A DNA stretch of 64,000 nucleotides from Rhodovulum adriaticum (GTDB taxonomy: Bacteria; Pseudomonadota; Alphaproteobacteria; Rhodobacterales; Rhodobacteraceae). Each line of letters begins with the position of its first letter. The first letter of the stretch is position 1. Location: the NCBI RefSeq assembly GCF_004345735.1, contig NZ_SLXL01000006.1:62001-126000 (forward strand). The letters run 5' to 3'. The notes below the pieces were generated by a model, which was not told the DNA's origin, ran no database searches, and saw only the letters and a list, made by a program, of their open reading frames with translations. Shown piece by piece: positions 1-64,000 of this stretch. Made by a program: the position numbers and the translations under genes.

Positions 1-86
1 ACAAGGATGAACATGCGCCCGTTGCGGGCGTCCTCGATGATCTCCTCGATCGAGGAAATGGCGTCCTTGAAGTCGTTTTCGCTCAT
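1..86 (-). CDS. ribB: 3,4-dihydroxy-2-butanone 4-phosphate synthase, N-terminal fragment
   Basis: Only the first 28 or so codons lie in the window; the gene runs off the left edge. The N-terminus begins MSENDFKDAISSIEEIIEDA and continues NGRMFILV, the start of the RibB fold, which converts ribulose 5-phosphate to the four-carbon precursor of riboflavin. The ATG at 86 overlaps the ribE stop codon (ATGA), so the two are co-translated parts of a riboflavin operon. Many alphaproteobacteria fuse this domain to a RibA-like domain; whether that is so here cannot be seen. Confidence 0.85.
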   Translation of the reverse strand, partial: MSENDFKDAISSIEEIIEDARNGRMFIL

Positions 87-688
87 GCCGCGTTCCAGTC
101 CTGCAGGCGCGCGACATAGCGGGCCAGCGTGTCGATCTCAAGGTTGACCTTGTCGCCGACGGCCACGCCGCCAAAGGTCGTGGCCTCTTTGGTGTGGGGG
201 ATGAAGTTGACGCCGAAAGAGGGGCCCTCGACCTCGTTCACGGTCAGCGACACGCCGTTCAGCGCGACGGACCCCTTGGGCGCGATGAACTTGGCCAGCG
301 CGTCCGGCGCGCAAAAGGTGATGCGCGTGCTGTCGCCCTCTTCGCGCATGGCGGTGATTTCTGCCACGCCGTCGACATGGCCCGACACGATATGGCCGCC
401 CAGCTCGTCCCCGACCTTCAGGGCGCGTTCCAGATTGATTCGCGTGCCCTCGACCCAGGTGCCCAGCTTGGTCGCCGACACCGTTTCGCCCGAGATGGAA
501 ACCTCGAACCAGGCGCCATCGGCATCGGTTCCGCGGTCGACCACGGTCAGGCAGACTCCGTCGCAGGCGATGGAGGCGCCGATATCGATGCTGTCGGCGG
601 GATAACCGCAGCCGATGCGTGCGGTCAGGTCACCGCGCTGCGTCAGGGCACGGATCGTTCCGATATCGGTGATGATGCCGGTAAACAT
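83..688 (-). CDS. ribE: riboflavin synthase alpha subunit
   Basis: 201 residues, the normal length for riboflavin synthase, which dismutates two 6,7-dimethyl-8-ribityllumazines to riboflavin in the cytoplasm. The N-terminus MFTGIITDIGTI is diagnostic. Two lumazine-binding repeats are visible: the first with CDGVCLTV near residue 45 and the second with LNGVSLTVNEV near residue 145, and GHIVSGHVDG lies between them. A clear AAGGAGA ribosome site precedes the ATG. It overlaps ribB downstream by an ATGA. In related genomes I expect ribD directly upstream, but here ribD is at 19467-20567 on the other strand. Confidence 0.95.
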   Translation of the reverse strand: MFTGIITDIGTIRALTQRGDLTARIGCGYPADSIDIGASIACDGVCLTVVDRGTDADGAWFEVSISGETVSATKLGTWVEGTRINLERALKVGDELGGHIVSGHVDGVAEITAMREEGDSTRITFCAPDALAKFIAPKGSVALNGVSLTVNEVEGPSFGVNFIPHTKEATTFGGVAVGDKVNLEIDTLARYVARLQDWNAA

Positions 689-869
689 GGGCCGGTCTCC
701 TTGGGCTTTGTCGCGCTTGACCTAGCCCCTGAGGCCCCCGAGAGCAAGCCGCAGACATGCCACAAAGCGGCCCTGACGCCCGCCACCTTGCTGTGGCAAA
801 ACCGCCGCGTGCCCTGTGCCAGTGCGCAAGGGGCATTGCCTGCAAAAAGGATGGGCGCTTGATAAACGG

Positions 870-2162
870 ATGAAACAGGTCACGGGTGAAAACCGGCGTT
901 TTCTTTTCCTTCAGGGACCGCACGGCCCGTTCTTCGACCGGCTGGCCGGCGGGGTGCGCGCCGCCGGCGCCCAGGCCTGGCGCGTGGCCTTCAACCGCGG
1001 GGACGAGGTGTTCTGGTCCGACGCGGACCGCCTGATCCGCGCCACCTGCCCGCCCGCCGACTGGCCCGCCCTCTGCGCGGATCTGTTGGCGGAAAAGCAC
1101 ATCACCGACATTGCGCTCTACGGCGACACCCGCCCCTGCCACGAAGCCGCCATCGCCGCGGCGCGGGCGGCGGGCATCACCGTTCACATCTTCGAAGAGG
1201 GCTACTTGCGGCCCTACTGGATCACCTATGAACGCGATGGCGCCAACGGGCATTCGCGCCTGATGGACATGTCCATCGCCGAGATGCGCGCCCGGCTGCG
1301 GGGCGAACCCGCCCCACCGATCGAGGCCCCGGCCCATTGGGGCGACATGCGCCAGCACGTCTTTTACGGCGCGCTGTATCACTGGTTCGTCCTGGCGATG
1401 AACCGCCGCTACCCGCATTTCCAACCGCATCGCGGACTGCCCGTCCGGCGCGAGTTCGCCCTTTATCTGCAACGGCTTGGCCTGTTACCCCTGCATGCGG
1501 CCCAACGGTTCGCCGCCACGCGCGCGGTGCGGGCGGGCGGCTTTCCCTACCATCTGGTGCTGCTGCAACTGGCCCATGATGCCAGTTTCCAGCGCCATGG
1601 CCCGTTCGACACGATGGACGCCTTCCTGGCGCTCTGCGTGGAAAGCTTCGCCCTTGGCGCCCCGGCCCATCACCACCTGGTGTTCAAGGCCCACCCGCTG
1701 GAGGACGGGCGCAGCCCGCAGCGCGGGGCGATTTCCCGGCTGGCCCGGCGTCACGGGGTTGCGGGCCGGGTGCACTATGTGCGCGGCGGCAAACTGGCGC
1801 TGTTGCTGGACGGGGCGACCAGCGCGGTCACGGTGAATTCCACCGCCGGCCAGCAAGCGCTGTGGCGCGGGCTGCCGCTGGCCGCCCTTGGAACCGCCAT
1901 CTATGGCAAGCCGGGGCTGGTATCCGGCCAACCGCTGGCAGAGTTCTTTGCCGCGCCGCGCCCGCCGGATGCCGAGGCCTACGCCGTCTTTCGCCGGTTC
2001 CTGCTGGAAACCAGCCAGGTTCCCGGCGGGTACTACTCGCGCCGGGGCCGCGCACAGGCGCTGCGGCGCATCGTGGACATGGTTCTGGCCGCCGACGATC
2101 CCTATACCGCCCGCGCCCTGCGCAGCGACGCAGAGCCGCAACACCTGCGCCTTGTCCGCTAG
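870..2162 (+). CDS. kpsS: capsular polysaccharide Kdo transferase KpsS
   Basis: A 430-residue protein that aligns by eye with KpsS, the cytoplasmic enzyme that adds the first beta-Kdo to the lipid anchor of group 2-type capsules (family knowledge). Key signatures are FLFLQGPHGPFF at residues 11-22, a GDEVFW segment, IFEEGYLRPYWI in the first third, and near the C-terminus a VNSTAGQQAL segment typical of the Kdo-transferase fold. I chose the ATG at 870, since upstream in-frame codons add a non-conserved tail. It is followed at once by an export lipoprotein and kpsC, making a capsule anchor-synthesis cluster. No KpsM, KpsT or KpsE gene is in the window. Confidence 0.85.
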   Translation: MKQVTGENRRFLFLQGPHGPFFDRLAGGVRAAGAQAWRVAFNRGDEVFWSDADRLIRATCPPADWPALCADLLAEKHITDIALYGDTRPCHEAAIAAARAAGITVHIFEEGYLRPYWITYERDGANGHSRLMDMSIAEMRARLRGEPAPPIEAPAHWGDMRQHVFYGALYHWFVLAMNRRYPHFQPHRGLPVRREFALYLQRLGLLPLHAAQRFAATRAVRAGGFPYHLVLLQLAHDASFQRHGPFDTMDAFLALCVESFALGAPAHHHLVFKAHPLEDGRSPQRGAISRLARRHGVAGRVHYVRGGKLALLLDGATSAVTVNSTAGQQALWRGLPLAALGTAIYGKPGLVSGQPLAEFFAAPRPPDAEAYAVFRRFLLETSQVPGGYYSRRGRAQALRRIVDMVLAADDPYTARALRSDAEPQHLRLVR

Positions 2163-2259
2163 GCCCAACCCACGCCTGACACTGGCTTTTCCCGCCGCGA
2201 TTCGTTACCTTGACGGAAAAATACCGAGGCAGTGCAAACAACAACAAGGAAACCGAGCG

Positions 2260-3390
2260 GTGAAAGTCATGAGATCCCGGGGGATGCGGGCGGTTGTCCT
2301 GCTGGCCCTGGTGACGAGCGTAGCGGCCTGCGGCCTGCCGCGCTCGGGTCCGAACAAGCGCGAAATCTTCGAAGGCTCGGTCCAGAAACAGGGCGATGCC
2401 TTCATCGTTTCCGTCAACGACCGGGTGACGCGGGCCACCTCGCTGGTGCCGGCCATCGGGTTTTCCAACCAGTTCAAGCGGGCCGGCAAGCTGGGGTCTG
2501 ACACGATCCGGCCGGGCGACACGCTGGACCTGACGATCTATGAAAACGTCGATGACGGGCTGCTGGCCGGACAGGGCACCAACGTTTCGGTCCTGGAAGA
2601 GGTGCAGGTCGACGGCGCCGGCTTCATCTTCATCCCCTATGCCGGGCGGCTGCGGGCGGCGGGCAACACGCCCGAACGGCTGCGCCAGATCATCACCGAA
2701 AAGCTGGATGCCCAGACCCCCGATCCGCAGGTCGTGGTGCGCCGGCTGGCAGGTGACGGCGCCACGGTTTCGCTGGTGGGGGCGGTCGGCGGCCAGGGCG
2801 TCTATCCCATCGAACGGCCGAACCGGACGCTGTCGACCATGCTGGCCACCGCCGGCGGTGTCGCGATCGAGCCCGAGATTGCCCGGATCACGATCATCCG
2901 CGGCAGCCAGCGGGGCGAAATCTGGTTCCAGGATCTCTACGATCATCCCGAGCTGGACATCGCCCTGCGCGACGGCGACCGCATCCTGGTAGAGGCCGAC
3001 AGCCGCGCCTTTACCGCGTTGGGGGCCACCGGCGCCCAAAGCCGGGTCAAGTTCGAGACCAAGACCCTGTCGGCGATCGAGGCCATCGCACAGGTCGGCG
3101 GGCTGTCCACCAATTTGGCCGATCCGACCGGCGTCTTTGTCCTGCGCAACGAACCCGAAGAAATCGCGAACCTGGTGCTGGGCCGCGACGACCTGATCGG
3201 CGCGCAGCGCTTTGCCTATGTTCTGGACCTGACGGAACCGAACGGCATGTTCCTGGCACGCGATTTCGCCATCCGCGACGGCGACACCGTCTACGTGACC
3301 GAGGCGCCCTTCGTACAGTGGCAGAAAACGCTGTCGGCAATCACCGGGGCGGCCGGATCGGCCAATTCGCTCGCCTCGCTCGCCGAGTAG
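2260..3390 (+). CDS. polysaccharide export lipoprotein, KpsD/Wza family
   Basis: A predicted outer-membrane lipoprotein of 376 residues. The signal peptide runs to a lipobox VAAC with Cys24, followed by GLPRSGPNK. Residues about 85-170 hold a Wza-type export domain (RPGDTLDLTIYENVDDG, later QVVVRRLAGDG). Two SLBB-like modules follow, recognisable from VGAVGGQGVYPIERP and the repeated RDGDRILVEA and RDGDTVYVTEAP motifs. The start is the GTG at 2260, nine bases after an AAGGA; the ATG at 2269 is an alternative. It would form the capsule secretion channel. It sits between kpsS and kpsC, eight bases before the latter, so the three are probably one transcript. Confidence 0.85.
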   Translation: MKVMRSRGMRAVVLLALVTSVAACGLPRSGPNKREIFEGSVQKQGDAFIVSVNDRVTRATSLVPAIGFSNQFKRAGKLGSDTIRPGDTLDLTIYENVDDGLLAGQGTNVSVLEEVQVDGAGFIFIPYAGRLRAAGNTPERLRQIITEKLDAQTPDPQVVVRRLAGDGATVSLVGAVGGQGVYPIERPNRTLSTMLATAGGVAIEPEIARITIIRGSQRGEIWFQDLYDHPELDIALRDGDRILVEADSRAFTALGATGAQSRVKFETKTLSAIEAIAQVGGLSTNLADPTGVFVLRNEPEEIANLVLGRDDLIGAQRFAYVLDLTEPNGMFLARDFAIRDGDTVYVTEAPFVQWQKTLSAITGAAGSANSLASLAE

Positions 3391-3397
3391 CAGGGGC

Positions 3398-5446
3398 GTG
3401 GCCGACAGGGGCCACGCGTCCACCGATGCCGCCGGGGCTGCCGCTCTCCGGCGGCTCTTCGTCTATAACGGCGGTTTTCTGAGCCAACCCCGTTTGCGCC
3501 GCATCCTGGCCCTCAGCGGCCATGGCATCCGGCTGGGCCTGCCCAGTCCGGACGACATGGTCGGCATCTGGGGCGCCAGCCCGACCGCCGGGCGCGGGTT
3601 GCGCATCGCGGCGGCGCGCGGGACCGGGGTGCTGCGGGTCGAGGATGCGTTCCTGCGCTCGGTCCTGCCAGGGCGGGCACGGGGGGCGCAGCCCACGCTG
3701 GGGCTGATGCTGGACCGCAAGGGCGTGCATTTCGACCCCACCCGCCCCTCGGACCTGGAAGAGCTGCTGGCAACCCACCCGCTAGACGACACCGCCCTAT
3801 TGAACCGGGCACGCGATGCGATCATCCGGATCAGGGCGGGCCACCTGACGAAATATACCGGCTTCGATCCCGCGGCGCCGGTGCCGCCACCGGGCTATGT
3901 TCTGGTCGTGGATCAAAGCGCGGGCGACGCCGCCGTCACCGCCAGCGGCGCCACGGCAGCCACCTTTCGGGAAATGCTGGCGCTTGCGCAGATCGAAAAC
4001 CCCGGCGCCCCCGTCGTCATCAAGACCCACCCCGAAACCGCACGCGGCCTGCGCCCGGGCCATTTCACCGCCGCCGATGCGGGCGGGCGCGTGCGGCTGT
4101 TGTCCGATGCGGTATCGCCCTGGGCGCTGCTGGACGGGGCCATCGCCGTCTACACGGTTTCATCCCAGATGGGGTTCGAGGCGATCCTGGCCGGGCACCG
4201 CCCGCGCGTTTTCGGTCAGCCCTTTTATGGGGGCTGGGGCCTCAGCGCCGATGAAAACCCCCTGCCCCGCCGCACCCGCCGTCTGACCCGCGCGCAACTG
4301 TTCGCGGGCGCGATGATCCTGGCCCCGACCTGGTACGACCCCTACGCCGACCGCCTATGCACGCTGGAGGATGCCCTGGCCACGCTGGAGGCCGAAACCC
4401 GCGCTTGGCGCGAGGATCGCAACGGCTGGGTTGCCACCGGCATGCGTCTATGGAAACGCGGTGCGATGCAGGGCTTTTTCGGAGGCGCGCGGCCGGTACG
4501 TTTCGTCGCCGATGCCAACCGCGCGGCCGACTATGCCGCGCGGACCGGGCGGCGCGCGATGGTCTGGGGCGCGGCCCCGGCGCCCCAGGGCGTGGTGCGG
4601 GTCGAGGACGGGTTCTTACGCTCGCGCGGGTTGGGGGCGGCGCTGGTGCCGCCGCTGTCACTGGTCGCCGACGACCTGGGGCTGTATTACGACCCGACCC
4701 GCGACAGCCGCCTGGAACGCCTGATTGCCGCGGCCTGCGATCTGCCCACGACCGAACGTCACCGGGCAGAGTACCTGATCGCACGGCTGTGCGAGGCGGG
4801 GCTGTCGAAATACAATCTGGGCGGTGCGCCCCTGCCCGACCTGCCGCCGGGCCATCGCATCCTGGTGCCCGGGCAGGTAGAGGATGACGCTTCTATCCGC
4901 CTGGGCTGTCCGGTCGAATGCACGAACCTGGCGCTGTTGGAACGCACGCGGGCAGAAAACCCCGACGCGGTGATCGTTTACAAGCCGCATCCGGATGTCG
5001 AGGCCGGGCTGCGCCCCGGGGCGGTCGATCCCGCCGCAGCCCGCGCCTTGGCCGATACCGTCATCGAGGGCGCGGGCGCCCCGGCCCTGCTGGCCGCGGT
5101 GGACGAGGTCTGGACGCTGTCCTCGGGCATCGGGTTCGAGGCGCTGCTGCGCGGGCTGCCCGTGACCTGCCTGGGTGTGCCGTTCTACGCGGGCTGGGGG
5201 CTGACGCGCGATCTGGCGCCGGTGCCCGCCCGGCGCAGCGCGCGCCCTGACATCGTGGCGCTGGCCCATGCGGTGCTGATCGCCTATCCGCGCTATCGCG
5301 ACCCGCAGACCGGCCGCCCCTGCCCGGTGGAGGTGATCGCCGATCGCCTGGCCCGCGCCGATCTGCCCGCGCCTGGCCCCGGCCTGCGCCTGCTGGCCCG
5401 CCTGCAAGGGGCCGCGGCCAGCCATGCCTGGCTATGGCGGCGTTGA
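3398..5446 (+). CDS. kpsC: capsular polysaccharide beta-Kdo transferase KpsC
   Basis: 682 residues, the usual KpsC length. The protein is an internal duplication. The N-module carries GVLRVEDAFLRSV near residue 80, VIKTHPETARGLRPG near 205 and VYTVSSQMGFEAILAG near 250. The C-module repeats the same order with GVVRVEDGFLRSRGLG, VYKPHPDVEAGLRPG and VWTLSSGIGFEALLRG. In characterised KpsC the two modules add alternating beta-2,4 and beta-2,7 Kdo residues to extend the linker begun by KpsS. The start is GTG at 3398, just after an AGGGG ribosome site and seven bases beyond the preceding stop. Convergent with the lipoprotein gene at 5456. Confidence 0.9.
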   Translation: MADRGHASTDAAGAAALRRLFVYNGGFLSQPRLRRILALSGHGIRLGLPSPDDMVGIWGASPTAGRGLRIAAARGTGVLRVEDAFLRSVLPGRARGAQPTLGLMLDRKGVHFDPTRPSDLEELLATHPLDDTALLNRARDAIIRIRAGHLTKYTGFDPAAPVPPPGYVLVVDQSAGDAAVTASGATAATFREMLALAQIENPGAPVVIKTHPETARGLRPGHFTAADAGGRVRLLSDAVSPWALLDGAIAVYTVSSQMGFEAILAGHRPRVFGQPFYGGWGLSADENPLPRRTRRLTRAQLFAGAMILAPTWYDPYADRLCTLEDALATLEAETRAWREDRNGWVATGMRLWKRGAMQGFFGGARPVRFVADANRAADYAARTGRRAMVWGAAPAPQGVVRVEDGFLRSRGLGAALVPPLSLVADDLGLYYDPTRDSRLERLIAAACDLPTTERHRAEYLIARLCEAGLSKYNLGGAPLPDLPPGHRILVPGQVEDDASIRLGCPVECTNLALLERTRAENPDAVIVYKPHPDVEAGLRPGAVDPAAARALADTVIEGAGAPALLAAVDEVWTLSSGIGFEALLRGLPVTCLGVPFYAGWGLTRDLAPVPARRSARPDIVALAHAVLIAYPRYRDPQTGRPCPVEVIADRLARADLPAPGPGLRLLARLQGAAASHAWLWRR

Positions 5447-5455
5447 ACGGCCGGC

Positions 5456-5986
5456 CTATTCGGCCGCTTCGCGGTCATAGGCGACCAACCCCAGCTTGCG
5501 CGCGGCGGCCAGCGACAGCGTCGCACTGTCCAGCCCCTCGGCCTGTTGGAACCGGCGGATCGCGGCGCGGGTCGGCCCATCCATTCGCCCGGTGACCAGC
5601 CCGCGGTGCAGGCCGCGCACCTTCAGCGCCCGTTGCAAGGCGGCAACGAATTCTGGCGTCACGGTATCAGGGCACGGGGCCTGAAACCATTGCTCGCGCC
5701 GCTCGCGCAGGATGCGCTGCTGGGTTTCGGTCTTGTAGACGGCGGGGCGGCGGATTTCGCCGTCGCTGCCGATTTCCGGCGGTTGCAGCAAAACCTGCTC
5801 GGTCACGGTTTCCACCACGGCCGGGCTGATCTCGCGCCCCCAACAGGTGCCGGGCGGGGCGCCCGGCGGGGCCGTCGGCGCACCGGGCCTGTCCACTGGC
5901 AGGGCCCCCGGTATGGCCCCGGGGCCGGCCTGGCAGGCGGCCAGGCAAAGTGCGGCAAGCCCGAACAGGGCGCGAACTGGGACCAT
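5456..5986 (-). CDS. peptidoglycan-binding domain lipoprotein
   Basis: From the ATG at 5986 the product is 176 residues. A short signal peptide ends in a lipobox LAAC (cysteine near residue 14), and a Pro/Gly/Ala-rich linker follows to about residue 45. The C-terminal 60 residues form a PG_binding_1-like helical repeat: FVAALQRALKVRGLHRG, then GRMDGPTRAAIRRFQQAEGL. It is probably anchored in the outer membrane facing the periplasm and touching peptidoglycan; the specific role is unknown. A longer reading from 6169 adds a non-signal-like N-terminus and is less likely. Confidence 0.75.
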   Translation of the reverse strand: MVPVRALFGLAALCLAACQAGPGAIPGALPVDRPGAPTAPPGAPPGTCWGREISPAVVETVTEQVLLQPPEIGSDGEIRRPAVYKTETQQRILRERREQWFQAPCPDTVTPEFVAALQRALKVRGLHRGLVTGRMDGPTRAAIRRFQQAEGLDSATLSLAAARKLGLVAYDREAAE

Positions 5987-6082
5987 GCTGCTCGTTCCGG
6001 TCGGCGGGCGATGTCCCGCCTGTTGCCGGAAACGATAGCGCGTTTGCGCCCCGGGCGGAAGCACCTGCCCCATTGCGGATAA

Positions 6083-6571
<489 letters not shown>

Positions 6572-6577
6572 GACGGG

Positions 6578-6596
6578 GCGGGGCGAAAGGCCCCGC
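6578..6596 (+). terminator. hairpin 3' of fdxE
   Basis: A perfect 7-bp stem GCGGGGC/GCCCCGC with a five-base GAAAG loop begins seven bases after the fdxE stop. There is no T-run, so it may be an RNA-stabilising or weak terminator hairpin preceding the stronger one at 6620. Confidence 0.6.
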
Positions 6597-6619
6597 GCCC
6601 ATACATACCCTGCACATGA

Positions 6620-6651
6620 AAACACCCGCCGCAATCCAGCGGCGGGTGTTT
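6620..6651. terminator. bidirectional intrinsic terminator
   Basis: A perfect 13-bp stem, AAACACCCGCCGC paired with GCGGCGGGTGTTT around a six-base loop. It ends in T-runs on both strands and lies between the convergent fdxE and the repeat-protein gene, so it can serve both. Confidence 0.85.
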
Positions 6652-6674
6652 CTGTCAGTGAAACGCGGTTGCGC

Positions 6675-7025
6675 TTACTTCTGCGGCTCGCCGGTCATGA
6701 TCGAGCGCATGAAGGCGCTGAAACCGCCGCCCTTGTTCTCGGACGAGGTCGAGCCGACCTCGGTGTCGAACATGGTGGCCTTGTCGCTGAGCAGCGGCCA
6801 GTTCATCATGCGCGAGAACGGGGTGGGGTCGTTGGTCGTCAGCTCGACATTGCCTTCGCCGCGACCGCCGATCAGGGGCCAGTTCATTTGCGACGACAGC
6901 GGGGTCGGGTCGTCGGTCTTAAGCTCGACATTCGACTTGCGGTTGCTGAGCAGCGGCCAGTTCATCATGCTCGACAGCGGCGTGGGGTCGCTAGTCAGAA
7001 TCTCGGAGTTGGTCTTGTCAGTCAT
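6675..7025 (-). CDS. small protein with three DPTPLSSMMNWPLLS-like repeats, unknown function
   Basis: From the ATG at 7025 (preceded by AGGTGG) the product is 116 residues with no signal peptide or membrane segment. It contains three imperfect tandem units of 26-27 residues, each with an acidic-Pro-Thr-Pro core and an NWPL core: DPTP at residues 13, 39 and 66, NWPL at 22, 48 and 75. Each is preceded by a short hydrophobic strand (SEILTS, NVELKT, NVELTT). The tail after residue 85 differs and contains GGGFSAFMRSIM. I do not recognise the family. A short linear-motif scaffold, a multi-core peptide precursor or a secreted effector are possible, but no processing enzyme is adjacent. Codon use looks like its neighbours. 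Confidence 0.75.
   Translation of the reverse strand: MTDKTNSEILTSDPTPLSSMMNWPLLSNRKSNVELKTDDPTPLSSQMNWPLIGGRGEGNVELTTNDPTPFSRMMNWPLLSDKATMFDTEVGSTSSENKGGGFSAFMRSIMTGEPQK
6786..6989 (-). repeat. three coding tandem repeat cores within the 6675-7025 gene
   Basis: The 15-residue cores at residues 13-27, 39-53 and 66-80 are spaced 78 and 81 bases apart. The DNA copies share the run GGCCAGTTCAT on the + strand. Conservation is stronger at the core than in the linkers, suggesting selection on the motif rather than recent slippage. Confidence 0.8.
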
Positions 7026-7259
7026 GATCCACCTACTTTGATCCGGTCCACCAAAAACAGAATTGGCTTCTGTGGCAGGATGGTCCTTTCTCGGGGGGTT
7101 CGGCAAGGTGATTTTTCGCCGCGTCCGGGGATTCCGGCTTGACGACGCACCCCATGCCTGCGCGATAGGCGTTGCGGGCTGGGCGATCCCCCGCCCCCGC
7201 GCTGAAACGACACGCCGCGCAGGCCCGCCCCACCCGGCGGAAAGCGAAGGAAAACGCCG

Positions 7260-7742
7260 ATGTCCGACACTATGGCAAGCTTGCGAATCTCAACCGCACG
7301 GCGCGTCTTCGGCCTGCTGACGCTGGGCCTTCTGGCGGTTCTGCTGCTGTATGTGGCGACGATCAGCCCGCCTGCGGCCCTGGGCTGGCGGGTGTTCCTG
7401 CTGGGGCTGGGGCTGTCGGTGCTGGTGCTGACCGAGGCGATGCGCCGGGCCACGGCGAGGGGCCTGATCCTGACGCGCGAGGGGCTGTTCGACACCGAAG
7501 GGCAGCGGCTGGCCGCCATGGACGATGTCACCGGCCTGTCGCGCGGGTTGTTCGCAATGAAACCGTCGAACGGGTTCACTCTGTACCTGACGCGGCCCGG
7601 CCGGGCGGCCTGGGCGCCGGGGGTATGGTGGCGGCTGGGGCGCAGGCTGGGCGTCGGCGGGGTCACATCGGCCGCCGAAACGCGGATGATGGCCGACATG
7701 ATCGCCGCGATGCTGGCCGAACGCGACGCAGATCGCGGCTAG
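7260..7742 (+). CDS. small inner-membrane protein, unknown function
   Basis: 160 residues. Two hydrophobic helices, about 15-34 and 40-58, are followed by a cytoplasm-like soluble half containing LTREGLFDTEGQRLAAMDDV and an amphipathic C-terminus. An AAGGA ribosome site lies eight bases before the ATG. I do not recognise a named domain; the soluble part resembles PH-like domains of small bacterial membrane proteins, which is only an impression. It is convergent with the Tad genes, with 19 bases between the stops. Confidence 0.65.
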   Translation: MSDTMASLRISTARRVFGLLTLGLLAVLLLYVATISPPAALGWRVFLLGLGLSVLVLTEAMRRATARGLILTREGLFDTEGQRLAAMDDVTGLSRGLFAMKPSNGFTLYLTRPGRAAWAPGVWWRLGRRLGVGGVTSAAETRMMADMIAAMLAERDADRG

Positions 7743-7761
7743 CCGCAGACCGGCGCGCCGC

Positions 7762-8349
7762 TTACGCGCCCCAATTCCACAACAGCTGTCCTGTAAAACG
7801 CGGGCGCGTGACAACCATCACCTCGACGACGATATCGTCCTTCAGCCCCACATCCAGCATCGGTTCGAAGTCGAGGAAGCTCTCGACCACAATCTGCCGG
7901 TCGCTTTGGGCCGCGATGGGGATGACATCCAGATAGTCGTCGTTCAGATCGGACTCGATCAGCGCCGGGCGCGCAGAATCGGTGCTGTAGGACCAGTCGA
8001 TGCCCAGTCGGCGCTCGGGGTCGTCGGCGGCGCAATGTTCGATGCAATAGACCATCGAGACACGGATTTCGCTTTGTCCGGCCTCTGCCTCGGTCAGGAA
8101 GGCAAAGACATTCCCCATGCCGTCGATGTAATCGGGGCCGATCGGCCCGTCCATTTCACGGCTGAGCAGATCCGACAGGGTATAGGCCGCCTTTTGGGCG
8201 ACAACGCGTTGGTAATAGCCGTCGAACAGGACCAGGCTGGTCCCGATCCACCCCATCAGCAACGGCAGCACGATGGCGAGTTCCGCCGACATCGAACCGC
8301 GCGTCGACTCTCGAAAATGGCGCAGACGGGTGAAAATGGCGTGCATCAT
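7762..8349 (-). CDS. TadE/TadF-like pilus assembly protein
   Basis: 195 residues. A single N-terminal hydrophobic segment at about 22-45 follows a charged stretch and carries a conserved Glu (GSMSAELAIVLPLLMGWIG), as in TadE-type pseudopilins. The rest is a periplasmic domain with two cysteines near residue 105 (YCIEHC). It is the last gene of a three-gene leftward cluster, three bases after the preceding gene. TadE/F/G proteins are minor pseudopilins of the Flp pilus, but no TadA, TadB, TadC or CpaA gene is in the window. Confidence 0.8.
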   Translation of the reverse strand: MMHAIFTRLRHFRESTRGSMSAELAIVLPLLMGWIGTSLVLFDGYYQRVVAQKAAYTLSDLLSREMDGPIGPDYIDGMGNVFAFLTEAEAGQSEIRVSMVYCIEHCAADDPERRLGIDWSYSTDSARPALIESDLNDDYLDVIPIAAQSDRQIVVESFLDFEPMLDVGLKDDIVVEVMVVTRPRFTGQLLWNWGA

Positions 8350-8352
8350 GGC

Positions 8353-8913
8353 TCAGCCCCCCGTGCCGGGTTCGTTCACGAAGAACGATGTTGATGTGAG
8401 GTAGAAGCCGTCCTGCGGCGCGGCGTCCAGTTTCAGCCCGACGCCGACCCCGGGGAAGAACGGGTCGATGGTCATGCAGGCGCGCACCATCATCAGCCCG
8501 TTATCCGGCCCCTGGGAAAAGGTCGTGACCGGCTGGATCTCTTCGGTGCGGTCGACGCAGGTGATTGCGCCATCAGGCATGGTCCAGGTCGTCTTGGACA
8601 CCGGGACCATCTCAATCGCCAGCGCGTCGCTGCATTCGAGTCCGAAGGGAACGTTCTCGCAGACCTTTTCCTTGAACTCGGCATGGGTAATCTCGGGCCA
8701 GCTGCCAAGGCGCAGGCCGCGCATGGCAATGTCCATCGCGCGGTCCAGCATGAACTGGCGCGCCATGATGATGGAGGTCTCGTAAGACATCAGCATCACC
8801 GAGATCACCAGCGGGAACAGAATTGCAAACTCGACCGTGCTGGTGCCGCTATCGTCGCGCGCGGCACGGCCCAGCCGGGTACTCAGGCGGGATATAAGGG
8901 AAGGCGCCGTCAT
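8353..8913 (-). CDS. TadE-family pseudopilin
   Basis: 186 residues. The N-terminal signature DDSGTSTVEFAILFPLVI at about 20-37 is the TadE motif: a Glu at position five of a hydrophobic helix after a short cytoplasmic region, processed by a prepilin peptidase in characterised systems. A periplasmic domain with three or four cysteines follows. Its start overlaps the stop of the upstream gene (ATGA), so the pair is translationally coupled. It likely acts with the two neighbours in Flp-type pilus or surface-appendage assembly. Confidence 0.85.
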   Translation of the reverse strand: MTAPSLISRLSTRLGRAARDDSGTSTVEFAILFPLVISVMLMSYETSIIMARQFMLDRAMDIAMRGLRLGSWPEITHAEFKEKVCENVPFGLECSDALAIEMVPVSKTTWTMPDGAITCVDRTEEIQPVTTFSQGPDNGLMMVRACMTIDPFFPGVGVGLKLDAAPQDGFYLTSTSFFVNEPGTGG

Positions 8914-10724
8914 TGGGTCAGCCTCAGCTTGTTGATCGAGGTGGCGATTGTCGCAAAGACATCCGCCAGGTTGGCACCGTTGGCCGCGAAGTAGTTGTTG
9001 GCGTTGGAGGCGCAGTCCTGCATCGCCGTTTCGGCGGCCGAATTCTCGGACACCTCAAAGCCGATGGTGTAGACAAGAACGCCCTCGGCCTTGGCGGCCT
9101 CGCAGATGTCGTGCAGGCGGTCGTCCTTGGTGCTGCGGTTATGGCCGTTGACCGGGTTCGGAAGGAAATCGAAATCGTCATACCAGTCGGTGGGGAACTT
9201 GGCCCAGACCTCGGGATAGGACATCTGGTAGGCCTCGCCCTCCGCGTCGCTCTCATCGCAGACTTGGACATCTTCCCAGAAGCACCAGATCCAGTAGCAG
9301 ACGCGCTTGCGCTCGGTTTCACAGACGGTTTCGGCCTCGCCGGCATAGGGTTCGTCATGCCAGGTGGAATTGTCGCCATCCGGGTAGTAGCTGCGGCGAT
9401 CGTCATCGACATACATGTATTGATCGCGGCTAGAACTGTAGACCGAGTAGATATCGTCGCCCAGCGTCCAGCCGCCGTCGCCATCGGGCAGGCGGTAATG
9501 CCAGATTTCGGACGGACCGTCGCGGTATTCGTCCTTCAGGTAGTACTGTGTCGTATGTTGCCCGTCCGACATGACCACCAGAACCTTCATGTTATAGGCT
9601 TGGGTATAGTCGTAGGGGCGCCCGACAAAGGCCGTGTCGATCACCGGATCCTCTTCGCCGGGGCGACTTTTGACGGTCAGGTTGGTCACCACGCTGCGCA
9701 CGGCAGGATCCAGCAGCGTCATCCCCCATTTCACGCCCAGATCGATCGAGGTGTTGCCGCCGGTTTGCAGCGCATCGATGGCAGCGAAGACATCGTTGTG
9801 GTCGTTCATCAGCGGCTTGATTTCCCGCCAGCTTTCGGGCTCGCAGGTGAACTGGTACGCACCGGGATAGCCATCCTGCGTGCTGCCGCCGCTCCATCTG
9901 TCGAAATGGCCGGTGCGTTGCAGTTCTTCGGTGGGCAAGAGCGCAGCATTGCTGAAATCGCTGTCGGCGAAATCCACGCAGGCGGAATAGTCGTGTTCGT
10001 CGGTAACGTTGAACTCGCTCAGCAGGGTCGGGCCGGCATAGACCTGTTCGGAATACGGGACGATGCTGATCGAGACCTTGTTGGCCTCGGTCGTGCAGGC
10101 CGCGCCGGTGTCGCGATCGGCGGCCTGGTTGCATTGCATGTAGTAGACGAAGTCCTTGGCCGCCTCTTTCAGCGCGGCAATCTTGGAGCTGCGGCTTGAA
10201 GAGGACCAGTTGGACATGGACCCCGACACGTCCAGCACCATCGAGATTTCCAGATCGGTGATCCCCTCTTCCGCCGTGCCGCCGGCAGAGACCGTCAGCG
10301 TGTCGAGGTTCACCAGCTTCAGCAGGTAGGTATCGATCTCGGCGTCGGCAGTCGCGGTGACGCGGCGATAGCTGAGCGTGCCGGAGGATTTGTTCTCCAC
10401 CACGGTGATGTCTTCGCTGCTGATGTAATCAGACAATCCCGCCTTGGCGAAATAGTCCAGCACCACATCCTCGGCGTCCAGGCTGTTGCCCAGGCCGGTC
10501 GCGGCCAGAACGGCACGGTCCAGCGTGCCCTGCAACTGGGTGCGGGCCATTTCGTGCCGCATGAAGTCGATCGCAAGGCCAGCCATCGCCAGCATGGTGA
10601 TGAACAGGAACAGCGAAAAGATGACGATGCCGCCGGACTCGTCGCGCTGAAAGCGCGCCAGCCGGAAAAGCGACCGGACCGAACCGCGGGCCGCATCTTG
10701 GTTATGACTCTTTTTGATCGGCAT
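8910..10724 (-). CDS. TadG-like protein with von Willebrand factor A domain
   Basis: 604 residues. A Tad-type N-terminus at about 20-60 (DESGGIVIFSLFLFITMLAM) anchors the protein. A vWA domain starts near residue 155 with the MIDAS motif DVSGSMS and a later VVMSDGQHT strand. A large, Tyr- and Asp-rich insert follows (residues about 385-480) with a cysteine cluster RKRVCYWIWCFWEDVQVC, and the fold closes with VYTIGFEVS. I chose the ATG at 10724: GGGAGGG lies nine bases upstream, and the GTG at 10733 would be too close to it. Probably periplasmic and calcium/magnesium binding; first gene of the tad cluster. Confidence 0.85.
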   Translation of the reverse strand: MPIKKSHNQDAARGSVRSLFRLARFQRDESGGIVIFSLFLFITMLAMAGLAIDFMRHEMARTQLQGTLDRAVLAATGLGNSLDAEDVVLDYFAKAGLSDYISSEDITVVENKSSGTLSYRRVTATADAEIDTYLLKLVNLDTLTVSAGGTAEEGITDLEISMVLDVSGSMSNWSSSSRSSKIAALKEAAKDFVYYMQCNQAADRDTGAACTTEANKVSISIVPYSEQVYAGPTLLSEFNVTDEHDYSACVDFADSDFSNAALLPTEELQRTGHFDRWSGGSTQDGYPGAYQFTCEPESWREIKPLMNDHNDVFAAIDALQTGGNTSIDLGVKWGMTLLDPAVRSVVTNLTVKSRPGEEDPVIDTAFVGRPYDYTQAYNMKVLVVMSDGQHTTQYYLKDEYRDGPSEIWHYRLPDGDGGWTLGDDIYSVYSSSRDQYMYVDDDRRSYYPDGDNSTWHDEPYAGEAETVCETERKRVCYWIWCFWEDVQVCDESDAEGEAYQMSYPEVWAKFPTDWYDDFDFLPNPVNGHNRSTKDDRLHDICEAAKAEGVLVYTIGFEVSENSAAETAMQDCASNANNYFAANGANLADVFATIATSINKLRLTQ

Positions 10725-11012
10725 CGGCGACACCCTCCCATGGAGGTAAACGATTTATGCGGGAACAGTTCCCCGCAGGGCAGATTAAACGCCCGAGCTG
10801 TGGCCAAAATGGGGCAAAACAAGGCACCAATTGGTGTTTTTGGTCTATAGTGTCACGGAAATTCTTGCCGCCGTTTTCAAAACGAAAACAGTATATTGGA
10901 TACACTGGGATCGGATCGCGCGCGGACATAAATCGCGCCCCGAGGGCCTGCGGCCATGCTTGCTGCGGCAGACCCCTCGACTCGCCCCGCCCGGGCACCG
11001 ATATTGGAGGGC
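10725..11012. promoter_or_regulatory. divergent control region between the tad-like genes and dnaG
   Basis: 288 bases, markedly more AT-rich than its surroundings. It contains a perfect 12-bp palindrome CACCAATTGGTG at 10825-10836 and a 13-bp inverted repeat CGTTTTCAAAACG at 10872-10884. No coding frame here is convincing. The palindromes could be operators for the tad cluster; this is inference. Confidence 0.5.
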
Positions 11013-12980
11013 ATGAGCCTGCCCCCCGGTTTTATCGATGAGCTTCGCAATCGTACCTCGCTGACCCAGGTGGTCGGGCGCAAGGTCGTGTGGGACACGC
11101 GCAAGTCGAATCAGGGCAAGGGCGACATGTGGGCGCCCTGCCCGTTTCACCAAGAAAAGACCGCCAGCTTCCACGTCGACGACCGCAAGGGCTATTACTA
11201 CTGCTTCGGCTGCCATGCGAAGGGCGACGCGATTTCCTTCGTTCGCGAGACCGAGAATGTCGGCTTCATGGAGGCGGTGGAAATCCTGGCGCGCGAGGCC
11301 GGGATGGAGATGCCCGCGCGCGACCCCAGGGCCCAGGAAAAGGCCGACCGGCGCACCCAGCTGGCCGAGGTGATGGAACAGGCGCAACGTTATTACCGGA
11401 TGCAGTTGCAGACCGCCGCCGCGTCAGAGGCCCGCGCCTATCTGGACCGCCGCGGCCTGGACGCGGACGCGCTGAAACGCTGGGAAATCGGCTTTGCCCC
11501 GCCGGGCTGGCAGGGGCTTTGGACCCATCTACGCGGCAATGGCGTGGCCGAAGACCTGATCCTGGCGGCGGGGCTGGCCCGGACATCCGACAAGGGGCGC
11601 GAGCCCTACGACGTGTTCCGCAACCGCATCCTGTTTCCGATCCGCGACGCGCGCGGGCGGCTGATCGCCTTCGGCGGGCGCGCGATGGACCCCGACGATA
11701 ACGCGAAATACCTCAATTCGCCCGAGACCGAACTCTTCGACAAGGGGCGCAACCTGTATAACCACGCCCCCGCCCGCGCCGCCGCTGGAAAGGACCAGCC
11801 GCTGATCGTGGCCGAGGGCTACATGGACGTGATCGCGCTGGTGCAGGCCGGGTTCACCGGCGCCGTGGCCCCCCTGGGCACCGCCATCACCGAGGACCAG
11901 TTACGCCTGCTGTGGCGCATCCATCCCGAACCCATCGTGGCGCTGGACGGCGACAAGGCCGGGATCGGCGCGGCGCGGCGGCTGGTGGACCTGGCCCTGC
12001 CGCTGCTGGAGGCGGGCCAATCGCTGCGCTTTGCCCTGATGCCGCCGGGCCAGGACCCCGACGACGTGATCCGCGCAGGCGGCGCGGGCGCGATGGACAA
12101 GCTGCTGTCGCAGGCACGCCCCATGGTGCAATTACTGTGGGAGCGCGAGACCGAGGGCCGCAACTTTGACAGCCCCGAGCGCAAGGCCGCGCTGGACCGC
12201 GACTTGCGCGCCGCCATCGGCCGGATCAAGGATCCCACGATCCGGCGCCACTACGGGGACGAGATCAACCGCCTGCGGTGGGCGCTGTTCCGCCCGCCCC
12301 GCGCGGCCGGGCGCAAGGGCCCCTGGCGGGGCCGCGTCGCGCCCGAGGCACCGCGCCCGACCACCCGCGCCTCGCCCCTGGTCGCCGCCCCCCCCCGGTA
12401 TGAGGAAGCGCTGCGCGAGGCGGTGATCCTGGCCACGCTGATTACCCACCCCGCCCTGCTGGGCGAGTTCGAGGGTGCGTTGGAACGCATGGAATGCAGC
12501 GACCCGACCCACGCGCGGTTGCAGGCCGCCCTGCTGCGGCACCTGCACCTTGCGGATGCCCACGCCCTGCGCGCCGCGCTGAGCGAAGAGTTGGGCACCG
12601 ACGCCCTTGAAAAGCTGTTCGCGCCCAGCCATGTCCGCATCGCCCCCCCGATCCGCGACCGGGCCGATACCGAAAAGGCGCGCAACTGCCTGGCCGAGGA
12701 GTTGGACAAACTGGCCACGGCACGCGGCGCGGCGCGTGAGATCGAGGAGGCGATGCATGATTTGCAGGGCCTGGCCGACGAGGGGCTGACCTGGCGCTTG
12801 GGCCAGGCGGCAGAGGCGCGCAACCGCTCGGGCCGGGCAGACAGAACGGAGCAACCCGATTACGACCTGGGCCCCAACGGCGCCCGGATCAGCCGCGACG
12901 AGCGCGACGCCTTTGCCCGGCTGCTGGAGCAGATCGAATACGACCGCGCCGGGCGGCGTGGACCTCGGGGCGAGGGCTGA
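11013..12980 (+). CDS. dnaG: DNA primase
   Basis: 655 residues. DnaG makes RNA primers at the replication fork. The N-terminal CHC2 zinc finger is visible as CPFH then YYCFGCHAKGD at about residues 42-70. The TOPRIM catalytic core follows: IVAEGYMDVIAL near 265 and ALDGDKAGIGAA near 310 (DxD-type metal site). The C-terminal third is the DnaB-interaction region. I chose ATG 11013 (MSLPPGFIDELRNRTSL), the conserved N-terminus, despite only two bases between GGAGG and the start. It is followed by rpoD, the classic macromolecular synthesis gene order without rpsU. Confidence 0.95.
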   Translation: MSLPPGFIDELRNRTSLTQVVGRKVVWDTRKSNQGKGDMWAPCPFHQEKTASFHVDDRKGYYYCFGCHAKGDAISFVRETENVGFMEAVEILAREAGMEMPARDPRAQEKADRRTQLAEVMEQAQRYYRMQLQTAAASEARAYLDRRGLDADALKRWEIGFAPPGWQGLWTHLRGNGVAEDLILAAGLARTSDKGREPYDVFRNRILFPIRDARGRLIAFGGRAMDPDDNAKYLNSPETELFDKGRNLYNHAPARAAAGKDQPLIVAEGYMDVIALVQAGFTGAVAPLGTAITEDQLRLLWRIHPEPIVALDGDKAGIGAARRLVDLALPLLEAGQSLRFALMPPGQDPDDVIRAGGAGAMDKLLSQARPMVQLLWERETEGRNFDSPERKAALDRDLRAAIGRIKDPTIRRHYGDEINRLRWALFRPPRAAGRKGPWRGRVAPEAPRPTTRASPLVAAPPRYEEALREAVILATLITHPALLGEFEGALERMECSDPTHARLQAALLRHLHLADAHALRAALSEELGTDALEKLFAPSHVRIAPPIRDRADTEKARNCLAEELDKLATARGAAREIEEAMHDLQGLADEGLTWRLGQAAEARNRSGRADRTEQPDYDLGPNGARISRDERDAFARLLEQIEYDRAGRRGPRGEG

Positions 12981-13089
12981 CTACATACTGGGATAAACCA
13001 AGGGGACACGGGTGTTCTTCCCGATGATTCGCGCTATTGATTCGTGCTAATCGCCGGAACGAATCGGACTCCCCGGCAAGGAGCGTTAC

Positions 13090-15081
<1,992 letters not shown>

Positions 15082-15104
15082 CGGCAGAGCATTTTTTGGT
15101 TAGT

Positions 15105-15554
15105 GTGGCCGAACCCGATGTGTCTGCGCTTGAGCAGAACTATGGAGATGAGTGAACCGCCTACCATGCTGTTCACTCAGTAGACGCTTTGGCCGCCCAC
15201 ATCTTTGCCGAATTGAGGGAAGCGGGGCATGCATTTCCCGCCAGCATTAGGGACGACACAAGCTTTCGTAACTTTCTTGCCGCTTCCAATGACGACTTCG
15301 CACTATTGCGAGACGTTGCCAAGGCGTTGAAGCATGTCAGGCTTACAAGGGGTAACCCTGAGGTTACGCAATCCGCACAAGTTTCAACAAGAGCTTTGGG
15401 CTGGGGAGAGGGGCGTTGGGGAGAGATAAGATGGGGTAGTCCGCCTCAGGTCGTGGTCGAGACCAAATCAGGTGACCTTCGTCCAATCGAGTCCATAGCG
15501 CGCAAAAGCTTGGAATATCTGAAGGAAATGATGCGCAATCACATGCTCATCTAA
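15105..15554 (+). pseudogene. accessory ORF interrupted by one in-frame TGA
   Basis: One reading frame runs from about 15105 (GTG; also TTG 15096 or GTG 15078) to 15554 with a single TGA at 15153-15155. On both sides the translation looks coding: VSALEQNYGDE, stop, TAYHAVHSVDALAAHIF. A Trp codon (TGG to TGA) would restore a continuous protein of about 149 residues. The remaining open part could still start at TTG 15189 (121 residues). The region is clearly lower in G+C than its neighbours, suggesting acquired DNA. I do not recognise the family; the C-terminal half contains TRALGWGEGRWGEIRWG and a basic end. Confidence 0.55.
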
Positions 15555-15628
15555 CGGCTGATAGGCCTGCCTAAACGGCGTATGGTGATTGTTGTCTACC
15601 ACCCTTGGTCCTCGATAGCCGAAGCAAG

Positions 15629-15702
15629 CGTAGGGTGGGTGGCAACCCACCACCCCACGCCCCCAACATGACCGCCCATTGGTGGGTTGCACCCACCCTA
15701 CG
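15629..15702. repeat. long inverted repeat (palindromic element)
   Basis: Arms of 24 and 23 bases (15629-15652 and 15680-15702) pair almost perfectly around a 27-base loop. The outer ends are CGTAGGGTGGGT and ACCCACCCTACG, and each arm is itself partly self-complementary. It resembles the small dispersed GTAGGGTGGGT-type palindromes found between genes in many Proteobacteria. It could also end transcription of the damaged ORF. Confidence 0.75.
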
Positions 15703-15915
15703 GTCGGCTTGAAACACGTAGTTTCCTCACGCATGGGGCAGATGCTTCTGCCCACCCGGTCGGGCCGGGCACAGCCAGCATCGGACCGGTGCCATCTCCC
15801 CAATCTGTGCGCCCTCACGGCGATGTGACACACCTGCCAAGCCCCTGATTTCAAACGCGCCGCGCCCCTGACCCCAGCCCTGTGACAATTGGTGCTGCGG
15901 ACATCGTCGCGCCGT

Positions 15916-15929
15916 TTGACGTATGTCAA
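15916..15929. promoter_or_regulatory. FNR/FnrL-type binding site upstream of ubiT
   Basis: TTGACGTATGTCAA is a perfect TTGAC-N4-GTCAA inverted repeat, 34 bases before the ubiT start. The FNR family consensus is TTGAT-N4-ATCAA, and TTGAC-N4-GTCAA is a common variant for FNR/NNR-type regulators. It sits before an operon for oxygen-independent ubiquinone synthesis, where low-oxygen control is expected. Confidence 0.65.
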
Positions 15930-15963
15930 TTCAGATTTACACACATCCGGGTATCGACCTGCC

Positions 15964-16497
15964 ATGACAACCGCACCTCACTCCTCGCGAGCGGCCGGCG
16001 GATCGGGCGGCTTTCCTTTCCTGCCGCCCCTGCCGCTGTTCCTGCTGAACCCGATCCTGAAACGCGTCGTCCACAAGATCGCGGCCGACAACCCCGACAT
16101 GTTCGACCGTCTGGGCCAGCACCGGCACGCCTATTTCCTGATCGATCCGGTGGACGTGCCCCTGATGCTGTACCTGCGCCCCGACCCCGAGGCGCTGGAT
16201 TTCCGCGCGATCAACCGGCGTAACCCGCCGCCGCATATCGCGCGCATCTCGGGCAAGTTCCTGGACCTGCTGACCCTGATGGACACCGAGCAGGACGGCG
16301 ATGCGCTGTTCTTTTCGCGCGACCTGATCGTGACCGGGGATACCGAGGCGGTGGTCTGCCTGCGCAATGCGCTGGATGACGTGGAAGACCCCATCGCCGA
16401 AAGCGTGGCCGACATGTTCGGCGCGCCGGGGCGGATGGCGCTGAACACGCTGCGGCGCATGGCGGAAAACGCCCAGAAACGAAAAGAGGCCAAGTGA
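15964..16497 (+). CDS. ubiT: SCP2-domain ubiquinone biosynthesis factor UbiT
   Basis: 177 residues from ATG 15964. A proline-rich hydrophobic N-terminus (FPFLPPLPLFLLNPILKRVV at about 20-39) precedes an SCP2 sterol-carrier lipid-binding domain (HAYFLIDPVDVPLMLYLRP, then LDLLTLMDTEQDGDALFFSRD). In E. coli UbiT binds ubiquinone intermediates in the anaerobic, oxygen-independent pathway with UbiU and UbiV. Here the three are contiguous, with the ubiT stop overlapping the ubiU start. The FNR-like site upstream fits anaerobic induction. Confidence 0.9.
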   Translation: MTTAPHSSRAAGGSGGFPFLPPLPLFLLNPILKRVVHKIAADNPDMFDRLGQHRHAYFLIDPVDVPLMLYLRPDPEALDFRAINRRNPPPHIARISGKFLDLLTLMDTEQDGDALFFSRDLIVTGDTEAVVCLRNALDDVEDPIAESVADMFGAPGRMALNTLRRMAENAQKRKEAK

Positions 16498-17495
16498 TGA
16501 TCAAGCCCGAACTGATCTGTCCCGCGGGCACCCCCGCGGCCCTGCGCAGTGCCGTGGATGCCGGTGCGGACGCCGTTTATTGCGGGTTCCAGAACGCCAC
16601 CAACGCGCGTAATTTCACCGGCCTGAACTTCACCGTGCCCGAGCTGGAGAAATCCGTTGCCTACGCGCATGAGCGCGGCACCAAGGTTCTGATTACGCTG
16701 AACACCTTTCCGCCGGCGGGCAAGTTCGACCTGTGGAAAGAGGCGGTGGACAACTGCGCGCGCCTTGGCGTGGACGCGATCATCGTGGCCGATATCGCGG
16801 TCGCCCATTACGCCAAGACGCATCACCCCGACCTGCGCATTCACCTCAGCGTGCAGGCCGCGGCCTCCAGCCCCGAGGCGATCACCTATTACGTCAAGGA
16901 GTTCGGCGTAAAGCGGATCGTTCTGCCGCGCATCATGACCGTCAGCGAAATCCGCGGCCTGGTCGAGGAAATCCCCTGCGAGGTGGAAACCTTCATCTTT
17001 GGCAACCACGGCCTGATGGTCGAGGGGCGCTGCTCGCTGACCAACTACGCCACGGGCCTGTCCACCAACATGGACGGCGCCTGTTCCCCCGCCGCCTGCG
17101 TGAAGTATGAGCGGGATGAGCAGGACAACATGTCCACCAAGCTGTGCGATTACACGATCGACCGCTTCGGCCCCGATGAAACCGCAGGCTACCCGACGAT
17201 CTGCAAGGGCCGGTACAAGTGCGATGCGCGCGACGGCGGCTATTACGCGTTCGAGGAACCGATCAGCCTGAACGCCTCTGACATGCTGCCCGAACTGATC
17301 AACGCCGGCGTGCATGCCTTCAAGATCGAGGGCCGCCAGCGGTCGCGCGCCTACGTCAAGAAGGTGGTCGCCGCCTTCCGCGAGGCGGTGGATTCCATCA
17401 TGGCGGGCGACGAGCCCAAGCTGGCCGACCTGGTAGCCCTGACCGAGGGTCAGAAGCAGACCGAAGGCGCCCTGAAAACCAAGAAATGGCGGTGA
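16497..17495 (+). CDS. ubiU: oxygen-independent ubiquinone hydroxylation protein UbiU (U32 family)
   Basis: 332 residues of the peptidase U32 family but belonging to the Fe-S subclass that supports anaerobic ubiquinone hydroxylation. MIKPELICPAGTPAALRSAV is the family N-terminus. The 4Fe-4S ligands are in GRCSLTNY, GACSPAAC, TKLCDYT and TICKGRYKC between about 175 and 245. UbiU forms a complex with UbiV that uses prephenate as hydroxyl donor in the characterised system. The ATG at 16497 overlaps the ubiT stop as TGATG; a GTG one codon earlier is possible. Confidence 0.92.
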   Translation: MIKPELICPAGTPAALRSAVDAGADAVYCGFQNATNARNFTGLNFTVPELEKSVAYAHERGTKVLITLNTFPPAGKFDLWKEAVDNCARLGVDAIIVADIAVAHYAKTHHPDLRIHLSVQAAASSPEAITYYVKEFGVKRIVLPRIMTVSEIRGLVEEIPCEVETFIFGNHGLMVEGRCSLTNYATGLSTNMDGACSPAACVKYERDEQDNMSTKLCDYTIDRFGPDETAGYPTICKGRYKCDARDGGYYAFEEPISLNASDMLPELINAGVHAFKIEGRQRSRAYVKKVVAAFREAVDSIMAGDEPKLADLVALTEGQKQTEGALKTKKWR

Positions 17496-17500
17496 GCGAG

Positions 17501-18424
17501 ATGAGTGCCGAACTGACCCTGGGCCCGAACCTGTTTCACTGGCCCGCCGAACAGAAACTGGATTTCTACAACCGCATCGCCGACGAAAGCCCGGTCGGCA
17601 CCGTCTATCTGGGCGAGGTGATCTGTTCCAAGCGGACGCCGTTTTTCGAAAAGCACCTGGATCAGGTCGCTGACCGCCTGGAACGCGCGGGCAAAAAGGT
17701 CGTCTTCTGCTCGCTCTCCGAGGTGGTCATCAAGCGCGAGCGTAACCTGCTGCGCGAATGGGCCGAGCAAGAGGGCCGTGACCTGGAGGTGAACAACACC
17801 GCCGCGCTGCTGTACCTCAAGAACAAGCCGCACCGCATCGGCGCCCTGCTGAACGTCTACAACGAAGAGACGATGTCCTATCTGGCCGGCGAAGGGGCAA
17901 GCCATTTCGCCCTGCTGCCCGAACTGCCCCGCTCGGTGATCGAGGTGCTGGGCACCCGCGCGCGCGAACTGGGTGTGGGGCTTGAGGTACAGGTCTTCGG
18001 CCGGGCCTCGCTGGCGCTGTCGGCGCGCTGCTACCACGCGCGCGCCCATGACCGGACCAAGGACAACTGCCAGTTCGTCTGCGGCGAGGATCTGGACGGG
18101 ATGACCCTGAATACGATGGACGACCAGGCCTTCCTGGCGATCAACGGCATCCAGACCCTGACCTATGGCTATCTCGACCTGCTGGCGGACATGGCCGACA
18201 TGCGCCAGATCGGCGTGACCCATTTCCGCGTGATGCCGCATACCTGCGACATGATCGCCGTCACCCGCCTGTTCGACGACGTGCTGCAGGGCCGGATGGA
18301 CGCCGAGGAAGGCGAGGCCAAGCTGCGCGAGCTGGGGATCGAGTACCCCTTCATCAACGGGTTCTACCACGGCAAGGCCGGGGTCGACTGGGTGCCGCAG
18401 CGCGCCAACCAGATGATCGCCTGA
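17501..18424 (+). CDS. ubiV: oxygen-independent ubiquinone hydroxylation protein UbiV (U32 family)
   Basis: 307 residues from ATG 17501, which puts TLGPNLFHWPAE at the N-terminus as in E. coli UbiV; an ATG at 17486 would add five residues. Four cysteines expected to hold a 4Fe-4S cluster are visible: one in GEVICSKR near residue 37 and three in SARCYHARAHDRTKDNCQFVC near 178-195, with C-x12-C-x3-C spacing as in UbiV. It is the last gene of ubiTUV and ends before the hairpin at 18451. Confidence 0.92.
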   Translation: MSAELTLGPNLFHWPAEQKLDFYNRIADESPVGTVYLGEVICSKRTPFFEKHLDQVADRLERAGKKVVFCSLSEVVIKRERNLLREWAEQEGRDLEVNNTAALLYLKNKPHRIGALLNVYNEETMSYLAGEGASHFALLPELPRSVIEVLGTRARELGVGLEVQVFGRASLALSARCYHARAHDRTKDNCQFVCGEDLDGMTLNTMDDQAFLAINGIQTLTYGYLDLLADMADMRQIGVTHFRVMPHTCDMIAVTRLFDDVLQGRMDAEEGEAKLRELGIEYPFINGFYHGKAGVDWVPQRANQMIA

Positions 18425-18450
18425 CAGGCCCGCACAAGCATGCTATCGGC

Positions 18451-18476
18451 AAGGGGGCGTCCTGTGGCGCCCCCTT
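18451..18476 (+). terminator. intrinsic terminator after ubiTUV
   Basis: A 9-bp perfect stem AAGGGGGCG/CGCCCCCTT around an eight-base loop, 26 bases after the ubiV stop and 19 bases before the next gene. The T-run is short. Confidence 0.7.
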
Positions 18477-18495
18477 CGTCGTTGCGGACCCTTGC

Positions 18496-18906
18496 ATGCA
18501 GACCACCTTTGCCATCGCCACCCACGGCCCCGGCCTTTATGAATTCACCCACGAGGTCACCGGCTGGCTGGCCGGTCAGGGCGACGGTCTGCTGACGCTT
18601 TTGGTGCGCCATACCTCATGCTCGCTGCTGATCCAGGAAAACGCCGATCCCGATGTGCGGCGCGATCTGGACGGGTTCTTTTCCCGCCTGGTTCCGGATG
18701 CCGACGACCCGTCGATGGGCTGGCTGCGCCACACGCTGGAGGGGCCCGACGACATGCCCGCCCATATCAAGGCCGCGCTGCTGCCGGTCTCGCTATCGAT
18801 CCCGGTCCGGGCGGGACGGCCGATGCTGGGCACATGGCAGGGCATCTACCTGTACGAACACCGCCACGCCCCGCATCGCCGGGAAATTGCAGCTCATTTC
18901 GGCTGA
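18496..18906 (+). CDS. YjbQ family protein (UPF0047, secondary thiamine-phosphate synthase-like)
   Basis: 136 residues, the usual length. TLLVRHTSCSLLIQENADPDV at about 34-54 contains the conserved His-Thr-Ser and Asn-Ala-Asp-Pro segments. The C-terminal GTWQGIYLYEHRHAPHRREI is the family signature with metal-coordinating histidines. E. coli YjbQ has weak thiamine phosphate synthase activity; the physiological role is uncertain. It lies between the ubiTUV terminator and nrdR on the same strand, with 96 bases before nrdR, so probably its own unit. Confidence 0.9.
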   Translation: MQTTFAIATHGPGLYEFTHEVTGWLAGQGDGLLTLLVRHTSCSLLIQENADPDVRRDLDGFFSRLVPDADDPSMGWLRHTLEGPDDMPAHIKAALLPVSLSIPVRAGRPMLGTWQGIYLYEHRHAPHRREIAAHFG

Positions 18907-19002
18907 ATCAACATATAGCAGCGCAAAAGCCCCCTACCCAAATTATGGCGTGCCTCCTATAGTGCCTGTGGAAAACTCAGATGCACCACCGAGGGAGAGG
19001 CC

Positions 19003-19470
19003 ATGCGCTGCCCGTTCTGCGGAAATATCGATACCCAGGTGAAGGATTCGCGCCCCGCCGAGGATCATGTTGCGATCCGGCGGCGCCGCCTGTGCCCGGC
19101 CTGCGGTGGACGCTTTACCACCTACGAACGGGTGCAGCTGCGCGACCTTGTGGTCATCAAGACGAATGGCCGGCGCGAGGATTTCGACCGCGACAAGCTG
19201 GAACGCTCGATCCGCATCGCGCTGCAGAAACGCCCGGTCGATCCCGAGCGGATGGATCAGATGATTTCCGGCATCGTCCGGCGTCTGGAAAGCATGGGTG
19301 AAACCGATATCGCATCGAAGGTGATCGGCGAAATCGTGATGGAGGCGCTGGCCCGGATCGACACCGTAGCCTATGTGCGTTTCGCTAGCGTTTACAAGAA
19401 CTTTCAGGAAGCGGGCGATTTCGACAAGTTTGTCAGCGAATTGCGCCCGCAAGGCCAGCCGGAAGAGTGA
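19003..19470 (+). CDS. nrdR: transcriptional repressor NrdR
   Basis: 155 residues. The N-terminal zinc ribbon has CPFC at residues 3-6 and CPAC about 28 residues later. The ATP-cone follows from about residue 47 ([20 protein letters not shown]). NrdR senses ATP/dATP and represses ribonucleotide reductase operons. A GGGAGAGG ribosome site precedes the ATG. Its stop overlaps the GTG start of ribD, the common nrdR-ribD arrangement. A likely target, a class II ribonucleotide reductase, is at the right end of the window. Confidence 0.96.
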
Positions 19471-20567
19471 CCGCCACGACCGATGCCCGTTTCATGGCGC
19501 TGGCGCTCTCGCTGGGCGCGCGCGGGCTGGGGCGCGTCTGGCCGAACCCTGCGGTGGGCTGCGTCATCGTCCGCGATGGGCGCATCGTCGGACGGGGCTG
19601 GACAGCCCCGGGCGGCCGCCCCCATGCCGAACCGATCGCACTGGCGCAGGCGGGCGATGCCGCGTGCGGGGCTACCGCCTATGTCAGCCTGGAACCCTGT
19701 TCGCATCACGGCAAGACGCCCCCTTGCGCCAATGCGCTGATCGCCGCCGGCATCGCCCGGGTCGTCACCGCGCTGGAGGATCCCGACCCCCGCGTCGCCG
19801 GGCGCGGCCATGACATGCTGCGCGCCGCCGGGATCGAGGTGACCGTCGGCATCCTGGCAGACGCGGCCCGGCGCGCCCATCGCGGCTTCTTGCTAAGCCG
19901 CGAAACGGGACGGCCGATGCTGACCTTGAAACTGGCCACCTCGTTTGACGGGCGCATCGCCACGGCCAGCGGCGAAAGCCAGTGGATCACCGGGCCAAAG
20001 GCGCGGCGAATGGTTCATGCCCTGCGCGCGCGCCACGACGCTGTCCTGGTGGGCGGCGGCACGGCGCGGGCCGACGACCCGCAACTGACGGTACGGGGCC
20101 TGGGCGTGCCCACCCAGCCTGTGCGCGTGATCGCCGCGGCGGGGCTGGACCTGCCGGAAAACGGAAAGCTGGCGGCCAGCGCCGCGGCGTCCCCCCTGTG
20201 GCTGTGCCACGCACCGGATGCCCCGGCGCAGCGCAAGGCCGCCTGGGCCGCGCGCGGTGCCCGCCTGATCCAGATTGATAGCGACCCACAGGGCCGCCTG
20301 ATCCCACAGGCCCTGATGCGCGCCCTGGGCGCTGCGGGCCTGACCCGCGTCTTTTGCGAGGGGGGCGGCCAACTGGCCGCGGCCCTGCTCTCTGCCAACC
20401 TGGTGGACGAACTGGCGGGCTTTACCGCCGGGCTGGCCCTGGGGGCAGAGGGGCGCCCCGCATTGGGCGCCATGGCACTGGACCGGCTGGCAGACGCGCC
20501 GCGCTTTCGGCTGATCGAAACCCGGCGCGTCGGTGCAGATGCGCTGCACCTGTGGGAACGGGACTGA
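19467..20567 (+). CDS. ribD: bifunctional diaminohydroxyphosphoribosylaminopyrimidine deaminase / reductase RibD
   Basis: 366 residues in two domains. The N-terminal deaminase (1-145) shows the zinc site HAEPIAL near residue 52 and [11 protein letters not shown] near 75-85. The C-terminal reductase (150-366) shows [28 protein letters not shown] and [13 protein letters not shown]. It performs steps two and three of riboflavin synthesis. The start is GTG at 19467, overlapping the nrdR stop. The next rib gene, ribE, is not downstream but at the far left of the window on the opposite strand. Confidence 0.96.
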
Positions 20568-20570
20568 CAG

Positions 20571-20645
20571 CCCCTTCTTCTTGGCAAAAACACCCATGGC
20601 CCGACGGTACCGCCGGGCCATGTGGCCGGGGCAAGGGCGCCCCGG
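20571..20645. terminator. terminator cluster between convergent ribD and degP
   Basis: Two hairpins: a 28-base near-perfect palindrome at 20595-20622 (CATGGCCCG arms) and a 7-bp stem CCGGGGC/GCCCCGG at 20626-20645. Read on the minus strand, 20595-20571 holds a GGGTGTTTTTGCCAAGAAGA motif, also present at 35491-35517 on the plus strand. Likely a two-way terminator. Confidence 0.65.
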
Positions 20646-20664
20646 TTATTGGCTAAATGTCGCC

Positions 20665-22137
20665 TCAGTCCTCGACCGACAGCGCCACGAAACGCGGCTC
20701 GCCCTGGCGGCGCACCAGCAGCAGCAACGACCGCCGCCCGGCGTCGCGCGCCTCTTCGATGCGGTCCTCCAGGTCGGCGACGCGCTGCACCTTGCGCTGA
20801 CCGGCCTCGGTGATGACATCGCCAGCCCGCAGACCCTTTTCATAGGCCTCGGTGGTCTCGTCGATCTCTTTCACGACCAACCCCTCGACCCCGGCACCCA
20901 GGTCCATCTGGGCACGCAACTCGTCGGTCAGCGGCGTCAGGGTCATGCCCATCATCCGGCGGTCCTGCGGGGCGGCATCGGGGCGGGCCGCAGCCGGCAC
21001 GGCCTCGGCCTCGGCGGTTTCGCGGCGGCCCAGCGTCACCGACAGGCTGCGGGTTTCGCCCTCGCGGAACACCACGACGCGCACGGTGCGACCCACCGAT
21101 GTATTCCCCACCTGGCGAACCAGTCCACGGGTATCCTCGACCTCGCGCCCGTCAAAGGACAGGATCACGTCGCCGGTTTCCATGCCCGCATCACGGGCCG
21201 GGCCTTCGGGCACGTCGCTGACCATCGCGCCGCGCGGCTGGTCCAGGCCCAGGGCCTCGGCCATTTCCGCGGTCACGTCCTGGATGCGCACGCCCAGCCA
21301 GCCGCGCCGGGTTTCCCCGAATTCCTTCAACTGGTCGACCACATTAATGACAACGGCCGAAGACATCGCAAACCCGATCCCGATCGACCCGCCATTGGGC
21401 GACAGGATCGCGGTGTTCACGCCGACAACCTCGCCTTCCATATTGAACAGCGGCCCGCCCGAGTTGCCCCGGTTGATGGCCGCGTCGGTCTGGATGTAGT
21501 CGTCATAGGCCCCCGACAGCGCACGCCCACGCGCCGACACGATCCCGGCAGACACGGAAAAGCCCTGGCCCAGCGGGTTGCCCATCGCCATCACCCAGTC
21601 GCCCACGCGCATCAGATCGGAATCGCCAAATGGCACATGGGGCAGCCGCTCGTCGCTTTCGACCTTCAGCAGCGCGATGTCGGTCTTGGGGTCGGTGCCG
21701 ACGACTTCGGCCTCCAACACCTGCCCCGAGAAGAATTCGACCTCGATCTCGTCGGCTTTCTCGATGACGTGGTTGTTGGTCACGATGAACCCGTCCGCCG
21801 AGATCACGAAACCGGACCCCAACGCCTGACTGCGGCGCGGCGGCATCGGGCCGTCGCCATTGGGATTCATGAACTCGCGGAAGAATTCCTCGAAGGGGGA
21901 ACCCTCGGGCACCATCGGCTGCGTGCCGGCATGGCCCTCGATCACCGTGCGGGTGGTGATGTTGACCACCGCGGGGCTGACCTTCTCGGCCAGGTCGGCA
22001 AAGCTTTCGGGGGCTGAGCGGGCAAGCGCCAGGCTGGCCTGCCCAAGCAGCAGCACCATGCCCAGCAACAGCGCGAGTGCGGGGCGCAGTTGCGCCCGGT
22101 GCAGGCGGGGAAAATCTGGAACGGTCTGGAGTGTCAC
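20665..22137 (-). CDS. degP: periplasmic serine protease of the Do/DegP family
   Basis: 490 residues from the GTG at 22137, eight bases after AGGAGG; longer reading upstream lacks a signal. A Sec signal peptide covers about 1-40. The trypsin-like domain has the triad His123 (NNHVI), Asp153 (KTDIALLKV) and Ser226 (GNSGGPL). Two PDZ domains follow, starting near GWLGVRIQDV and near residue 400. It degrades or refolds damaged envelope proteins. It is the last gene of the leftward string with hflK-hflC-DUF2065, consistent with a membrane protein quality-control unit. Confidence 0.94.
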   Translation of the reverse strand: MTLQTVPDFPRLHRAQLRPALALLLGMVLLLGQASLALARSAPESFADLAEKVSPAVVNITTRTVIEGHAGTQPMVPEGSPFEEFFREFMNPNGDGPMPPRRSQALGSGFVISADGFIVTNNHVIEKADEIEVEFFSGQVLEAEVVGTDPKTDIALLKVESDERLPHVPFGDSDLMRVGDWVMAMGNPLGQGFSVSAGIVSARGRALSGAYDDYIQTDAAINRGNSGGPLFNMEGEVVGVNTAILSPNGGSIGIGFAMSSAVVINVVDQLKEFGETRRGWLGVRIQDVTAEMAEALGLDQPRGAMVSDVPEGPARDAGMETGDVILSFDGREVEDTRGLVRQVGNTSVGRTVRVVVFREGETRSLSVTLGRRETAEAEAVPAAARPDAAPQDRRMMGMTLTPLTDELRAQMDLGAGVEGLVVKEIDETTEAYEKGLRAGDVITEAGQRKVQRVADLEDRIEEARDAGRRSLLLLVRRQGEPRFVALSVED

Positions 22138-22276
22138 GGATGAGTCCTCCTCACTGATGGATCCTATGGTCCGTTTGATCCTGATATGGGCGCGCAGGGG
22201 CGGTTCCTGCAACTCACCACGCGTCGCGCAGCCTCAACAGGGCGTGAAAACCGGCCCATCGGTCCCTCTCAGTGTT

Positions 22277-22471
22277 TCAGGCGCCGAGGCTTCGGGCAAG
22301 CCAAACCAGCGCCGTGCCGACCGCAACGGCCCCCAGACCGATCAGCCGGCGGGTTTCGGGCGGAATGGATCGGATCAGTTCCACGACCTCGTCCAAACGC
22401 GAAGGGGCCAGTGCGAACACCAGCCCCTCGACAACCAGAACCAGGCCAAGGCCCAGGATCACATAGCTCAT
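22277..22471 (-). CDS. DUF2065 (YjeT-like) small membrane protein
   Basis: 64 residues with two transmembrane helices (about 3-20 and 44-60) separated by a short segment SRLDEVVELIRSIPPETRR. The family is a constant companion of hflK/hflC in proteobacteria; its function is unknown. Start overlaps the hflC stop by four bases (ATGA), indicating coupling. 139 bases separate it from degP. Confidence 0.85.
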   Translation of the reverse strand: MSYVILGLGLVLVVEGLVFALAPSRLDEVVELIRSIPPETRRLIGLGAVAVGTALVWLARSLGA

Positions 22472-23358
22472 TGCCCGCCGGCCGGTTCGATATCGGCCTG
22501 CTTGAGATAGTCGAAGAACTCGCTATCCGGGGTCAGCACCATCGACGAGTTGCCCCCCTGCAACGCATTTTCATACGCCGTAAGCGAGCGGTAGAAGGCA
22601 AAGAACTCGGGGTCGGCGCCAAAGGCCTCGGCGAAGATGGCGTTGCGTTCGGCATCGGCCTCACCCTGGGTGATCTGCGATTCCCGCTCGGCCTCGGACA
22701 CCAATTCGACCACGGTCCGGTCGGCCAGCGCGCGCACGCGCTGCGCGGCCTCGTTACCGCGGGCAATCTCGTCGGCGGCTTCGCGCTCACGCTCTGCCCG
22801 CATCCGGGCAAAGGTGGCCTCCAGGTTCTGGGCGGGCAGGTTGGTCTGCTTCAGCCGCACGTCCACCACGTCCAGACCCAGGCTGCGGGCCAGTTCGCGC
22901 GACTGGTCGCGGATGCGCACCATCAACTCGCGCCGGTCCTCGGACAGGATCGTATCAGAGGTGACCTGATCGGCACCCAGAACCTCGCGGATCTGGGCGT
23001 TCAGGATCGACGACAACCGGTCCTCGGCCAGGCGCAGGCCGCCCACACCGACCGCCTGCCGGAACTGCACCACATCAGCGATGCGGAACCGGGCAAAGGC
23101 GTCCACGACCAGACGACGGTCATCCGAGGGCGTCACCTCGATCACATCGGTATCCAGCGACAGGATGCGGTCGTCGTATTTCACCACCTCCTGGATCAGC
23201 GGGATCTTGAAGGCCACGCCCGGATCTTCCTTGACGGCCTTGATCTGGCCGAATTGCAGGACCAGCGCCTTTTCCCGTTCGTCCACGACATAGATGGACG
23301 ACAGACCCAGCACCAGCGCGACGACGGCAATCGGCAGAAGGAACATGGATTTTTTCAT
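22468..23358 (-). CDS. hflC: HflC, FtsH protease modulator (SPFH/band 7)
   Basis: 296 residues. A single N-terminal membrane anchor (about 5-22) precedes an SPFH domain with the family phrase YVVDEREKALVLQFGQI and a coiled-coil rich in Arg/Glu/Ala (AERERE-like) at about 195-260. HflC pairs with HflK in a large periplasmic-side cage around the FtsH membrane protease. It begins two bases after the hflK stop. Confidence 0.95.
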   Translation of the reverse strand: MKKSMFLLPIAVVALVLGLSSIYVVDEREKALVLQFGQIKAVKEDPGVAFKIPLIQEVVKYDDRILSLDTDVIEVTPSDDRRLVVDAFARFRIADVVQFRQAVGVGGLRLAEDRLSSILNAQIREVLGADQVTSDTILSEDRRELMVRIRDQSRELARSLGLDVVDVRLKQTNLPAQNLEATFARMRAEREREAADEIARGNEAAQRVRALADRTVVELVSEAERESQITQGEADAERNAIFAEAFGADPEFFAFYRSLTAYENALQGGNSSMVLTPDSEFFDYLKQADIEPAGGQ

Positions 23359-23360
23359 GG

Positions 23361-24494
23361 TCAGTTCTCCTGTCCGGCGTTGCTGTTGCGGCGCACCTCG
23401 TTCAGGGGCAGGTAGGGCACGACGCCCTGGCCGCCTTCACCCAGCACACCGCTGTCGAGGATGGTCTTGTCCACAGAGCCCATCACCTTTTCCATGGTCT
23501 CAAGATACAGGCGCTTGCGCGTCACCTCGGGGGCCTTGGAATATTCCTCCAGCACGGCCGAGAAGCGGCTGGCCTCACCCAGGGCCTCGTTCACGACCTG
23601 AGCGCGGTAACCTTCGGCCTGTTCGATGATCTGGGCGGCCTTACCCCGGGCCTCGGCGACCACGCGATTGGCGTAGGCGTCGGCCTGGCGTTGCAGACGG
23701 TCGCGTTCCTGTTCGGCGGCCTGCACCTCGCGGAAGCTGTCAATCACCTCGGCGGGCGGGTCGGCCTTGTCCAGGTTGACGCGCACGATGCTGATGCCGC
23801 TTTCGTATTCATCCAGCGTTTCCTGAATGCTGGCCTGCGCGCGCTCTGCAATGATGCCGCGGTCGCGGTTCAGGATCGGCGCCAGGTTCGACGCGGCGAT
23901 GATCTCGCGCATCACCGATTCCGACACGGCCTGCACGGTCAGACGCGGGTCGCGGATGTTGAACAGGATCTTGGCCGGGTCGTTGATGTTCCAGACCACT
24001 TGGAAATCGATATCGACGATGTTCGCGTCGGTGGTCAGCATCAGGCCGGTTTCGGTGCCGCCACGGCGCACACCGATTTCCTCAGTCCGTTCGCTGGTGA
24101 CGTTGATCACCTCGTAGGTGATCAGCGGCCAGGGGGCAAAGTTCAGGCCCGGCTGACCCGTGGCCGAGTATTTACCCAGGAACAGTTCGACAGACTGCTC
24201 TTCGGGCTTGACCGTGTAGAAGGACGACAGGCCCCAGACCACGACCGCAGCCACCACGCCCAGGGCGATGCCGCCCTTGGTCAACCTCGGCCCGGCACCG
24301 CCGCCGCGCCCGCCACGGCCACCACCGCCCTTGCCGCCCATCAGGACACGCAACTGTTCCTGGCCGCGACGCATCAATTCGTCGATCTCGGGGATCTGGG
24401 GCGGCTCCTCGCCCGGGCCGCGGCCACCGCCGCCACCCCGGTTTCCGCCACCGCCCTGGCCTCCGCCCCCCCAGGGGCCACCTTGTCCAGCCAT
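23361..24494 (-). CDS. hflK: HflK, FtsH protease modulator (SPFH/band 7)
   Basis: 377 residues. The first 80 are extremely Gly-rich (GGGGQGGGGNRGGGGGRGPG), followed by one membrane helix near 95 and the SPFH domain (FYTVKPEEQSVELFLGKY). A coiled coil follows from about 255. HflK forms the hetero-oligomeric ring with HflC. The Gly-rich cytoplasmic tail is characteristic of HflK. First of the hflK-hflC-DUF2065-degP run. Confidence 0.95.
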   Translation of the reverse strand: MAGQGGPWGGGGQGGGGNRGGGGGRGPGEEPPQIPEIDELMRRGQEQLRVLMGGKGGGGRGGRGGGAGPRLTKGGIALGVVAAVVVWGLSSFYTVKPEEQSVELFLGKYSATGQPGLNFAPWPLITYEVINVTSERTEEIGVRRGGTETGLMLTTDANIVDIDFQVVWNINDPAKILFNIRDPRLTVQAVSESVMREIIAASNLAPILNRDRGIIAERAQASIQETLDEYESGISIVRVNLDKADPPAEVIDSFREVQAAEQERDRLQRQADAYANRVVAEARGKAAQIIEQAEGYRAQVVNEALGEASRFSAVLEEYSKAPEVTRKRLYLETMEKVMGSVDKTILDSGVLGEGGQGVVPYLPLNEVRRNSNAGQEN

Positions 24495-24572
24495 GCAGGT
24501 CTTACCTCTCGTTGAAACGTTGTCTTCGTTGATCTGGTGTCGTGTCAGTAACTGGTCGCACCGGGCAGGAAT

Positions 24573-25931
24573 TCAACCCGTGCGCACCGGCGCCTTCATC
24601 GTCACCAGTTCTTCGGCCATGGTGGGGTGAACCGCCACCGTGCGGTCGAAATCCTCTTTCGTGGCGCCCATCTTGATCGCGATCCCGGCCAGCTGGATCA
24701 TCTCGCCCGCGCCGTCGGCCACGATATGGCAGCCCAGCACCCGGCGCGTTTCGGCGCAGACCACCAGCTTCATCAGCACCCGTTCCTCGCGCCCGGCGAA
24801 CCCGGTCTGCATCGGGCGGAACGCGGTCGCGTAGACCTCGATCGGGCCGCGTTCGCGCGCGGCTTCCTCGGACAGGCCGACGGTGCCGAATTCCGGCTGG
24901 GTAAAGACCGCGCCAGGCACCAGGTCGTGATCGGGTTTCGTCGGATTGCCCTTGAACACGGTCTCGACAAAAGCCGCGCCTTCGCGGATGGCGACGGGGG
25001 TCAGGTTGATGCGGTCGGTCACGTCGCCCACCGCATAGACCGAGGGGATCGCGCTTTGCGAATAGGCGTCCACCTCGACCGCGCCGTTGCCTTTCAACGT
25101 CACGCCCGCCTCTACCAGGCCCAACCCTTCGGTGTTCGGCACCCGGCCCGTGGCATACAGCACCGCGTCATAGACAGCGTCATGTCCGTCGGTCGATTTG
25201 ACCCAAAGGCCCTCGGCGGTCTTGTCGATGCGTTGCACATTTGTGCCCAGCCGCAAGTCGATGCCGTTATCCTGCATGGCGCCGGCGATATGGCCGCGCG
25301 CCTCTTCGTCGAAGCCGCGCAGGATCTGCGCGCCCCGGTAATACTGCGTCACCTCCACGCCCAGCCCGTTCAGGATGCAGGCGAATTCGCAGGCGATATA
25401 GCCGCCGCCCACGATCAGAACCCGGCCCGGCAGCGCGTCCAGCTTGAACACCTCGTTCGAGGTGATGACATGTTCGGACCCCGGGAAATCAGGGACGAAG
25501 GGCCGCCCGCCGGTGGCGATCAGGACATGCTTGGCCGTCTTGCGGGTGCCGTCGGCCAGTTGCACGGTGTGCGGATCGGCCAGCGTCGCGCGGCTGTCGA
25601 AAATCTCGACGCCCGCCTTTTGCAGGTTGGTGCGGTAGATGCCTTCCAGCCGGGACAGCTCCGCCTCCAGCTTGGTACGGAAACCCGTCCAGTCGAAGCC
25701 GCCGGTCGTGACCTCCCAGCCATAGGCGCGCGCGTCCTGCATCGCACCGGCAAAGCCCGAAGCGAAGACCATCAGCTTTTTCGGGACACAGCCGCGGATC
25801 ACACAGGTGCCGCCCATGCGGTATTCCTCGGCCAGACCGACGCGGGCCCCGGCCTCGCTGGCGGCCAGCCGCGCGGCGCGCACACCGCCAGAGCCGCCAC
25901 CGATGACGAAAAGGTCGTAGTCGAAGGACAT
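24573..25931 (-). CDS. gor: glutathione-disulfide reductase
   Basis: 452 residues from ATG 25931, four bases after an AAGGGAG. FAD site GGGSGGVRAARLA near residue 11, redox-active disulphide GGTCVIRGCVPKKLM at about 41-55, NAD(P)H site GGGYIACEFACIL near 175, and the C-terminal dimerisation domain ends with the His-Pro-Thr catalytic base (AVHPTMAEELV). It keeps glutathione reduced with NADPH. It follows rpiA by 15 bases, a frequent pairing in Rhodobacterales, linking NADPH/pentose metabolism and redox defence. Confidence 0.93.
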   Translation of the reverse strand: MSFDYDLFVIGGGSGGVRAARLAASEAGARVGLAEEYRMGGTCVIRGCVPKKLMVFASGFAGAMQDARAYGWEVTTGGFDWTGFRTKLEAELSRLEGIYRTNLQKAGVEIFDSRATLADPHTVQLADGTRKTAKHVLIATGGRPFVPDFPGSEHVITSNEVFKLDALPGRVLIVGGGYIACEFACILNGLGVEVTQYYRGAQILRGFDEEARGHIAGAMQDNGIDLRLGTNVQRIDKTAEGLWVKSTDGHDAVYDAVLYATGRVPNTEGLGLVEAGVTLKGNGAVEVDAYSQSAIPSVYAVGDVTDRINLTPVAIREGAAFVETVFKGNPTKPDHDLVPGAVFTQPEFGTVGLSEEAARERGPIEVYATAFRPMQTGFAGREERVLMKLVVCAETRRVLGCHIVADGAGEMIQLAGIAIKMGATKEDFDRTVAVHPTMAEELVTMKAPVRTG

Positions 25932-25946
25932 CACGCTCCCTTGCGT

Positions 25947-26729
25947 TCAGAGATCGTTGAACAGGTTGTCACCTTCCAGGAAGTCGATCTTTTCTTCCTC
26001 GACGGTGCCGGCGTTGATGTCGCGCACCTCCACCTTGCCATCGCCGTGACCGACGACAACCACGTCGCAGATATCGATGAACAGCCCGTTTTCAACCACC
26101 CCCGGGATCTGGTTGACGACCAGCGACAGCTGCCGCGGATTGCCGATCCGTTTCAGGTGCAGGTCCAGGATATGATTGCCCTCATCGGTGACAAACGGCG
26201 CCTCGCCGTTCATGCGCAGCGTCACCTCGCGGCCCATCACGTCCAGGTTTATCAGCGCCTCGTCGATCAGGGCGCGGGTGGTCTGCCAGCCAAAGGGGAT
26301 CACCTCCACCGGCAGGGGGAAGGCGCCCAGCGTGGCCACCTCTTTGGCGGTGTCGGCGATCACGATCATCTGATCGCTGGCGGTCGCCACGATCTTTTCC
26401 TGCAACAGCGCGCCACCGCCGCCCTTGATCAGGTTCAGGTCGGCGTCGAATTCATCGGCCCCGTCGATGGTCAGGTCCAGCCACTTGGCCTCATCCAGCG
26501 AGATCACCTCGATCCCCACCTGCCGGGCCAGTTCGGCCGTGCGCACAGATGTCGGCACGCCCTTGATCTTCAGCCCGTCCTCGCGGACCATTTCGCCCAG
26601 GCAGCGCACCATCCAGGCCGCTGTCGATCCGGTTCCGAGGCCGACACGCATGCCGTCCTCCACGAAATCGACCGCGCGCTTGGCCGCGGCGAACTTAGCC
26701 TTGTCGATGGGGGAAAGCTCTCCGGTCAT
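25947..26729 (-). CDS. rpiA: ribose-5-phosphate isomerase A
   Basis: 260 residues. The RpiA signatures are VGLGTGSTAAWMV near 30, DLTIDGADEFDADLNLIKGGGGALLQEK near 105 and ATASDQMIVIAD. It interconverts ribose 5-phosphate and ribulose 5-phosphate, the latter being substrate of RibB and of the Calvin and pentose phosphate pathways. A strong purine-rich ribosome site (GGAGAGAGGAGA) precedes the ATG. First gene of the leftward rpiA-gor-hflKC-degP string. Confidence 0.95.
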   Translation of the reverse strand: MTGELSPIDKAKFAAAKRAVDFVEDGMRVGLGTGSTAAWMVRCLGEMVREDGLKIKGVPTSVRTAELARQVGIEVISLDEAKWLDLTIDGADEFDADLNLIKGGGGALLQEKIVATASDQMIVIADTAKEVATLGAFPLPVEVIPFGWQTTRALIDEALINLDVMGREVTLRMNGEAPFVTDEGNHILDLHLKRIGNPRQLSLVVNQIPGVVENGLFIDICDVVVVGHGDGKVEVRDINAGTVEEEKIDFLEGDNLFNDL

Positions 26730-26801
26730 CGCCTGTCTCCTCTCTCCGTTGCCCTGTTATAGGGAATGTGCGGAAGCGCTGCGAGGGCCAATTGCGGCCC
26801 C

Positions 26802-27236
26802 CTACTCGGCCTGCTGCATCTGCGCGATGACACGGCGCATCAGGTCGTTGAACAGCGCGGTTTCCTCTGGCGTCAGATCGGCCAGCGCCTGCCCGTTCTG
26901 TGCCGCCGCCGCCTGGGTCGCTGGGGCCTGCAATTGGCGCGCCCGATCCGTCAGATAGATGCGGCGGGCGCGGCGGTCCTGTTCGTCGGGGCGGCGCAGG
27001 ATCAGGCCGTCGCGTTCCATGCGCGACAGGGTATTGGCCATGGTGGCCTGCTCGACATCCAGCCGCGCCACCAGGTCGCGTTGGGTCAGACCGTCTTCGC
27101 GCCACAGCTCCAGCAAGGTCATGAACTGCGCGGGCGCCAGGCCAAGCGGCGCAATCCGCCGCGCAAGGCCGCGTTCGAACAGCCGTGCCATGTGGTTGGC
27201 CAGGAACCCGGCGGATGTCTCGCGGGAAAACTCCAT
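26802..27236 (-). CDS. MarR-family transcriptional regulator
   Basis: 144 residues from ATG 27236 (a GTG at 27251 would add five). It has the winged helix fold: LTQRDLVARLDVEQATMANTLSRMERDGLILRR spans the recognition helix at about 50-80, followed by the wing DEQDRRARRIYLTDRAR. The ligand is unknown. It is divergent from the membrane-protein gene at 27313, and the 76 bases between contain repeated GCTAT-type sites, so it likely autoregulates and represses that gene. Confidence 0.88.
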   Translation of the reverse strand: MEFSRETSAGFLANHMARLFERGLARRIAPLGLAPAQFMTLLELWREDGLTQRDLVARLDVEQATMANTLSRMERDGLILRRPDEQDRRARRIYLTDRARQLQAPATQAAAAQNGQALADLTPEETALFNDLMRRVIAQMQQAE

Positions 27237-27255
27237 GGGACATGAATGCACTTCA

Positions 27256-27294
27256 ATAGCACGCTATGCAATGCTATATTCAACAGCATGCTAT
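27256..27294. promoter_or_regulatory. probable MarR operator region
   Basis: Contains the palindrome ATAGCACGCTAT (27256-27267), the palindrome AGCATGCT (27285-27292) and three direct (A/C)GCTAT-like repeats at 27261, 27271 and 27288. It is AT-rich and lies exactly between divergent genes. Confidence 0.6.
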
Positions 27295-27312
27295 CTTAAT
27301 GGGAGAATCGCC

Positions 27313-27756
27313 ATGTCACCGAAATTGCACGCCGCCGCGGGAACCTTGGGAATGGGGCTGATCGCGCTGTTCTGGACCTCGACCGTCTGGGTCGAGCTGT
27401 TCGGCACGCCCCAGGGCATCGCCACCGTCAAGACGAACATCGTGCAAGGGCTGTGGCTGCTTGTGCCCGCGCTGGCCGCCGCCGGGATCGGCGGCGCACA
27501 AAGCGCCCGCAACCGCCGTGGCCCGATCATTCAGGCCAAGACCCGCCGGATGCGCATCGCCGGGCTGAACGGCCTGCTGATCCTGGTGCCCAGCGCCCTG
27601 TTCCTGGCGGGCAAGGCGCAGATGGCCGATTTCGACGGCGCGTTCTATGCCGTTCAAACGGTCGAGCTTCTGGCCGGGGCGGTCAACATGCGCCTGTTGT
27701 GGCTGAACCTACGGGACGGCCGCGCCATGGCCCGCGCCCGCGTCGCGCAACGCTAG
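27313..27756 (+). CDS. four-helix membrane protein divergent from MarR
   Basis: 147 residues, with a GGGAGAA ribosome site before the ATG. Four hydrophobic segments are visible at about 10-25, 42-60, 80-98 and 110-128, separated by short charged loops such as ARNRRGPIIQAKTRRMR. I do not recognise a named family. Its position under the MarR-type operator suggests induction by a small aromatic or toxic compound; that is inference. Confidence 0.7.
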   Translation: MSPKLHAAAGTLGMGLIALFWTSTVWVELFGTPQGIATVKTNIVQGLWLLVPALAAAGIGGAQSARNRRGPIIQAKTRRMRIAGLNGLLILVPSALFLAGKAQMADFDGAFYAVQTVELLAGAVNMRLLWLNLRDGRAMARARVAQR

Positions 27757-27828
27757 CGACCTACAAACGGTCGCAACCGGGCTGGACGCCCGCCCCTGCC
27801 GTGCCAGTTTGGGGCAAGGAGGGCGTCC

Positions 27829-29205
27829 ATGTTCCTATCGGTTTTCGACATCTTCAAGATCGGCATCGGCCCGTCATCGTCGCACACGATGGGGCCGATG
27901 GTTGCCGCCGACCGCTTTCTGGGGCTGTTGCGCAACTCGCCCTTTCATGCCCATGGACTGCGGGCGGTTCTGCATGGCTCGCTGGCCTTTACGGGGGTGG
28001 GGCACGCCACCGACCGGGCGGTGATCCTGGGGCTGGACGGTCTGACGCCGGACAACTACGACGCCGCGGCCGCCGAAAAGGCGCTGGCCCGGATCAAGGG
28101 CCAACGGCAGGTGCGGCCCGATGGGTTGGGCGCACTGTCCTTCGACCCTGCCCGCGACCTGATCTTCGATTACGACACCCCCCTGCCCGGCCATCCCAAC
28201 GGCATGACCTTGCACGCCACCGATGCGCAGGGCGACGTGATCCTGACCGAACATTACTATTCCATCGGTGGCGGCTTCGTCCGGACAGAGGCCGAACTTG
28301 CCGCCGGGGATGTCCGCAGCGAGGGGGGCGCGGACGTGCCCTACCCCTTCCACTCTGCCGCTGAAATGCTGGCCATGGCCGCCCGCTCGGGCAAGAGCAT
28401 CGCGCAAATGAAACGGGCCAACGAGTTGAAATTCATCGGCCCGGGCAAGCTGGACGCCGGCCTTGCCCGCATCTGGGCAGAAATGTCGGACTGCATCGAC
28501 CGGGGCCTGTCCACCGACGGCGTCCTGCCCGGCGGGCTGAGCGTCCGCCGCCGCGCGCATGCAATCCACCAGGCCTTGCAGGCCGAACACGGGCTGAACC
28601 TGACCGCCCCGCACACGATCAACGACTGGATGAGCGTCTATGCCATGGCGGTGAACGAGGAAAACGCCGCCGGCGGGCGTGTCGTGACCGCCCCCACCAA
28701 CGGCGCGGCGGGCGTGGTGCCTGCGACGATCCGCTATTGGCTGGACCATGTGCCGGGCGCGCATCCCGACCGGGCGGGCGATTTCCTGCTGACCGCGGCG
28801 GCCATCGGCGGGCTGATAAAGGCCAACGCCTCGATTTCCGGCGCCGAATGCGGCTGCCAGGCCGAGGTGGGATCGGCCGCGGCGATGGCGGCGGCAGGAT
28901 TGGCCGCCGTGCTGGGCGGCACCCCGGAACAGGTCGAAAACGCGGCCGAAATCGCGCTGGAACACCACCTGGGCATGACCTGCGACCCGGTAAAGGGACT
29001 GGTCCAGGTGCCTTGCATCGAACGGAACGGGCTGGGCGCGATCAAGGCGGTCTCGGCTGCGTCCCTGTCCCTGCGCGGGGATGGCCAACACTTCATGCCG
29101 CTGGACAACTGCATCGAGGCGATGCGCCAGACCGGCGCGGACATGAGCGAGAAATACAAGGAAACCGCCCTGGGCGGTCTGGCGGTGAACGTCCCGAACT
29201 GCTGA
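27829..29205 (+). CDS. sdaA: L-serine ammonia-lyase (serine dehydratase, Fe-S type)
   Basis: 458 residues, the single-chain form with both beta and alpha domains. The N-terminus carries the diagnostic [20 protein letters not shown]. The C-terminal catalytic domain has [13 protein letters not shown] near 285, [20 protein letters not shown] near 340 and [19 protein letters not shown] near 382, whose cysteines bind the 4Fe-4S cluster, and ends NVPNC. It converts serine to pyruvate and ammonia. AAGGAGGG precedes the ATG. Apparently monocistronic. Confidence 0.95.
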
Positions 29206-29504
29206 TACGGGCCAAGCATGCCCCGACGCGATCAAGCGACGGACCATCCGCAGGCGGCCCTGCGCCGCCGAATCAAGGCGCCTTGCCATCACCCCGGCGC
29301 AGGGAACGGGCGCCTCCAACCTGCCAGGAAAGGATCGCGTCGCCCGATTGCATGCGGCGCGATCCAACAGGACGAACGCCCAGATCGCCGCACCGCAACG
29401 GCAGGATCGGAACCAAAGGGACCGTGCCCCTGCGATTTCACGGAACTGTTACCTCTTCGACATGCGCGGCGTCTATGCTGCACCTGCACAATAGCGAGGT
29501 ATTC

Positions 29505-30269
29505 ATGTTCTCTCTCGAAGGTCAGACAGCGCTGGTGGTCGGCGTCGCGAACCGCAATTCCATTGCATGGGGATGTGCCAAGGCGTTGCAGGCCCAGGGC
29601 GCGCGGCTGGCGATAACCTGGCTGAACGACAAGGCAGAACCCCATGTCCGCCCCCTGGCCGAGGAACTGGGGGCCGAGATCATGGGCCCGCTGGACGTGC
29701 GGAACGAGGCGCAGATGGACGCGCTGTACGCCGAGATCACCGAACGCTGGGGCAAGCTGGACACGGTGTTGCACTCCATCGCCTTCTGCCCGCGCGACGA
29801 TCTGCACGGTCGCGTCGTTGATTGCTCGGCCGAGGGGTTCGGCCTGGCGATGGACATTTCGGTGCATTCCTTCCTGCGGATGATCCGCCGGGCCGAGCCG
29901 TTGATGCCCAAGGGCGGCACCTGCATTACCGTGTCCTTCCAGGGCGCCAGCCGGGTGGTCGAACATTACAACATCATGGGCCCGGTCAAGGCCGCGCTGG
30001 AATCGGCGGTGCGCTACGCGGCTGCCGAACTTGGGCCGCGCGGCATTTCGGTTCACGCACTCAGCCCCGGGCCGCTGGCCACGCGCGCGGCCTCGGGCAT
30101 TGCCGAGTTCGACGAATTGCTGGACGCCGCCGCGCACCGTGCCCCCACCCATCACCTGGCCACGATCGAGGATGTGGGCGCCTACTGCGCCTTTCTTGCC
30201 AGCCGCGAGGCATCGAACGTGACGGGCGGTGTTCACCCCATCGACGGCGGCTACGGCATCGTCGGATAA
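29505..30269 (+). CDS. fabI: enoyl-[acyl-carrier-protein] reductase (FabI type)
   Basis: 254 residues of short-chain dehydrogenase fold. The NADH site GVANRNSIAWGCAKAL is at about 12-27, and the catalytic Tyr/Lys is visible in HYNIMGPVKAALESAVRYAA near 150-170. FabI reduces the enoyl-ACP in fatty acid elongation. It is only 12 bases before a PhaC-like DUF3141 gene rather than among fab genes, so it may be a paralogue tied to a polyhydroxyalkanoate or acyl-CoA role. The 299-base gap upstream shows only an 8-bp inverted repeat at 29332-29365. Confidence 0.88.
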   Translation: MFSLEGQTALVVGVANRNSIAWGCAKALQAQGARLAITWLNDKAEPHVRPLAEELGAEIMGPLDVRNEAQMDALYAEITERWGKLDTVLHSIAFCPRDDLHGRVVDCSAEGFGLAMDISVHSFLRMIRRAEPLMPKGGTCITVSFQGASRVVEHYNIMGPVKAALESAVRYAAAELGPRGISVHALSPGPLATRAASGIAEFDELLDAAAHRAPTHHLATIEDVGAYCAFLASREASNVTGGVHPIDGGYGIVG

Positions 30270-30281
30270 AGGACAGATATC

Positions 30282-32726
30282 ATGGAACAGGCCCGCCCCC
30301 GCCCCTCTACCCTGGATGCCGCCGACATGATCGCCGCCACCCTTGGCGGCATCGGCCAACTGCCGCAGGAGCGCCTGGCCGCGCTTGGCGCGCAGGCCGG
30401 CGAGGCACTGGACGGCGCGCACCTGATGCGCGAGGTCGCCACCAAGCATGGCAGCGCCATCTTCGACGGCCATACCGCGCGGGCGCGCAAGGTGCTGGAG
30501 CGGCTGACCGAGACCGGCACCGCGATGGCCCAGACCGGCACCCACCCCGCCGCCGCCTGGACCGCCTATACCCGCGATGCCGCCGAACGCTGGCTGCTGA
30601 CGCTGGACCTGCTGCGCGAACGCGGCGACATCTCCCGCGCGCATGAGGCCGCTGGCTGCCCGCCGGTGCTGATCTACGAATACGAGGTGATCGTCGACGG
30701 CGCCGACCTGCCCCATCCGTGCAATTATCAACTGCTGCGCATCCTGCCGCCCGAGGGCTGCGAGGTGCATGATTTCAAGCGCCCCTACATCATCATCGAC
30801 CCGCGCGCGGGCCATGGCGGCGGCATCGGCGGGTTCAAGCCCGACAGCCAGGTCGGCGTGGCGCTGCGCGATGGCCACCCGGTCTATTTCGTGGCCTTCA
30901 AGCGCGACCCGATCCCCGGCCAGACGCTGGCCGATGTCACCCGCGCCGAGGCCGAGTTCGTGCGCGAGGTCACCCGCCGCCACCCCGACGCGGCCAAGCC
31001 CGTGATTACCGGCAACTGCCAGGGGGGCTGGGCCACGCTGCTGTTGGCCGCGATGAACCCCGACCTGACCGGCCCGATCGTGCTGAACGGCGCGCCCGTC
31101 GCCACCTGGTCGGGCGAGGTCGGCCGCCACCCGATGCGCTATAACGCGGGCGTGCTGGGCGGCACCTGGCAGCCGATGATGTGGGCCGATCTGGGCGGCG
31201 GCGTCTTCGACGGCGCCAACCTGGTGATGAATTTCGAGATGCTGAACCCCGGCCGCACGATGTTCCGCAAATACGCGGACATGATGGCCAGCATCGACGA
31301 TCCCGGCGCGCGTGCCCGTTTCCTGGAGTTCGAGCGCTGGTGGGGCGGCTTCTTCATGTTGAACGAGGCCGAGATCCGCTGGATCGTCGAACAGTTGTTC
31401 GTGGGCAACCGGCTGACCAAGAATACCGCGATGCTGGAACCGGGCCGTCTGGTCGATATCAAGCAGATCCGCGCCCCGATCATCGTCTTTGCCAGCCACG
31501 GCGACAACATCACGCCCCCGCAACAGGCGCTGAACTGGATCCTGGATGCCTATGCCGGGGTCGATGAAATCCGCATCCGCGGCCAGCGCATCGTCTACAT
31601 GGTGCACGAAGAGGTCGGCCATCTGGGCATCTTCGTTTCCTCCAAGATCGCCAAGAAGGAACACGCCGAGGTCTCCTCGACCCTGAAAACGATCGAGGCG
31701 CTGGCGCCGGGCCTTTACGAGATGAAGATCGACGCGGTCGAGGGCGCGGGCGCGGACAAGCAGTTCCTGGTCAGCTTCGCCGAGCGCAGCTTTGCCGATA
31801 TCGAGAAGCTGGGCGGCGACCGCGACGAAGAGGCCGCCTTTGCCGCCGTGGCGCGGGCCAGCCAGATGCAATCCGAGGCCTATGACACGCTGGTCCGCCC
31901 CGCGATCCGTGTCATGGTCAGCCCGCGCGCCGCGCAGGCCAGTCGCGCGCTGCATCCCCTGCGCGCCCAGCGGGCGGCGCTGTCCTCGCTGAACCCGGCG
32001 ATGGCGCCCGTCGCGACCGCGGCCGAAAGGATCCGCGCCGAGCGCCACCCGGTCGATCCCGCCAACCCGTTCCTCAAGATGGAACAGCTGGCTATCGACA
32101 TAACGGAACAGTGGATCGACCTGGCCCGCGACATGCGCGACGCGGCCTACGAGATGAGCTTCTTCGCGCTGTGGAACAACCCCTGGGCGCGGGCCTTTGG
32201 CCAGCCGCTGGCCCTGCGCCGCACCCGCAAGAGCGCGGACGAGTTGCGCGCCCTGCCCATGGTGCAAAGCGCGCTGTCCCATATCGAGCTGGGCGGCTTC
32301 GTCCAGGCGGTGATCCGCATGCTGGTGTTGCTGGCCGAAAGCCGCGGCGCGGTGCGGCGCGACCGGCTGGAACGTTCGGCCCGCGTGCTGAACCAGGACG
32401 CCCCGTTCTGCGACCTGCCGATGGAGGCCCGCGCGCAGATCATCCACGAACAGACCCTGATCGCGACCTACGACCCCGACGCCGCCATCGCCGCCCTGCC
32501 CCGCCTGCTGCCCGACGCGGCAGAGCGCGAGCTGGCCGCGCGCGTGGTGCAATACGTCCCCGGCCCGATCGACGAGATGGCCCCGCACACGCTGGAAATG
32601 CTCAACCGTTTCCGCGCGGCGCTGGAACTGGGCCCGGTGTCCCAGGACGTGCTGGACGACCCGCTGGCACCCCCGGCCGCCGCCACTGACCGCCCCGCCC
32701 AGGGCGGCGGAGAGGCGGCAGAGTGA
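30282..32726 (+). CDS. DUF3141 alpha/beta-hydrolase (PhaC-like)
   Basis: 814 residues. An N-terminal helical part (1-125) precedes an alpha/beta-hydrolase core. [18 protein letters not shown] is near 165, and the nucleophile elbow GNCQGGW near 246 is of the Gly-x-Cys-x-Gly form used by polyhydroxyalkanoate synthases. Later motifs are [14 protein letters not shown] near 405 and a His region [11 protein letters not shown] near 445. The C-terminal 250 residues are helical and specific to the family. I know DUF3141 proteins as neighbours of FabI-like, phosphotransacetylase and acetate kinase genes; here only fabI is present. The biochemical role is unproven. AAAGGAC precedes the ATG. Confidence 0.85.
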
Positions 32727-32760
32727 CCCGGCCCGTTCCCTGTCCCCGCGAGGTGCCCGC

Positions 32761-33414
32761 ATGAAACGCGCGATCCGCCCCGAAGAAGCCGCCGAAATGA
32801 TCCCCGAAGGGGCGTTCCTGCTGATCGGCGGGTTCATGGGGGTGGGCACGCCCCACCGCCTGATCGACGCCATCGTGGCCCGCGGCGTGGGCGGTCTGAC
32901 CCTCGTCAACAACGACACCTGCCGCCCCGGTCAGGGGGTGGGCAAGCTGATCGATGCCGGGTTGGTGGACAAGGCCATCGTCAGCCATATCGGCCTGAAC
33001 CCGGTGACCCAGAAAAAGATGATCGCCGGCGAAATGCAGGTCGAACTGGTCCCCCAGGGCACCCTTGTCGAACGCATCCGCGCGGGCGGCGTGGGTTTGG
33101 GCGGCGTGCTGACCCCCACCGGCGTCGGCACTCTTGTCGAAGAGGGCAAGCAGGTGCTGGACATCGACGGGCGCAAATTCCTGCTGGAAAAGCCGATCCG
33201 GGGCGATTTCGCCCTGCTGGATGCGCGACAGGCCGATTACGTGGGCAATCTGGAATACTCGCTGACCGCCCACAACTTCAACCCGATCATGGCGCTGGCC
33301 GCCGATACGGTCATCGCCGAGCCGCATCATATCATGCCCGTTGGCGTGATCTCGCCCGACGCGGTGAAAACGCCGGGCGTGCTGGTCGATTACCTGCTGG
33401 AAAGGGCGCATTGA
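32761..33414 (+). CDS. atoD: 3-oxoacid CoA-transferase subunit A (AtoD-like)
   Basis: 217 residues, typical of the alpha subunit. GAFLLIGGFMGVGTPHRLIDA at 18-38 is the family N-terminus, with GGVLTPTGVGTLVEEGK near 115. With the overlapping subunit B it moves CoA between acetoacetate or other short acids and acyl-CoA. It follows DUF3141 by 34 bases, suggesting one operon for short-chain acid or polyhydroxybutyrate metabolism. Confidence 0.92.
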   Translation: MKRAIRPEEAAEMIPEGAFLLIGGFMGVGTPHRLIDAIVARGVGGLTLVNNDTCRPGQGVGKLIDAGLVDKAIVSHIGLNPVTQKKMIAGEMQVELVPQGTLVERIRAGGVGLGGVLTPTGVGTLVEEGKQVLDIDGRKFLLEKPIRGDFALLDARQADYVGNLEYSLTAHNFNPIMALAADTVIAEPHHIMPVGVISPDAVKTPGVLVDYLLERAH

Positions 33415-34070
33415 TGGACGCCAAGGAAATCATCGCCCGCCGCGTCGCCCAAGAAGTGCAGCCCGGCATGCTGGTCAATCTGGGCATCGGGCTGCCCTCG
33501 ATGGTGGCCAATTTCGTGCCGGACGATCTGCATGTCTTTTTCCAGGCGGAAAACGGCGTGATCGGCCTGGGCTCGCGCCCGCCCGAGGGGATGGAGGATC
33601 GCGATCTGACCGATGCGGGGGGCGGCTTTGTCACCGCGGTCCCCGGTGCGGCCTCCATCGACAGCGCGATGAGCTTCGGCCTGATCCGTGGCGGGCATCT
33701 GGACATGACCGTTCTGGGCGGATTGCAGGTGGACGAAAAGGGCCATCTGGCCAACTGGATGGTGCCGGGCAAGATGGTGCCGGGCATGGGCGGCGCGATG
33801 GATCTGGTGGCCGGTGCGAAACGCGTGGTGGTGGCCATGGTCCACACCGCCAAGGGCAACTCCAAGATCGTGCCCGAATGCACCCTGCCCCTGACCGCCG
33901 CGCGCCGGGTCAGCCTGATCGTGACCGAAATGGCGGTGATCGAACCCACGCAGGCGGGCCTTGTGCTGCGCGAACGCGGCCCCGGCGTCAGCGTCGAGGA
34001 CGTGCAAGCGGCCACCGCCGCGCGGCTGATCGTCCAAGGCGACGTGCCGGAAATGACGCTGCCCGCCTGA
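33414..34070 (+). CDS. atoA: 3-oxoacid CoA-transferase subunit B (AtoA-like)
   Basis: 218 residues from ATG 33414, overlapping the atoD stop by one base. The catalytic glutamate lies in FQAENGVIGLG near residue 47, where the enzyme-CoA thioester forms in the family. GLGIGLPSM-like NLGIGLPSMVANFV near 25 and GGLQVDEKGHLANWMVPGK are further family marks. It pairs with atoD to form the heteromeric transferase. The 219 bases downstream hold an imperfect GC-rich inverted repeat around 34096-34129 that may end the transcript. Confidence 0.92.
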   Translation: MDAKEIIARRVAQEVQPGMLVNLGIGLPSMVANFVPDDLHVFFQAENGVIGLGSRPPEGMEDRDLTDAGGGFVTAVPGAASIDSAMSFGLIRGGHLDMTVLGGLQVDEKGHLANWMVPGKMVPGMGGAMDLVAGAKRVVVAMVHTAKGNSKIVPECTLPLTAARRVSLIVTEMAVIEPTQAGLVLRERGPGVSVEDVQAATAARLIVQGDVPEMTLPA

Positions 34071-34289
34071 CCCTTTCGGCAACCCAAAATTGATACCGCC
34101 GCCCCGCGCCAACGCGCCAGGGGGCGGTTCCGGCGTGCGATCGCGCCCGATCGGCCCACTGACACAAACCCGGCCGCCTGTCGCGAAAATGTCACCGATA
34201 TTAACGAGAAGAGCGGCGGAGGTGCCGGCGTCCCACACGGGATTCCCGGTGTCCGGCTCCGCAATCCTTTGGAAGAGGGGAAGAAACCC

Positions 34290-35414
34290 ATGAAATTCAC
34301 GCGCCGTTCCGTCCTGAACCTGACCGCCGCCGCCGTGGCCGCGCCCGCCGTGCTGCGCGCCCATGACGCGCTTGCCTCTTCGGGCAGCGTCAAGGTCTAT
34401 GCCTGGCAGGACTACATCCAGCCCAACATCGCCGAGAAGTTCGAGGCCGAAACCGGCATCAAGCTGGAACTGACCACCTATGGCTCGAATGACGAGGCCC
34501 AGTCGACCGTGCGCGCCTCGGGCGGGACCGATTTCGACATCGTGTTCCCCTCCATCGATACGGCGGTGAACTACCTGGACGAAAACGGCGACAGCTACTT
34601 TGCCCCGATCCCGGAAACCGTCAACGTCGAGAACATCTTTGCCAGCTTCCTGCGCGACAGCGTCGCCCTGGGCGCCACCCACCAGGGCAACCAGATCCTG
34701 CTGCCCTTCGACTGGGGCACCGAGGGCATCACCCTGAACCGCGGCAAGCTGCCGATCGCGGATGCCGACATCTCCTTCGGCGACCTGTTCCTGCAAGAGG
34801 CCGCGACCGGCGCCGCCGCCTTCCGTCAGAAATCGGTCATCATGGGCGCGGGCCTGTATCTGGACGCCACCGGCGAGGTGCCGTCGAACCGCATGCTGGA
34901 CGTCTACAAGTCCGAGGATGAGGCCCGCCGCGTCTGGGGCGCGATCACCCAGTGGATCCTGGCCCACAAGGAAAACTTCGGTGCCTTCTGGAACAACGCG
35001 ACCGAGGCGACCGCGGCCTTCAAGGATGCCGGCTGCGTCATCGGCCAGACCTGGGACACCACCGGCCTGCTGCTGAACCGCGAGAACCCCGATTTCGTCT
35101 ACCGCGCCCCGAAAGAAGGCATCATCACCTGGATGGACACGATGGGCATGCTGCGCGGCGCGCCGAACCCGGAACAGGCCGTGGCCTTCATGAACTTCAT
35201 GCTGACGCCGGAAATCGGCGGCATGTTCGCCAACAACACCGGCTACAACTCGGCCGTGATCGGTGCCGCCGATTTCGCCAGCGAAGAGTTCAAGCGCCAG
35301 TTCAACGAAGTCTACACCGACGACGTGCTGGGCAACATGTGGTGGTGGCAGGCCTCTACCCCGTTCTTCGACCCGATCCGCAACGAGTACGTCGAGATCA
35401 TCACCAACGCCTGA
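34290..35414 (+). CDS. ABC transporter substrate-binding protein, PotD/PotF (spermidine/putrescine) family
   Basis: 374 residues. The N-terminus KFTRRSVLNLTAAAVAAPAV looks like a twin-arginine signal ending at about residue 30. The mature part starts VKVYAWQDYIQPNIAEKFEAETG, the family signature. Further marks are TDFDIVFPSIDTAVNYL near 78 and LPFDWGTEGITLNR near 140. The true ligand is uncertain; this family covers polyamines, phosphonates and others. GGAAGAGGGG precedes the ATG. Two strong hairpins follow the stop and probably reduce expression of the downstream ATPase and permeases relative to this abundant binding protein. Confidence 0.88.
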   Translation: MKFTRRSVLNLTAAAVAAPAVLRAHDALASSGSVKVYAWQDYIQPNIAEKFEAETGIKLELTTYGSNDEAQSTVRASGGTDFDIVFPSIDTAVNYLDENGDSYFAPIPETVNVENIFASFLRDSVALGATHQGNQILLPFDWGTEGITLNRGKLPIADADISFGDLFLQEAATGAAAFRQKSVIMGAGLYLDATGEVPSNRMLDVYKSEDEARRVWGAITQWILAHKENFGAFWNNATEATAAFKDAGCVIGQTWDTTGLLLNRENPDFVYRAPKEGIITWMDTMGMLRGAPNPEQAVAFMNFMLTPEIGGMFANNTGYNSAVIGAADFASEEFKRQFNEVYTDDVLGNMWWWQASTPFFDPIRNEYVEIITNA

Positions 35415-35422
35415 TGGCGTTT

Positions 35423-35479
35423 CGGGCGCCCCCCGCGGGGCGCCCGTTCGAACCGGGGGGCCGCCCGTAACCGGGCGGC
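35423..35479 (+). terminator. paired hairpins between binding protein and ATPase genes
   Basis: A perfect 10-bp stem at 35423-35446 (CGGGCGCCCC/GGGGCGCCCG, four-base loop) and a perfect 8-bp stem at 35460-35479 (GCCGCCCG/CGGGCGGC). They are followed by a small CGCC-TTC-GGCG hairpin and a GGGTATTTTG tract at 35491. Likely a partial terminator or an mRNA 3'-end stabiliser inside the operon. Confidence 0.75.
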
Positions 35480-35527
35480 GCCTTCGGCGAGGGTATTTTG
35501 ACCAAGAAGAAAGGGGGCGGGATCGCG

Positions 35528-36628
35528 ATGCGTGGCAAGGACGTGACGCTTGAGAGGGTCTCGATCACCTATCCGAACGGCTTTACTGCCGTGCAGCCCA
35601 CCGATCTGCAGATCGGGGCGGGCGAGTTCTTTTCGATCCTGGGGCCGTCGGGCTGCGGCAAGACGACGATCCTGCGTGCGGTTTCGGGGTTCGTGTCACC
35701 CAGCACCGGGCGCATCCTGATCGGCGGCGAGGACCAGGCAGGCCGCGCCCCGAACGCGCGGCCGACCGCGCTGATCTTTCAGAACCTGGCGCTGTTTCCG
35801 CTGATGAGCGTGCGCGACAACGTGGCCTTCGGGCTGGAGGCGCGCGGGATGGGCAAGCGCGAACGCCACGGCCGCGCCGAGGAATTGCTGGCGCTGGTGG
35901 CGTTGCAGGACCAGGCCGACAAGACGCCGCCCGAACTGTCCGGCGGGCAGCGCCAGCGAGTGGCCATCGCGCGCGCGCTGGCGGTGGAGCCGGCCGTCCT
36001 GCTGCTGGACGAGCCGCTGTCGGCGCTGGACCTGAAGCTGCGCAGCCACATGCGGGCCGAACTGCGCGCGATCCAGAAGAAGACCGGCGTCACCTTCATC
36101 TATATCACCCACGACCAGGGCGAGGCGCTGACCATGTCCGACCGGATCGCGGTGATGAATGCCGGCCGGGTCGAGCAGGTGGGCACCGCCGACGAGGTCT
36201 ATTCCACGCCCGCGACGGCCTTTGCCGCGTCCTTTGTCGGGGAAAGCAACATCCTGAAGGGGCGGATCGCGCAGCTGCAAGAAAGCGAGGCGCAGATCCA
36301 GACCGCACTGGGCACGTTCCGCGCGCGCAACCCGCAGCGGCTGGCCGAGGGCGCGGCGGCCTATCTTTTCGTGCGGCCCGAGGCGATGCGGCTGGGCGGC
36401 CCCGGGAACACGATTTCCGGGCAGCTTGTCCGGCGCGATCTGGAGGGGCCGTTCGTCAACCTGTTCTTCGCCGCTGCGGGGCATGAACTGGTCGTGCACC
36501 AGACCAATACCGGCCCCCTGCCCAGCCAGCCCGGCGAGGCCGCGGTGCTGGGCTTTGCCCCCGCCGACGCGCTGATATTGCCCGAGGGGCCGCTGGCCGC
36601 CACCGGGCAGGAGTTGGCAGCGGAATGA
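35528..36628 (+). CDS. ABC transporter ATP-binding protein, PotA-like
   Basis: 366 residues. Walker A GPSGCGKTT near 38-46, Q-loop FQNLALFP, signature LSGGQRQRVAIARAL near 140, Walker B VLLLDEPLSALD, switch ITHDQGEAL. A C-terminal TOBE domain starts near 285. It energises import by the adjacent permeases. I chose ATG 35528 (MRGKDVTLERVS) after AGAAAGGGGG; a start at 35498 would lie in the hairpin-associated motif. Its stop overlaps the next start by four bases. Confidence 0.92.
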   Translation: MRGKDVTLERVSITYPNGFTAVQPTDLQIGAGEFFSILGPSGCGKTTILRAVSGFVSPSTGRILIGGEDQAGRAPNARPTALIFQNLALFPLMSVRDNVAFGLEARGMGKRERHGRAEELLALVALQDQADKTPPELSGGQRQRVAIARALAVEPAVLLLDEPLSALDLKLRSHMRAELRAIQKKTGVTFIYITHDQGEALTMSDRIAVMNAGRVEQVGTADEVYSTPATAFAASFVGESNILKGRIAQLQESEAQIQTALGTFRARNPQRLAEGAAAYLFVRPEAMRLGGPGNTISGQLVRRDLEGPFVNLFFAAAGHELVVHQTNTGPLPSQPGEAAVLGFAPADALILPEGPLAATGQELAAE

Positions 36629-38001
36629 CCGACCTGATCCGGGGATACGGGCGCGCGCTGGTGGCGGTTTTTGCCGCGGTGGTGCTGATATGGGCGCTGC
36701 TGCTAATCCTGCTGCCGCAGGTCACGATGCTGGAACGCGCGATGACCGCGCCGAAACGGCAACTGGACAGCACCGTGGCCGGGGCCCTGGCCAACGATGC
36801 GCAGACCTGCATCGGGGTGTTGCAGGCCCAGGCAAAGGCCGCCGCCGCGCCGGCAGGCGTGCCCTCAATGGGGGGGATGGCGCGGCCCTCGGCGGGGATG
36901 GGCCTGCCCTCGATGGGCGGCGGCGGCACCGGGCGGCCCTATATCCTGCAATGCGACCGCACGGACACCCACCAGCCCCTGGTGCGGGCCTCTGGCACGG
37001 CGTGGCTGGATGAAACCTATGACCTGCCCCGCCTGCGGGTCGCGGCAACCGATCCGATCCCCCGCCAGATCGCAGCGGCAGAGGATATCCGCGACCGCGC
37101 CCGCGCCCTGCACGCCCGCCTGCTGACCCAAGAGGCGCAGGGCCTGGGCCTGACGGGCGCCAATTTCCAGGCGCTGTTCGCCGCGACGCGCATTCCGATG
37201 TCCGCAGACCAGCAACTGGCGGAAACCCGGGGGGCGAAAGGTGCGCTTTTCGCCGCAATGGGCCTGCAATTCGAACGGGATGGCGCGTTGTACAAACGGC
37301 TGTCGCTGATCACGCTGACGCGCACGCTGTCCTTTGCGGTGCTGGCCACGGCGCTGGCGCTGGTGCTGTGCTATCCCATCGCCTACAAGGTCGCGCTGGC
37401 CACGCCGCCCGATCGCGCGGTCTGGCTGTTTCTGGGGCTGGTGATCCCCTATGCCATCGTCGAGTTGATGCGCGTCTATGCCTGGACCGCGATCATCGAC
37501 AACCGCGGCCTGATCAACAGCGCGCTGGACTGGATCGGCATGATCGACCTGGATGCGGGCCAGGCGATCCAGTTCAAACGGATGCCCGGCACCGTCTTTC
37601 TGGTGATCGTCTACACCTACGTCCTGTTCATGGTGTTCCCGATCTTCAACGTGATGAACACGCTGGACCGCAACCAGATCGAGGCCGCCCGCGACCTGGG
37701 CGCGCGGATGTGGCGGGTACATTGGCGCATCGTCATTCCCCACGCCAAGCCGGGCATCGCCGTGGGCTGTATCGCGACCTTCATGCTGGCGGCGGGCGCG
37801 TTTTCCGTGCCGCGGATCATCAGCCGCGGGCTGCAGGCGGAATGGTTCAGCCAGACGATCTATAACAAGTTCTTCGAGTCCGAGAACTCGAACATCGGGG
37901 CGGCCTATTCCTTTGCCTACACGCTGGTCTGTTTCGGCATCGTGGCGCTGTTCATGTGGGCGATGCGGACGCGGCTGAAAGATTTCGCGAGGGTGCAATG
38001 A
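36625..38001 (+). CDS. ABC transporter permease, PotB-like, with long periplasmic insert
   Basis: 458 residues, far longer than the usual 280-300 of PotB. TM1 lies at about 10-35, then a predicted periplasmic insert of some 190 residues (about 36-225) rich in Ala, Gly, Met and Pro with AAAAPAGVPSMGGMARPS and GMGLPSMGGGGTGRP, containing two cysteines (TCIG, LQCDRTD). The normal permease core of five helices follows, with the EAA loop EAARDLGARMWRVHWRIVIPHAKPG near 350. The insert may contact the binding protein. It overlaps its neighbours at both ends (ATGA), so expression is coupled. Confidence 0.88.
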   Translation: MTDLIRGYGRALVAVFAAVVLIWALLLILLPQVTMLERAMTAPKRQLDSTVAGALANDAQTCIGVLQAQAKAAAAPAGVPSMGGMARPSAGMGLPSMGGGGTGRPYILQCDRTDTHQPLVRASGTAWLDETYDLPRLRVAATDPIPRQIAAAEDIRDRARALHARLLTQEAQGLGLTGANFQALFAATRIPMSADQQLAETRGAKGALFAAMGLQFERDGALYKRLSLITLTRTLSFAVLATALALVLCYPIAYKVALATPPDRAVWLFLGLVIPYAIVELMRVYAWTAIIDNRGLINSALDWIGMIDLDAGQAIQFKRMPGTVFLVIVYTYVLFMVFPIFNVMNTLDRNQIEAARDLGARMWRVHWRIVIPHAKPGIAVGCIATFMLAAGAFSVPRIISRGLQAEWFSQTIYNKFFESENSNIGAAYSFAYTLVCFGIVALFMWAMRTRLKDFARVQ

Positions 38002-38852
38002 CATCGCAGCGCCTGCTGAACCTTTATACCGCGGCTTTCCTGCTCTTCATGTTCACGCCGCTGGTGCTGATGATTGTCAGCTCATTCAACAACATCTCGC
38101 CACCCTCGGTGTCGGAATGGCGGGGTCTGACGGGCAAGTGGTATGCCTTCTTCTGGATGGATCAAGAGGCGCTGCGCGCCGATCCGGTTCTGCGGGCGCT
38201 GGACCGGGACCGCTTTGTCGGATGTTTCGGCAATTCGCTGAAGGTCGCCGCAGCCGTTGTGCCGCTGGCGCTGGCGATGGGGCTGGCAGGCGCGGTATTC
38301 CTGACCCGCTGGCGGTCGCGGGCCAATGGCATCCTGTGGTGGGTGCTCTTGTCGCCGATGCTGGCGCCGGGGATCGTTCTGGGCCTGTCAGCGCTGGTGT
38401 TTTGGGGACGGCTGGGCGTGAACGCGGGGCTGTTCACCATCGTGATGGCCCAGACCACGTTCATCGCGGGCTATCCCATGCTGATCCTGATGGCCCGCCT
38501 GCAACGCCAGCCGGTCGAGCTGGAAGAGGCCGCGCTGGATCTGGGTGCATCGCCCTTCCGTGTGTTCCGGAGGATTACCCTGCCCTTCCTGGCGCCGGCC
38601 CTGGCCTCGGCGGCGGTGATCGCCTTTCTGGCGTCGATGGAAAACTACAACACCACGATGTTCGCCAAGGGCGGCGCCTGCACCTTTGCCACGGAAATCG
38701 GCGCGATGGCGCGCAATCCCAACGGCCACCCGCCCGTCATCAACGCGGTCGGCACCGTCATCATCGTGCTGACTGTGCTGGCCACGGTCCTGCACACGCT
38801 GCTGCAGCACCGCGAGGGGCGGGCCGGCAAAACCCGCCCCGCCCCGAAATAA
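37998..38852 (+). CDS. ABC transporter permease, PotC-like
   Basis: 284 residues from ATG 37998, overlapping the preceding stop. Six predicted membrane helices; the EAA loop EEAALDLGASPFRVFRRITLPFLAPA near residue 180 contacts the ATPase. NYNTTMFAKGGACTFATEIG near 215 fits PotC/PotI-type permeases. It completes the importer with the PotB-like protein. A PHP phosphoesterase gene follows 15 bases later. Confidence 0.9.
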   Translation: MTSQRLLNLYTAAFLLFMFTPLVLMIVSSFNNISPPSVSEWRGLTGKWYAFFWMDQEALRADPVLRALDRDRFVGCFGNSLKVAAAVVPLALAMGLAGAVFLTRWRSRANGILWWVLLSPMLAPGIVLGLSALVFWGRLGVNAGLFTIVMAQTTFIAGYPMLILMARLQRQPVELEEAALDLGASPFRVFRRITLPFLAPALASAAVIAFLASMENYNTTMFAKGGACTFATEIGAMARNPNGHPPVINAVGTVIIVLTVLATVLHTLLQHREGRAGKTRPAPK

Positions 38853-38867
38853 CCCGAGGAGAGCATC

Positions 38868-39791
38868 ATGCGCCCCACCGCCTTTGCCCGGCCCGGCCGG
38901 TTCTACCGTGGCAACTTGCACACCCATTCCAACCTGTCCGACGGGGTTCTGGACCCGGCCGAGGTCTGCCGCCGCTATCGCGCCGAAGGCTATGACTTTG
39001 TCGCGCTGACCGATCATTTCATCGGCGAATACGGCTATCCCATCGTCGATACCGTGCCCTATCGCGACGATGGCTTCACCACGATCCTGGGGGCGGAACT
39101 GCATTCCGGCGCGATGGAAAACGGCGAGTTGTGGCACATTCTGGCCGTGGGGCTACCCGCCGATTTCGCGCCTGCCAACGCGCCGGGCTTTCACCCGGTC
39201 GCGGGGCAGGAAACCGGCCCCGAGATCGCCGAGCGGGCGCGCGCGGCCGGGGCGTTCGTCGCCATCGCGCACCCGCAATGGTCGGGCCTGACCCTGGCCG
39301 ATGCCCGCAGCCTGGCCGCCGCCCACGCGGTCGAGGTCTATAACCACGGCTGCGCCACCGGGGCCGATCGGGCGGACGGGTTCCACACGCTGGATCTGCT
39401 GCTGTCCGAGGGGCGCGACCTGACCCTGGTCGCGACCGACGATGCGCATTTCAACGAACCCGACCATTTCGGCGGCTGGGTCATGGTCAAGGCCGAGGAA
39501 AACACGCCCGAGGCGCTGCTGACCGCGCTGAAGGACGGCGCGTTCTATTCCACGCAAGGCCCGGCCTTTCACGACCTGCGGGTCGAGGGCGACACGGTTC
39601 ATGTCGAAAGCTCGGCGGTGGCGGCGGTGATCGTTCAGGGCCAGGGATCTGCGGCCCAGGCACAGCATGGCGACAGCCTGACCCGCGCCGAGGTGCCGCT
39701 GACGCGGGCCGCAGACAGCGCCTGGCTACGCGTCACGCTGATCGACCGGGCCGGACGGCGGGCCTGGTCGAACCCGATCCAGCGGGGCTGA
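38868..39791 (+). CDS. PHP-domain metal-dependent phosphoesterase
   Basis: 307 residues. The PHP metal motifs are in order: GNLHTHSNLSDG at 15-26, VALTDH near 46, GAELHSG near 70, AIAHPQWSG near 130, and the final ATDDAHF near 190. The C-terminal 90 residues are beta-rich. The enzymes of this family hydrolyse phosphoesters, for example nucleotides or phosphorylated sugars, in the cytoplasm. A GAGGAGAG site precedes the ATG. As the last gene of the PotABCD-like operon it may process the imported solute; it is convergent with the Ugp-like operon. Confidence 0.85.
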   Translation: MRPTAFARPGRFYRGNLHTHSNLSDGVLDPAEVCRRYRAEGYDFVALTDHFIGEYGYPIVDTVPYRDDGFTTILGAELHSGAMENGELWHILAVGLPADFAPANAPGFHPVAGQETGPEIAERARAAGAFVAIAHPQWSGLTLADARSLAAAHAVEVYNHGCATGADRADGFHTLDLLLSEGRDLTLVATDDAHFNEPDHFGGWVMVKAEENTPEALLTALKDGAFYSTQGPAFHDLRVEGDTVHVESSAVAAVIVQGQGSAAQAQHGDSLTRAEVPLTRAADSAWLRVTLIDRAGRRAWSNPIQRG

Positions 39792-39807
39792 ACGTTCCTG
39801 CGGACGG

Positions 39808-40614
39808 CTACTTGATCCCCGCCCGCAAAAACGCCTGCACGAACTGCCGCTGGAACACCAGGAACAGCACCAGCAGCGGCGCGATCACCATGACCGTGGC
39901 CGCCGAGATCACCGAAATATCCACCCCGTTTTCCGGCGCGCCAAAGATCGACAGGCCCACGGTCAGCGGGCGGCTGGATTCGTTGTTGGTGACCACCAGC
40001 GGCCATAGGAAATTGTTCCAGTGGGTGGAAATCGAAACCAGCGCATAGGCCAGGTAGGTGGGCCGGGCCGCCGGAACATAGACCCGCCACAGCACGCCCA
40101 ACAGCGAACAGCCCTCGACCCGGGCAGCCTCGTCCAGCTCTTTCGGCACGGATTTGAAGGCCTGCCGCATCAGGAAGATGCCAAAGGCCGAGGCCATGTA
40201 GGGCGCCCCGATGCCCAGGATCGTGTCCAGCAGGCCCAACTGCGTGGCGACCTTGTAATTCTCGACGATCAGCACCTCGGGCAGGATGAATAGCTGCAAC
40301 AGGACCAGCACAAATAGAACATCCTTTCCGCGAAAATCGATTTGGGCAAAGGCAAAACCGGCAAGTGTGCACAGCAGGAATTGTCCGATCAGAACAATCG
40401 TGACCAAAAGAAAGGAATTCAGAAAATACCGCAGCCACGGCGCGCCCTCCCACGCGGTGCGGAAGTTGTCCAGCGTCCAGGCCGCGCCCAGGTTGAAGTT
40501 CACCGCATCCGTGCTGGCATGAAACGCCGCCCAGAACGCAAAGATCAGCGGCGATATCCAGATCGCGGCCAGGGCCAGCGCCAGCACAGGTTCCAGGCGG
40601 TTCAACAAGGTCAT
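39808..40614 (-). CDS. ABC transporter permease, UgpE-like
   Basis: 268 residues. Six helices and the carbohydrate-permease (CUT1) EAA loop DEAARVEGCSLLGVLWRVYVPAARP near 165-190. Sequence NNFLWPLVVTNNESSRPLTVGL near 200 is typical of UgpE/MalG. Its ATG overlaps the upstream permease stop (ATGA). It is the last gene of a five-gene leftward operon (deoR-type regulator, ATPase, binding protein, two permeases). Confidence 0.88.
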   Translation of the reverse strand: MTLLNRLEPVLALALAAIWISPLIFAFWAAFHASTDAVNFNLGAAWTLDNFRTAWEGAPWLRYFLNSFLLVTIVLIGQFLLCTLAGFAFAQIDFRGKDVLFVLVLLQLFILPEVLIVENYKVATQLGLLDTILGIGAPYMASAFGIFLMRQAFKSVPKELDEAARVEGCSLLGVLWRVYVPAARPTYLAYALVSISTHWNNFLWPLVVTNNESSRPLTVGLSIFGAPENGVDISVISAATVMVIAPLLVLFLVFQRQFVQAFLRAGIK

Positions 40615-41504
40615 CGGTAATGCGTCCTGCGGTCGATCACGAAGAACTGGAACGCCGCCAGCGCCCCCAGAACGGCCAGCACCAGTACGGTCATGGCCGC
40701 CGCCGCGGGCGCGTCGAAAAAGGCAAAGGCGTTTTCCCAGATGTAATAGAGGATCAGCTTGGACGCGTCCGACGGCCCGCCCTTGGTCAGGATGAACAGA
40801 TGGTCGATCAGCTTCACCGAATTGATCATCGCGTTGACCAGGATGAACAGCGTGGTCGGCATCAACAGCGGCAGCACGATCCGGCGGGTATAGGCCCAAC
40901 GAGAGGCACCTTCGATCTGGGCGGCCTCTTTCAGGTCGGGCGGGATGGTCTGTAACGCGGCCAGGTAGAAGATCATGAAAAACCCCGCCTCTTTCCAGAT
41001 CGTCACGGCGCAGACGGCCCACAGCGCGGTTTCCGGTTGGCCCAGCCAGTTGACGGAGGGCGCCCCGAACAGCGCGCCGATCTGATCCAGAACGCCGAAA
41101 CCGGGCGTGTAAAAGAACAGCCACAGGTTGCCCGCCGCGATCATCGGCAGGACCGTGGGCGTGAAATAGGCGGTGCGCACGAAACTGCGGGCCGGGATTT
41201 TCGAATTCGCCCACAGCGCCATCGCCAAGGCCAGCGCGATGGAAATCGGGATCGTCACGCCCGCGTACAGCAGGTTGTTCTTGGCCACCAGCCAGAAGGT
41301 CGGGTCGTCGAACAGGCGCTGGTAGTTTTCCAGCCCCACGAACTCGGTCGGGCGTCGGCGGGTGCCGCGGGAAAACAGGCTAGTCCAGAGCGTCGCGACC
41401 GTGGGGTAAAAGGCAAAGGTCGTCAGCATCACCAGCGCAGGCGTCAGCAGCAGCCATCCGTGGATGGCGTGGCGGCGTCGGCGGAGGGCGGCAAGATCGG
41501 GCAT
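40611..41504 (-). CDS. ABC transporter permease, UgpA-like
   Basis: 297 residues from ATG 41504, six bases after AAGG. Six helices; TFAFYPTVATLWTSLF in TM1 and the EAA loop KEAAQIEGASRWAYTRRIVLPLLMP near 205 are of the UgpA/MalF (CUT1) type. With UgpE-like it makes the inner-membrane channel for a sugar-phosphate-type solute. Confidence 0.88.
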   Translation of the reverse strand: MPDLAALRRRRHAIHGWLLLTPALVMLTTFAFYPTVATLWTSLFSRGTRRRPTEFVGLENYQRLFDDPTFWLVAKNNLLYAGVTIPISIALALAMALWANSKIPARSFVRTAYFTPTVLPMIAAGNLWLFFYTPGFGVLDQIGALFGAPSVNWLGQPETALWAVCAVTIWKEAGFFMIFYLAALQTIPPDLKEAAQIEGASRWAYTRRIVLPLLMPTTLFILVNAMINSVKLIDHLFILTKGGPSDASKLILYYIWENAFAFFDAPAAAAMTVLVLAVLGALAAFQFFVIDRRTHYR

Positions 41505-41555
41505 GTGCAACCTTGAAAGACCGGCGCCGGGCGAACCCGGCGCCGGAGGTGGGTC

Positions 41556-42809
41556 TTACTGATAGGCCGACAGCAGACGCTCGGCGGCGGCCTGCGCCTC
41601 GGCCAGGGCCTCGGCGGGCGACTTGGTGCCGGTCAGCGCGGCCTGGATCGCGTTGTTCAGGCCTTCGCGCACGCGGGCGGTTTCAAAGGTCGAGAACTCG
41701 GCCACCGCATGTTCCAGCTGGTCGCGGGCGACCAGTGCCGGCGGGAACTCGGCGGTGTAGGCCTGCAACGCGTCGGTTTCATAGGCGGCGGGCGACACGC
41801 CCATATAGCCCGTGGCGATCGACCATTCGGCGGCCTTTTCCGGCGAGGTCATGAACTGGATCAGCTTCAGCGCGGCGGCTTTCTCTTCGTCGGTGGAGTC
41901 CTTGAAGAGGTAGAAGTTGCCGCCGCCGGTGGGCGAACCCAAGCGTTCGTTGGCGGGCAGCATGGCGACGCCGAAATCGAACTGCGCGTTGTTCTTGACC
42001 GCGGTCAGGTTGCCGGTGGAATGCCACATCATCGCCGTCTTGCCCTCAAGGAAGGCCTGGCGCAGGGTGCCCCATTCCACGGTGCCCTCGGGCATGATGC
42101 CGTGTTCGACCGACAGCGATTTCCAGAACTCCAGCGTTTCCACCACGGCCGGATCGTCGAAATAGGTGGTCAGCCCGTCGTTCGACATCACCTCTTTGCC
42201 GTTCTGGATCGCCAGCGCCTGGAACATCCAGTAGGGATAGCCGGTGGACGGGATCATCAGGCCATGGTGGTCGTCAGTGGTCAGGGCCTTGCCCATCTCG
42301 ACCATCTCGTCCCAGGTGGTGGGCGCCTTTTCGGGGTCCAGGCCCGCCGCGCGGAACATGTCCTTGTTGTAATAGGCCACGATGGTCGAGCGCTGGAACG
42401 GCACGCCCCAGGTCTTGCCCTCGATCTGGCCGTTGGCCATCAGCGCGGGGTAAAAGCTGTCCAGCCACGCGGCGTCGTCGGTCACATCGTCGAAGGGCAC
42501 GATCAGGTCTTGTTCGATCAGGTCGTAGGCATCGATCGAGAACATCACCGCCAGCTGCGCCGGTTCGCCCGAGTTCAGCGCCGACAGCGCCTTGATACGG
42601 GTGTCGTCGTAGTTGCCGGCATAGATGGCGTTGACGGTGATGTCGGGGTTGGCCTCTTCGAACTCGGCCACGATGCCGTCGACCACCTGGGTCAGCGGAC
42701 CGCCCACGGCGATGGGGTAGTACATGGTCAGCTCGGTCTCGGCCAGGGCCGGATTGACAAGCGCCGTGCCCGCGGCGAGCATCATGGCGGCAGGTGCATA
42801 GCGAAGCAT
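41556..42809 (-). CDS. ABC transporter substrate-binding protein, UgpB-like
   Basis: 417 residues with a Sec signal peptide cut after ALA near residue 23. The mature protein begins ETELTMYYPIAVGGPLTQVV. It has AIYAGNYDDTRIKAL near 62, close to the GNY segment of the glycerol-3-phosphate binder UgpB, and GSPTGGGNFYLFKDS near 290. Glycerol 3-phosphate or glycerophosphodiesters are plausible ligands, but residue-level support is weak by eye. It lies 12 bases after the ATPase gene. Confidence 0.85.
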   Translation of the reverse strand: MLRYAPAAMMLAAGTALVNPALAETELTMYYPIAVGGPLTQVVDGIVAEFEEANPDITVNAIYAGNYDDTRIKALSALNSGEPAQLAVMFSIDAYDLIEQDLIVPFDDVTDDAAWLDSFYPALMANGQIEGKTWGVPFQRSTIVAYYNKDMFRAAGLDPEKAPTTWDEMVEMGKALTTDDHHGLMIPSTGYPYWMFQALAIQNGKEVMSNDGLTTYFDDPAVVETLEFWKSLSVEHGIMPEGTVEWGTLRQAFLEGKTAMMWHSTGNLTAVKNNAQFDFGVAMLPANERLGSPTGGGNFYLFKDSTDEEKAAALKLIQFMTSPEKAAEWSIATGYMGVSPAAYETDALQAYTAEFPPALVARDQLEHAVAEFSTFETARVREGLNNAIQAALTGTKSPAEALAEAQAAAERLLSAYQ

Positions 42810-42821
42810 GGGTCTTCCTCT

Positions 42822-43919
42822 TCAGTCGGTTGACGGGTGGGGTTGGGGTGCCTTTCGGCTATCACGGGGTGCTGTTTGGCGACGGTCGCCCCCGTAATCC
42901 TGCTGCGGGTCCTTTTTGGCTTTGCCCGTCTGGGCGTCGAAAAGGACCCGGTGTTCCTGTGGCAAATGCAGCCCGATCCGCTGGCCCGGCCGCCAATCGG
43001 CATGGCCGGGCACCGACAGGATCAGGCCGCGCGCGGCCGGGTGATCCACGATCAGATGCGTCGCGGCGCCCATATACTCGACCTCGCACACGATGCCGGC
43101 CAGATCGGGGACGCTGGCGGCGGGCGACAGATGCTCGGGCCGCAGGCCGATCAGGGCGCCGGGTCGGCCCAGGGCCGCCCCCTCGACAATTGCCATGGGC
43201 GGATCGCCGATGAACTCTGCCGCAAAGGTGCTGACCGGATCGGCATAGAGCGCGCGGGGGCTGCCCACCTGTTCGACCGCACCGTCGCGCATCAGGACCA
43301 CCTGGTCGGACAGCGACATCGCCTCGGTCTGGTCGTGGGTGACATAGATCACCGTCAGCCCCAGCCGCCGCTGCAAACCCTTGATATCGCGCCGCACGGA
43401 ATGGCGCAGCTTGGCATCCAGGTTGGACAGCGGTTCGTCCATCAGGCACAGCGGATGGCCCGACACCACCGCGCGGGCCAATGCCACGCGCTGGCGCTGG
43501 CCACCGGACAGGGCGGCGGGCTTGCGCCCCTCCAGCCCCTCAAGGCCCAGCATGGCCACGGCCTGGGCCAGTTTTGCCTCACGCTCGGCCCGCTGGACCC
43601 GGCGCACCCGCATCCCGAACAGGATGTTCTCGCGCACACTAAGATGCGGGAACAGGGCGTAGGACTGGAACACCATGGACAGGCCCCGGTCCGAGGCCGG
43701 GCGGGCGGTCATGTCCCGCCCCGCGATCCGCACGCACCCCGCATCCGGCGCCTCCAGCCCCGAGATCAGGCGCAGGAGCGTAGACTTGCCGCAGCCAGAG
43801 GGGCCCAGGATCGACACGAACGCGCCCTCTGGCACCGCAAGCGAGACATCGCGCACGCCCCCCTTGCCGCCCCATTGGCGGGTGACAGCCTCCAGCGTGA
43901 CATAAGGCGTGCCGGTCAT
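42822..43919 (-). CDS. ABC transporter ATP-binding protein, UgpC-like
   Basis: 365 residues. Walker A GPSGCGKSTLLRLISG near 39, Q-loop FQSYALFPHLSVREN, signature LSGGQRQRVALARA near 135, Walker B LCLMDEPLSNLDAKLR, switch VTHDQTEAMSL. The C-terminal TOBE half ends in a hydrophilic, Arg/Lys/Pro-rich tail of about 30 residues not typical of the family. The ATG at 43919 overlaps the stop of the regulator gene, so the repressor and transporter are co-expressed. Confidence 0.92.
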   Translation of the reverse strand: MTGTPYVTLEAVTRQWGGKGGVRDVSLAVPEGAFVSILGPSGCGKSTLLRLISGLEAPDAGCVRIAGRDMTARPASDRGLSMVFQSYALFPHLSVRENILFGMRVRRVQRAEREAKLAQAVAMLGLEGLEGRKPAALSGGQRQRVALARAVVSGHPLCLMDEPLSNLDAKLRHSVRRDIKGLQRRLGLTVIYVTHDQTEAMSLSDQVVLMRDGAVEQVGSPRALYADPVSTFAAEFIGDPPMAIVEGAALGRPGALIGLRPEHLSPAASVPDLAGIVCEVEYMGAATHLIVDHPAARGLILSVPGHADWRPGQRIGLHLPQEHRVLFDAQTGKAKKDPQQDYGGDRRQTAPRDSRKAPQPHPSTD

Positions 43920-44686
43920 GGGCGGGCCTCCTCTTCGGCGGCGATCAGCAGCCGGTCGGCCAGGGGGTCCAGCAGGGCGGCATGGGTACCCTCGGGGCGG
44001 CGATCCAGAACGATCATGTCCTGATCGGCCAGCCGCCCGCCCACGGCGGCGGCGCGGCGGCCGAACTTGGTGCTGTCGGCCACCAGGACAGAGCGGCGGC
44101 TGTTCGCCCGGATCCGTTCGCGCGCGCGCACCTCGGGTTCGTGGAAATCCAGCAAACTGCCGTCGCTGTCGATGCCGCCTACCCCGTAGATCCCGATATC
44201 GGCCCGATAGGCCGAAAAGACCCCGATCGCCGCTGCATCCAGGAAATCGCGGTCGGGCAACCGCATCTCGCCGCCGGGCAGGACGATCCGGTTCGTGGTA
44301 TTTTCCGACAGCGCCATCGCGGCGTTCAGGTTGTTGGTGACGACCGTCAGCGCCTCTTTGCCGGTCAGGGCCTGGGCCACGATGGCCGGTGTCGTCCCGA
44401 TAGAGATGAAGACCGTCGCACCATCCGGCACCAACCCTGCCACCACCCGCCCGATGGCCTGCTTGGCCTCCAGGTTCAGGACGGCGCGCGCGGCATAGGA
44501 CATGTTGGCGCTGCCATCGATGAATTCGGCCCCGCCATGCAGGCGGCGCAGCTTGGATTCCTCGCACAGCGCGTTCAGGTCGCGGCGGATCGTGTGGGCG
44601 GACACGCCCAGATCTGCCGCCAGGCTGTCCACCATGACCCGCCCCTGCCGCTGCGCCGCGGCGAGAATCGCTGACCGTCTGTCCAT
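43916..44686 (-). CDS. DeoR-family transcriptional repressor
   Basis: 256 residues. The DeoR helix-turn-helix is at the N-terminus: SLAADLGVSAHTIRRDLNALCE near 20-41, followed by RRLHGGAE. The sugar-phosphate sensor domain has SIGTTPAIVAQAL near 95 and ADSTKFGRRA near 205. I chose ATG 44686, eight bases after AGAGG; upstream ATGs at 44701-44707 fall inside a palindromic operator. It probably senses a sugar or glycerol phosphate and controls the operon it heads and the divergent phytase-like gene. Confidence 0.9.
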   Translation of the reverse strand: MDRRSAILAAAQRQGRVMVDSLAADLGVSAHTIRRDLNALCEESKLRRLHGGAEFIDGSANMSYAARAVLNLEAKQAIGRVVAGLVPDGATVFISIGTTPAIVAQALTGKEALTVVTNNLNAAMALSENTTNRIVLPGGEMRLPDRDFLDAAAIGVFSAYRADIGIYGVGGIDSDGSLLDFHEPEVRARERIRANSRRSVLVADSTKFGRRAAAVGGRLADQDMIVLDRRPEGTHAALLDPLADRLLIAAEEEARP

Positions 44687-44699
44687 AAGCGCACCTCTC

Positions 44700-44715
44700 A
44701 TGCTCATATGAGCAT
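44700..44715. promoter_or_regulatory. 16-bp perfect palindrome, probable operator
   Basis: ATGCTCATATGAGCAT is a perfect palindrome 14 bases upstream of the regulator start. A candidate autoregulatory operator for the DeoR protein. Confidence 0.6.
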
Positions 44716-44763
44716 TCCGGCGTAACGCCGTGATGACGGATCAGACCGGCGGGGCCGCTCCGG

Positions 44764-44779
44764 CGCTTTCGCGAAAGCG
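44764..44779. promoter_or_regulatory. 16-bp perfect palindrome, probable DeoR operator
   Basis: CGCTTTCGCGAAAGCG is a perfect palindrome in the divergent promoter region. DeoR-family GlpR operators often contain TTTCG...CGAAA half-sites, which this matches. Confidence 0.6.
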
Positions 44780-44853
44780 ACATGTTTCCGACACCCACCT
44801 GTTACCTGCGCACCTCATCACCGAAGGACATTCATCCATCGACGAGGATTCCC

Positions 44854-47010
44854 ATGACCGCACGCCTTCTGGGCCTGACCTCGGTTCTGGCGCTGGCCGC
44901 CGGTACCGCGGGCGCCGACATGAACTTCAACCGCATCGCGTCCTTCCCGGTCGTGATGAACATGGCCGAGGGCGAGGACATCGCCCGCGAAAGCTCGGCC
45001 GAGATCATCGACGCCACCGCGGACGGCATGACCCTGGTCTACACCGACAGCCCGCTGGGCGTGCTGGGCATGATCGACATCACCGACCCGGCCAACCCCG
45101 CCCCCAAGGGCAACATCGCGCTGGATGGCGAACCGACCAGCGTGGCCGTGATCGGCACCATCGCCTTTGCCGGGGTGAACACCTCGGACAGCTATACCGA
45201 TCCCTCGGGCAAGATGGTCGCCATCGACACCGCCAGCGGCGACGTGATCGGCGAATGCGCCCTGGTCGGCCAGCCTGACAGCGTGGCGAAATCCCCCGAT
45301 GGCAGCTTTCTGGCCGTGGCGATCGAGAACGAGCGCGACGAGGATCTGAACGACGGCATCATCCCGCAGATGCCCGCCGGGTCGCTGCAGCTGGTGCCGG
45401 TGAAACGCGGCAACCTGGATTGCGGCGGCATCAAGACCGTGGACCTGACCGGCCTGGCCGAAATCGCGCCCAGCGATCCCGAACCGGAATACGTTTCGAT
45501 CAATGCCGAGGGCGAAATCGTCGTCACCATGCAGGAAAACAACCACCTGGTGGTGGTGTCCAAGGATGGCGAGGTGCTGTCGCACTTCTCTGCCGGGGCG
45601 GTTGACCTGGAGGGCATCGACGCCACGGACGAGCGCGGCGCACTGATCTTTACCGAGTCCCAAGAGGGCCGCAAGCGCGAGCCCGACGCCGTGACCTGGA
45701 TCGACGACACCCATTTCGCCACCGCCAACGAAGGCGACTACGAGGGCGGCTCGCGCGGGTGGACGATCTTTAGCCAGGATGGCGATGTCGTCTATGAAAG
45801 CGGCACCAGCTTTGAACATGCGATCGTGCAGATCGGCCACTACCCGGACAAGCGGTCGGATGCCAAGGGCGTGGAACCGGAATCGGTGACCTTCGGCACC
45901 TTCGACGGCACGCCGATGGTCTTTGTCGGGGCCGAGCGTGCCTCGGTCGTGGGGGTCTATGACGTGACCGACCCGGCCGCCCCGGTGCTGGCCCAACTGC
46001 TGCCCTCGGGCGTCGGGCCGGAAGGCTATGTGGTGATCCCGCAGCGCAACCTGCTGGTTTCGGCCAACGAGGCCGACCTGATCGAGGATGGCGGCGCCCG
46101 CGCCCATGTCATGCTGTTCGAATACCAGAACGGCGCGGCGGTCTACCCGCACCTGACCAGCGCGGGCATGGACGAACTGACCGGCTGGGGTGCGATTTCC
46201 GGCATGGTCGCCGATGCGGACGGCATCGTCTGGGCCGTGAACGACAGCTTCTACGGGTTCCAGCCGACGATCTTCAAGATCGACACCACGCAAACTCCGG
46301 CCCGGATCGTCGATGCGATCCGAATCACCCGCAAGGGTCGCCCGGCGCAAAAGCTGGATCTGGAAGGCATCACCCTGGACGGCAATGGCGGGTTCTGGGT
46401 CGCCTCCGAGGGCCGCACCGACCGCGTGGTCCCGCACGCGCTGTATCACGTCAACGCCAAGGGCGAGATCAAGAAAGAGATCGGCCTGCCCGCGGAACTG
46501 ATGGCGGTGGAAAAACGCTTCGGCTTCGAAGGGATCACCAAGATCGGCGACACCCTGTGGATGGCCGTGCAGCGCGAGTGGAAGGACGACCCCAAGAACC
46601 ACGTCAAGCTGGTGTCCTACAACATCGAGACCGGCGAATGGGGCGCGGTGCGCTATGAAAAGGCACAGCCCGAAACCGGTTGGGTCGGCCTGTCGGAAAT
46701 CACCGCCCACGGCGACTACGTCTACGTGGTGGAACGCGACAACCAGCACGATTTCCGCGCCGTGACCAAGAAGATCTACCGCATCCCGCTGGCCCAGATG
46801 CAGCCCGCGCCCTTGGGCGGCGATCTGCCGGTGGTGTCCAAGGAACTGGTCCGCGACCTGCTGCCCGACCTGACCGCCACCGGCGGCTATGTTCTGGACA
46901 AGGTCGAGGGCCTGGCCATCGCCGAGGACGGCACGATGTGGGTGTCCACCGACAATGACGGCGTGGACGACCACTCGGGCGAGACGATGTTCTTTGCGGT
47001 CAAGCCGTAA
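44854..47010 (+). CDS. secreted esterase-like/phytase-like beta-propeller protein
   Basis: 718 residues from ATG 44854, with a Sec signal peptide ending near AGTAGA (residue 20). The body is made of propeller-like repeats with many Asp/Gly loops (VYDVTDPAAPVLAQLLPS; YVVIPQRNLLVSANE). The C-terminal half from about 440 matches the esterase-like activity of phytase domain (LDLEGITLDGNGGFWVASEG; GFEGITKIGDTLWMAVQREW; DKVEGLAIAEDGTMWVSTDNDG). Likely periplasmic and acts on phosphate esters. It is divergent from the DeoR-Ugp operon, sharing the operator region, so it could release the solute that the importer takes up. Confidence 0.85.
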   Translation: MTARLLGLTSVLALAAGTAGADMNFNRIASFPVVMNMAEGEDIARESSAEIIDATADGMTLVYTDSPLGVLGMIDITDPANPAPKGNIALDGEPTSVAVIGTIAFAGVNTSDSYTDPSGKMVAIDTASGDVIGECALVGQPDSVAKSPDGSFLAVAIENERDEDLNDGIIPQMPAGSLQLVPVKRGNLDCGGIKTVDLTGLAEIAPSDPEPEYVSINAEGEIVVTMQENNHLVVVSKDGEVLSHFSAGAVDLEGIDATDERGALIFTESQEGRKREPDAVTWIDDTHFATANEGDYEGGSRGWTIFSQDGDVVYESGTSFEHAIVQIGHYPDKRSDAKGVEPESVTFGTFDGTPMVFVGAERASVVGVYDVTDPAAPVLAQLLPSGVGPEGYVVIPQRNLLVSANEADLIEDGGARAHVMLFEYQNGAAVYPHLTSAGMDELTGWGAISGMVADADGIVWAVNDSFYGFQPTIFKIDTTQTPARIVDAIRITRKGRPAQKLDLEGITLDGNGGFWVASEGRTDRVVPHALYHVNAKGEIKKEIGLPAELMAVEKRFGFEGITKIGDTLWMAVQREWKDDPKNHVKLVSYNIETGEWGAVRYEKAQPETGWVGLSEITAHGDYVYVVERDNQHDFRAVTKKIYRIPLAQMQPAPLGGDLPVVSKELVRDLLPDLTATGGYVLDKVEGLAIAEDGTMWVSTDNDGVDDHSGETMFFAVKP

Positions 47011-47037
47011 ACGCGCGGCAGCCCCTTCCCGCCAACG

Positions 47038-47065
47038 AACGGCCCCGCCCGGTGCGGGGCCGTTT
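47038..47065 (+). terminator. intrinsic terminator
   Basis: A perfect 11-bp stem AACGGCCCCGC/GCGGGGCCGTT with a five-base loop, followed by T. It lies 28 bases after the phytase-like gene. Confidence 0.85.
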
Positions 47066-47150
47066 CGATTCCGGGCATCACCCCCGTTCGCCGCGCCTTT
47101 CCTGCGCCGAATTTGACCCCCGTCATAGGCACAGCCCCCCGGAACATGCC

Positions 47151-50057
47151 ATGATGGGGGTGTTGCCCTTGTCCGGACAGGCGCCCGAGATGCCCGCCGT
47201 CACCGTCCATCACCACTCGCCCAGCGGCCGCGTTCGCCTGAGCGTGCCGCGCATCCGGGATCGCCCCGCGCTTGCAGCCCAGGTTCAGGCGGCTTTGCAG
47301 GCCCGCCCCGAGATCCGCCGATGCCAGGCGCGCGCCTGGTCGGGCAGCGTCATCCTGCACCTTGCCACCCCTCTGGACACGGACCGGATCGTGGCGACGA
47401 TCCGTCAGGCCCTGGCCGCCCCCCCGACCCAGGGCACGCCCCGCCCCGATCCGCAAGAGCGCGCCTGGCACAGCCTGAGCGCAGAGGCCGCCGCGCAATT
47501 GCTGCACACGAACCCCGGCACCGGCCTGACCGCGCAAGAGGCCGCCGCGCGGCTGGAACGGCACGGCGAAAACCGCCTGCCCGGTGGCACCCGGCGCGCG
47601 CCCCTGTCACTGTTCGCGGAACAGTTCGAAAGCCTGCCGGTCGCAATGCTGATGGGCTCGGCCGTCGTGTCGGTCGCCACCGGCGGGGTTGCCGACGCGG
47701 TGGCGACGATGTCGGTGGTGCTGATAAACGCGACCTTCGGCTTCGTCACCGAGGGCCAGGCAGAGGCCTCAATCAGCCAGTTGATGGACAGTTCCAGCGA
47801 AACGGTCACGGTGATCCGCGACGGCGCCGAGGTGACACTGCGCGCCGCAGAGGTCGTGCCGGGCGACATCCTGCATGTGCGCCCCGGGCGGGTGATCGCC
47901 GCGGATGCGCGGGTGCTGGCGGCGGATCGGCTGAAGGTGGATGAATCCGCCCTGACCGGGGAAACCCTGCCCGTATCCAAGACCCCCGATACCCGGGTCG
48001 CGCCCGACGTGCCGATCGGCCAGCGTCCGACCCTGCTGCATGCCGGCACCCTGGTATCCGAGGGCGAGGGCCGCGGGCTGGTCGTGGCGACCGGCGCGCG
48101 CACCGCCTCGGCGCAGATCGCCTTGCTGAGCGAAAGCGCCGCCCGCCCCCGCGCCCCGGTCGAGGCCGAGCTGGACCGGCTGGGCGAGGTGCTGGTCAAG
48201 CTGTCGCTGACCGCCTGCGGGGTCTTCTTTGGCATCGGCTGGATGCGCGGCATGGGCCTGTCGATGATGCTGAAGGATGCGCTGGCCCTGGCCGTCGCCG
48301 CCGTGCCCGAGGGGCTGCCGGTGGTGGCGACGACAACCATGTCCATCGGCCTGCGCCGGATGGAAAAGCGCGGGATCCTGGTGCGCAGGGTCGATGCGGT
48401 GGAAAGCCTGGGCGCCTTGCAGATCCTGTGCCTGGACAAGACCGGAACGCTGACCCGCAACCGCCTGCAAGTGGTCGAAGAAGAGGTCGCCGGCGGCGAC
48501 GCGGCACGGGCCATGCTGTTGCAGGTGGCCGCGCTGAACAACACCGCCGAACCGGAACCGCAGGGCGCGACGGGATCGTCGGCAACCGAACGCGCACTGC
48601 TGGATCATGCAATGGCGCAGGGCGCAGACGTGGCCGACCTGCGCACCGCGCGGCCCCGCACCGCGATGATCGAGCGTACCCCCGACCGCCCCTTCATGGT
48701 CACCCGGCACGGCGGCGCGGGGCCGGGCGTGCTGGTCAAGGGCGCCCCCGAAACCGTGCTGGGCCAGTGCAGCGCCCTGTGGGATGGCACGCCCCTGGAC
48801 GCGGCCGCGCGCCACCGCATCCTGACCGCGAACGACCGGCTGGCCGCGCGCCCCGCCCGCGTGCTGGGCTTTGCCGCGGGCGACGAAATCGACGAGGAGC
48901 GCGTCCCGCGCAACCTGCGCTGGCTGGGCCTTTTGGCGATGGTCGACCCGCTGCGCCCCGGCGCCGCGGATTTCATCGCCGCGATGCACCGCGCCGGCAT
49001 CCGCACGATCATGATAACCGGCGACCAGGCAGCCACCGCCGCCACCATCGCGCGCGAATTGAACCTGTCCGACGGCGGACCGCTGCGCATCATCGACTCG
49101 CCCGAGATTTCGCAGATGACGCCGGAGCTGCTGGGCGGGGTGGCGCGTAACGCCCATGTCTTTTCCCGCGTCAGCGCGGCGCAGAAACTGGCCATCGTGC
49201 AGGCGCTACAGGCGCAGGGCGCGGTGGTCGGCATGACCGGCGACGGCATCAATGACGGCCCCGCGCTGAAGGCGGCCAATGTCGGCATCGCCATGGGGGC
49301 CAGCGGCACCGATCTGGCCCGCGACGTGGCCAACGTGGTGATCCGCGACGACGAGTTGTCGACGCTGGTCGATTCCATCGCCCAGGGGCGCGCGGTCTAT
49401 CGCAACATCCGCCGGGCGCTGGAATTCCTGATCGCCACCAACCTGTCGGAAATCGCCGTCGGCATCGTCGAGGCCGCCCACGGCCCCGGCGAGCTGGAAT
49501 CGCCGATGGAGCTGCTGTGGATCAACCTGGTCAGCGACGTGCTGCCGGGGCTGGGCCTGGCGCTGGCCGATCCCGACCCGGACGCGATGGCCCGCCCGCC
49601 CCGTGCGGTGGACGAACCCGTGATCCCGCCTGCGCATTTCAAGCGGATGACCCAGGACGGGGGCATCATCGCCGCCTCTGCGCTGGTGTCCCATTTCATC
49701 GGGCTGGCACGCTATGGCCCCGGCCCGGAAACCCGCGCGATAACCTTCCTGTCGCTGTCGCTGGGCCAGCTTCTTTATGCGCTGACCGCGCAGCGCAGCG
49801 ACGTGCGCAAGTTGCAGACCGGGCGGTTGCTGGAAAACCGGATGCTGGACGGGGCCTTGCTGGTGTCCGCCGGGCTGGCGGTGACGCCCTTCTTCCTGCC
49901 GCCATTGCGGCGGCTGCTGCAGATCGCGCCATTGGGACCGGGCGCGACCGCGGTGGGGCTGGCGGCGGCCGTGGCACCCGCAACCCTGGTGCTGGCCGGC
50001 AAGAACAACCGGCTGCTGCCCGAAACGCTGGAGGTGAAACCATGCGCGACTTCGTGA
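47151..50057 (+). CDS. P-type cation-transporting ATPase with degenerate HMA-like N-terminus (CtpI-like)
   Basis: 968 residues from ATG 47151 (ATGs at 47154 and 47190 are alternatives). Residues about 18-95 look like a heavy-metal-associated ferredoxin-like fold without a CxxC (RVRLSVPRIRDRPALAAQVQ). The cation-ATPase N-domain starts near 108. P-type motifs are complete: LTGETLPVSK, PEGLPVVATTT in M4, phosphorylation site DKTGTLT with Asp429, KGAPE, ITGDQAATA, and GDGINDGPALKAANVGIAMG near 697. The PEGLP rather than CPx motif places it near P2/CtpI-type pumps; the ion is unknown. Its 3' end overlaps the divergent SAM synthetase gene by 16 bases. Confidence 0.88.
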   Translation: MMGVLPLSGQAPEMPAVTVHHHSPSGRVRLSVPRIRDRPALAAQVQAALQARPEIRRCQARAWSGSVILHLATPLDTDRIVATIRQALAAPPTQGTPRPDPQERAWHSLSAEAAAQLLHTNPGTGLTAQEAAARLERHGENRLPGGTRRAPLSLFAEQFESLPVAMLMGSAVVSVATGGVADAVATMSVVLINATFGFVTEGQAEASISQLMDSSSETVTVIRDGAEVTLRAAEVVPGDILHVRPGRVIAADARVLAADRLKVDESALTGETLPVSKTPDTRVAPDVPIGQRPTLLHAGTLVSEGEGRGLVVATGARTASAQIALLSESAARPRAPVEAELDRLGEVLVKLSLTACGVFFGIGWMRGMGLSMMLKDALALAVAAVPEGLPVVATTTMSIGLRRMEKRGILVRRVDAVESLGALQILCLDKTGTLTRNRLQVVEEEVAGGDAARAMLLQVAALNNTAEPEPQGATGSSATERALLDHAMAQGADVADLRTARPRTAMIERTPDRPFMVTRHGGAGPGVLVKGAPETVLGQCSALWDGTPLDAAARHRILTANDRLAARPARVLGFAAGDEIDEERVPRNLRWLGLLAMVDPLRPGAADFIAAMHRAGIRTIMITGDQAATAATIARELNLSDGGPLRIIDSPEISQMTPELLGGVARNAHVFSRVSAAQKLAIVQALQAQGAVVGMTGDGINDGPALKAANVGIAMGASGTDLARDVANVVIRDDELSTLVDSIAQGRAVYRNIRRALEFLIATNLSEIAVGIVEAAHGPGELESPMELLWINLVSDVLPGLGLALADPDPDAMARPPRAVDEPVIPPAHFKRMTQDGGIIAASALVSHFIGLARYGPGPETRAITFLSLSLGQLLYALTAQRSDVRKLQTGRLLENRMLDGALLVSAGLAVTPFFLPPLRRLLQIAPLGPGATAVGLAAAVAPATLVLAGKNNRLLPETLEVKPCATS

Positions 50058-51175
50058 TGACATCCGAGTCCGTAACCGAGGGCCACCCGGACAAGCTGTG
50101 CGACCAGATCAGCGACGCGGTGGTCGATGCCTACCTGTCGGCGGGGCTGCGCGCAGGCGTTGTGGCCGAATGCGCCATGGCAACCGGGGTGACCTTTCTG
50201 TCCGTGCGCGCGGGGGCCGAGGCGCCGGTGGACCTGGCGGCGCTGTGCCGCCGGGTGATGGCCGAGGCGGGCCATGCAGACCCCGGACAACCAACCGTGA
50301 TGCTGGACCTTGCCCATGCCCCGGAACTGGCAGAGCGCGCGCTGGCCGCCGATCGCGCCCGCCACATGGTCAGCGCCTTTGGCTATGCCTGCGCGGACGG
50401 GCCAAACGCCATGCCCCTGCCCATCGCTACCGCACACCGTATCGCCGAGGTGCTGGACCTGGCCCGGCGCGAGGGGCGGCTGGACTGGCTGTCGCCCGAT
50501 GCCCAGGCGCAGGTGGCCGTGGCCTATCGCGACCGGCGCCCGGTGGCGCTGCAAGCCATCGCGCTGAGCCTGGGCCATCACCGCCCGCTAGAGACACCGA
50601 CGATGGCCGATGCCCTCCGCACCCAGGTTCTGGACCCGGCCCTGGCCGACAGCCCCGTGCCGATCACCGCCGACACGCGGATCGTCACGATCCCCGCAGG
50701 CGGCCCCGCCGGCCCGCAGGCGCATTCGGGTCTGACCGGGCGGAAATCTGCGGACGATGCCTATGGCAGCTTTATCCGGCGCGGCGGCCCGGCGCTGAGT
50801 GGCAAGGATCCCTCACGCATCGACCGCATTGCCGCCTATGCCGCGCGGCAGGCCGCCCGCGCGGTCGTCACCGCCGGGCTGGCGCGCGAATGCGAGGTGC
50901 AGCTGTCCTATGTCGTGGGGGACGAGGCGCCGGTCACGGTCGAGGTCGATACCTATGGCAGCGGCACGACCGCGGACGCGACGATCTCGGGCAGGGTGCA
51001 CGCGGTTGCCGATTTCCGCGTCGGCGCGATTGCCGAGCGGATGGGGCTGTGGGATCTGCCCCGGCGACGCGGCGGACGGTTCTATCAGGATCTGGCGCGC
51101 TATGGGCATCTGGGCCGCGACGCTCTGGCCCCGCCATGGGAGGACGTGACGGACCTGGCCCAGGCGCTGGCCTGA
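50042..51175 (+). CDS. divergent S-adenosylmethionine synthetase (MetK-like)
   Basis: 377 residues of the MetK fold: TSESVTEGHPDKLCDQISDA at 7-26 with the ATP-binding His/Asp/Lys, SGLTGRKSADDAYGSF at 229-244, and GGPALSGKDPSRIDRIAAYA at 248-267. Several canonical catalytic features are altered. The GAGDQG loop is replaced by DRARHMVSAFGYA near 104-116. The Lys of PDAKSQV is Gln155. The Asp of GDCGLTGRK is lost. It is thus probably not the housekeeping enzyme; it may make SAM inefficiently or do another job. It overlaps the P-type ATPase gene by 16 bases, implying a shared function. Confidence 0.85.
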   Translation: MRDFVMTSESVTEGHPDKLCDQISDAVVDAYLSAGLRAGVVAECAMATGVTFLSVRAGAEAPVDLAALCRRVMAEAGHADPGQPTVMLDLAHAPELAERALAADRARHMVSAFGYACADGPNAMPLPIATAHRIAEVLDLARREGRLDWLSPDAQAQVAVAYRDRRPVALQAIALSLGHHRPLETPTMADALRTQVLDPALADSPVPITADTRIVTIPAGGPAGPQAHSGLTGRKSADDAYGSFIRRGGPALSGKDPSRIDRIAAYAARQAARAVVTAGLARECEVQLSYVVGDEAPVTVEVDTYGSGTTADATISGRVHAVADFRVGAIAERMGLWDLPRRRGGRFYQDLARYGHLGRDALAPPWEDVTDLAQALA

Positions 51176-51178
51176 GCG

Positions 51179-51673
51179 CTACGCCGTATCCCCGCCCTGC
51201 GGCGCGTTCAGCAGCGACAGCGCGCCCAGGGCCAGGGTGGTCGCCGGCCCCGCGATCCGCCCACGCGCCAATTGCATCAGCGCGGCAACCAACAGCAGCA
51301 GGGCAATCGCCGTTTTCAGGTCCAGCGCGGCCTCTGTCCCCTTGCGGATCTGGAAATCCGCCTGGGCCAGGCCCAGTTGCACGGTCTGGCGAACCGGCGG
51401 TCGGGCCACGGGGGGCTGGCGGCGGATCAGGTGTGCGGCCTCCATCTCGGCCAGGACATCGGCGGCAGGCAGGCGGGTTTCGACGATCACGCTGCCCGTC
51501 ATGGGGCGGGCAAGGATACGCTCGACACCCGGCGCGGTGGCCAGCCGCTGGGCCAGCGCCTGCATCGCCGCGGCATCCAGGGGTGTTTCCACCCGCAGAC
51601 GCGCGCGGCGGGACGTGACATGCGCCACCTGCACCGGCAGCGGCGCAGGCTCGGCCGAACCCGTGTCAGGCAT
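51179..51673 (-). CDS. HMA-like domain membrane protein
   Basis: 164 residues from ATG 51673, overlapping the stop of the DUF5132-like gene. Residues about 12-80 form a ferredoxin-like HMA fold (VQVAHVTSRRARLRVETPL, then ARPMTGSVIVETRLPAADV) resembling the N-terminus of the neighbouring P-type ATPase and again lacking CxxC. Two C-terminal hydrophobic helices follow (about 122-138 and 143-157). Convergent with the MetK-like gene, three bases apart. It probably works with the ATPase as a membrane partner; the ligand is unknown. Confidence 0.75.
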   Translation of the reverse strand: MPDTGSAEPAPLPVQVAHVTSRRARLRVETPLDAAAMQALAQRLATAPGVERILARPMTGSVIVETRLPAADVLAEMEAAHLIRRQPPVARPPVRQTVQLGLAQADFQIRKGTEAALDLKTAIALLLLVAALMQLARGRIAGPATTLALGALSLLNAPQGGDTA

Positions 51674-51938
51674 CCTGGGTGTCGGCCGGCGGGGCGGCCT
51701 CCGCTTCGGCGGCAGCGCGTTCGGTGGCCATCTCTTCGCGGACCTCGGCGACAATGTCCTCGACATGTTCATAGGCCTCGGCGCCTGCCTTGCGGAATTC
51801 GTCATAGGCGACGGCGCCCGTGCGGATACCGGCACGCACCAGCGGGCGCCCGGCCCGGCCAAGGGCCGTCGCCACGCCCGGGATCAGCGCCACTGCGCCC
51901 ACGGCAACCGCCGCCCCGATGAAGAAGTTCTTGCTCAC
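51666..51938 (-). CDS. DUF5132-like small membrane protein
   Basis: 90 residues from GTG 51938, five bases after GGAGG. It has one glycine-rich hydrophobic helix at about 6-24 (FFIGAAVAVGAVALIPGVA), then GRPLVRAGIRTGAVAYDEFRK and an acidic amphipathic helix rich in Glu and Ala. The pattern (helix, RPL-x-GIRTG-x-Y, acidic tail) is that of DUF5132 proteins, which I associate with HMA-type and CtpI-like ATPase genes. Function unknown. Translationally coupled to the HMA-like gene. Confidence 0.7.
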   Translation of the reverse strand: MSKNFFIGAAVAVGAVALIPGVATALGRAGRPLVRAGIRTGAVAYDEFRKAGAEAYEHVEDIVAEVREEMATERAAAEAEAAPPADTQDA

Positions 51939-52049
51939 GTCTGCCTCCTGAGCACAGGCCCGCCTGGCGGACCCTTCGTCACGCACCAACAGGGTATGGC
52001 GCACCGGCCTTTCGGGCAACGCCTATTACCGGGCCGCGCCCCGCGCGCA

Positions 52050-53258
52050 TCAGTGGCGCAGCGCCTCGATCGGGTCCAGCCGGGCGGCGCGCCGGGCCGG
52101 GAAATAGCCAAAGACCACACCGACCATCGCAGAAAACGCAAAGGCCAGCGCGATGGTTCCCGGATCGGGGGTAAAGGGCACGTTCAGCAGTTGCGCGCCC
52201 ACGGCAGCCAGCCCCAGCCCCAACGCCACGCCCAGCACACCGCCCAGGGCGGACAGAACGATGGCCTCTACCAGGAACTGCAGCAGAACCTGCCCCGCCT
52301 GCGCGCCAACGGCCATGCGGATGCCGATTTCGCGCGTGCGCTCGGTGACCGAGACCAGCATGATGTTCATGATCCCGATGCCGCCGACCAGCAGGCTGAC
52401 AGCCGCCACGGCGGACAACAGCCCCGTCAGTACGGTGTTCACGCTGTTCAGCATCGAGGCCACCTGTTCCATGTTGCGCAGGCTGAAATCGTCCTCTTCG
52501 CCGGGGCCGATGCGGCGCAACTCGCGCATCAGGGCGGTGATGTCGTTGGTCGCGCGGTCCACGGAATAGCCGTCGCGCACCGAGATGTAGATCGTGCCCA
52601 CATCCATACTGCCCGCGATGCGCCGGCCAAAGGTCTTGAACGGGATCAGCACCACGTCGTCCTGATCCGTCCCGAAGGACGAGGCGCCCTTGGCCCCCAG
52701 CACGCCGATCACCTGGCAGGACATCGCGCCCAGGCGGATACGCTCTCCGATCGGATCGGCCTGGCCGAACAGCTCGTCCCGCACGGTTTCGCCCAGCAGG
52801 CAGACGGGCTTGCCCGCGCTTTCCTCAGCCGTTGCAAAGCCCCGGCCCGTGGCGACCGGCCAGTCCGTGGCCAGCAGATAGCGGCTGTCGGTGCCGGTGA
52901 CCCGGGTCTGGTAGTTGGTGTTGCCGAACACCGCCACCAACGACGCGTTGCCCGACGGCGCGGCGGTTTCAACGCTGGCGACCTGATCGATGATCCGGTC
53001 CACATCGCCCAGGTCAAAGGCCCGCTCGGACCCGCCGCCGCTGCCGGGGCCGAACCGCATCTGGCCGGGGCTGAGGATCATCAGATTGGCACCCATCCGC
53101 TCGACATCCGCTGTCACCTGCGCGGTAGAGCCCTTGCCGATGGTGACCATGGCGATGACGGCGGCCACCCCGATCACCACCCCCAGCACCGTCAGGAAAG
53201 ACCGCGTCGGGTTTCGCAGGATCGCCTGCAACGCCAGCTTGAAGGTTTCCCACAGCAT
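52050..53258 (-). CDS. MacB-like ABC transporter permease
   Basis: 402 residues from ATG 53258. TM1 at about 18-40 (NPTRSFLTVLGVVIGVAAVIAM) precedes a large periplasmic MacB_PCD domain at 45-270, and three C-terminal helices start at LTGLLSAVAAVSLLVGGIGIMNIMLVSVTER and end with FGYFPARRAARLDPIEALRH, the FtsX/MacB signature. Such permeases do not translocate through themselves but drive export via MacA and an outer-membrane channel. It overlaps the ATPase gene. Confidence 0.92.
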   Translation of the reverse strand: MLWETFKLALQAILRNPTRSFLTVLGVVIGVAAVIAMVTIGKGSTAQVTADVERMGANLMILSPGQMRFGPGSGGGSERAFDLGDVDRIIDQVASVETAAPSGNASLVAVFGNTNYQTRVTGTDSRYLLATDWPVATGRGFATAEESAGKPVCLLGETVRDELFGQADPIGERIRLGAMSCQVIGVLGAKGASSFGTDQDDVVLIPFKTFGRRIAGSMDVGTIYISVRDGYSVDRATNDITALMRELRRIGPGEEDDFSLRNMEQVASMLNSVNTVLTGLLSAVAAVSLLVGGIGIMNIMLVSVTERTREIGIRMAVGAQAGQVLLQFLVEAIVLSALGGVLGVALGLGLAAVGAQLLNVPFTPDPGTIALAFAFSAMVGVVFGYFPARRAARLDPIEALRH

Positions 53259-53962
53259 CACCCGGCCCCTTTCGTCGGACGGTCGGACTGCACATTGCCA
53301 TCCACCATCCAGATCAGGCGCCGGGCATAGGCGGCCATGTCTTCCTCATGGGTGACCATGACGATGGTCAGCCCGTCATCGCGATTCAGCGCCTGCAACA
53401 GGTCCATGATCTCGACCGAGCGTTTCGTGTCCAGGTTGCCGGTCGGTTCGTCGGCCAGCACCACCTGCGGCCCGGTGGCCAGGGCGCGCGCGATGGCGAC
53501 GCGCTGCTGCTGCCCGCCCGACAATTCCGAAGGGTCGTGATGGGCGCGGTGGGCAAGCCCGACCTTGTCCAGCGCAGCCAAGGCCGCGGCCTCGCGCTCG
53601 GCCCGGCCCAAACCCTTGTAGATCAGGGGCAGTTCGACGTTTTGCAGCGCTGTCGTGCGGGCCAGCAAATTGTAGCCCTGAAAGATGAAACCCAGATAAT
53701 GCCGGCGCAGCAGTGCGCGCTGATCCTGCGTCAGGGCCCCGACCTCGATGCCGTTGAACAGGTAGTGGCCGGATGTCGGCCGATCCAGGCAGCCCATGAC
53801 GTTCATCGCCGTCGACTTGCCCGACCCGCTGGGCCCCATGACGGCGACGAACTCGCCCGGCTCGACGCTCAGGCTGACGCCGTCCAGCGCGCGCACCTCG
53901 GCCGCGCCCGTCCCGTAGACGCGCGCCACGTCGCGAAACTCGATGATGGGCGGTGTGGCCAT
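53258..53962 (-). CDS. MacB-like ABC transporter ATP-binding protein
   Basis: 234 residues, the LolD/MacB type. Walker A GPSGSGKSTAMNVMGCLDRP near 41, Q-loop FQGYNLLARTTALQNVELP, signature LSGGQQQRVAIARALATGP near 140, Walker B VVLADEPTGNLDTKRS, and the His-loop VTHEED near 200. It lies between macA-like and permease genes and overlaps the permease start. Confidence 0.94.
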   Translation of the reverse strand: MATPPIIEFRDVARVYGTGAAEVRALDGVSLSVEPGEFVAVMGPSGSGKSTAMNVMGCLDRPTSGHYLFNGIEVGALTQDQRALLRRHYLGFIFQGYNLLARTTALQNVELPLIYKGLGRAEREAAALAALDKVGLAHRAHHDPSELSGGQQQRVAIARALATGPQVVLADEPTGNLDTKRSVEIMDLLQALNRDDGLTIVMVTHEEDMAAYARRLIWMVDGNVQSDRPTKGAG

Positions 53963-53966
53963 CGGC

Positions 53967-55220
53967 TCAGTCCGCCTCGACCTGGTCGGTAATCACCTTG
54001 TCGCCCGGCGCAAGATCGCCCGCCAGGACCGCGGTCACATCGCCGTCGCTTTCGCCGGTGGTCAAGGGCACCTCGACGGGCTGGCCCGCGCGCAGGATCC
54101 AGACGCTCTTGCCCGTCGCGGCCGCACCGTTCCCGTTGCCGCCGGGCCGGCGCGGCATGACCAGCCCGATCAGCCCGCTACGCTCTTGCTTTTCGGCGTT
54201 CTCGGCGGCGCGGGGCGGGGCATAGCGCAGGGCCGCATTCGGCACCAGAACCGTATCCTGCACCGTAGTCACGACGATATCCGCGGTCGCCGTCATGCCC
54301 GGGCGCAGCGCCATGTCGGAATTGTCCAGCGTCAGGATCGCCTTGTAGGTCACCACGCCCTCGGTCGTTTCGGGGGCAAAGCGAACCTGCGTGATCTGGG
54401 CCGGGAAGGTCCGGTCGTCATACGCCTCGACGGTAAAGCGGGCCTGCTGGCCGACGGCCACCTTGCCGATATCGGCCTCGTCGATATCGGCCTGCAATTC
54501 CATCTGCGTCAGATCCTCGGCCACGGTGAACAGGATCGGCGCCGACAGCGAGGCGGCGACGATCTGCCCCGGATCGGCGTCACGCTCCAGCACGATCCCC
54601 TTGACCGGCGACAGGATGCGGGACTTGTCCAGATCGACATCGACGCTGCGCAGGTTGGCCTGGGCCAGCGCCAGATCGGCGCGCGCCGCCGCCAGTTCGG
54701 CCTCTGCCCGTTCAAAGCCGGCCTGCTGGCCGATAAAGGTCTCTTCGGTCTCGACGCCGCGTTCGACCAGTTTCCGGCCCCGGTCATAGGTCTGGCGCGC
54801 CTCCCGCAGGGAGGCCTCTGCCACCGCGACCTTGGCCTCGGCGGCCAGGACCGAGGCCTGTTGCACCGCCTGTTCAGAGGCAAGCTTGGCGGTGTCCAGC
54901 GTGGCCAGCAACGAGCCCACCTCGACCGCGTCGTTGAAATCGACCTCGACCGTTTCCAGCGTGCCCGACAACTCGCTTGAAATCTCGACCAGCTCGGTCG
55001 GCTCGATCGAGCCGGTGGCAGACACCACCACATCGAAGCCGCCGCGCGTGATCGCCTCGGTGACATAGCGGGGGCTGCGGGCATCTTCGCCACGGGGCCA
55101 CAATGCCCAGGTCGCGGCCAGCGCAGCCACGAGCAGCACGTATTTCACCCAGGCCCAGCGGCCTGCCTTGTGCGAACCCAGCCCCAATGTGCGGCTGATG
55201 TCGTCCCGATCCGTCGGCAT
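53967..55220 (-). CDS. MacA-like periplasmic adaptor (HlyD/membrane fusion protein)
   Basis: 417 residues from ATG 55220 after a GGGGGG ribosome site. One N-terminal membrane helix near 22-40 is followed by a lipoyl-like half (ATGSIEPTELVEISSELSG), a long alpha-helical coiled-coil hairpin at about 110-200, and the second lipoyl half with SPVKGIVLERDADPGQIVAA. Beta-barrel segments (MTATADIVVTTVQDTVLVPNAALRY) follow. Links the ABC pump to an outer-membrane channel. First of a three-gene operon; no TolC gene is nearby. Confidence 0.92.
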   Translation of the reverse strand: MPTDRDDISRTLGLGSHKAGRWAWVKYVLLVAALAATWALWPRGEDARSPRYVTEAITRGGFDVVVSATGSIEPTELVEISSELSGTLETVEVDFNDAVEVGSLLATLDTAKLASEQAVQQASVLAAEAKVAVAEASLREARQTYDRGRKLVERGVETEETFIGQQAGFERAEAELAAARADLALAQANLRSVDVDLDKSRILSPVKGIVLERDADPGQIVAASLSAPILFTVAEDLTQMELQADIDEADIGKVAVGQQARFTVEAYDDRTFPAQITQVRFAPETTEGVVTYKAILTLDNSDMALRPGMTATADIVVTTVQDTVLVPNAALRYAPPRAAENAEKQERSGLIGLVMPRRPGGNGNGAAATGKSVWILRAGQPVEVPLTTGESDGDVTAVLAGDLAPGDKVITDQVEAD

Positions 55221-55327
55221 GGCGCCCCCCGAATAGCCCCGGCAACACGTCCCCTCGTACAGGATGCAAACGGCCCGGCGCGACCGTTCCGTCGCGGCGG
55301 CGGCAACGAATGGCAAAAAAGCCCGGA

Positions 55328-55600
55328 TCAGGACGAGATTTTGGGCGCCCCCTTCGGCCGAGAGGGCTGCGCGGGATCGTTCCACGTCACTTTTAGAGTG
55401 ACCTGGCAGGCGCCGTCCTCACGCTCGGCGGTGATGCGCAGGGTCATCAGGTCGGCGGTTTCCAGGACCATCTCGCGGTCGTCGTCGCCCAGGGTCAAAC
55501 GCCCCTTGCCAAAGCCCTTGGACAAGGCGGTCAGCAAGGTCTTGATCGTCTTGCGATCCTGCAGCGATTCATGCGCGAACCGCGTGGTCTTGTCCGCCAT
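55328..55600 (-). CDS. amphi-Trp domain protein
   Basis: 90 residues matching the amphi-Trp domain family. It opens with TRFAHESLQDRKTIKTLLTALSKG, continues with GRLTLGDDDREMVLETADL, and ends with the conserved amphipathic strand and tryptophan, CQVTLKVTWNDP, near 65-77. Function unknown; the family is one of the founding components of the GAK system (ATP-Grasp, Amphi-Trp, Kinase). It is the last gene of the seven-gene operon and overlaps the metallophosphoesterase by 32 bases. Confidence 0.88.
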   Translation of the reverse strand: MADKTTRFAHESLQDRKTIKTLLTALSKGFGKGRLTLGDDDREMVLETADLMTLRITAEREDGACQVTLKVTWNDPAQPSRPKGAPKISS

Positions 55601-56933
55601 AGCCCCTACCCGTCTGGCTGTCCCGATCCGGCGCGAAATGCTTGGCGCGCGGGTAATCCCTGCTCAGACCGATCACATCTCCGGAGGGAAAGATCAAGGT
55701 GGCCCCGGCCCCGATGCCCTCCAGCCCCTCCAGCCGGCGCGAGGCCCGGTCCAGGGTCACGTCGCCCTCCAGGTGCAACAGGCCCCGCTTGGCCCGGAGC
55801 CGCTGGCCCGCGTGGCTGTTCACGTGACCATGGACGACCATGTGAATGCCCGCGCCCTGCAGCAAGCCAACGCCCTGTTCCGTCAGATCCCAGTCCGAAC
55901 TGCGGTACTTGGTCCGAACCAGGTTGGCCAGCGGGCCGAAGTAGAAGGCCAGCGTCGGATTTTCGGCCCCGGCGCGATAGCGGGCGTTGATGGCCGCGAC
56001 CCCGCCCTTGGCCAACAGCGCGCACATGCTGTCGCAAATGCCGGCATGCACGAACAGCAGCGACCCGCTGCGCGCCACAACGTCCATCTCTTCATAGAAC
56101 CACGCATAGGCGCCGCCCGGCGTGAAGAAGACATCGTGGCATTTCAGCGCCGCAGCCAGCAGCGCGCGGTCGGACAGCCCGGTTCGGCGCAATTCGCGGT
56201 CGAACTTGGCGCGCTTTTCGTTCAGCTTGCGGATTTCCTTGCGGATGGTGCGGGCGGGCAACTGGCCCGACGCCGCCGCGGCAAAGGCATCCGCCCAGTC
56301 CGGCCCCGGCACCAGGCGCGCCCGGCAGGCGGCCTCATCGGGCAGCGCGGCCAGATCGGCGGGGGTGACGAAACGATCATGCACCTCACGCAGGGCGGGC
56401 AGAATCTTGCGCCCCATGCGCACGAACAGGTGGTCTGTTAGGGGCGCGCGGGGGCCGCGCAGCGCGCTGACGGCCAGGCGCAGGCGCAGGTCATGGTTGC
56501 CCGCCAGGATCGTCAGATCGGCGCCCGTGGCGCGCAGCGCGGCCAGCGCGTCCAGCATCGCCAGGTTGCTGGGGCCCTTGTCCAGACTGTCGCCGCCAAG
56601 GATGATACGGGCCGCCCGGCCAAATTCCGTCAGCGCGAAACCGCGCCGGTCCGGATCGCGCCGGATGACGCCCGCAGCCACCAGCGAGCGCAAGAAACCC
56701 TCTGCGTCGGCATGGGTGTCGGACAGGAACACGACCGGGCTGTCCGGCCAGTGCCAGCCGCCATGGCGCCGGGCGTTTTCCAGACAGGCGGCAATCTGCG
56801 GCTGAATCCCAGGATCGCGGGCGCAGGGCCAATCCTCGACATCGCGCGGCAGATCGGACAGCTCGGCCGCGATGTCATAGACCGGGGGCAACAGGGTGGC
56901 GGCAATGTCCTCGGGGCGAACGGCACGATTCAC
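55569..56933 (-). CDS. calcineurin-like metallophosphoesterase
   Basis: 454 residues from GTG 56933. The N-terminal region (1-65) is followed by a full metallophosphoesterase motif set: SDTHAD at 71-76, GGDSLDKG at 113-120, GNHD at 145-148, VHAG near 315 and VHGHVN near 385. A charged helical insert (ARTIRKEIRKLNEKRAKFDREL) separates the halves. It likely dephosphorylates a phosphoprotein or small molecule. Within the cluster it could reverse one of the kinases. The start follows AGAGG; it overlaps the amphi-Trp gene and follows the histidine phosphatase by 29 bases. Confidence 0.85.
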   Translation of the reverse strand: MNRAVRPEDIAATLLPPVYDIAAELSDLPRDVEDWPCARDPGIQPQIAACLENARRHGGWHWPDSPVVFLSDTHADAEGFLRSLVAAGVIRRDPDRRGFALTEFGRAARIILGGDSLDKGPSNLAMLDALAALRATGADLTILAGNHDLRLRLAVSALRGPRAPLTDHLFVRMGRKILPALREVHDRFVTPADLAALPDEAACRARLVPGPDWADAFAAAASGQLPARTIRKEIRKLNEKRAKFDRELRRTGLSDRALLAAALKCHDVFFTPGGAYAWFYEEMDVVARSGSLLFVHAGICDSMCALLAKGGVAAINARYRAGAENPTLAFYFGPLANLVRTKYRSSDWDLTEQGVGLLQGAGIHMVVHGHVNSHAGQRLRAKRGLLHLEGDVTLDRASRRLEGLEGIGAGATLIFPSGDVIGLSRDYPRAKHFAPDRDSQTGRGYGGQDHAVRA

Positions 56934-56962
56934 GGCGGGGCCTCTTGCTGTGGCGCTGCCGG

Positions 56963-57664
56963 TCAATCCTTGGGATCGTCCTTGGGGGGCCTGACCTTCC
57001 ACGAACCGGCAAAGTGGCGCCACTTACCACGCGGGCTGTAACAGAAAAGTAACGGCCGGGCGTGAAACATCGACAACCGGGCAATGTCATCGAAGGCCAG
57101 CAGGCCCAGGTGATGGGCGGCATGGCGAAAGGCGGCGCCATGGCCGACGCAAACCGTCACCTGCCCCGGCCTGCCGTCCCGCCCGACCCTGTGTTGCAGG
57201 TATCGCGCCACGCGCGCGCCCGCCTGCATCAGGCTTTCGGCACCCTCCAGGGGCAGGCGGTAATGGCTGTCGGCCTTCCATCCGGTGGGCGGGGGGGCGT
57301 GGCGGGGATCGGCGGCCAGCACCGCCTCGATCTCTGCCACGGTCAGGTTGGCCGCGCTGCCCAGGCCACGTTCGGCAAGCGACGGGGTTTCGCGGATTTC
57401 GCGAACCGCGTGGTCGCGCGCGCGCAGGGCCTCGGCAATGCCCGCGGCCGTTTGCCAGGCGCGCAACTGGCATGACGAATGGATCACCGGGTCCAGCGTC
57501 AGACCATGCGCCGCGATCAGGTCAGCCAGATCCGCGCCGCATTGGGTGGCCTGTGCCTGGCCCGCGTCGGTCAGCGGATAGGGTTGCCGCGCCGAGGGCG
57601 CGCCGGGCCGCTGGTGATAGGCGCCGTGCCGGACCAGCGCCAGATAGGCGGGCCGTTCATCCAT
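56963..57664 (-). CDS. histidine phosphatase family protein (SixA/PhoE-like)
   Basis: 233 residues. The RHG signature is VRHGAYHQRP with catalytic His13. Further conserved features are SSCQLRAWQTAAGIA (the Arg of the phosphate pocket) near 63-77, Glu98 in SLAERGL, and the second histidine His175 in VGHGAAFRH. It is a cytoplasmic phosphomonoesterase. The start ATG overlaps the stop of the HprK-related kinase gene by eight bases, so the two are made together; it may remove phosphate added by that kinase, which is inference. Confidence 0.88.
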   Translation of the reverse strand: MDERPAYLALVRHGAYHQRPGAPSARQPYPLTDAGQAQATQCGADLADLIAAHGLTLDPVIHSSCQLRAWQTAAGIAEALRARDHAVREIRETPSLAERGLGSAANLTVAEIEAVLAADPRHAPPPTGWKADSHYRLPLEGAESLMQAGARVARYLQHRVGRDGRPGQVTVCVGHGAAFRHAAHHLGLLAFDDIARLSMFHARPLLFCYSPRGKWRHFAGSWKVRPPKDDPKD

Positions 57665-58733
57665 CGAACAGCCGCCGCCCGTGGTCGGCCAGCACGTCGA
57701 AATCGATCTTGCCCGACACCTCGCGCACCCGCAGTCCGGCCAACGCGGACAGGAAGGGCGCGGGATCGGGGCGCGCGCCGTTGGGCTCAAATCGGCCGCC
57801 GGGGTGCTGGTAAAAGGGGCCGGGGCTTTTCATGATCGCGCCCAGCAGGTCGGGGCGGCGGGACAGGTCTGCATCCGCCAGGCGGGTCGGTTCGGCGCTG
57901 TCGTGGCGCCAGTTCAGCACCCAGAAGTCCGTCAGCGGCGCGGCGTATTGGACCCGCCCCGGCCCATAGACCTGGCCGATCATCAGGTCGTGCTTTTCCT
58001 CCAGCGCCCACAGCTCGCCCGGCGGCAACGCCGCCAGTTCCGCCCGCCGTTGCGGCGACAGCATCGGCGCCAACCGGGGGTTTCCCAGGATCGTGCCGGG
58101 GTTGATGCGGGGATGCTTGGGGATGCCCAACGCCTGCACCGGATCGCCGCCGCGCACCAGCAGCCGGTCGTTGGACACAAAGCGCTTGCCCGCGATGTCC
58201 ATCATCCGCAGGACGGTCGTGGATTTGCCCCCGCCCGACAGCCCAGATATGGCCAGCGTCCGGCGCCCGTCGGTTACCGCCGCCGCGTGGCATAACTGCC
58301 AACCCTCGCGCAGCCCGGCATTCAGAACCTGCGTGTTGATGAAGTTGATGACGGTGCTGACATTTTCCGCCAAGGGGCCAAAGGCCAACACCGCATCGGG
58401 CGATTGCAGGAAGGTGACCCCGCTGCGCACCTTTTTCACCAGCCGGGCATCGTCCAGATCGACCACGGCATCCTTGCGCCCGGTCTTGCCCGGCTCGCGC
58501 AACCATGGGGTCCAGTCCGGTTCGGGGTCCAGCCGCTGGCCGGGCAGCAGGCGAATGACGATGTCGCCGGGGGTGTCCGACAATGCCTCGTCGAAATAGG
58601 CGACCAGTTCCCCGCGCAACGGGTCCGGGCACAGAACGCGCAGCGACACCGGGCCAACCGTCAGGTGGAACGGGTCTGCGGCCTCGGCCGGCGCCAGGTC
58701 CAGCCGCGCGATCACGTCCGCTGCGCATCTCAT
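57657..58733 (-). CDS. HprK-related kinase B (GAK system)
   Basis: 358 residues from ATG 58733. An HprK-like core is clear: CHAAAV at 148-153, P-loop GLSGGGKST at 164-172, FVSNDRLLV at 185-193 in the Walker B-like place, and ALGIPKHPRINPGTIL at 201-216. HPr kinases phosphorylate a serine of HPr, but no HPr is here, and this subfamily's target is unknown. It overlaps the ATP-grasp gene by four bases and the histidine phosphatase by eight. Confidence 0.88.
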   Translation of the reverse strand: MRCAADVIARLDLAPAEAADPFHLTVGPVSLRVLCPDPLRGELVAYFDEALSDTPGDIVIRLLPGQRLDPEPDWTPWLREPGKTGRKDAVVDLDDARLVKKVRSGVTFLQSPDAVLAFGPLAENVSTVINFINTQVLNAGLREGWQLCHAAAVTDGRRTLAISGLSGGGKSTTVLRMMDIAGKRFVSNDRLLVRGGDPVQALGIPKHPRINPGTILGNPRLAPMLSPQRRAELAALPPGELWALEEKHDLMIGQVYGPGRVQYAAPLTDFWVLNWRHDSAEPTRLADADLSRRPDLLGAIMKSPGPFYQHPGGRFEPNGARPDPAPFLSALAGLRVREVSGKIDFDVLADHGRRLFDG

Positions 58734-59611
58734 GCCGTCACCTCGGCCAGCACATGATCGGCCATCAACGCCATCGCATCCACCCCGCACCCCTGCAGCG
58801 CGCCGGAATACCCGCCGAAGGCCGACACCTCGAACACGATCGGGCCGTCCGGGGTCAGGGCGATATCGACAGTGGTAAAGCTAAGGCCGAAAGGCGCCTG
58901 CGCCCGACGGCCCAGATCGATCAGGTCGGGCGCGGGGTCGAAGGGGGCGTATTTGCCGCCTGCGTGGATCGTGGTGTTCCAACTGCCCGCCTGCCCCACG
59001 CGGGCATAGGTGCACAGATAGTCGCCGTTCAGGAACACCATGCCCAGGTCCTGGCCGGACAGGTCCACCCGTTGCTGGATGTACATCACCGGATTTTCCG
59101 CCCGAAAGGCCGCGATCCGCGCGGCGGTATCCGCCGCCCCGTGATCCAGCAGCACCATCCCCCGTGCCTTGGTCGAAAAGAGCGGCTTGAACACCGCCGA
59201 GCCAAAGCGCGCCAGGGTCTCGGCGGCGGCGGTTTCGTCCTCGGTGATTACGGTGGGCGGCATCGGGATATCCGCGCCCGCCAGTGTCACCGTGCAGGCC
59301 AGCCGGTCCATCAGGCGCAGAACCGCCTCGGGGCGGCTGAAGATACGCACACCGCGGGCCTCGGCCACGCGCAGCATTTCCAGCCGGTCCAGCGCGTCTG
59401 GGCTATAGGTTTCGGCGATCTTCTTCAGGACCAGCCCGTCCAGCGTGCACAGGTCCACGCCCTGGTACATCAGCCGCCCCGCGGTCAGGTCCAGCGTGAC
59501 CCGCCCCATGTCGATGACCAGCCGATAGCCTGTCCGCGCCTCCAGCGCGTCGGCCAGCGCCTCGGTCGACCATTTTCCGGGGGTGCCAATCACCCCGATC
59601 CGTTTACCCAT
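58730..59611 (-). CDS. GAK system ATP-grasp enzyme
   Basis: 293 residues. MGKRIGVIGTPGKWSTEAL is an N-terminal pre-ATP-grasp domain. The ATP-grasp fold shows a Lys-containing strand GSAVFKPLFSTKARGMVLL near 140-158, QQRVDLSGQDLGMVFLNG near 180-197, and the metal-binding FEVSAFGGYSGALQG near 265. ATP-grasp enzymes join a carboxylate to an amine or thiol with ATP; the substrate is unknown. It overlaps its neighbours by four and eight bases in the operon. Confidence 0.88.
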   Translation of the reverse strand: MGKRIGVIGTPGKWSTEALADALEARTGYRLVIDMGRVTLDLTAGRLMYQGVDLCTLDGLVLKKIAETYSPDALDRLEMLRVAEARGVRIFSRPEAVLRLMDRLACTVTLAGADIPMPPTVITEDETAAAETLARFGSAVFKPLFSTKARGMVLLDHGAADTAARIAAFRAENPVMYIQQRVDLSGQDLGMVFLNGDYLCTYARVGQAGSWNTTIHAGGKYAPFDPAPDLIDLGRRAQAPFGLSFTTVDIALTPDGPIVFEVSAFGGYSGALQGCGVDAMALMADHVLAEVTA

Positions 59612-61235
59612 CGAACAGCACCCTCATCGGCAACTTGAAGCGTGTCTCGCCACCCTCGGGGACGGCCAGCAGGCGTTCCAGGATGTACCGGGACCGCAGA
59701 AACATGCGGCTGGCGTGGCCCGGATCCAGAACGAAGCGGGTGGAACTGGCAAAGGATCGCGCAAGACCCAGCGCCAGACGGAATTCAAACCCCGTATCCC
59801 CTTGGCTGCGCGCGAATTTCGCCGCCATCGCGTGCATCGCGCAGGCAACGCCCGCGATCCGCGCGCGCGTCGCGGCATCCAGCACCTGCAAGCGATAGTT
59901 CGACACCATGAAGACAGACACATCCTGCACGTAGTCCATATAGCAGGATCGGTGCAGGTCGATCAGCCGGATCTTTTTCTCGTGCGGGTCGTAGATCACG
60001 TTGTCCAGGTTGAAATCCCCGTGGATCCAAACCGACAGCGGCGCTGGCAGCGCCGCCTCTCGCCGGGCGGCGGCGGCAACCAGCGCGTCGAAGCTTTCGA
60101 TCCCGGCCCCCTGTATCCGCTGCGGCCCGACCGCAAAGGACGGGTGCAGCCGGTAGACATCGGGCATCCGGCGCGCAAGCTGCTCCATCGCCTTCATCTC
60201 GGCGGGGGTGTCGGCCCTTGTGCGCTGCCAGATGTCGCGCAGGGTCTTGTGCAACGCCTTCTGCGCGGCGCCCAGTTCGGAATCCGTGCCGCCCAGAACG
60301 ATATCCTCGAAGGTCTCGCCGTTCAGATGCTCGATCAGCAGCGCGGCAGAGTCGCCGCGCTTTTCGTAGGACAGGATCTTGGGCGCCAGGCCGGGATAGA
60401 CCGAGTTCCAGCTTTTCACCCCGACGCGTTCCTGTTTGACCTTCTTGCGGGCGCCATCCTTGAACACGGCGTCGACCGTGCCGCCCTTGCCGCCCGCCAT
60501 GCGCACCCCCGAGATCGCACTGCCCGAGCGGGTTTCGGCAAGCGGCTTGAGGGTGATATCCGCGTCGTCCTCGGCCATGCCTGACAAGACGCTGCGCAGG
60601 GTGAAATAGCGTTCGAACTGGACGGTCTGGCCGATATTGATCGACAAGAGCGCCTCGCCGATCCCGCGCAGGGCCTCGCCCATACGGTGCACGGCGCTGG
60701 CGGTCAGCAGGGCGTGGGACAGATCCTCGGTATGCCGGGTCTCGCGCATGTCGCGGGTATAGGTCCGAAACATCCGGTCATAGAAGGCATCCAGCCTGGC
60801 CGTGTCGCCGATGCCCGCCGCCATGTGGCTGTCGCGGCTGCGCAGCGCATCGGGCACGCGGGCCACGGTGTCGCGAACCAGCTTGACCGGGGTCAGGTAG
60901 GCGTCGGCGCGCAACAGCTTGTTACGCTCGACATCCTCGGCGTGGCGCACCGCACGCCGCGCCAACCGGGCGGTCGTTTCCAGGTTGCGCGCGATCGTGT
61001 CGACCCCTTTCAGGTGCAGGTCGCGTGCCGCGCCGCCCTTGCCGCGCTGCATACCCGTCAGGCAGCCCTTGCGCACCCGTTCCGACAGGTTCTGCGCATA
61101 GCCCGCCCGCTGCACCAGGCGCTGCGCGGTTTCGGTCTGCGGGTCGCGGAAATACACCCCGAGCAGGGCCAACTGCCCATCCAGTTCGGCCAGCAGGAAG
61201 GACAGGTTTTCCTCTACCGCCTCAGGCAGTTTCAC
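59604..61235 (-). CDS. PhoU-like/aminoglycoside-phosphotransferase-like fusion kinase
   Basis: 543 residues from GTG 61235. The first ~220 are helical and PhoU-like, with two helical bundles full of Arg and Glu (TARLARRAVRHAEDVERNKL; HTEDLSHALLTASAVHRMGE). Residues about 230-520 are an APH-type kinase: VYPGLAPKILSYEK near 280, catalytic loop IHGDFNLDNVIYD at 404-416 with Asp407 and Asn412, and IRLIDLHRS at 422-430 with Asp426 for Mg-ATP. It might phosphorylate a small molecule or protein in response to phosphate status. It overlaps the NUDIX gene by 14 bases. Confidence 0.82.
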   Translation of the reverse strand: MKLPEAVEENLSFLLAELDGQLALLGVYFRDPQTETAQRLVQRAGYAQNLSERVRKGCLTGMQRGKGGAARDLHLKGVDTIARNLETTARLARRAVRHAEDVERNKLLRADAYLTPVKLVRDTVARVPDALRSRDSHMAAGIGDTARLDAFYDRMFRTYTRDMRETRHTEDLSHALLTASAVHRMGEALRGIGEALLSINIGQTVQFERYFTLRSVLSGMAEDDADITLKPLAETRSGSAISGVRMAGGKGGTVDAVFKDGARKKVKQERVGVKSWNSVYPGLAPKILSYEKRGDSAALLIEHLNGETFEDIVLGGTDSELGAAQKALHKTLRDIWQRTRADTPAEMKAMEQLARRMPDVYRLHPSFAVGPQRIQGAGIESFDALVAAAARREAALPAPLSVWIHGDFNLDNVIYDPHEKKIRLIDLHRSCYMDYVQDVSVFMVSNYRLQVLDAATRARIAGVACAMHAMAAKFARSQGDTGFEFRLALGLARSFASSTRFVLDPGHASRMFLRSRYILERLLAVPEGGETRFKLPMRVLFDG

Positions 61236-61680
61236 TGCGCAACGCCCCCAGATAGACCGGCGCGTCCCCTCGCCCCAGCGCCAGGTCGTAACGCGGGACA
61301 AAGGCCGGGCCATCGGTTTCAGGATCGACCCAGCGCACCTGAACCTGACGCTTGTCGGGGCGGGCGCCCATCTGCGGGCGATAGCTATCGGGTACGGTGC
61401 AGGCGAACAGGATTTCGATCAGTTGCCGGTCTTCCGCATCCGGGCGGATGCGGGTCACGTCGGCCACATGCAGCACGTCGCCGATGGTGGGCGCGATGCC
61501 GATCTCTTCCTCGCATTCCCGGATCAGGCAGGCCTGCATGGTCTCGCCGGGTTCCTGGCGGCCACCGGGCAAGGTCAGATAGCGCCGCCCGTCGGGCCGC
61601 TGCTTGACCTGAATCAGGAACTTGCCATCCCGGCGGATGACGGCACGCACCGTCGGGCGTATCGGCAGCGGGGCAATCAT
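61222..61680 (-). CDS. NUDIX hydrolase
   Basis: 152 residues with a complete NUDIX box, GGRQEPGETMQACLIRECEEEIG near 39-61, following the G-x5-E-x7-REVEE-x-G pattern. The fold hydrolyses nucleoside diphosphates linked to another moiety, pointing to a nucleotide-sugar or dinucleotide in this pathway. AAGG precedes the ATG by five bases. First gene of the seven-gene operon, so the operon promoter must lie in the 131-base divergent gap to 61812. Confidence 0.88.
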   Translation of the reverse strand: MIAPLPIRPTVRAVIRRDGKFLIQVKQRPDGRRYLTLPGGRQEPGETMQACLIRECEEEIGIAPTIGDVLHVADVTRIRPDAEDRQLIEILFACTVPDSYRPQMGARPDKRQVQVRWVDPETDGPAFVPRYDLALGRGDAPVYLGALRSETA

Positions 61681-61811
61681 GGGGCCTTATTGCCCAAGGC
61701 CCGGCCGAATCCAAGGGGAACCATGCCCCGGCGCCGCCCCAGACGGCCCCAATTTTCTTGCCAACCGCCCTGCCCCACCGCACACTTCCCCCGACAACCG
61801 GGAGGTGCCCC
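61681..61811. promoter_or_regulatory. divergent promoter region of the GAK-type operon and the DUF5765 gene
   Basis: 131 bases between divergent starts. It contains GGCGCCGCCCC and TTTTCTTGCC stretches but no perfect operator palindrome that I can see. It must hold the promoters of both units. Confidence 0.45.
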
Positions 61812-62528
61812 ATGTGTTGGTCCGCCGAAGTTTCCGTCGCCATGGTCGGCATAGGGGCCGCCGCAACCGCCGCCACCGCCTGGCGGGGCGAGGCGCGGGG
61901 GATCTGGGTCACGCTGGGCTTCTTCACCTTCATGGAGGCATTGCAGGCCGCAGGCTACGCCGTGGTCGATGACTGCACCAACCCGGCGAACAGGGCGGTC
62001 ACCCTGCTGTCCTACCTGCATATCGCGGTGCAGCCCTTTTTCATCAACGCGTTCGCGATGGCGATCGTGGGCCATACCGTGCCCGCCCGCACCCGGCGCG
62101 CGGTCTGGGCGGTCTGCGGGGCGGCGACGGCCTGGATGCTGGCGCAACTGATCCCGCTGGAGGCCTTGGGCACCTGCCGCCCCGGTTCGGTCCTGTGCGG
62201 CGAGCGGCTGTGCACCATCACTGGCACATGGCATATCGGGTGGGAGGTGCCCCTGAACGCGCTGACCGGCTATATCCCCAGCCTGATGGGCCAGACGCTG
62301 CAATTTCCCAGCTACATCCTGGCGGCCTTTGTCATGCCGCTGTTCTATGGCGCCTGGCGTTTCGTGCTGTTTCACGCGGCGGTCGGGCCGATCCTGGCCA
62401 ACCTGCTGACCGACAACCCCAACGAGATGCCGGCGATCTGGTGCCTGTTCTCCGTCGCGATCATCCTGGTGGGGATGAGCCCGGCCATACGCCGCCCGCT
62501 GGCCGGGCCGCGGGGCCGGACCGCCTAG
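61812..62528 (+). CDS. DUF5765 multipass membrane protein
   Basis: 238 residues from ATG 61812 after GGAGGTG. Starts MCWSAEVSVAMVGIGAAATA and has six or seven hydrophobic helices, with a cysteine-rich periplasmic-type loop (GTCRPGSVLCGERLCTITG) near 117-135. DUF5765 proteins are common in Rhodobacterales and uncharacterised. It is divergent from the GAK-type operon and convergent, by a four-base overlap of stop regions, with DUF1489. Confidence 0.8.
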   Translation: MCWSAEVSVAMVGIGAAATAATAWRGEARGIWVTLGFFTFMEALQAAGYAVVDDCTNPANRAVTLLSYLHIAVQPFFINAFAMAIVGHTVPARTRRAVWAVCGAATAWMLAQLIPLEALGTCRPGSVLCGERLCTITGTWHIGWEVPLNALTGYIPSLMGQTLQFPSYILAAFVMPLFYGAWRFVLFHAAVGPILANLLTDNPNEMPAIWCLFSVAIILVGMSPAIRRPLAGPRGRTA

Positions 62529-62959
62529 CGCACCCCGATTTCGGCCAGCGCGGCCATCAGGGCGGGGGGCAGCTCTTCCTCTTCCTGGCGGCCCTGGGGC
62601 AGGTCGCGGGGGGCATCCTGGGCCGACAGGTAGCGCCACCCCTGAAAGGGACGGCGCGGCACCGCCTCTGTCCGCATGATGGCGGGGTCTAGCACGATGC
62701 CGCAGCGCGCGATGCCGTCACTGCCGGTCACCTGGTCCAGCCGCACGATACGCTGGCGGGCCAGGATCACGCCCTTGAACACCCAGTAAAGCGAACCGCC
62801 GTTCAGCAATTCATCGGCACGCTTGGGCCACATCCGGGTGACGTGCCGGGGCAGGCCATCCGGCCCCTTGGCGCGGGCGCTGTCCTGCCAGCGGGCCAGA
62901 TCCTCTACCGCTTCGGCGCCGACGCACAGCTTTACCAGATTGACATGGCGCGCGGCCAT
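62525..62959 (-). CDS. DUF1489 family protein
   Basis: 144 residues. The family features are HVNLVKLCVGAEAVEDLARWQ at the N-terminus, HVTRMWPKRADELLNGGSLYWVFKGVI near 39-65, and RRPFQGWRYLSAQDAPRDL near 102-120. It is a small cytoplasmic alphaproteobacterial protein of unknown function. It lies divergent from the ribonucleotide reductase gene. Confidence 0.85.
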   Translation of the reverse strand: MAARHVNLVKLCVGAEAVEDLARWQDSARAKGPDGLPRHVTRMWPKRADELLNGGSLYWVFKGVILARQRIVRLDQVTGSDGIARCGIVLDPAIMRTEAVPRRPFQGWRYLSAQDAPRDLPQGRQEEEELPPALMAALAEIGVR

Positions 62960-63067
62960 CCTGACCCCCAGATTCTGTTGATGGCGTTCGAGCCTAGGCT
63001 AATTGTTGCGGAGTTCAAGCCAAGGGCCTATTCTTGCCGCCCTTCACCGCGCCCCGAGGACCATCAG

Positions 63068-64000
63068 ATGAGCCGCTTTTCCGCCCCCATTGCCGCGCAG
63101 ATCTGGGACATGAAATACCGCCTAAAGGTATCAGACGGCACGCCGGTCGACCTGACGGTCGAGGATAGCTGGCGCCGCATCGCCCGCGCCCTGGCCGCGC
63201 CAGAGGCCGACCCCGCCGCGTGGGAGGACAGGTTCTACACCGCGCTGGAGGATTTCCGCTTTTTGCCCGCGGGGCGGATCACCGCGGGCGCGGGGACCGG
63301 ACGCAATGTGACGCTGTTCAACTGCTTCGTCATGGGCACGATCCCCGACAGCATGGCCGGCATCTTTGACATGCTGAAAGAGGCCGCGCTGACCATGCAG
63401 CAGGGCGGCGGGATCGGGTACGACTTTTCCACCATCCGGCCCAAGGGCGCCGACGTGCATGGGGTTGCGGCCGATGCCTCTGGCCCGCTGTCGTTCATGG
63501 ATGTGTGGGACGCGATGTGCCGCACCATCATGTCGGCCGGTTCGCGCCGGGGCGCGATGATGGCAACCATGCGCTGCGACCACCCCGATATCGAGGATTT
63601 CATAACCGCCAAGCAGGACGCCGCGCGGCTGCGCATGTTCAACCTCAGCGTGCTGGTCACCGATGCCTTCATGGACGCGGTCAAGGCCGATGGCCCATGG
63701 GAGCTGCAATTCGACGGCAAGGTCTATCACACGGTGCAGGCGCGCGACCTGTGGAACCGCATCATGCGCGCGACCTACGATTACGCGGAACCGGGCGTGA
63801 TCTTTATCGATCGCATCAACCAGATGAACAACCTGGCCTATTGCGAGGACATCGCCGCGACCAACCCCTGCGGCGAACAGCCCCTGCCCCCCTATGGCGC
63901 CTGCCTGCTGGGTTCGATCAACCTCGCGCGCCTGGTCCGCGACCCGTTCGAGGCCGGCGCCGGGCTGGACGAGGACGCGCTGGACGAACTGGTCGCGACC
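63068..64000 (+). CDS. nrdJ: adenosylcobalamin-dependent (class II) ribonucleoside-diphosphate reductase, N-terminal part
   Basis: The first 311 codons are in the window; the gene runs off the right edge. ATG 63068 gives MSRFSAPIAAQIWDMKYRLK. Marks of the class II enzyme are FLPAGRITAGAGTGRNVTLF near 75-94 with FNCFV, QQGGGIGYDFSTIRPKGADV near 115-134, the SAGSRRGAMMATMRCDHPDI region, and NPCGEQ near 275, which holds active-site Cys, Glu and neighbours. It makes deoxynucleotides with B12 and works without oxygen. It would be an NrdR target, though no NrdR box is evident in the 108-base upstream gap and no cobalamin riboswitch fits there. Confidence 0.93.
   Translation, partial: MSRFSAPIAAQIWDMKYRLKVSDGTPVDLTVEDSWRRIARALAAPEADPAAWEDRFYTALEDFRFLPAGRITAGAGTGRNVTLFNCFVMGTIPDSMAGIFDMLKEAALTMQQGGGIGYDFSTIRPKGADVHGVAADASGPLSFMDVWDAMCRTIMSAGSRRGAMMATMRCDHPDIEDFITAKQDAARLRMFNLSVLVTDAFMDAVKADGPWELQFDGKVYHTVQARDLWNRIMRATYDYAEPGVIFIDRINQMNNLAYCEDIAATNPCGEQPLPPYGACLLGSINLARLVRDPFEAGAGLDEDALDELVAT

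Follow-up and report, generated by a model that had tools for sequence, protein, structure and literature searches.

What could a compact run of kinases, an ATP-grasp enzyme and phosphate-removing enzymes be making or controlling? The question is raised by positions 55328 to 61680 of the window, as we call the whole 64,000-nucleotide stretch of Rhodovulum adriaticum DNA that was analysed, where a sequence-only reading had described a leftward series of seven overlapping genes of GAK type. All seven ORFs were found, every one on the minus strand, in an order running from NUDIX to amphi-Trp, and each ends at the first coordinate given below:

61222..61680, minus strand: NUDIX hydrolase of 152 aa, first gene in the operon (ATG start; Pfam NUDIX 61.0 bits)
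59604..61235, minus strand: PhoU-APH kinase of 543 aa (GTG start at 61235, alternative ATG at 61313; APH 51.0 bits)
58730..59611, minus strand: GAK ATP-grasp ligase of 293 aa (ATG start; TIGR04356 442.6 bits)
57657..58733, minus strand: HprK-related kinase B of 358 aa (ATG start at 58733; TIGR04355 282.7 bits)
56963..57664, minus strand: histidine phosphatase, branch 1, of 233 aa (ATG start; His_Phos_1 64.4 bits)
55569..56891, minus strand: metallophosphoesterase (MPE) of the Metallophos family, start uncertain (candidates at 56891, 56933, 56966, 57002 and 57023)
55328..55600, minus strand: amphi-Trp protein of 90 aa, last gene in the operon (ATG start; TIGR04354 60.7 bits, Pfam 29.2 bits)

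Judged by its profile matches, this operon is a GAK system, and one without the CofD-like partner. The three models that the earlier reading had proposed searching, TIGR04356, TIGR04355 and TIGR04354, all matched within the operon at scores exceeding their cut-offs of 300, 200 and 31 bits, respectively, which bears out the family assignment, and the complement of two kinases, an ATP-grasp ligase and phosphatases is present as claimed. The GAK models also include a CofD-like member, TIGR04357, which gave no match in the whole genome of the window. A CofD-like gene was recorded in 45 loci, including L031 with only a 54-position piece, and a search beyond the locus, leaving out L064, found it in 27 of the 34 other GAK genomes searched; because the remaining 7 are also without TIGR04357, the CofD-like protein appears to be an accessory rather than a defining part of GAK. 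One genome (G006) has a CofD-like protein and no operon. GAK is a named conserved gene set for which no paper was found under the system's names in the literature searched, in agreement with the earlier statement that no substrate or product was known.

Taking the starts favoured by relatives, the genes overlap by 14, 8, 4, 8 and 32 bases at five junctions, where the claimed 4- to 32-base overlaps hold. The claim fails at the junction of the histidine phosphatase and the MPE, since the latter has no clear start (GTG at 57023, 57002 and 56933; TTG at 56966 and 56891); these two genes overlap in only 2 of 73 relatives, with a median gap of 44 when starts are chosen by script. Linkage was surveyed in 81 loci, namely the window and the best 80 of 493 confirmed relatives, picked by ATP-grasp similarity and belonging to Pseudomonadota or unclassified marine bacteria (L024 is labelled, probably wrongly, as an actinobacterium). 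The genes are kept together elsewhere, in many marine bacteria, and not scattered as the earlier reading had said would refute it: full-length genes stand in identical order in 80 of the 81 loci and are rearranged, still clustered, in L083. Six genes, NUDIX excepted, are full length in 70/81 loci and all seven in 49/81, NUDIX being the least constant (full length in 58, absent or short in 23), and two phosphatases are missing jointly in 7. Given this joint loss and the inconstant NUDIX gene, the single stoichiometric pathway that had been read from the overlaps does not follow. Three neighbours stand out, the CofD-like gene, a SixA-NUDIX fusion and a family of ORFs lying antisense to CofD; every other neighbour family occurs in at most 22 of the 81 loci, so the operon has no additional constant companion for biosynthesis or transport. 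Among 200 sampled genomes, PhoU-APH was found in 12 and MPE in 14 (E≤1e-20), always together with GAK kinase B, so that in this sample both families are confined to genomes having the operon. G033 carries a partial ATP-grasp gene and kinase B at a contig end with no PhoU-APH or MPE match, G140 and G184 carry kinase B (at a contig end) and MPE with no ATP-grasp or PhoU-APH match, and kinase B matches in six genomes were weak (25-30 bits).

The PhoU-APH kinase begins with a PhoU domain (residues 1-203), which the earlier reading had called PhoU-like; the predicted model contains the whole PhoU fold. Pfam PhoU gave the window's kinase 22.5 bits, just under the cut-off of 23.5, and matched, at E≤0.001, 22 of the 26 kinase rows scanned, a set that includes the window. 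The C-terminal part, carrying HGDFNLDN and IDLHRS, is an APH/methylthioribose-kinase-like small-molecule kinase and aligns with small-molecule kinases. Kinase B displays the P-loop SGGGKST and an NDR motif, both present in 79 of 81 loci, with GDR for NDR in the other two. After its own model, the ATP-grasp ligase scored best with MptN, a small-molecule glutamate ligase, followed by RimK and LysX, although at 124.7 bits for MptN (cut-off 350) and 85.7 bits for rimK_fam (cut-off 143.4) it stays below both thresholds. A profile of 14 relatives found RimK and LysX types as the nearest solved chains, RimK 5zct first (6.6e-19). RimK has an EVN motif whose Asn plays a part at the metal site; in 80 of 81 loci this Asn is replaced by Ser (EVS), the remaining locus having no such motif, and the chemistry of the ligase may therefore differ. 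Since RimK and LysX modify proteins, the GAK ligase, too, may have a protein as its substrate. Among the hydrolases, R12, H13, R68, E98 and H175 of the histidine phosphatase are invariant across 26 aligned rows, and all 26 MPE rows scanned, the window included, matched Metallophos at E≤0.001 (for the window, 21.3 bits against a cut-off of 21.5, or 21.7 using the shorter start).

A phosphate signal was sought upstream of the operon. Pho-box repeats scoring at least 11/14 were present in 12 of 80 upstream regions, the window included, compared with a mean of 1.4 and a maximum of 4 in dinucleotide shuffles, and in 12 of 78 compared with a mean of 0.35 and a maximum of 2 in GC-matched controls from the same loci (20 draws). 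At a score of at least 10, boxes occurred in 24 of 67 regions on the operon strand versus 4 on the opposite strand, but a single permuted heptamer out of 399, in a shifted register, did equally well at this threshold (25 versus 24). Twelve genomes outside the main set included two with boxes scoring 13 and 12, both running on into a partial third repeat, while the other ten showed no box of at least 11 on the operon strand; third repeats in the 80 upstream regions amounted to two weak cases. A de novo motif search missed the Pho box and ranked GCCGCCGCtGAAGAACAG first; the exact core of GCCGCCGCtGAAGAACAG was found in 14 loci, always within the divergent CofD-like ORF, and the search therefore says little. 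On the evidence of these upstream regions, Pho boxes are enriched on the operon strand in a minority of relatives' loci, and in some relatives the operon appears to be switched on under phosphate scarcity. The window has no upstream Pho box (best score 8/14), and phosphate control of its own locus is something we infer.

The best explanation, to which we give a probability of roughly 45%, is that the operon encodes a phosphate-responsive pathway making and recycling a phosphorylated, probably amino-acylated intracellular small molecule, the chemistry of which is proposed here as follows. The PhoU domain would gate the APH-type kinase, which would phosphorylate a small metabolite at one of its hydroxyls; the RimK/MptN-like ATP-grasp enzyme would convert a carboxylate into an acyl-phosphate and join it to an amino acid, most likely glutamate; and HprK-related kinase B may add or control a further phosphate. 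The histidine phosphatase, MPE and NUDIX protein would return phosphate by hydrolysing phosphoesters and phosphoanhydrides, with amphi-Trp as a putative accessory binding subunit. The families, the conserved catalytic motifs, the predicted PhoU fold, the conserved linkage and the Pho-box enrichment in relatives form the basis of this proposal, whereas we infer the substrate, the order of steps, the gating and the role of amphi-Trp. The MptN/RimK/LysX-like ligase, the APH part resembling small-molecule kinases and the whole PhoU domain argue for it, as do the Pho-box repeats, the tie of PhoU-APH and MPE to genomes with GAK kinase B, and the partners, a CofD-like protein, whose namesake CofD forms a phosphodiester on the way to F420, and a fusion with a NUDIX half resembling diphosphoinositol polyphosphate phosphohydrolase (DIPP). 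Against it count the window's missing Pho box, the ten outside genomes with no box of at least 11 on the operon strand, the Pho box missed by the de novo search, the permuted heptamer that did equally well, the change of EVN to EVS, the lack of a further constantly linked biosynthetic gene or transporter, the possible protein substrate and a CofD-like protein nearer to YvcK than to CofD. A bolder, rather doubtful version sees GAK as a route, used under phosphate starvation, to a conjugate not described before that would act as cofactor, signal or phosphate store. Its core would be phosphorylated, with a phosphodiester linkage wherever a CofD-like protein occurs, and would receive amino acids from the RimK/MptN-like ligase with its altered metal site under PhoU-gated kinase control. 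With the PhoU domain, the relatives' Pho-box signal, a NUDIX partner resembling DIPP and the joint loss of two phosphatases, the "unknown substrate" becomes a set of testable statements.

It is unlikely, yet deserves weighing, that the operon is instead a protein-phosphorylation switch like HprK/Crh with YvcK (GlmR), in which kinase B would phosphorylate amphi-Trp or another protein, MPE and the histidine phosphatase would reverse this, the RimK-like enzyme would extend a protein at its C-terminal end and a nucleotide sugar would be sensed by the YvcK/CofD-like partner. The GAK CofD-like protein is indeed closer to YvcK, a UDP-sugar-binding regulator, than to CofD, scoring 102-112 bits against the YvcK model (under its cut-off of 196) and matching structures of UPF0052, the family of YvcK, at 3e-31. 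The yvcI-yvcJ-glmR-yvcL-crh operon of B. subtilis offers a parallel (PMC6171935). Four of the 26 kinase B rows carry an Hpr_kinase_C (PF07475) match, but the window's protein is not among them, and the kinase B profile reaches HPr kinase 1jb1 only at E 0.078, behind ABC-transporter P-loops at 1.5e-4. The APH half, moreover, resembles a small-molecule kinase, and amphi-Trp offers no invariant acceptor: its F-x-H-x-S pattern is retained in 78 of 80 proteins, with Ala for Ser in the further GAK loci L099 and L102, and its weak model (pLDDT 69.8) gave no Foldseek match at E≤0.001. An HPr-like acceptor was accordingly rejected, the Ser not being universal. LysW-type carriers have a conserved C-terminal Glu; a LysW-like role was likewise rejected, the last residue being Glu in 2 of 79 proteins (Ser 31, Gly 16, Lys 12, Arg 10). 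Of seven amphi-Trp loci outside GAK, the comparison left out L112, L114, L115 and L116, which have no match to the GAK profile.

It is improbable that the operon turns over a signal or store built on phosphoanhydrides, such as polyphosphate, a nucleoside polyphosphate or an inositol-pyrophosphate-like compound. Such a role would suit the PhoU domain, an MPE profile (26 rows) whose nearest match is ApaH diadenosine tetraphosphatase (7.8e-4), and the relatives' SixA-NUDIX fusion, the NUDIX half of which is nearest to DIPP (5.6e-13), but it leaves the RimK-like ligase unexplained, and no full-length fusion was listed in the window's genome, where the top hit aligns with the NUDIX half alone. Inspection by eye of regions around SixA and NUDIX genes that are not fused turned up no polyphosphate gene, in a sample too small to carry weight (13 regions, 5 with ORFs listed; SixA and NUDIX marked together only in L157 and L160). 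An anti-phage or other conflict system, to which the patchy, partly plasmid-borne distribution might point (a close ATP-grasp relative on 5 plasmid records; the gene in 2 genomes out of 16 from the genus, one of them the window's), is very improbable, as PADLOC matched the NUDIX protein only, with one candidate model (PDC-S07, 42.4 bits), a pattern scan of viral contigs found no relative, and the promoter signal of relatives points to phosphate.

Among the closest known systems is the B. subtilis operon, YvcI being a NUDIX protein and Crh a target of HprK; to our knowledge, this operon encodes no ATP-grasp enzyme, PhoU, APH or phosphatases. It resembles GAK in grouping the genes for YvcI, the nucleotide-binding YvcJ, a YvcK-like protein and a small protein (PMC6171935), whereas an HPr-likeness of amphi-Trp finds no support in our comparisons. 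By sequence, the ligase belongs to the family of RimK, MptN and LysX, although its scores fall well short of the curated cut-offs for these models and it has EVS in place of EVN. In comparison with the phosphate regulator PhoU, the PhoU domain of GAK is fused to a kinase. The window shares the amphi-Trp, kinase B and ATP-grasp models of the GAK system (NCBIfam TIGR04354, TIGR04355, TIGR04356 and TIGR04357), and differs in being without TIGR04357, which a congener (G405) has beside its NUDIX gene; on two annotated plasmids, the last six genes stand in the same order as in the window.

The ORF listing of the window placed all seven genes where the sequence-only reading had put them, all leftward, and the proteins proposed as GAK components exceeded the cut-offs of TIGR04356 (ATP-grasp), TIGR04355 (HprK-related kinase B) and TIGR04354 (amphi-Trp). 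NUDIX, APH and histidine phosphatase domains were also matched in Pfam, while the PhoU and Metallophos matches of the window proteins lie at the Pfam threshold, the former being found in 22 of 26 aligned kinase rows and the latter in 26/26 aligned metallophosphoesterase (MPE) rows. The suggested gene overlaps hold for 14, 8, 4, 8 and 32 bases, whereas the junction between the histidine phosphatase (HISP) and MPE genes is probably a short gap. Elsewhere in the same genome, a second RimK-like ATP-grasp domain (L002, G000:C12:7845-8696, within a 488-residue open frame) gave 92.5 bits with the GAK ATP-grasp model, under the cut-off. The operon is flanked in the window by the following features:

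52050-55385, minus strand: MacAB-like efflux genes, downstream (adaptor by model; ATPase and permease by reading ORFs)
61758-62525, plus strand: DUF5765 protein, just upstream
62525-62959, minus strand: DUF1489 protein, just upstream

The efflux adaptor scored above the cut-off of the RND_mfp model and below that of the MacA model. The place of the two DUF proteins is held in a congener (G405) by a GAK CofD-like gene, which there adjoins NUDIX.

Conservation was surveyed in the best 80 of 493 confirmed loci, with their flanks, plus the window. Among these 81 loci, full-length genes were counted for ATP-grasp (81, being the query), kinase B (81), PhoU-APH (79), amphi-Trp (79), HISP (73), MPE (73) and NUDIX (58); all seven were complete in 49 and the six without NUDIX in 70, some absences being due to contig ends (L064, L078 and L096). 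The expectation that the genes are kept together was sustained, with full-length genes in the same order in 80/81 loci, L083 being the sole exception. The FxHxS motif of GAK amphi-Trp proteins has a Ser that is otherwise conserved but is replaced by Ala in L099 and L102; the motif is absent from three stand-alone amphi-Trp proteins (L109, L111 and L113).

Among 200 Pseudomonadota genomes, PhoU-APH was found in 12, all of which carry ATP-grasp, MPE in 14 and strong kinase B matches in 15, with weak ones (25-30 bits) in six more. G140 and G184 each encode MPE on the same contig as kinase B, with kinase B at the contig's edge, and searches for ATP-grasp and PhoU-APH gave no match in either; G033 has partial ATP-grasp and kinase B lying at the edge of a contig, and yielded no match to PhoU-APH or MPE. 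ATP-grasp occurred at 1e-60 in 14/398 genomes (13 above cut-off) and, within the genus, in 2/16, the window's own included. A close relative is encoded on five plasmids, and the two inspected have the last six operon genes annotated in unchanged order. Locus L024 is a rhodobacterial-type operon on a contig whose title names the actinobacterium Enemella evansiae, and its ATP-grasp shares 78% identity with that of the window; this record is probably misnamed or contaminated.

Upstream regions (250-300 bases) were scored, to a maximum of 14, for two copies of the heptamer CTGTCAT spaced 11 bases apart, described in PMC4415409 as the E. coli Pho box motif. In the best 80 of 493 set, window included, 12/80 regions scored at least 11 (shuffles: mean 1.4, maximum 4) and 31/80 at least 10 (shuffles: mean 10.7, maximum 18). 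After removal of near copies, the operon strand of 67 regions (window included) gave 24 at ≥10 and 11 at ≥11, against 4 and 0 on the opposite strand. None of 399 permuted heptamers reached 11 regions at threshold 11, the best (10) being a shifted register; at threshold 10 one shifted register reached 25 against 24 for CTGTCAT. Other spacings (8 to 15) gave at most 16 and 4 regions at ≥10 and ≥11. Boxes of ≥11 were found in 1/64, 1/64 and 0/63 regions lying 500, 1000 and 2000 bases farther up, and a GC-matched same-locus control gave a mean of 0.35 and a maximum of 2 (20 draws) against 12/78. Among 12 genomes outside the set, the operon strand carries a box scoring 13 in G142 and 12 in G158, with a third, incomplete repeat after each; in G014 the opposite strand scored 11 and the operon strand 10, and the other nine genomes scored ≤10. 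With boxes in relatives and none in the window's upstream region (best 8/14 for the E. coli motif), the support for putative phosphate control comes from a minority of relatives and does not extend to this locus.

In seven of the 81 loci (best 80 of 493 plus window), HISP and MPE are both absent or remnants (L036, L037, L043, L053, L056, L057 and L058), and none has lost just one, L078 being cut before both. Six of the seven genomes (all but that of L057) were searched and held no full-length MPE elsewhere: three gave no match at E≤1e-5 and three C-terminal remnants, one with a weak partial match too. On a three-protein tree (79 rows) the loss requires at least 4 changes, and more if irreversible, because L045 keeps both genes. 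Kinase B of L057 and L058 has GDR instead of NDR. Since HISP and MPE are missing together and never singly, the two appear to form a branch that can be detached from the rest of the pathway.

A SixA-NUDIX fusion occurs in 34/81 loci of the same set (best 80 of 493 plus window); in 20 it follows kinase B within the operon and in 14 it lies nearby elsewhere, 12 of those on the opposite strand. It is split between frames in L061 and L082 and cut in L078. In the 200-genome sample, the matches listed include full-length fusions in six genomes, every one with operon genes, and those listed for the window's genome cover the NUDIX half only. The nearest structures are SixA (3e-16) and DIPP1 (5.6e-13). 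In an alignment of 14 rows, all eight gammaproteobacterial sequences keep the RHG motif of SixA, which is altered in the six alphaproteobacterial ones (L043, L038, L036, L045, L074 and L046); its loss suggests that in these six the SixA half is a pseudo-phosphatase beside a live NUDIX half.

Two examples of the GAK CofD-like protein gave 467.7 and 556.1 bits with TIGR04357. The gene lies upstream on the opposite strand in 45/80 loci (best 80 of 493), one a piece only; genome-wide searches for 34 of the remaining 35 found it elsewhere in 27 (26 above cut-off) and not in seven, nor was it found across the window's genome. At 1e-30 it was present in 5/200 genomes; four of these also have the operon and the fifth (G006, locus L180) does not, a search there for the operon's PhoU-APH, MPE and kinase B having found none. 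Among solved structures it comes closest to UPF0052 proteins (3.1e-31), the YvcK family, and it matches the NCBIfam YvcK model under cut-off. This resemblance to YvcK and the HprK-like kinase B leave some room for a protein switch of the HprK/Crh type, a reading we consider rather unlikely. In the preferred reading, a phosphate-responsive pathway, the product would be a small molecule, judging by the MptN-like ligase and the APH part; from the ligase family, glutamate may be guessed as the amino acid added.

A literature search on the GAK system names found no paper; most subscription literature lay outside its scope, and the phosphate, SixA-NUDIX and paired-loss links are therefore not claimed as unpublished. 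The locus is a member of the named GAK system and thus a new example of something already known.
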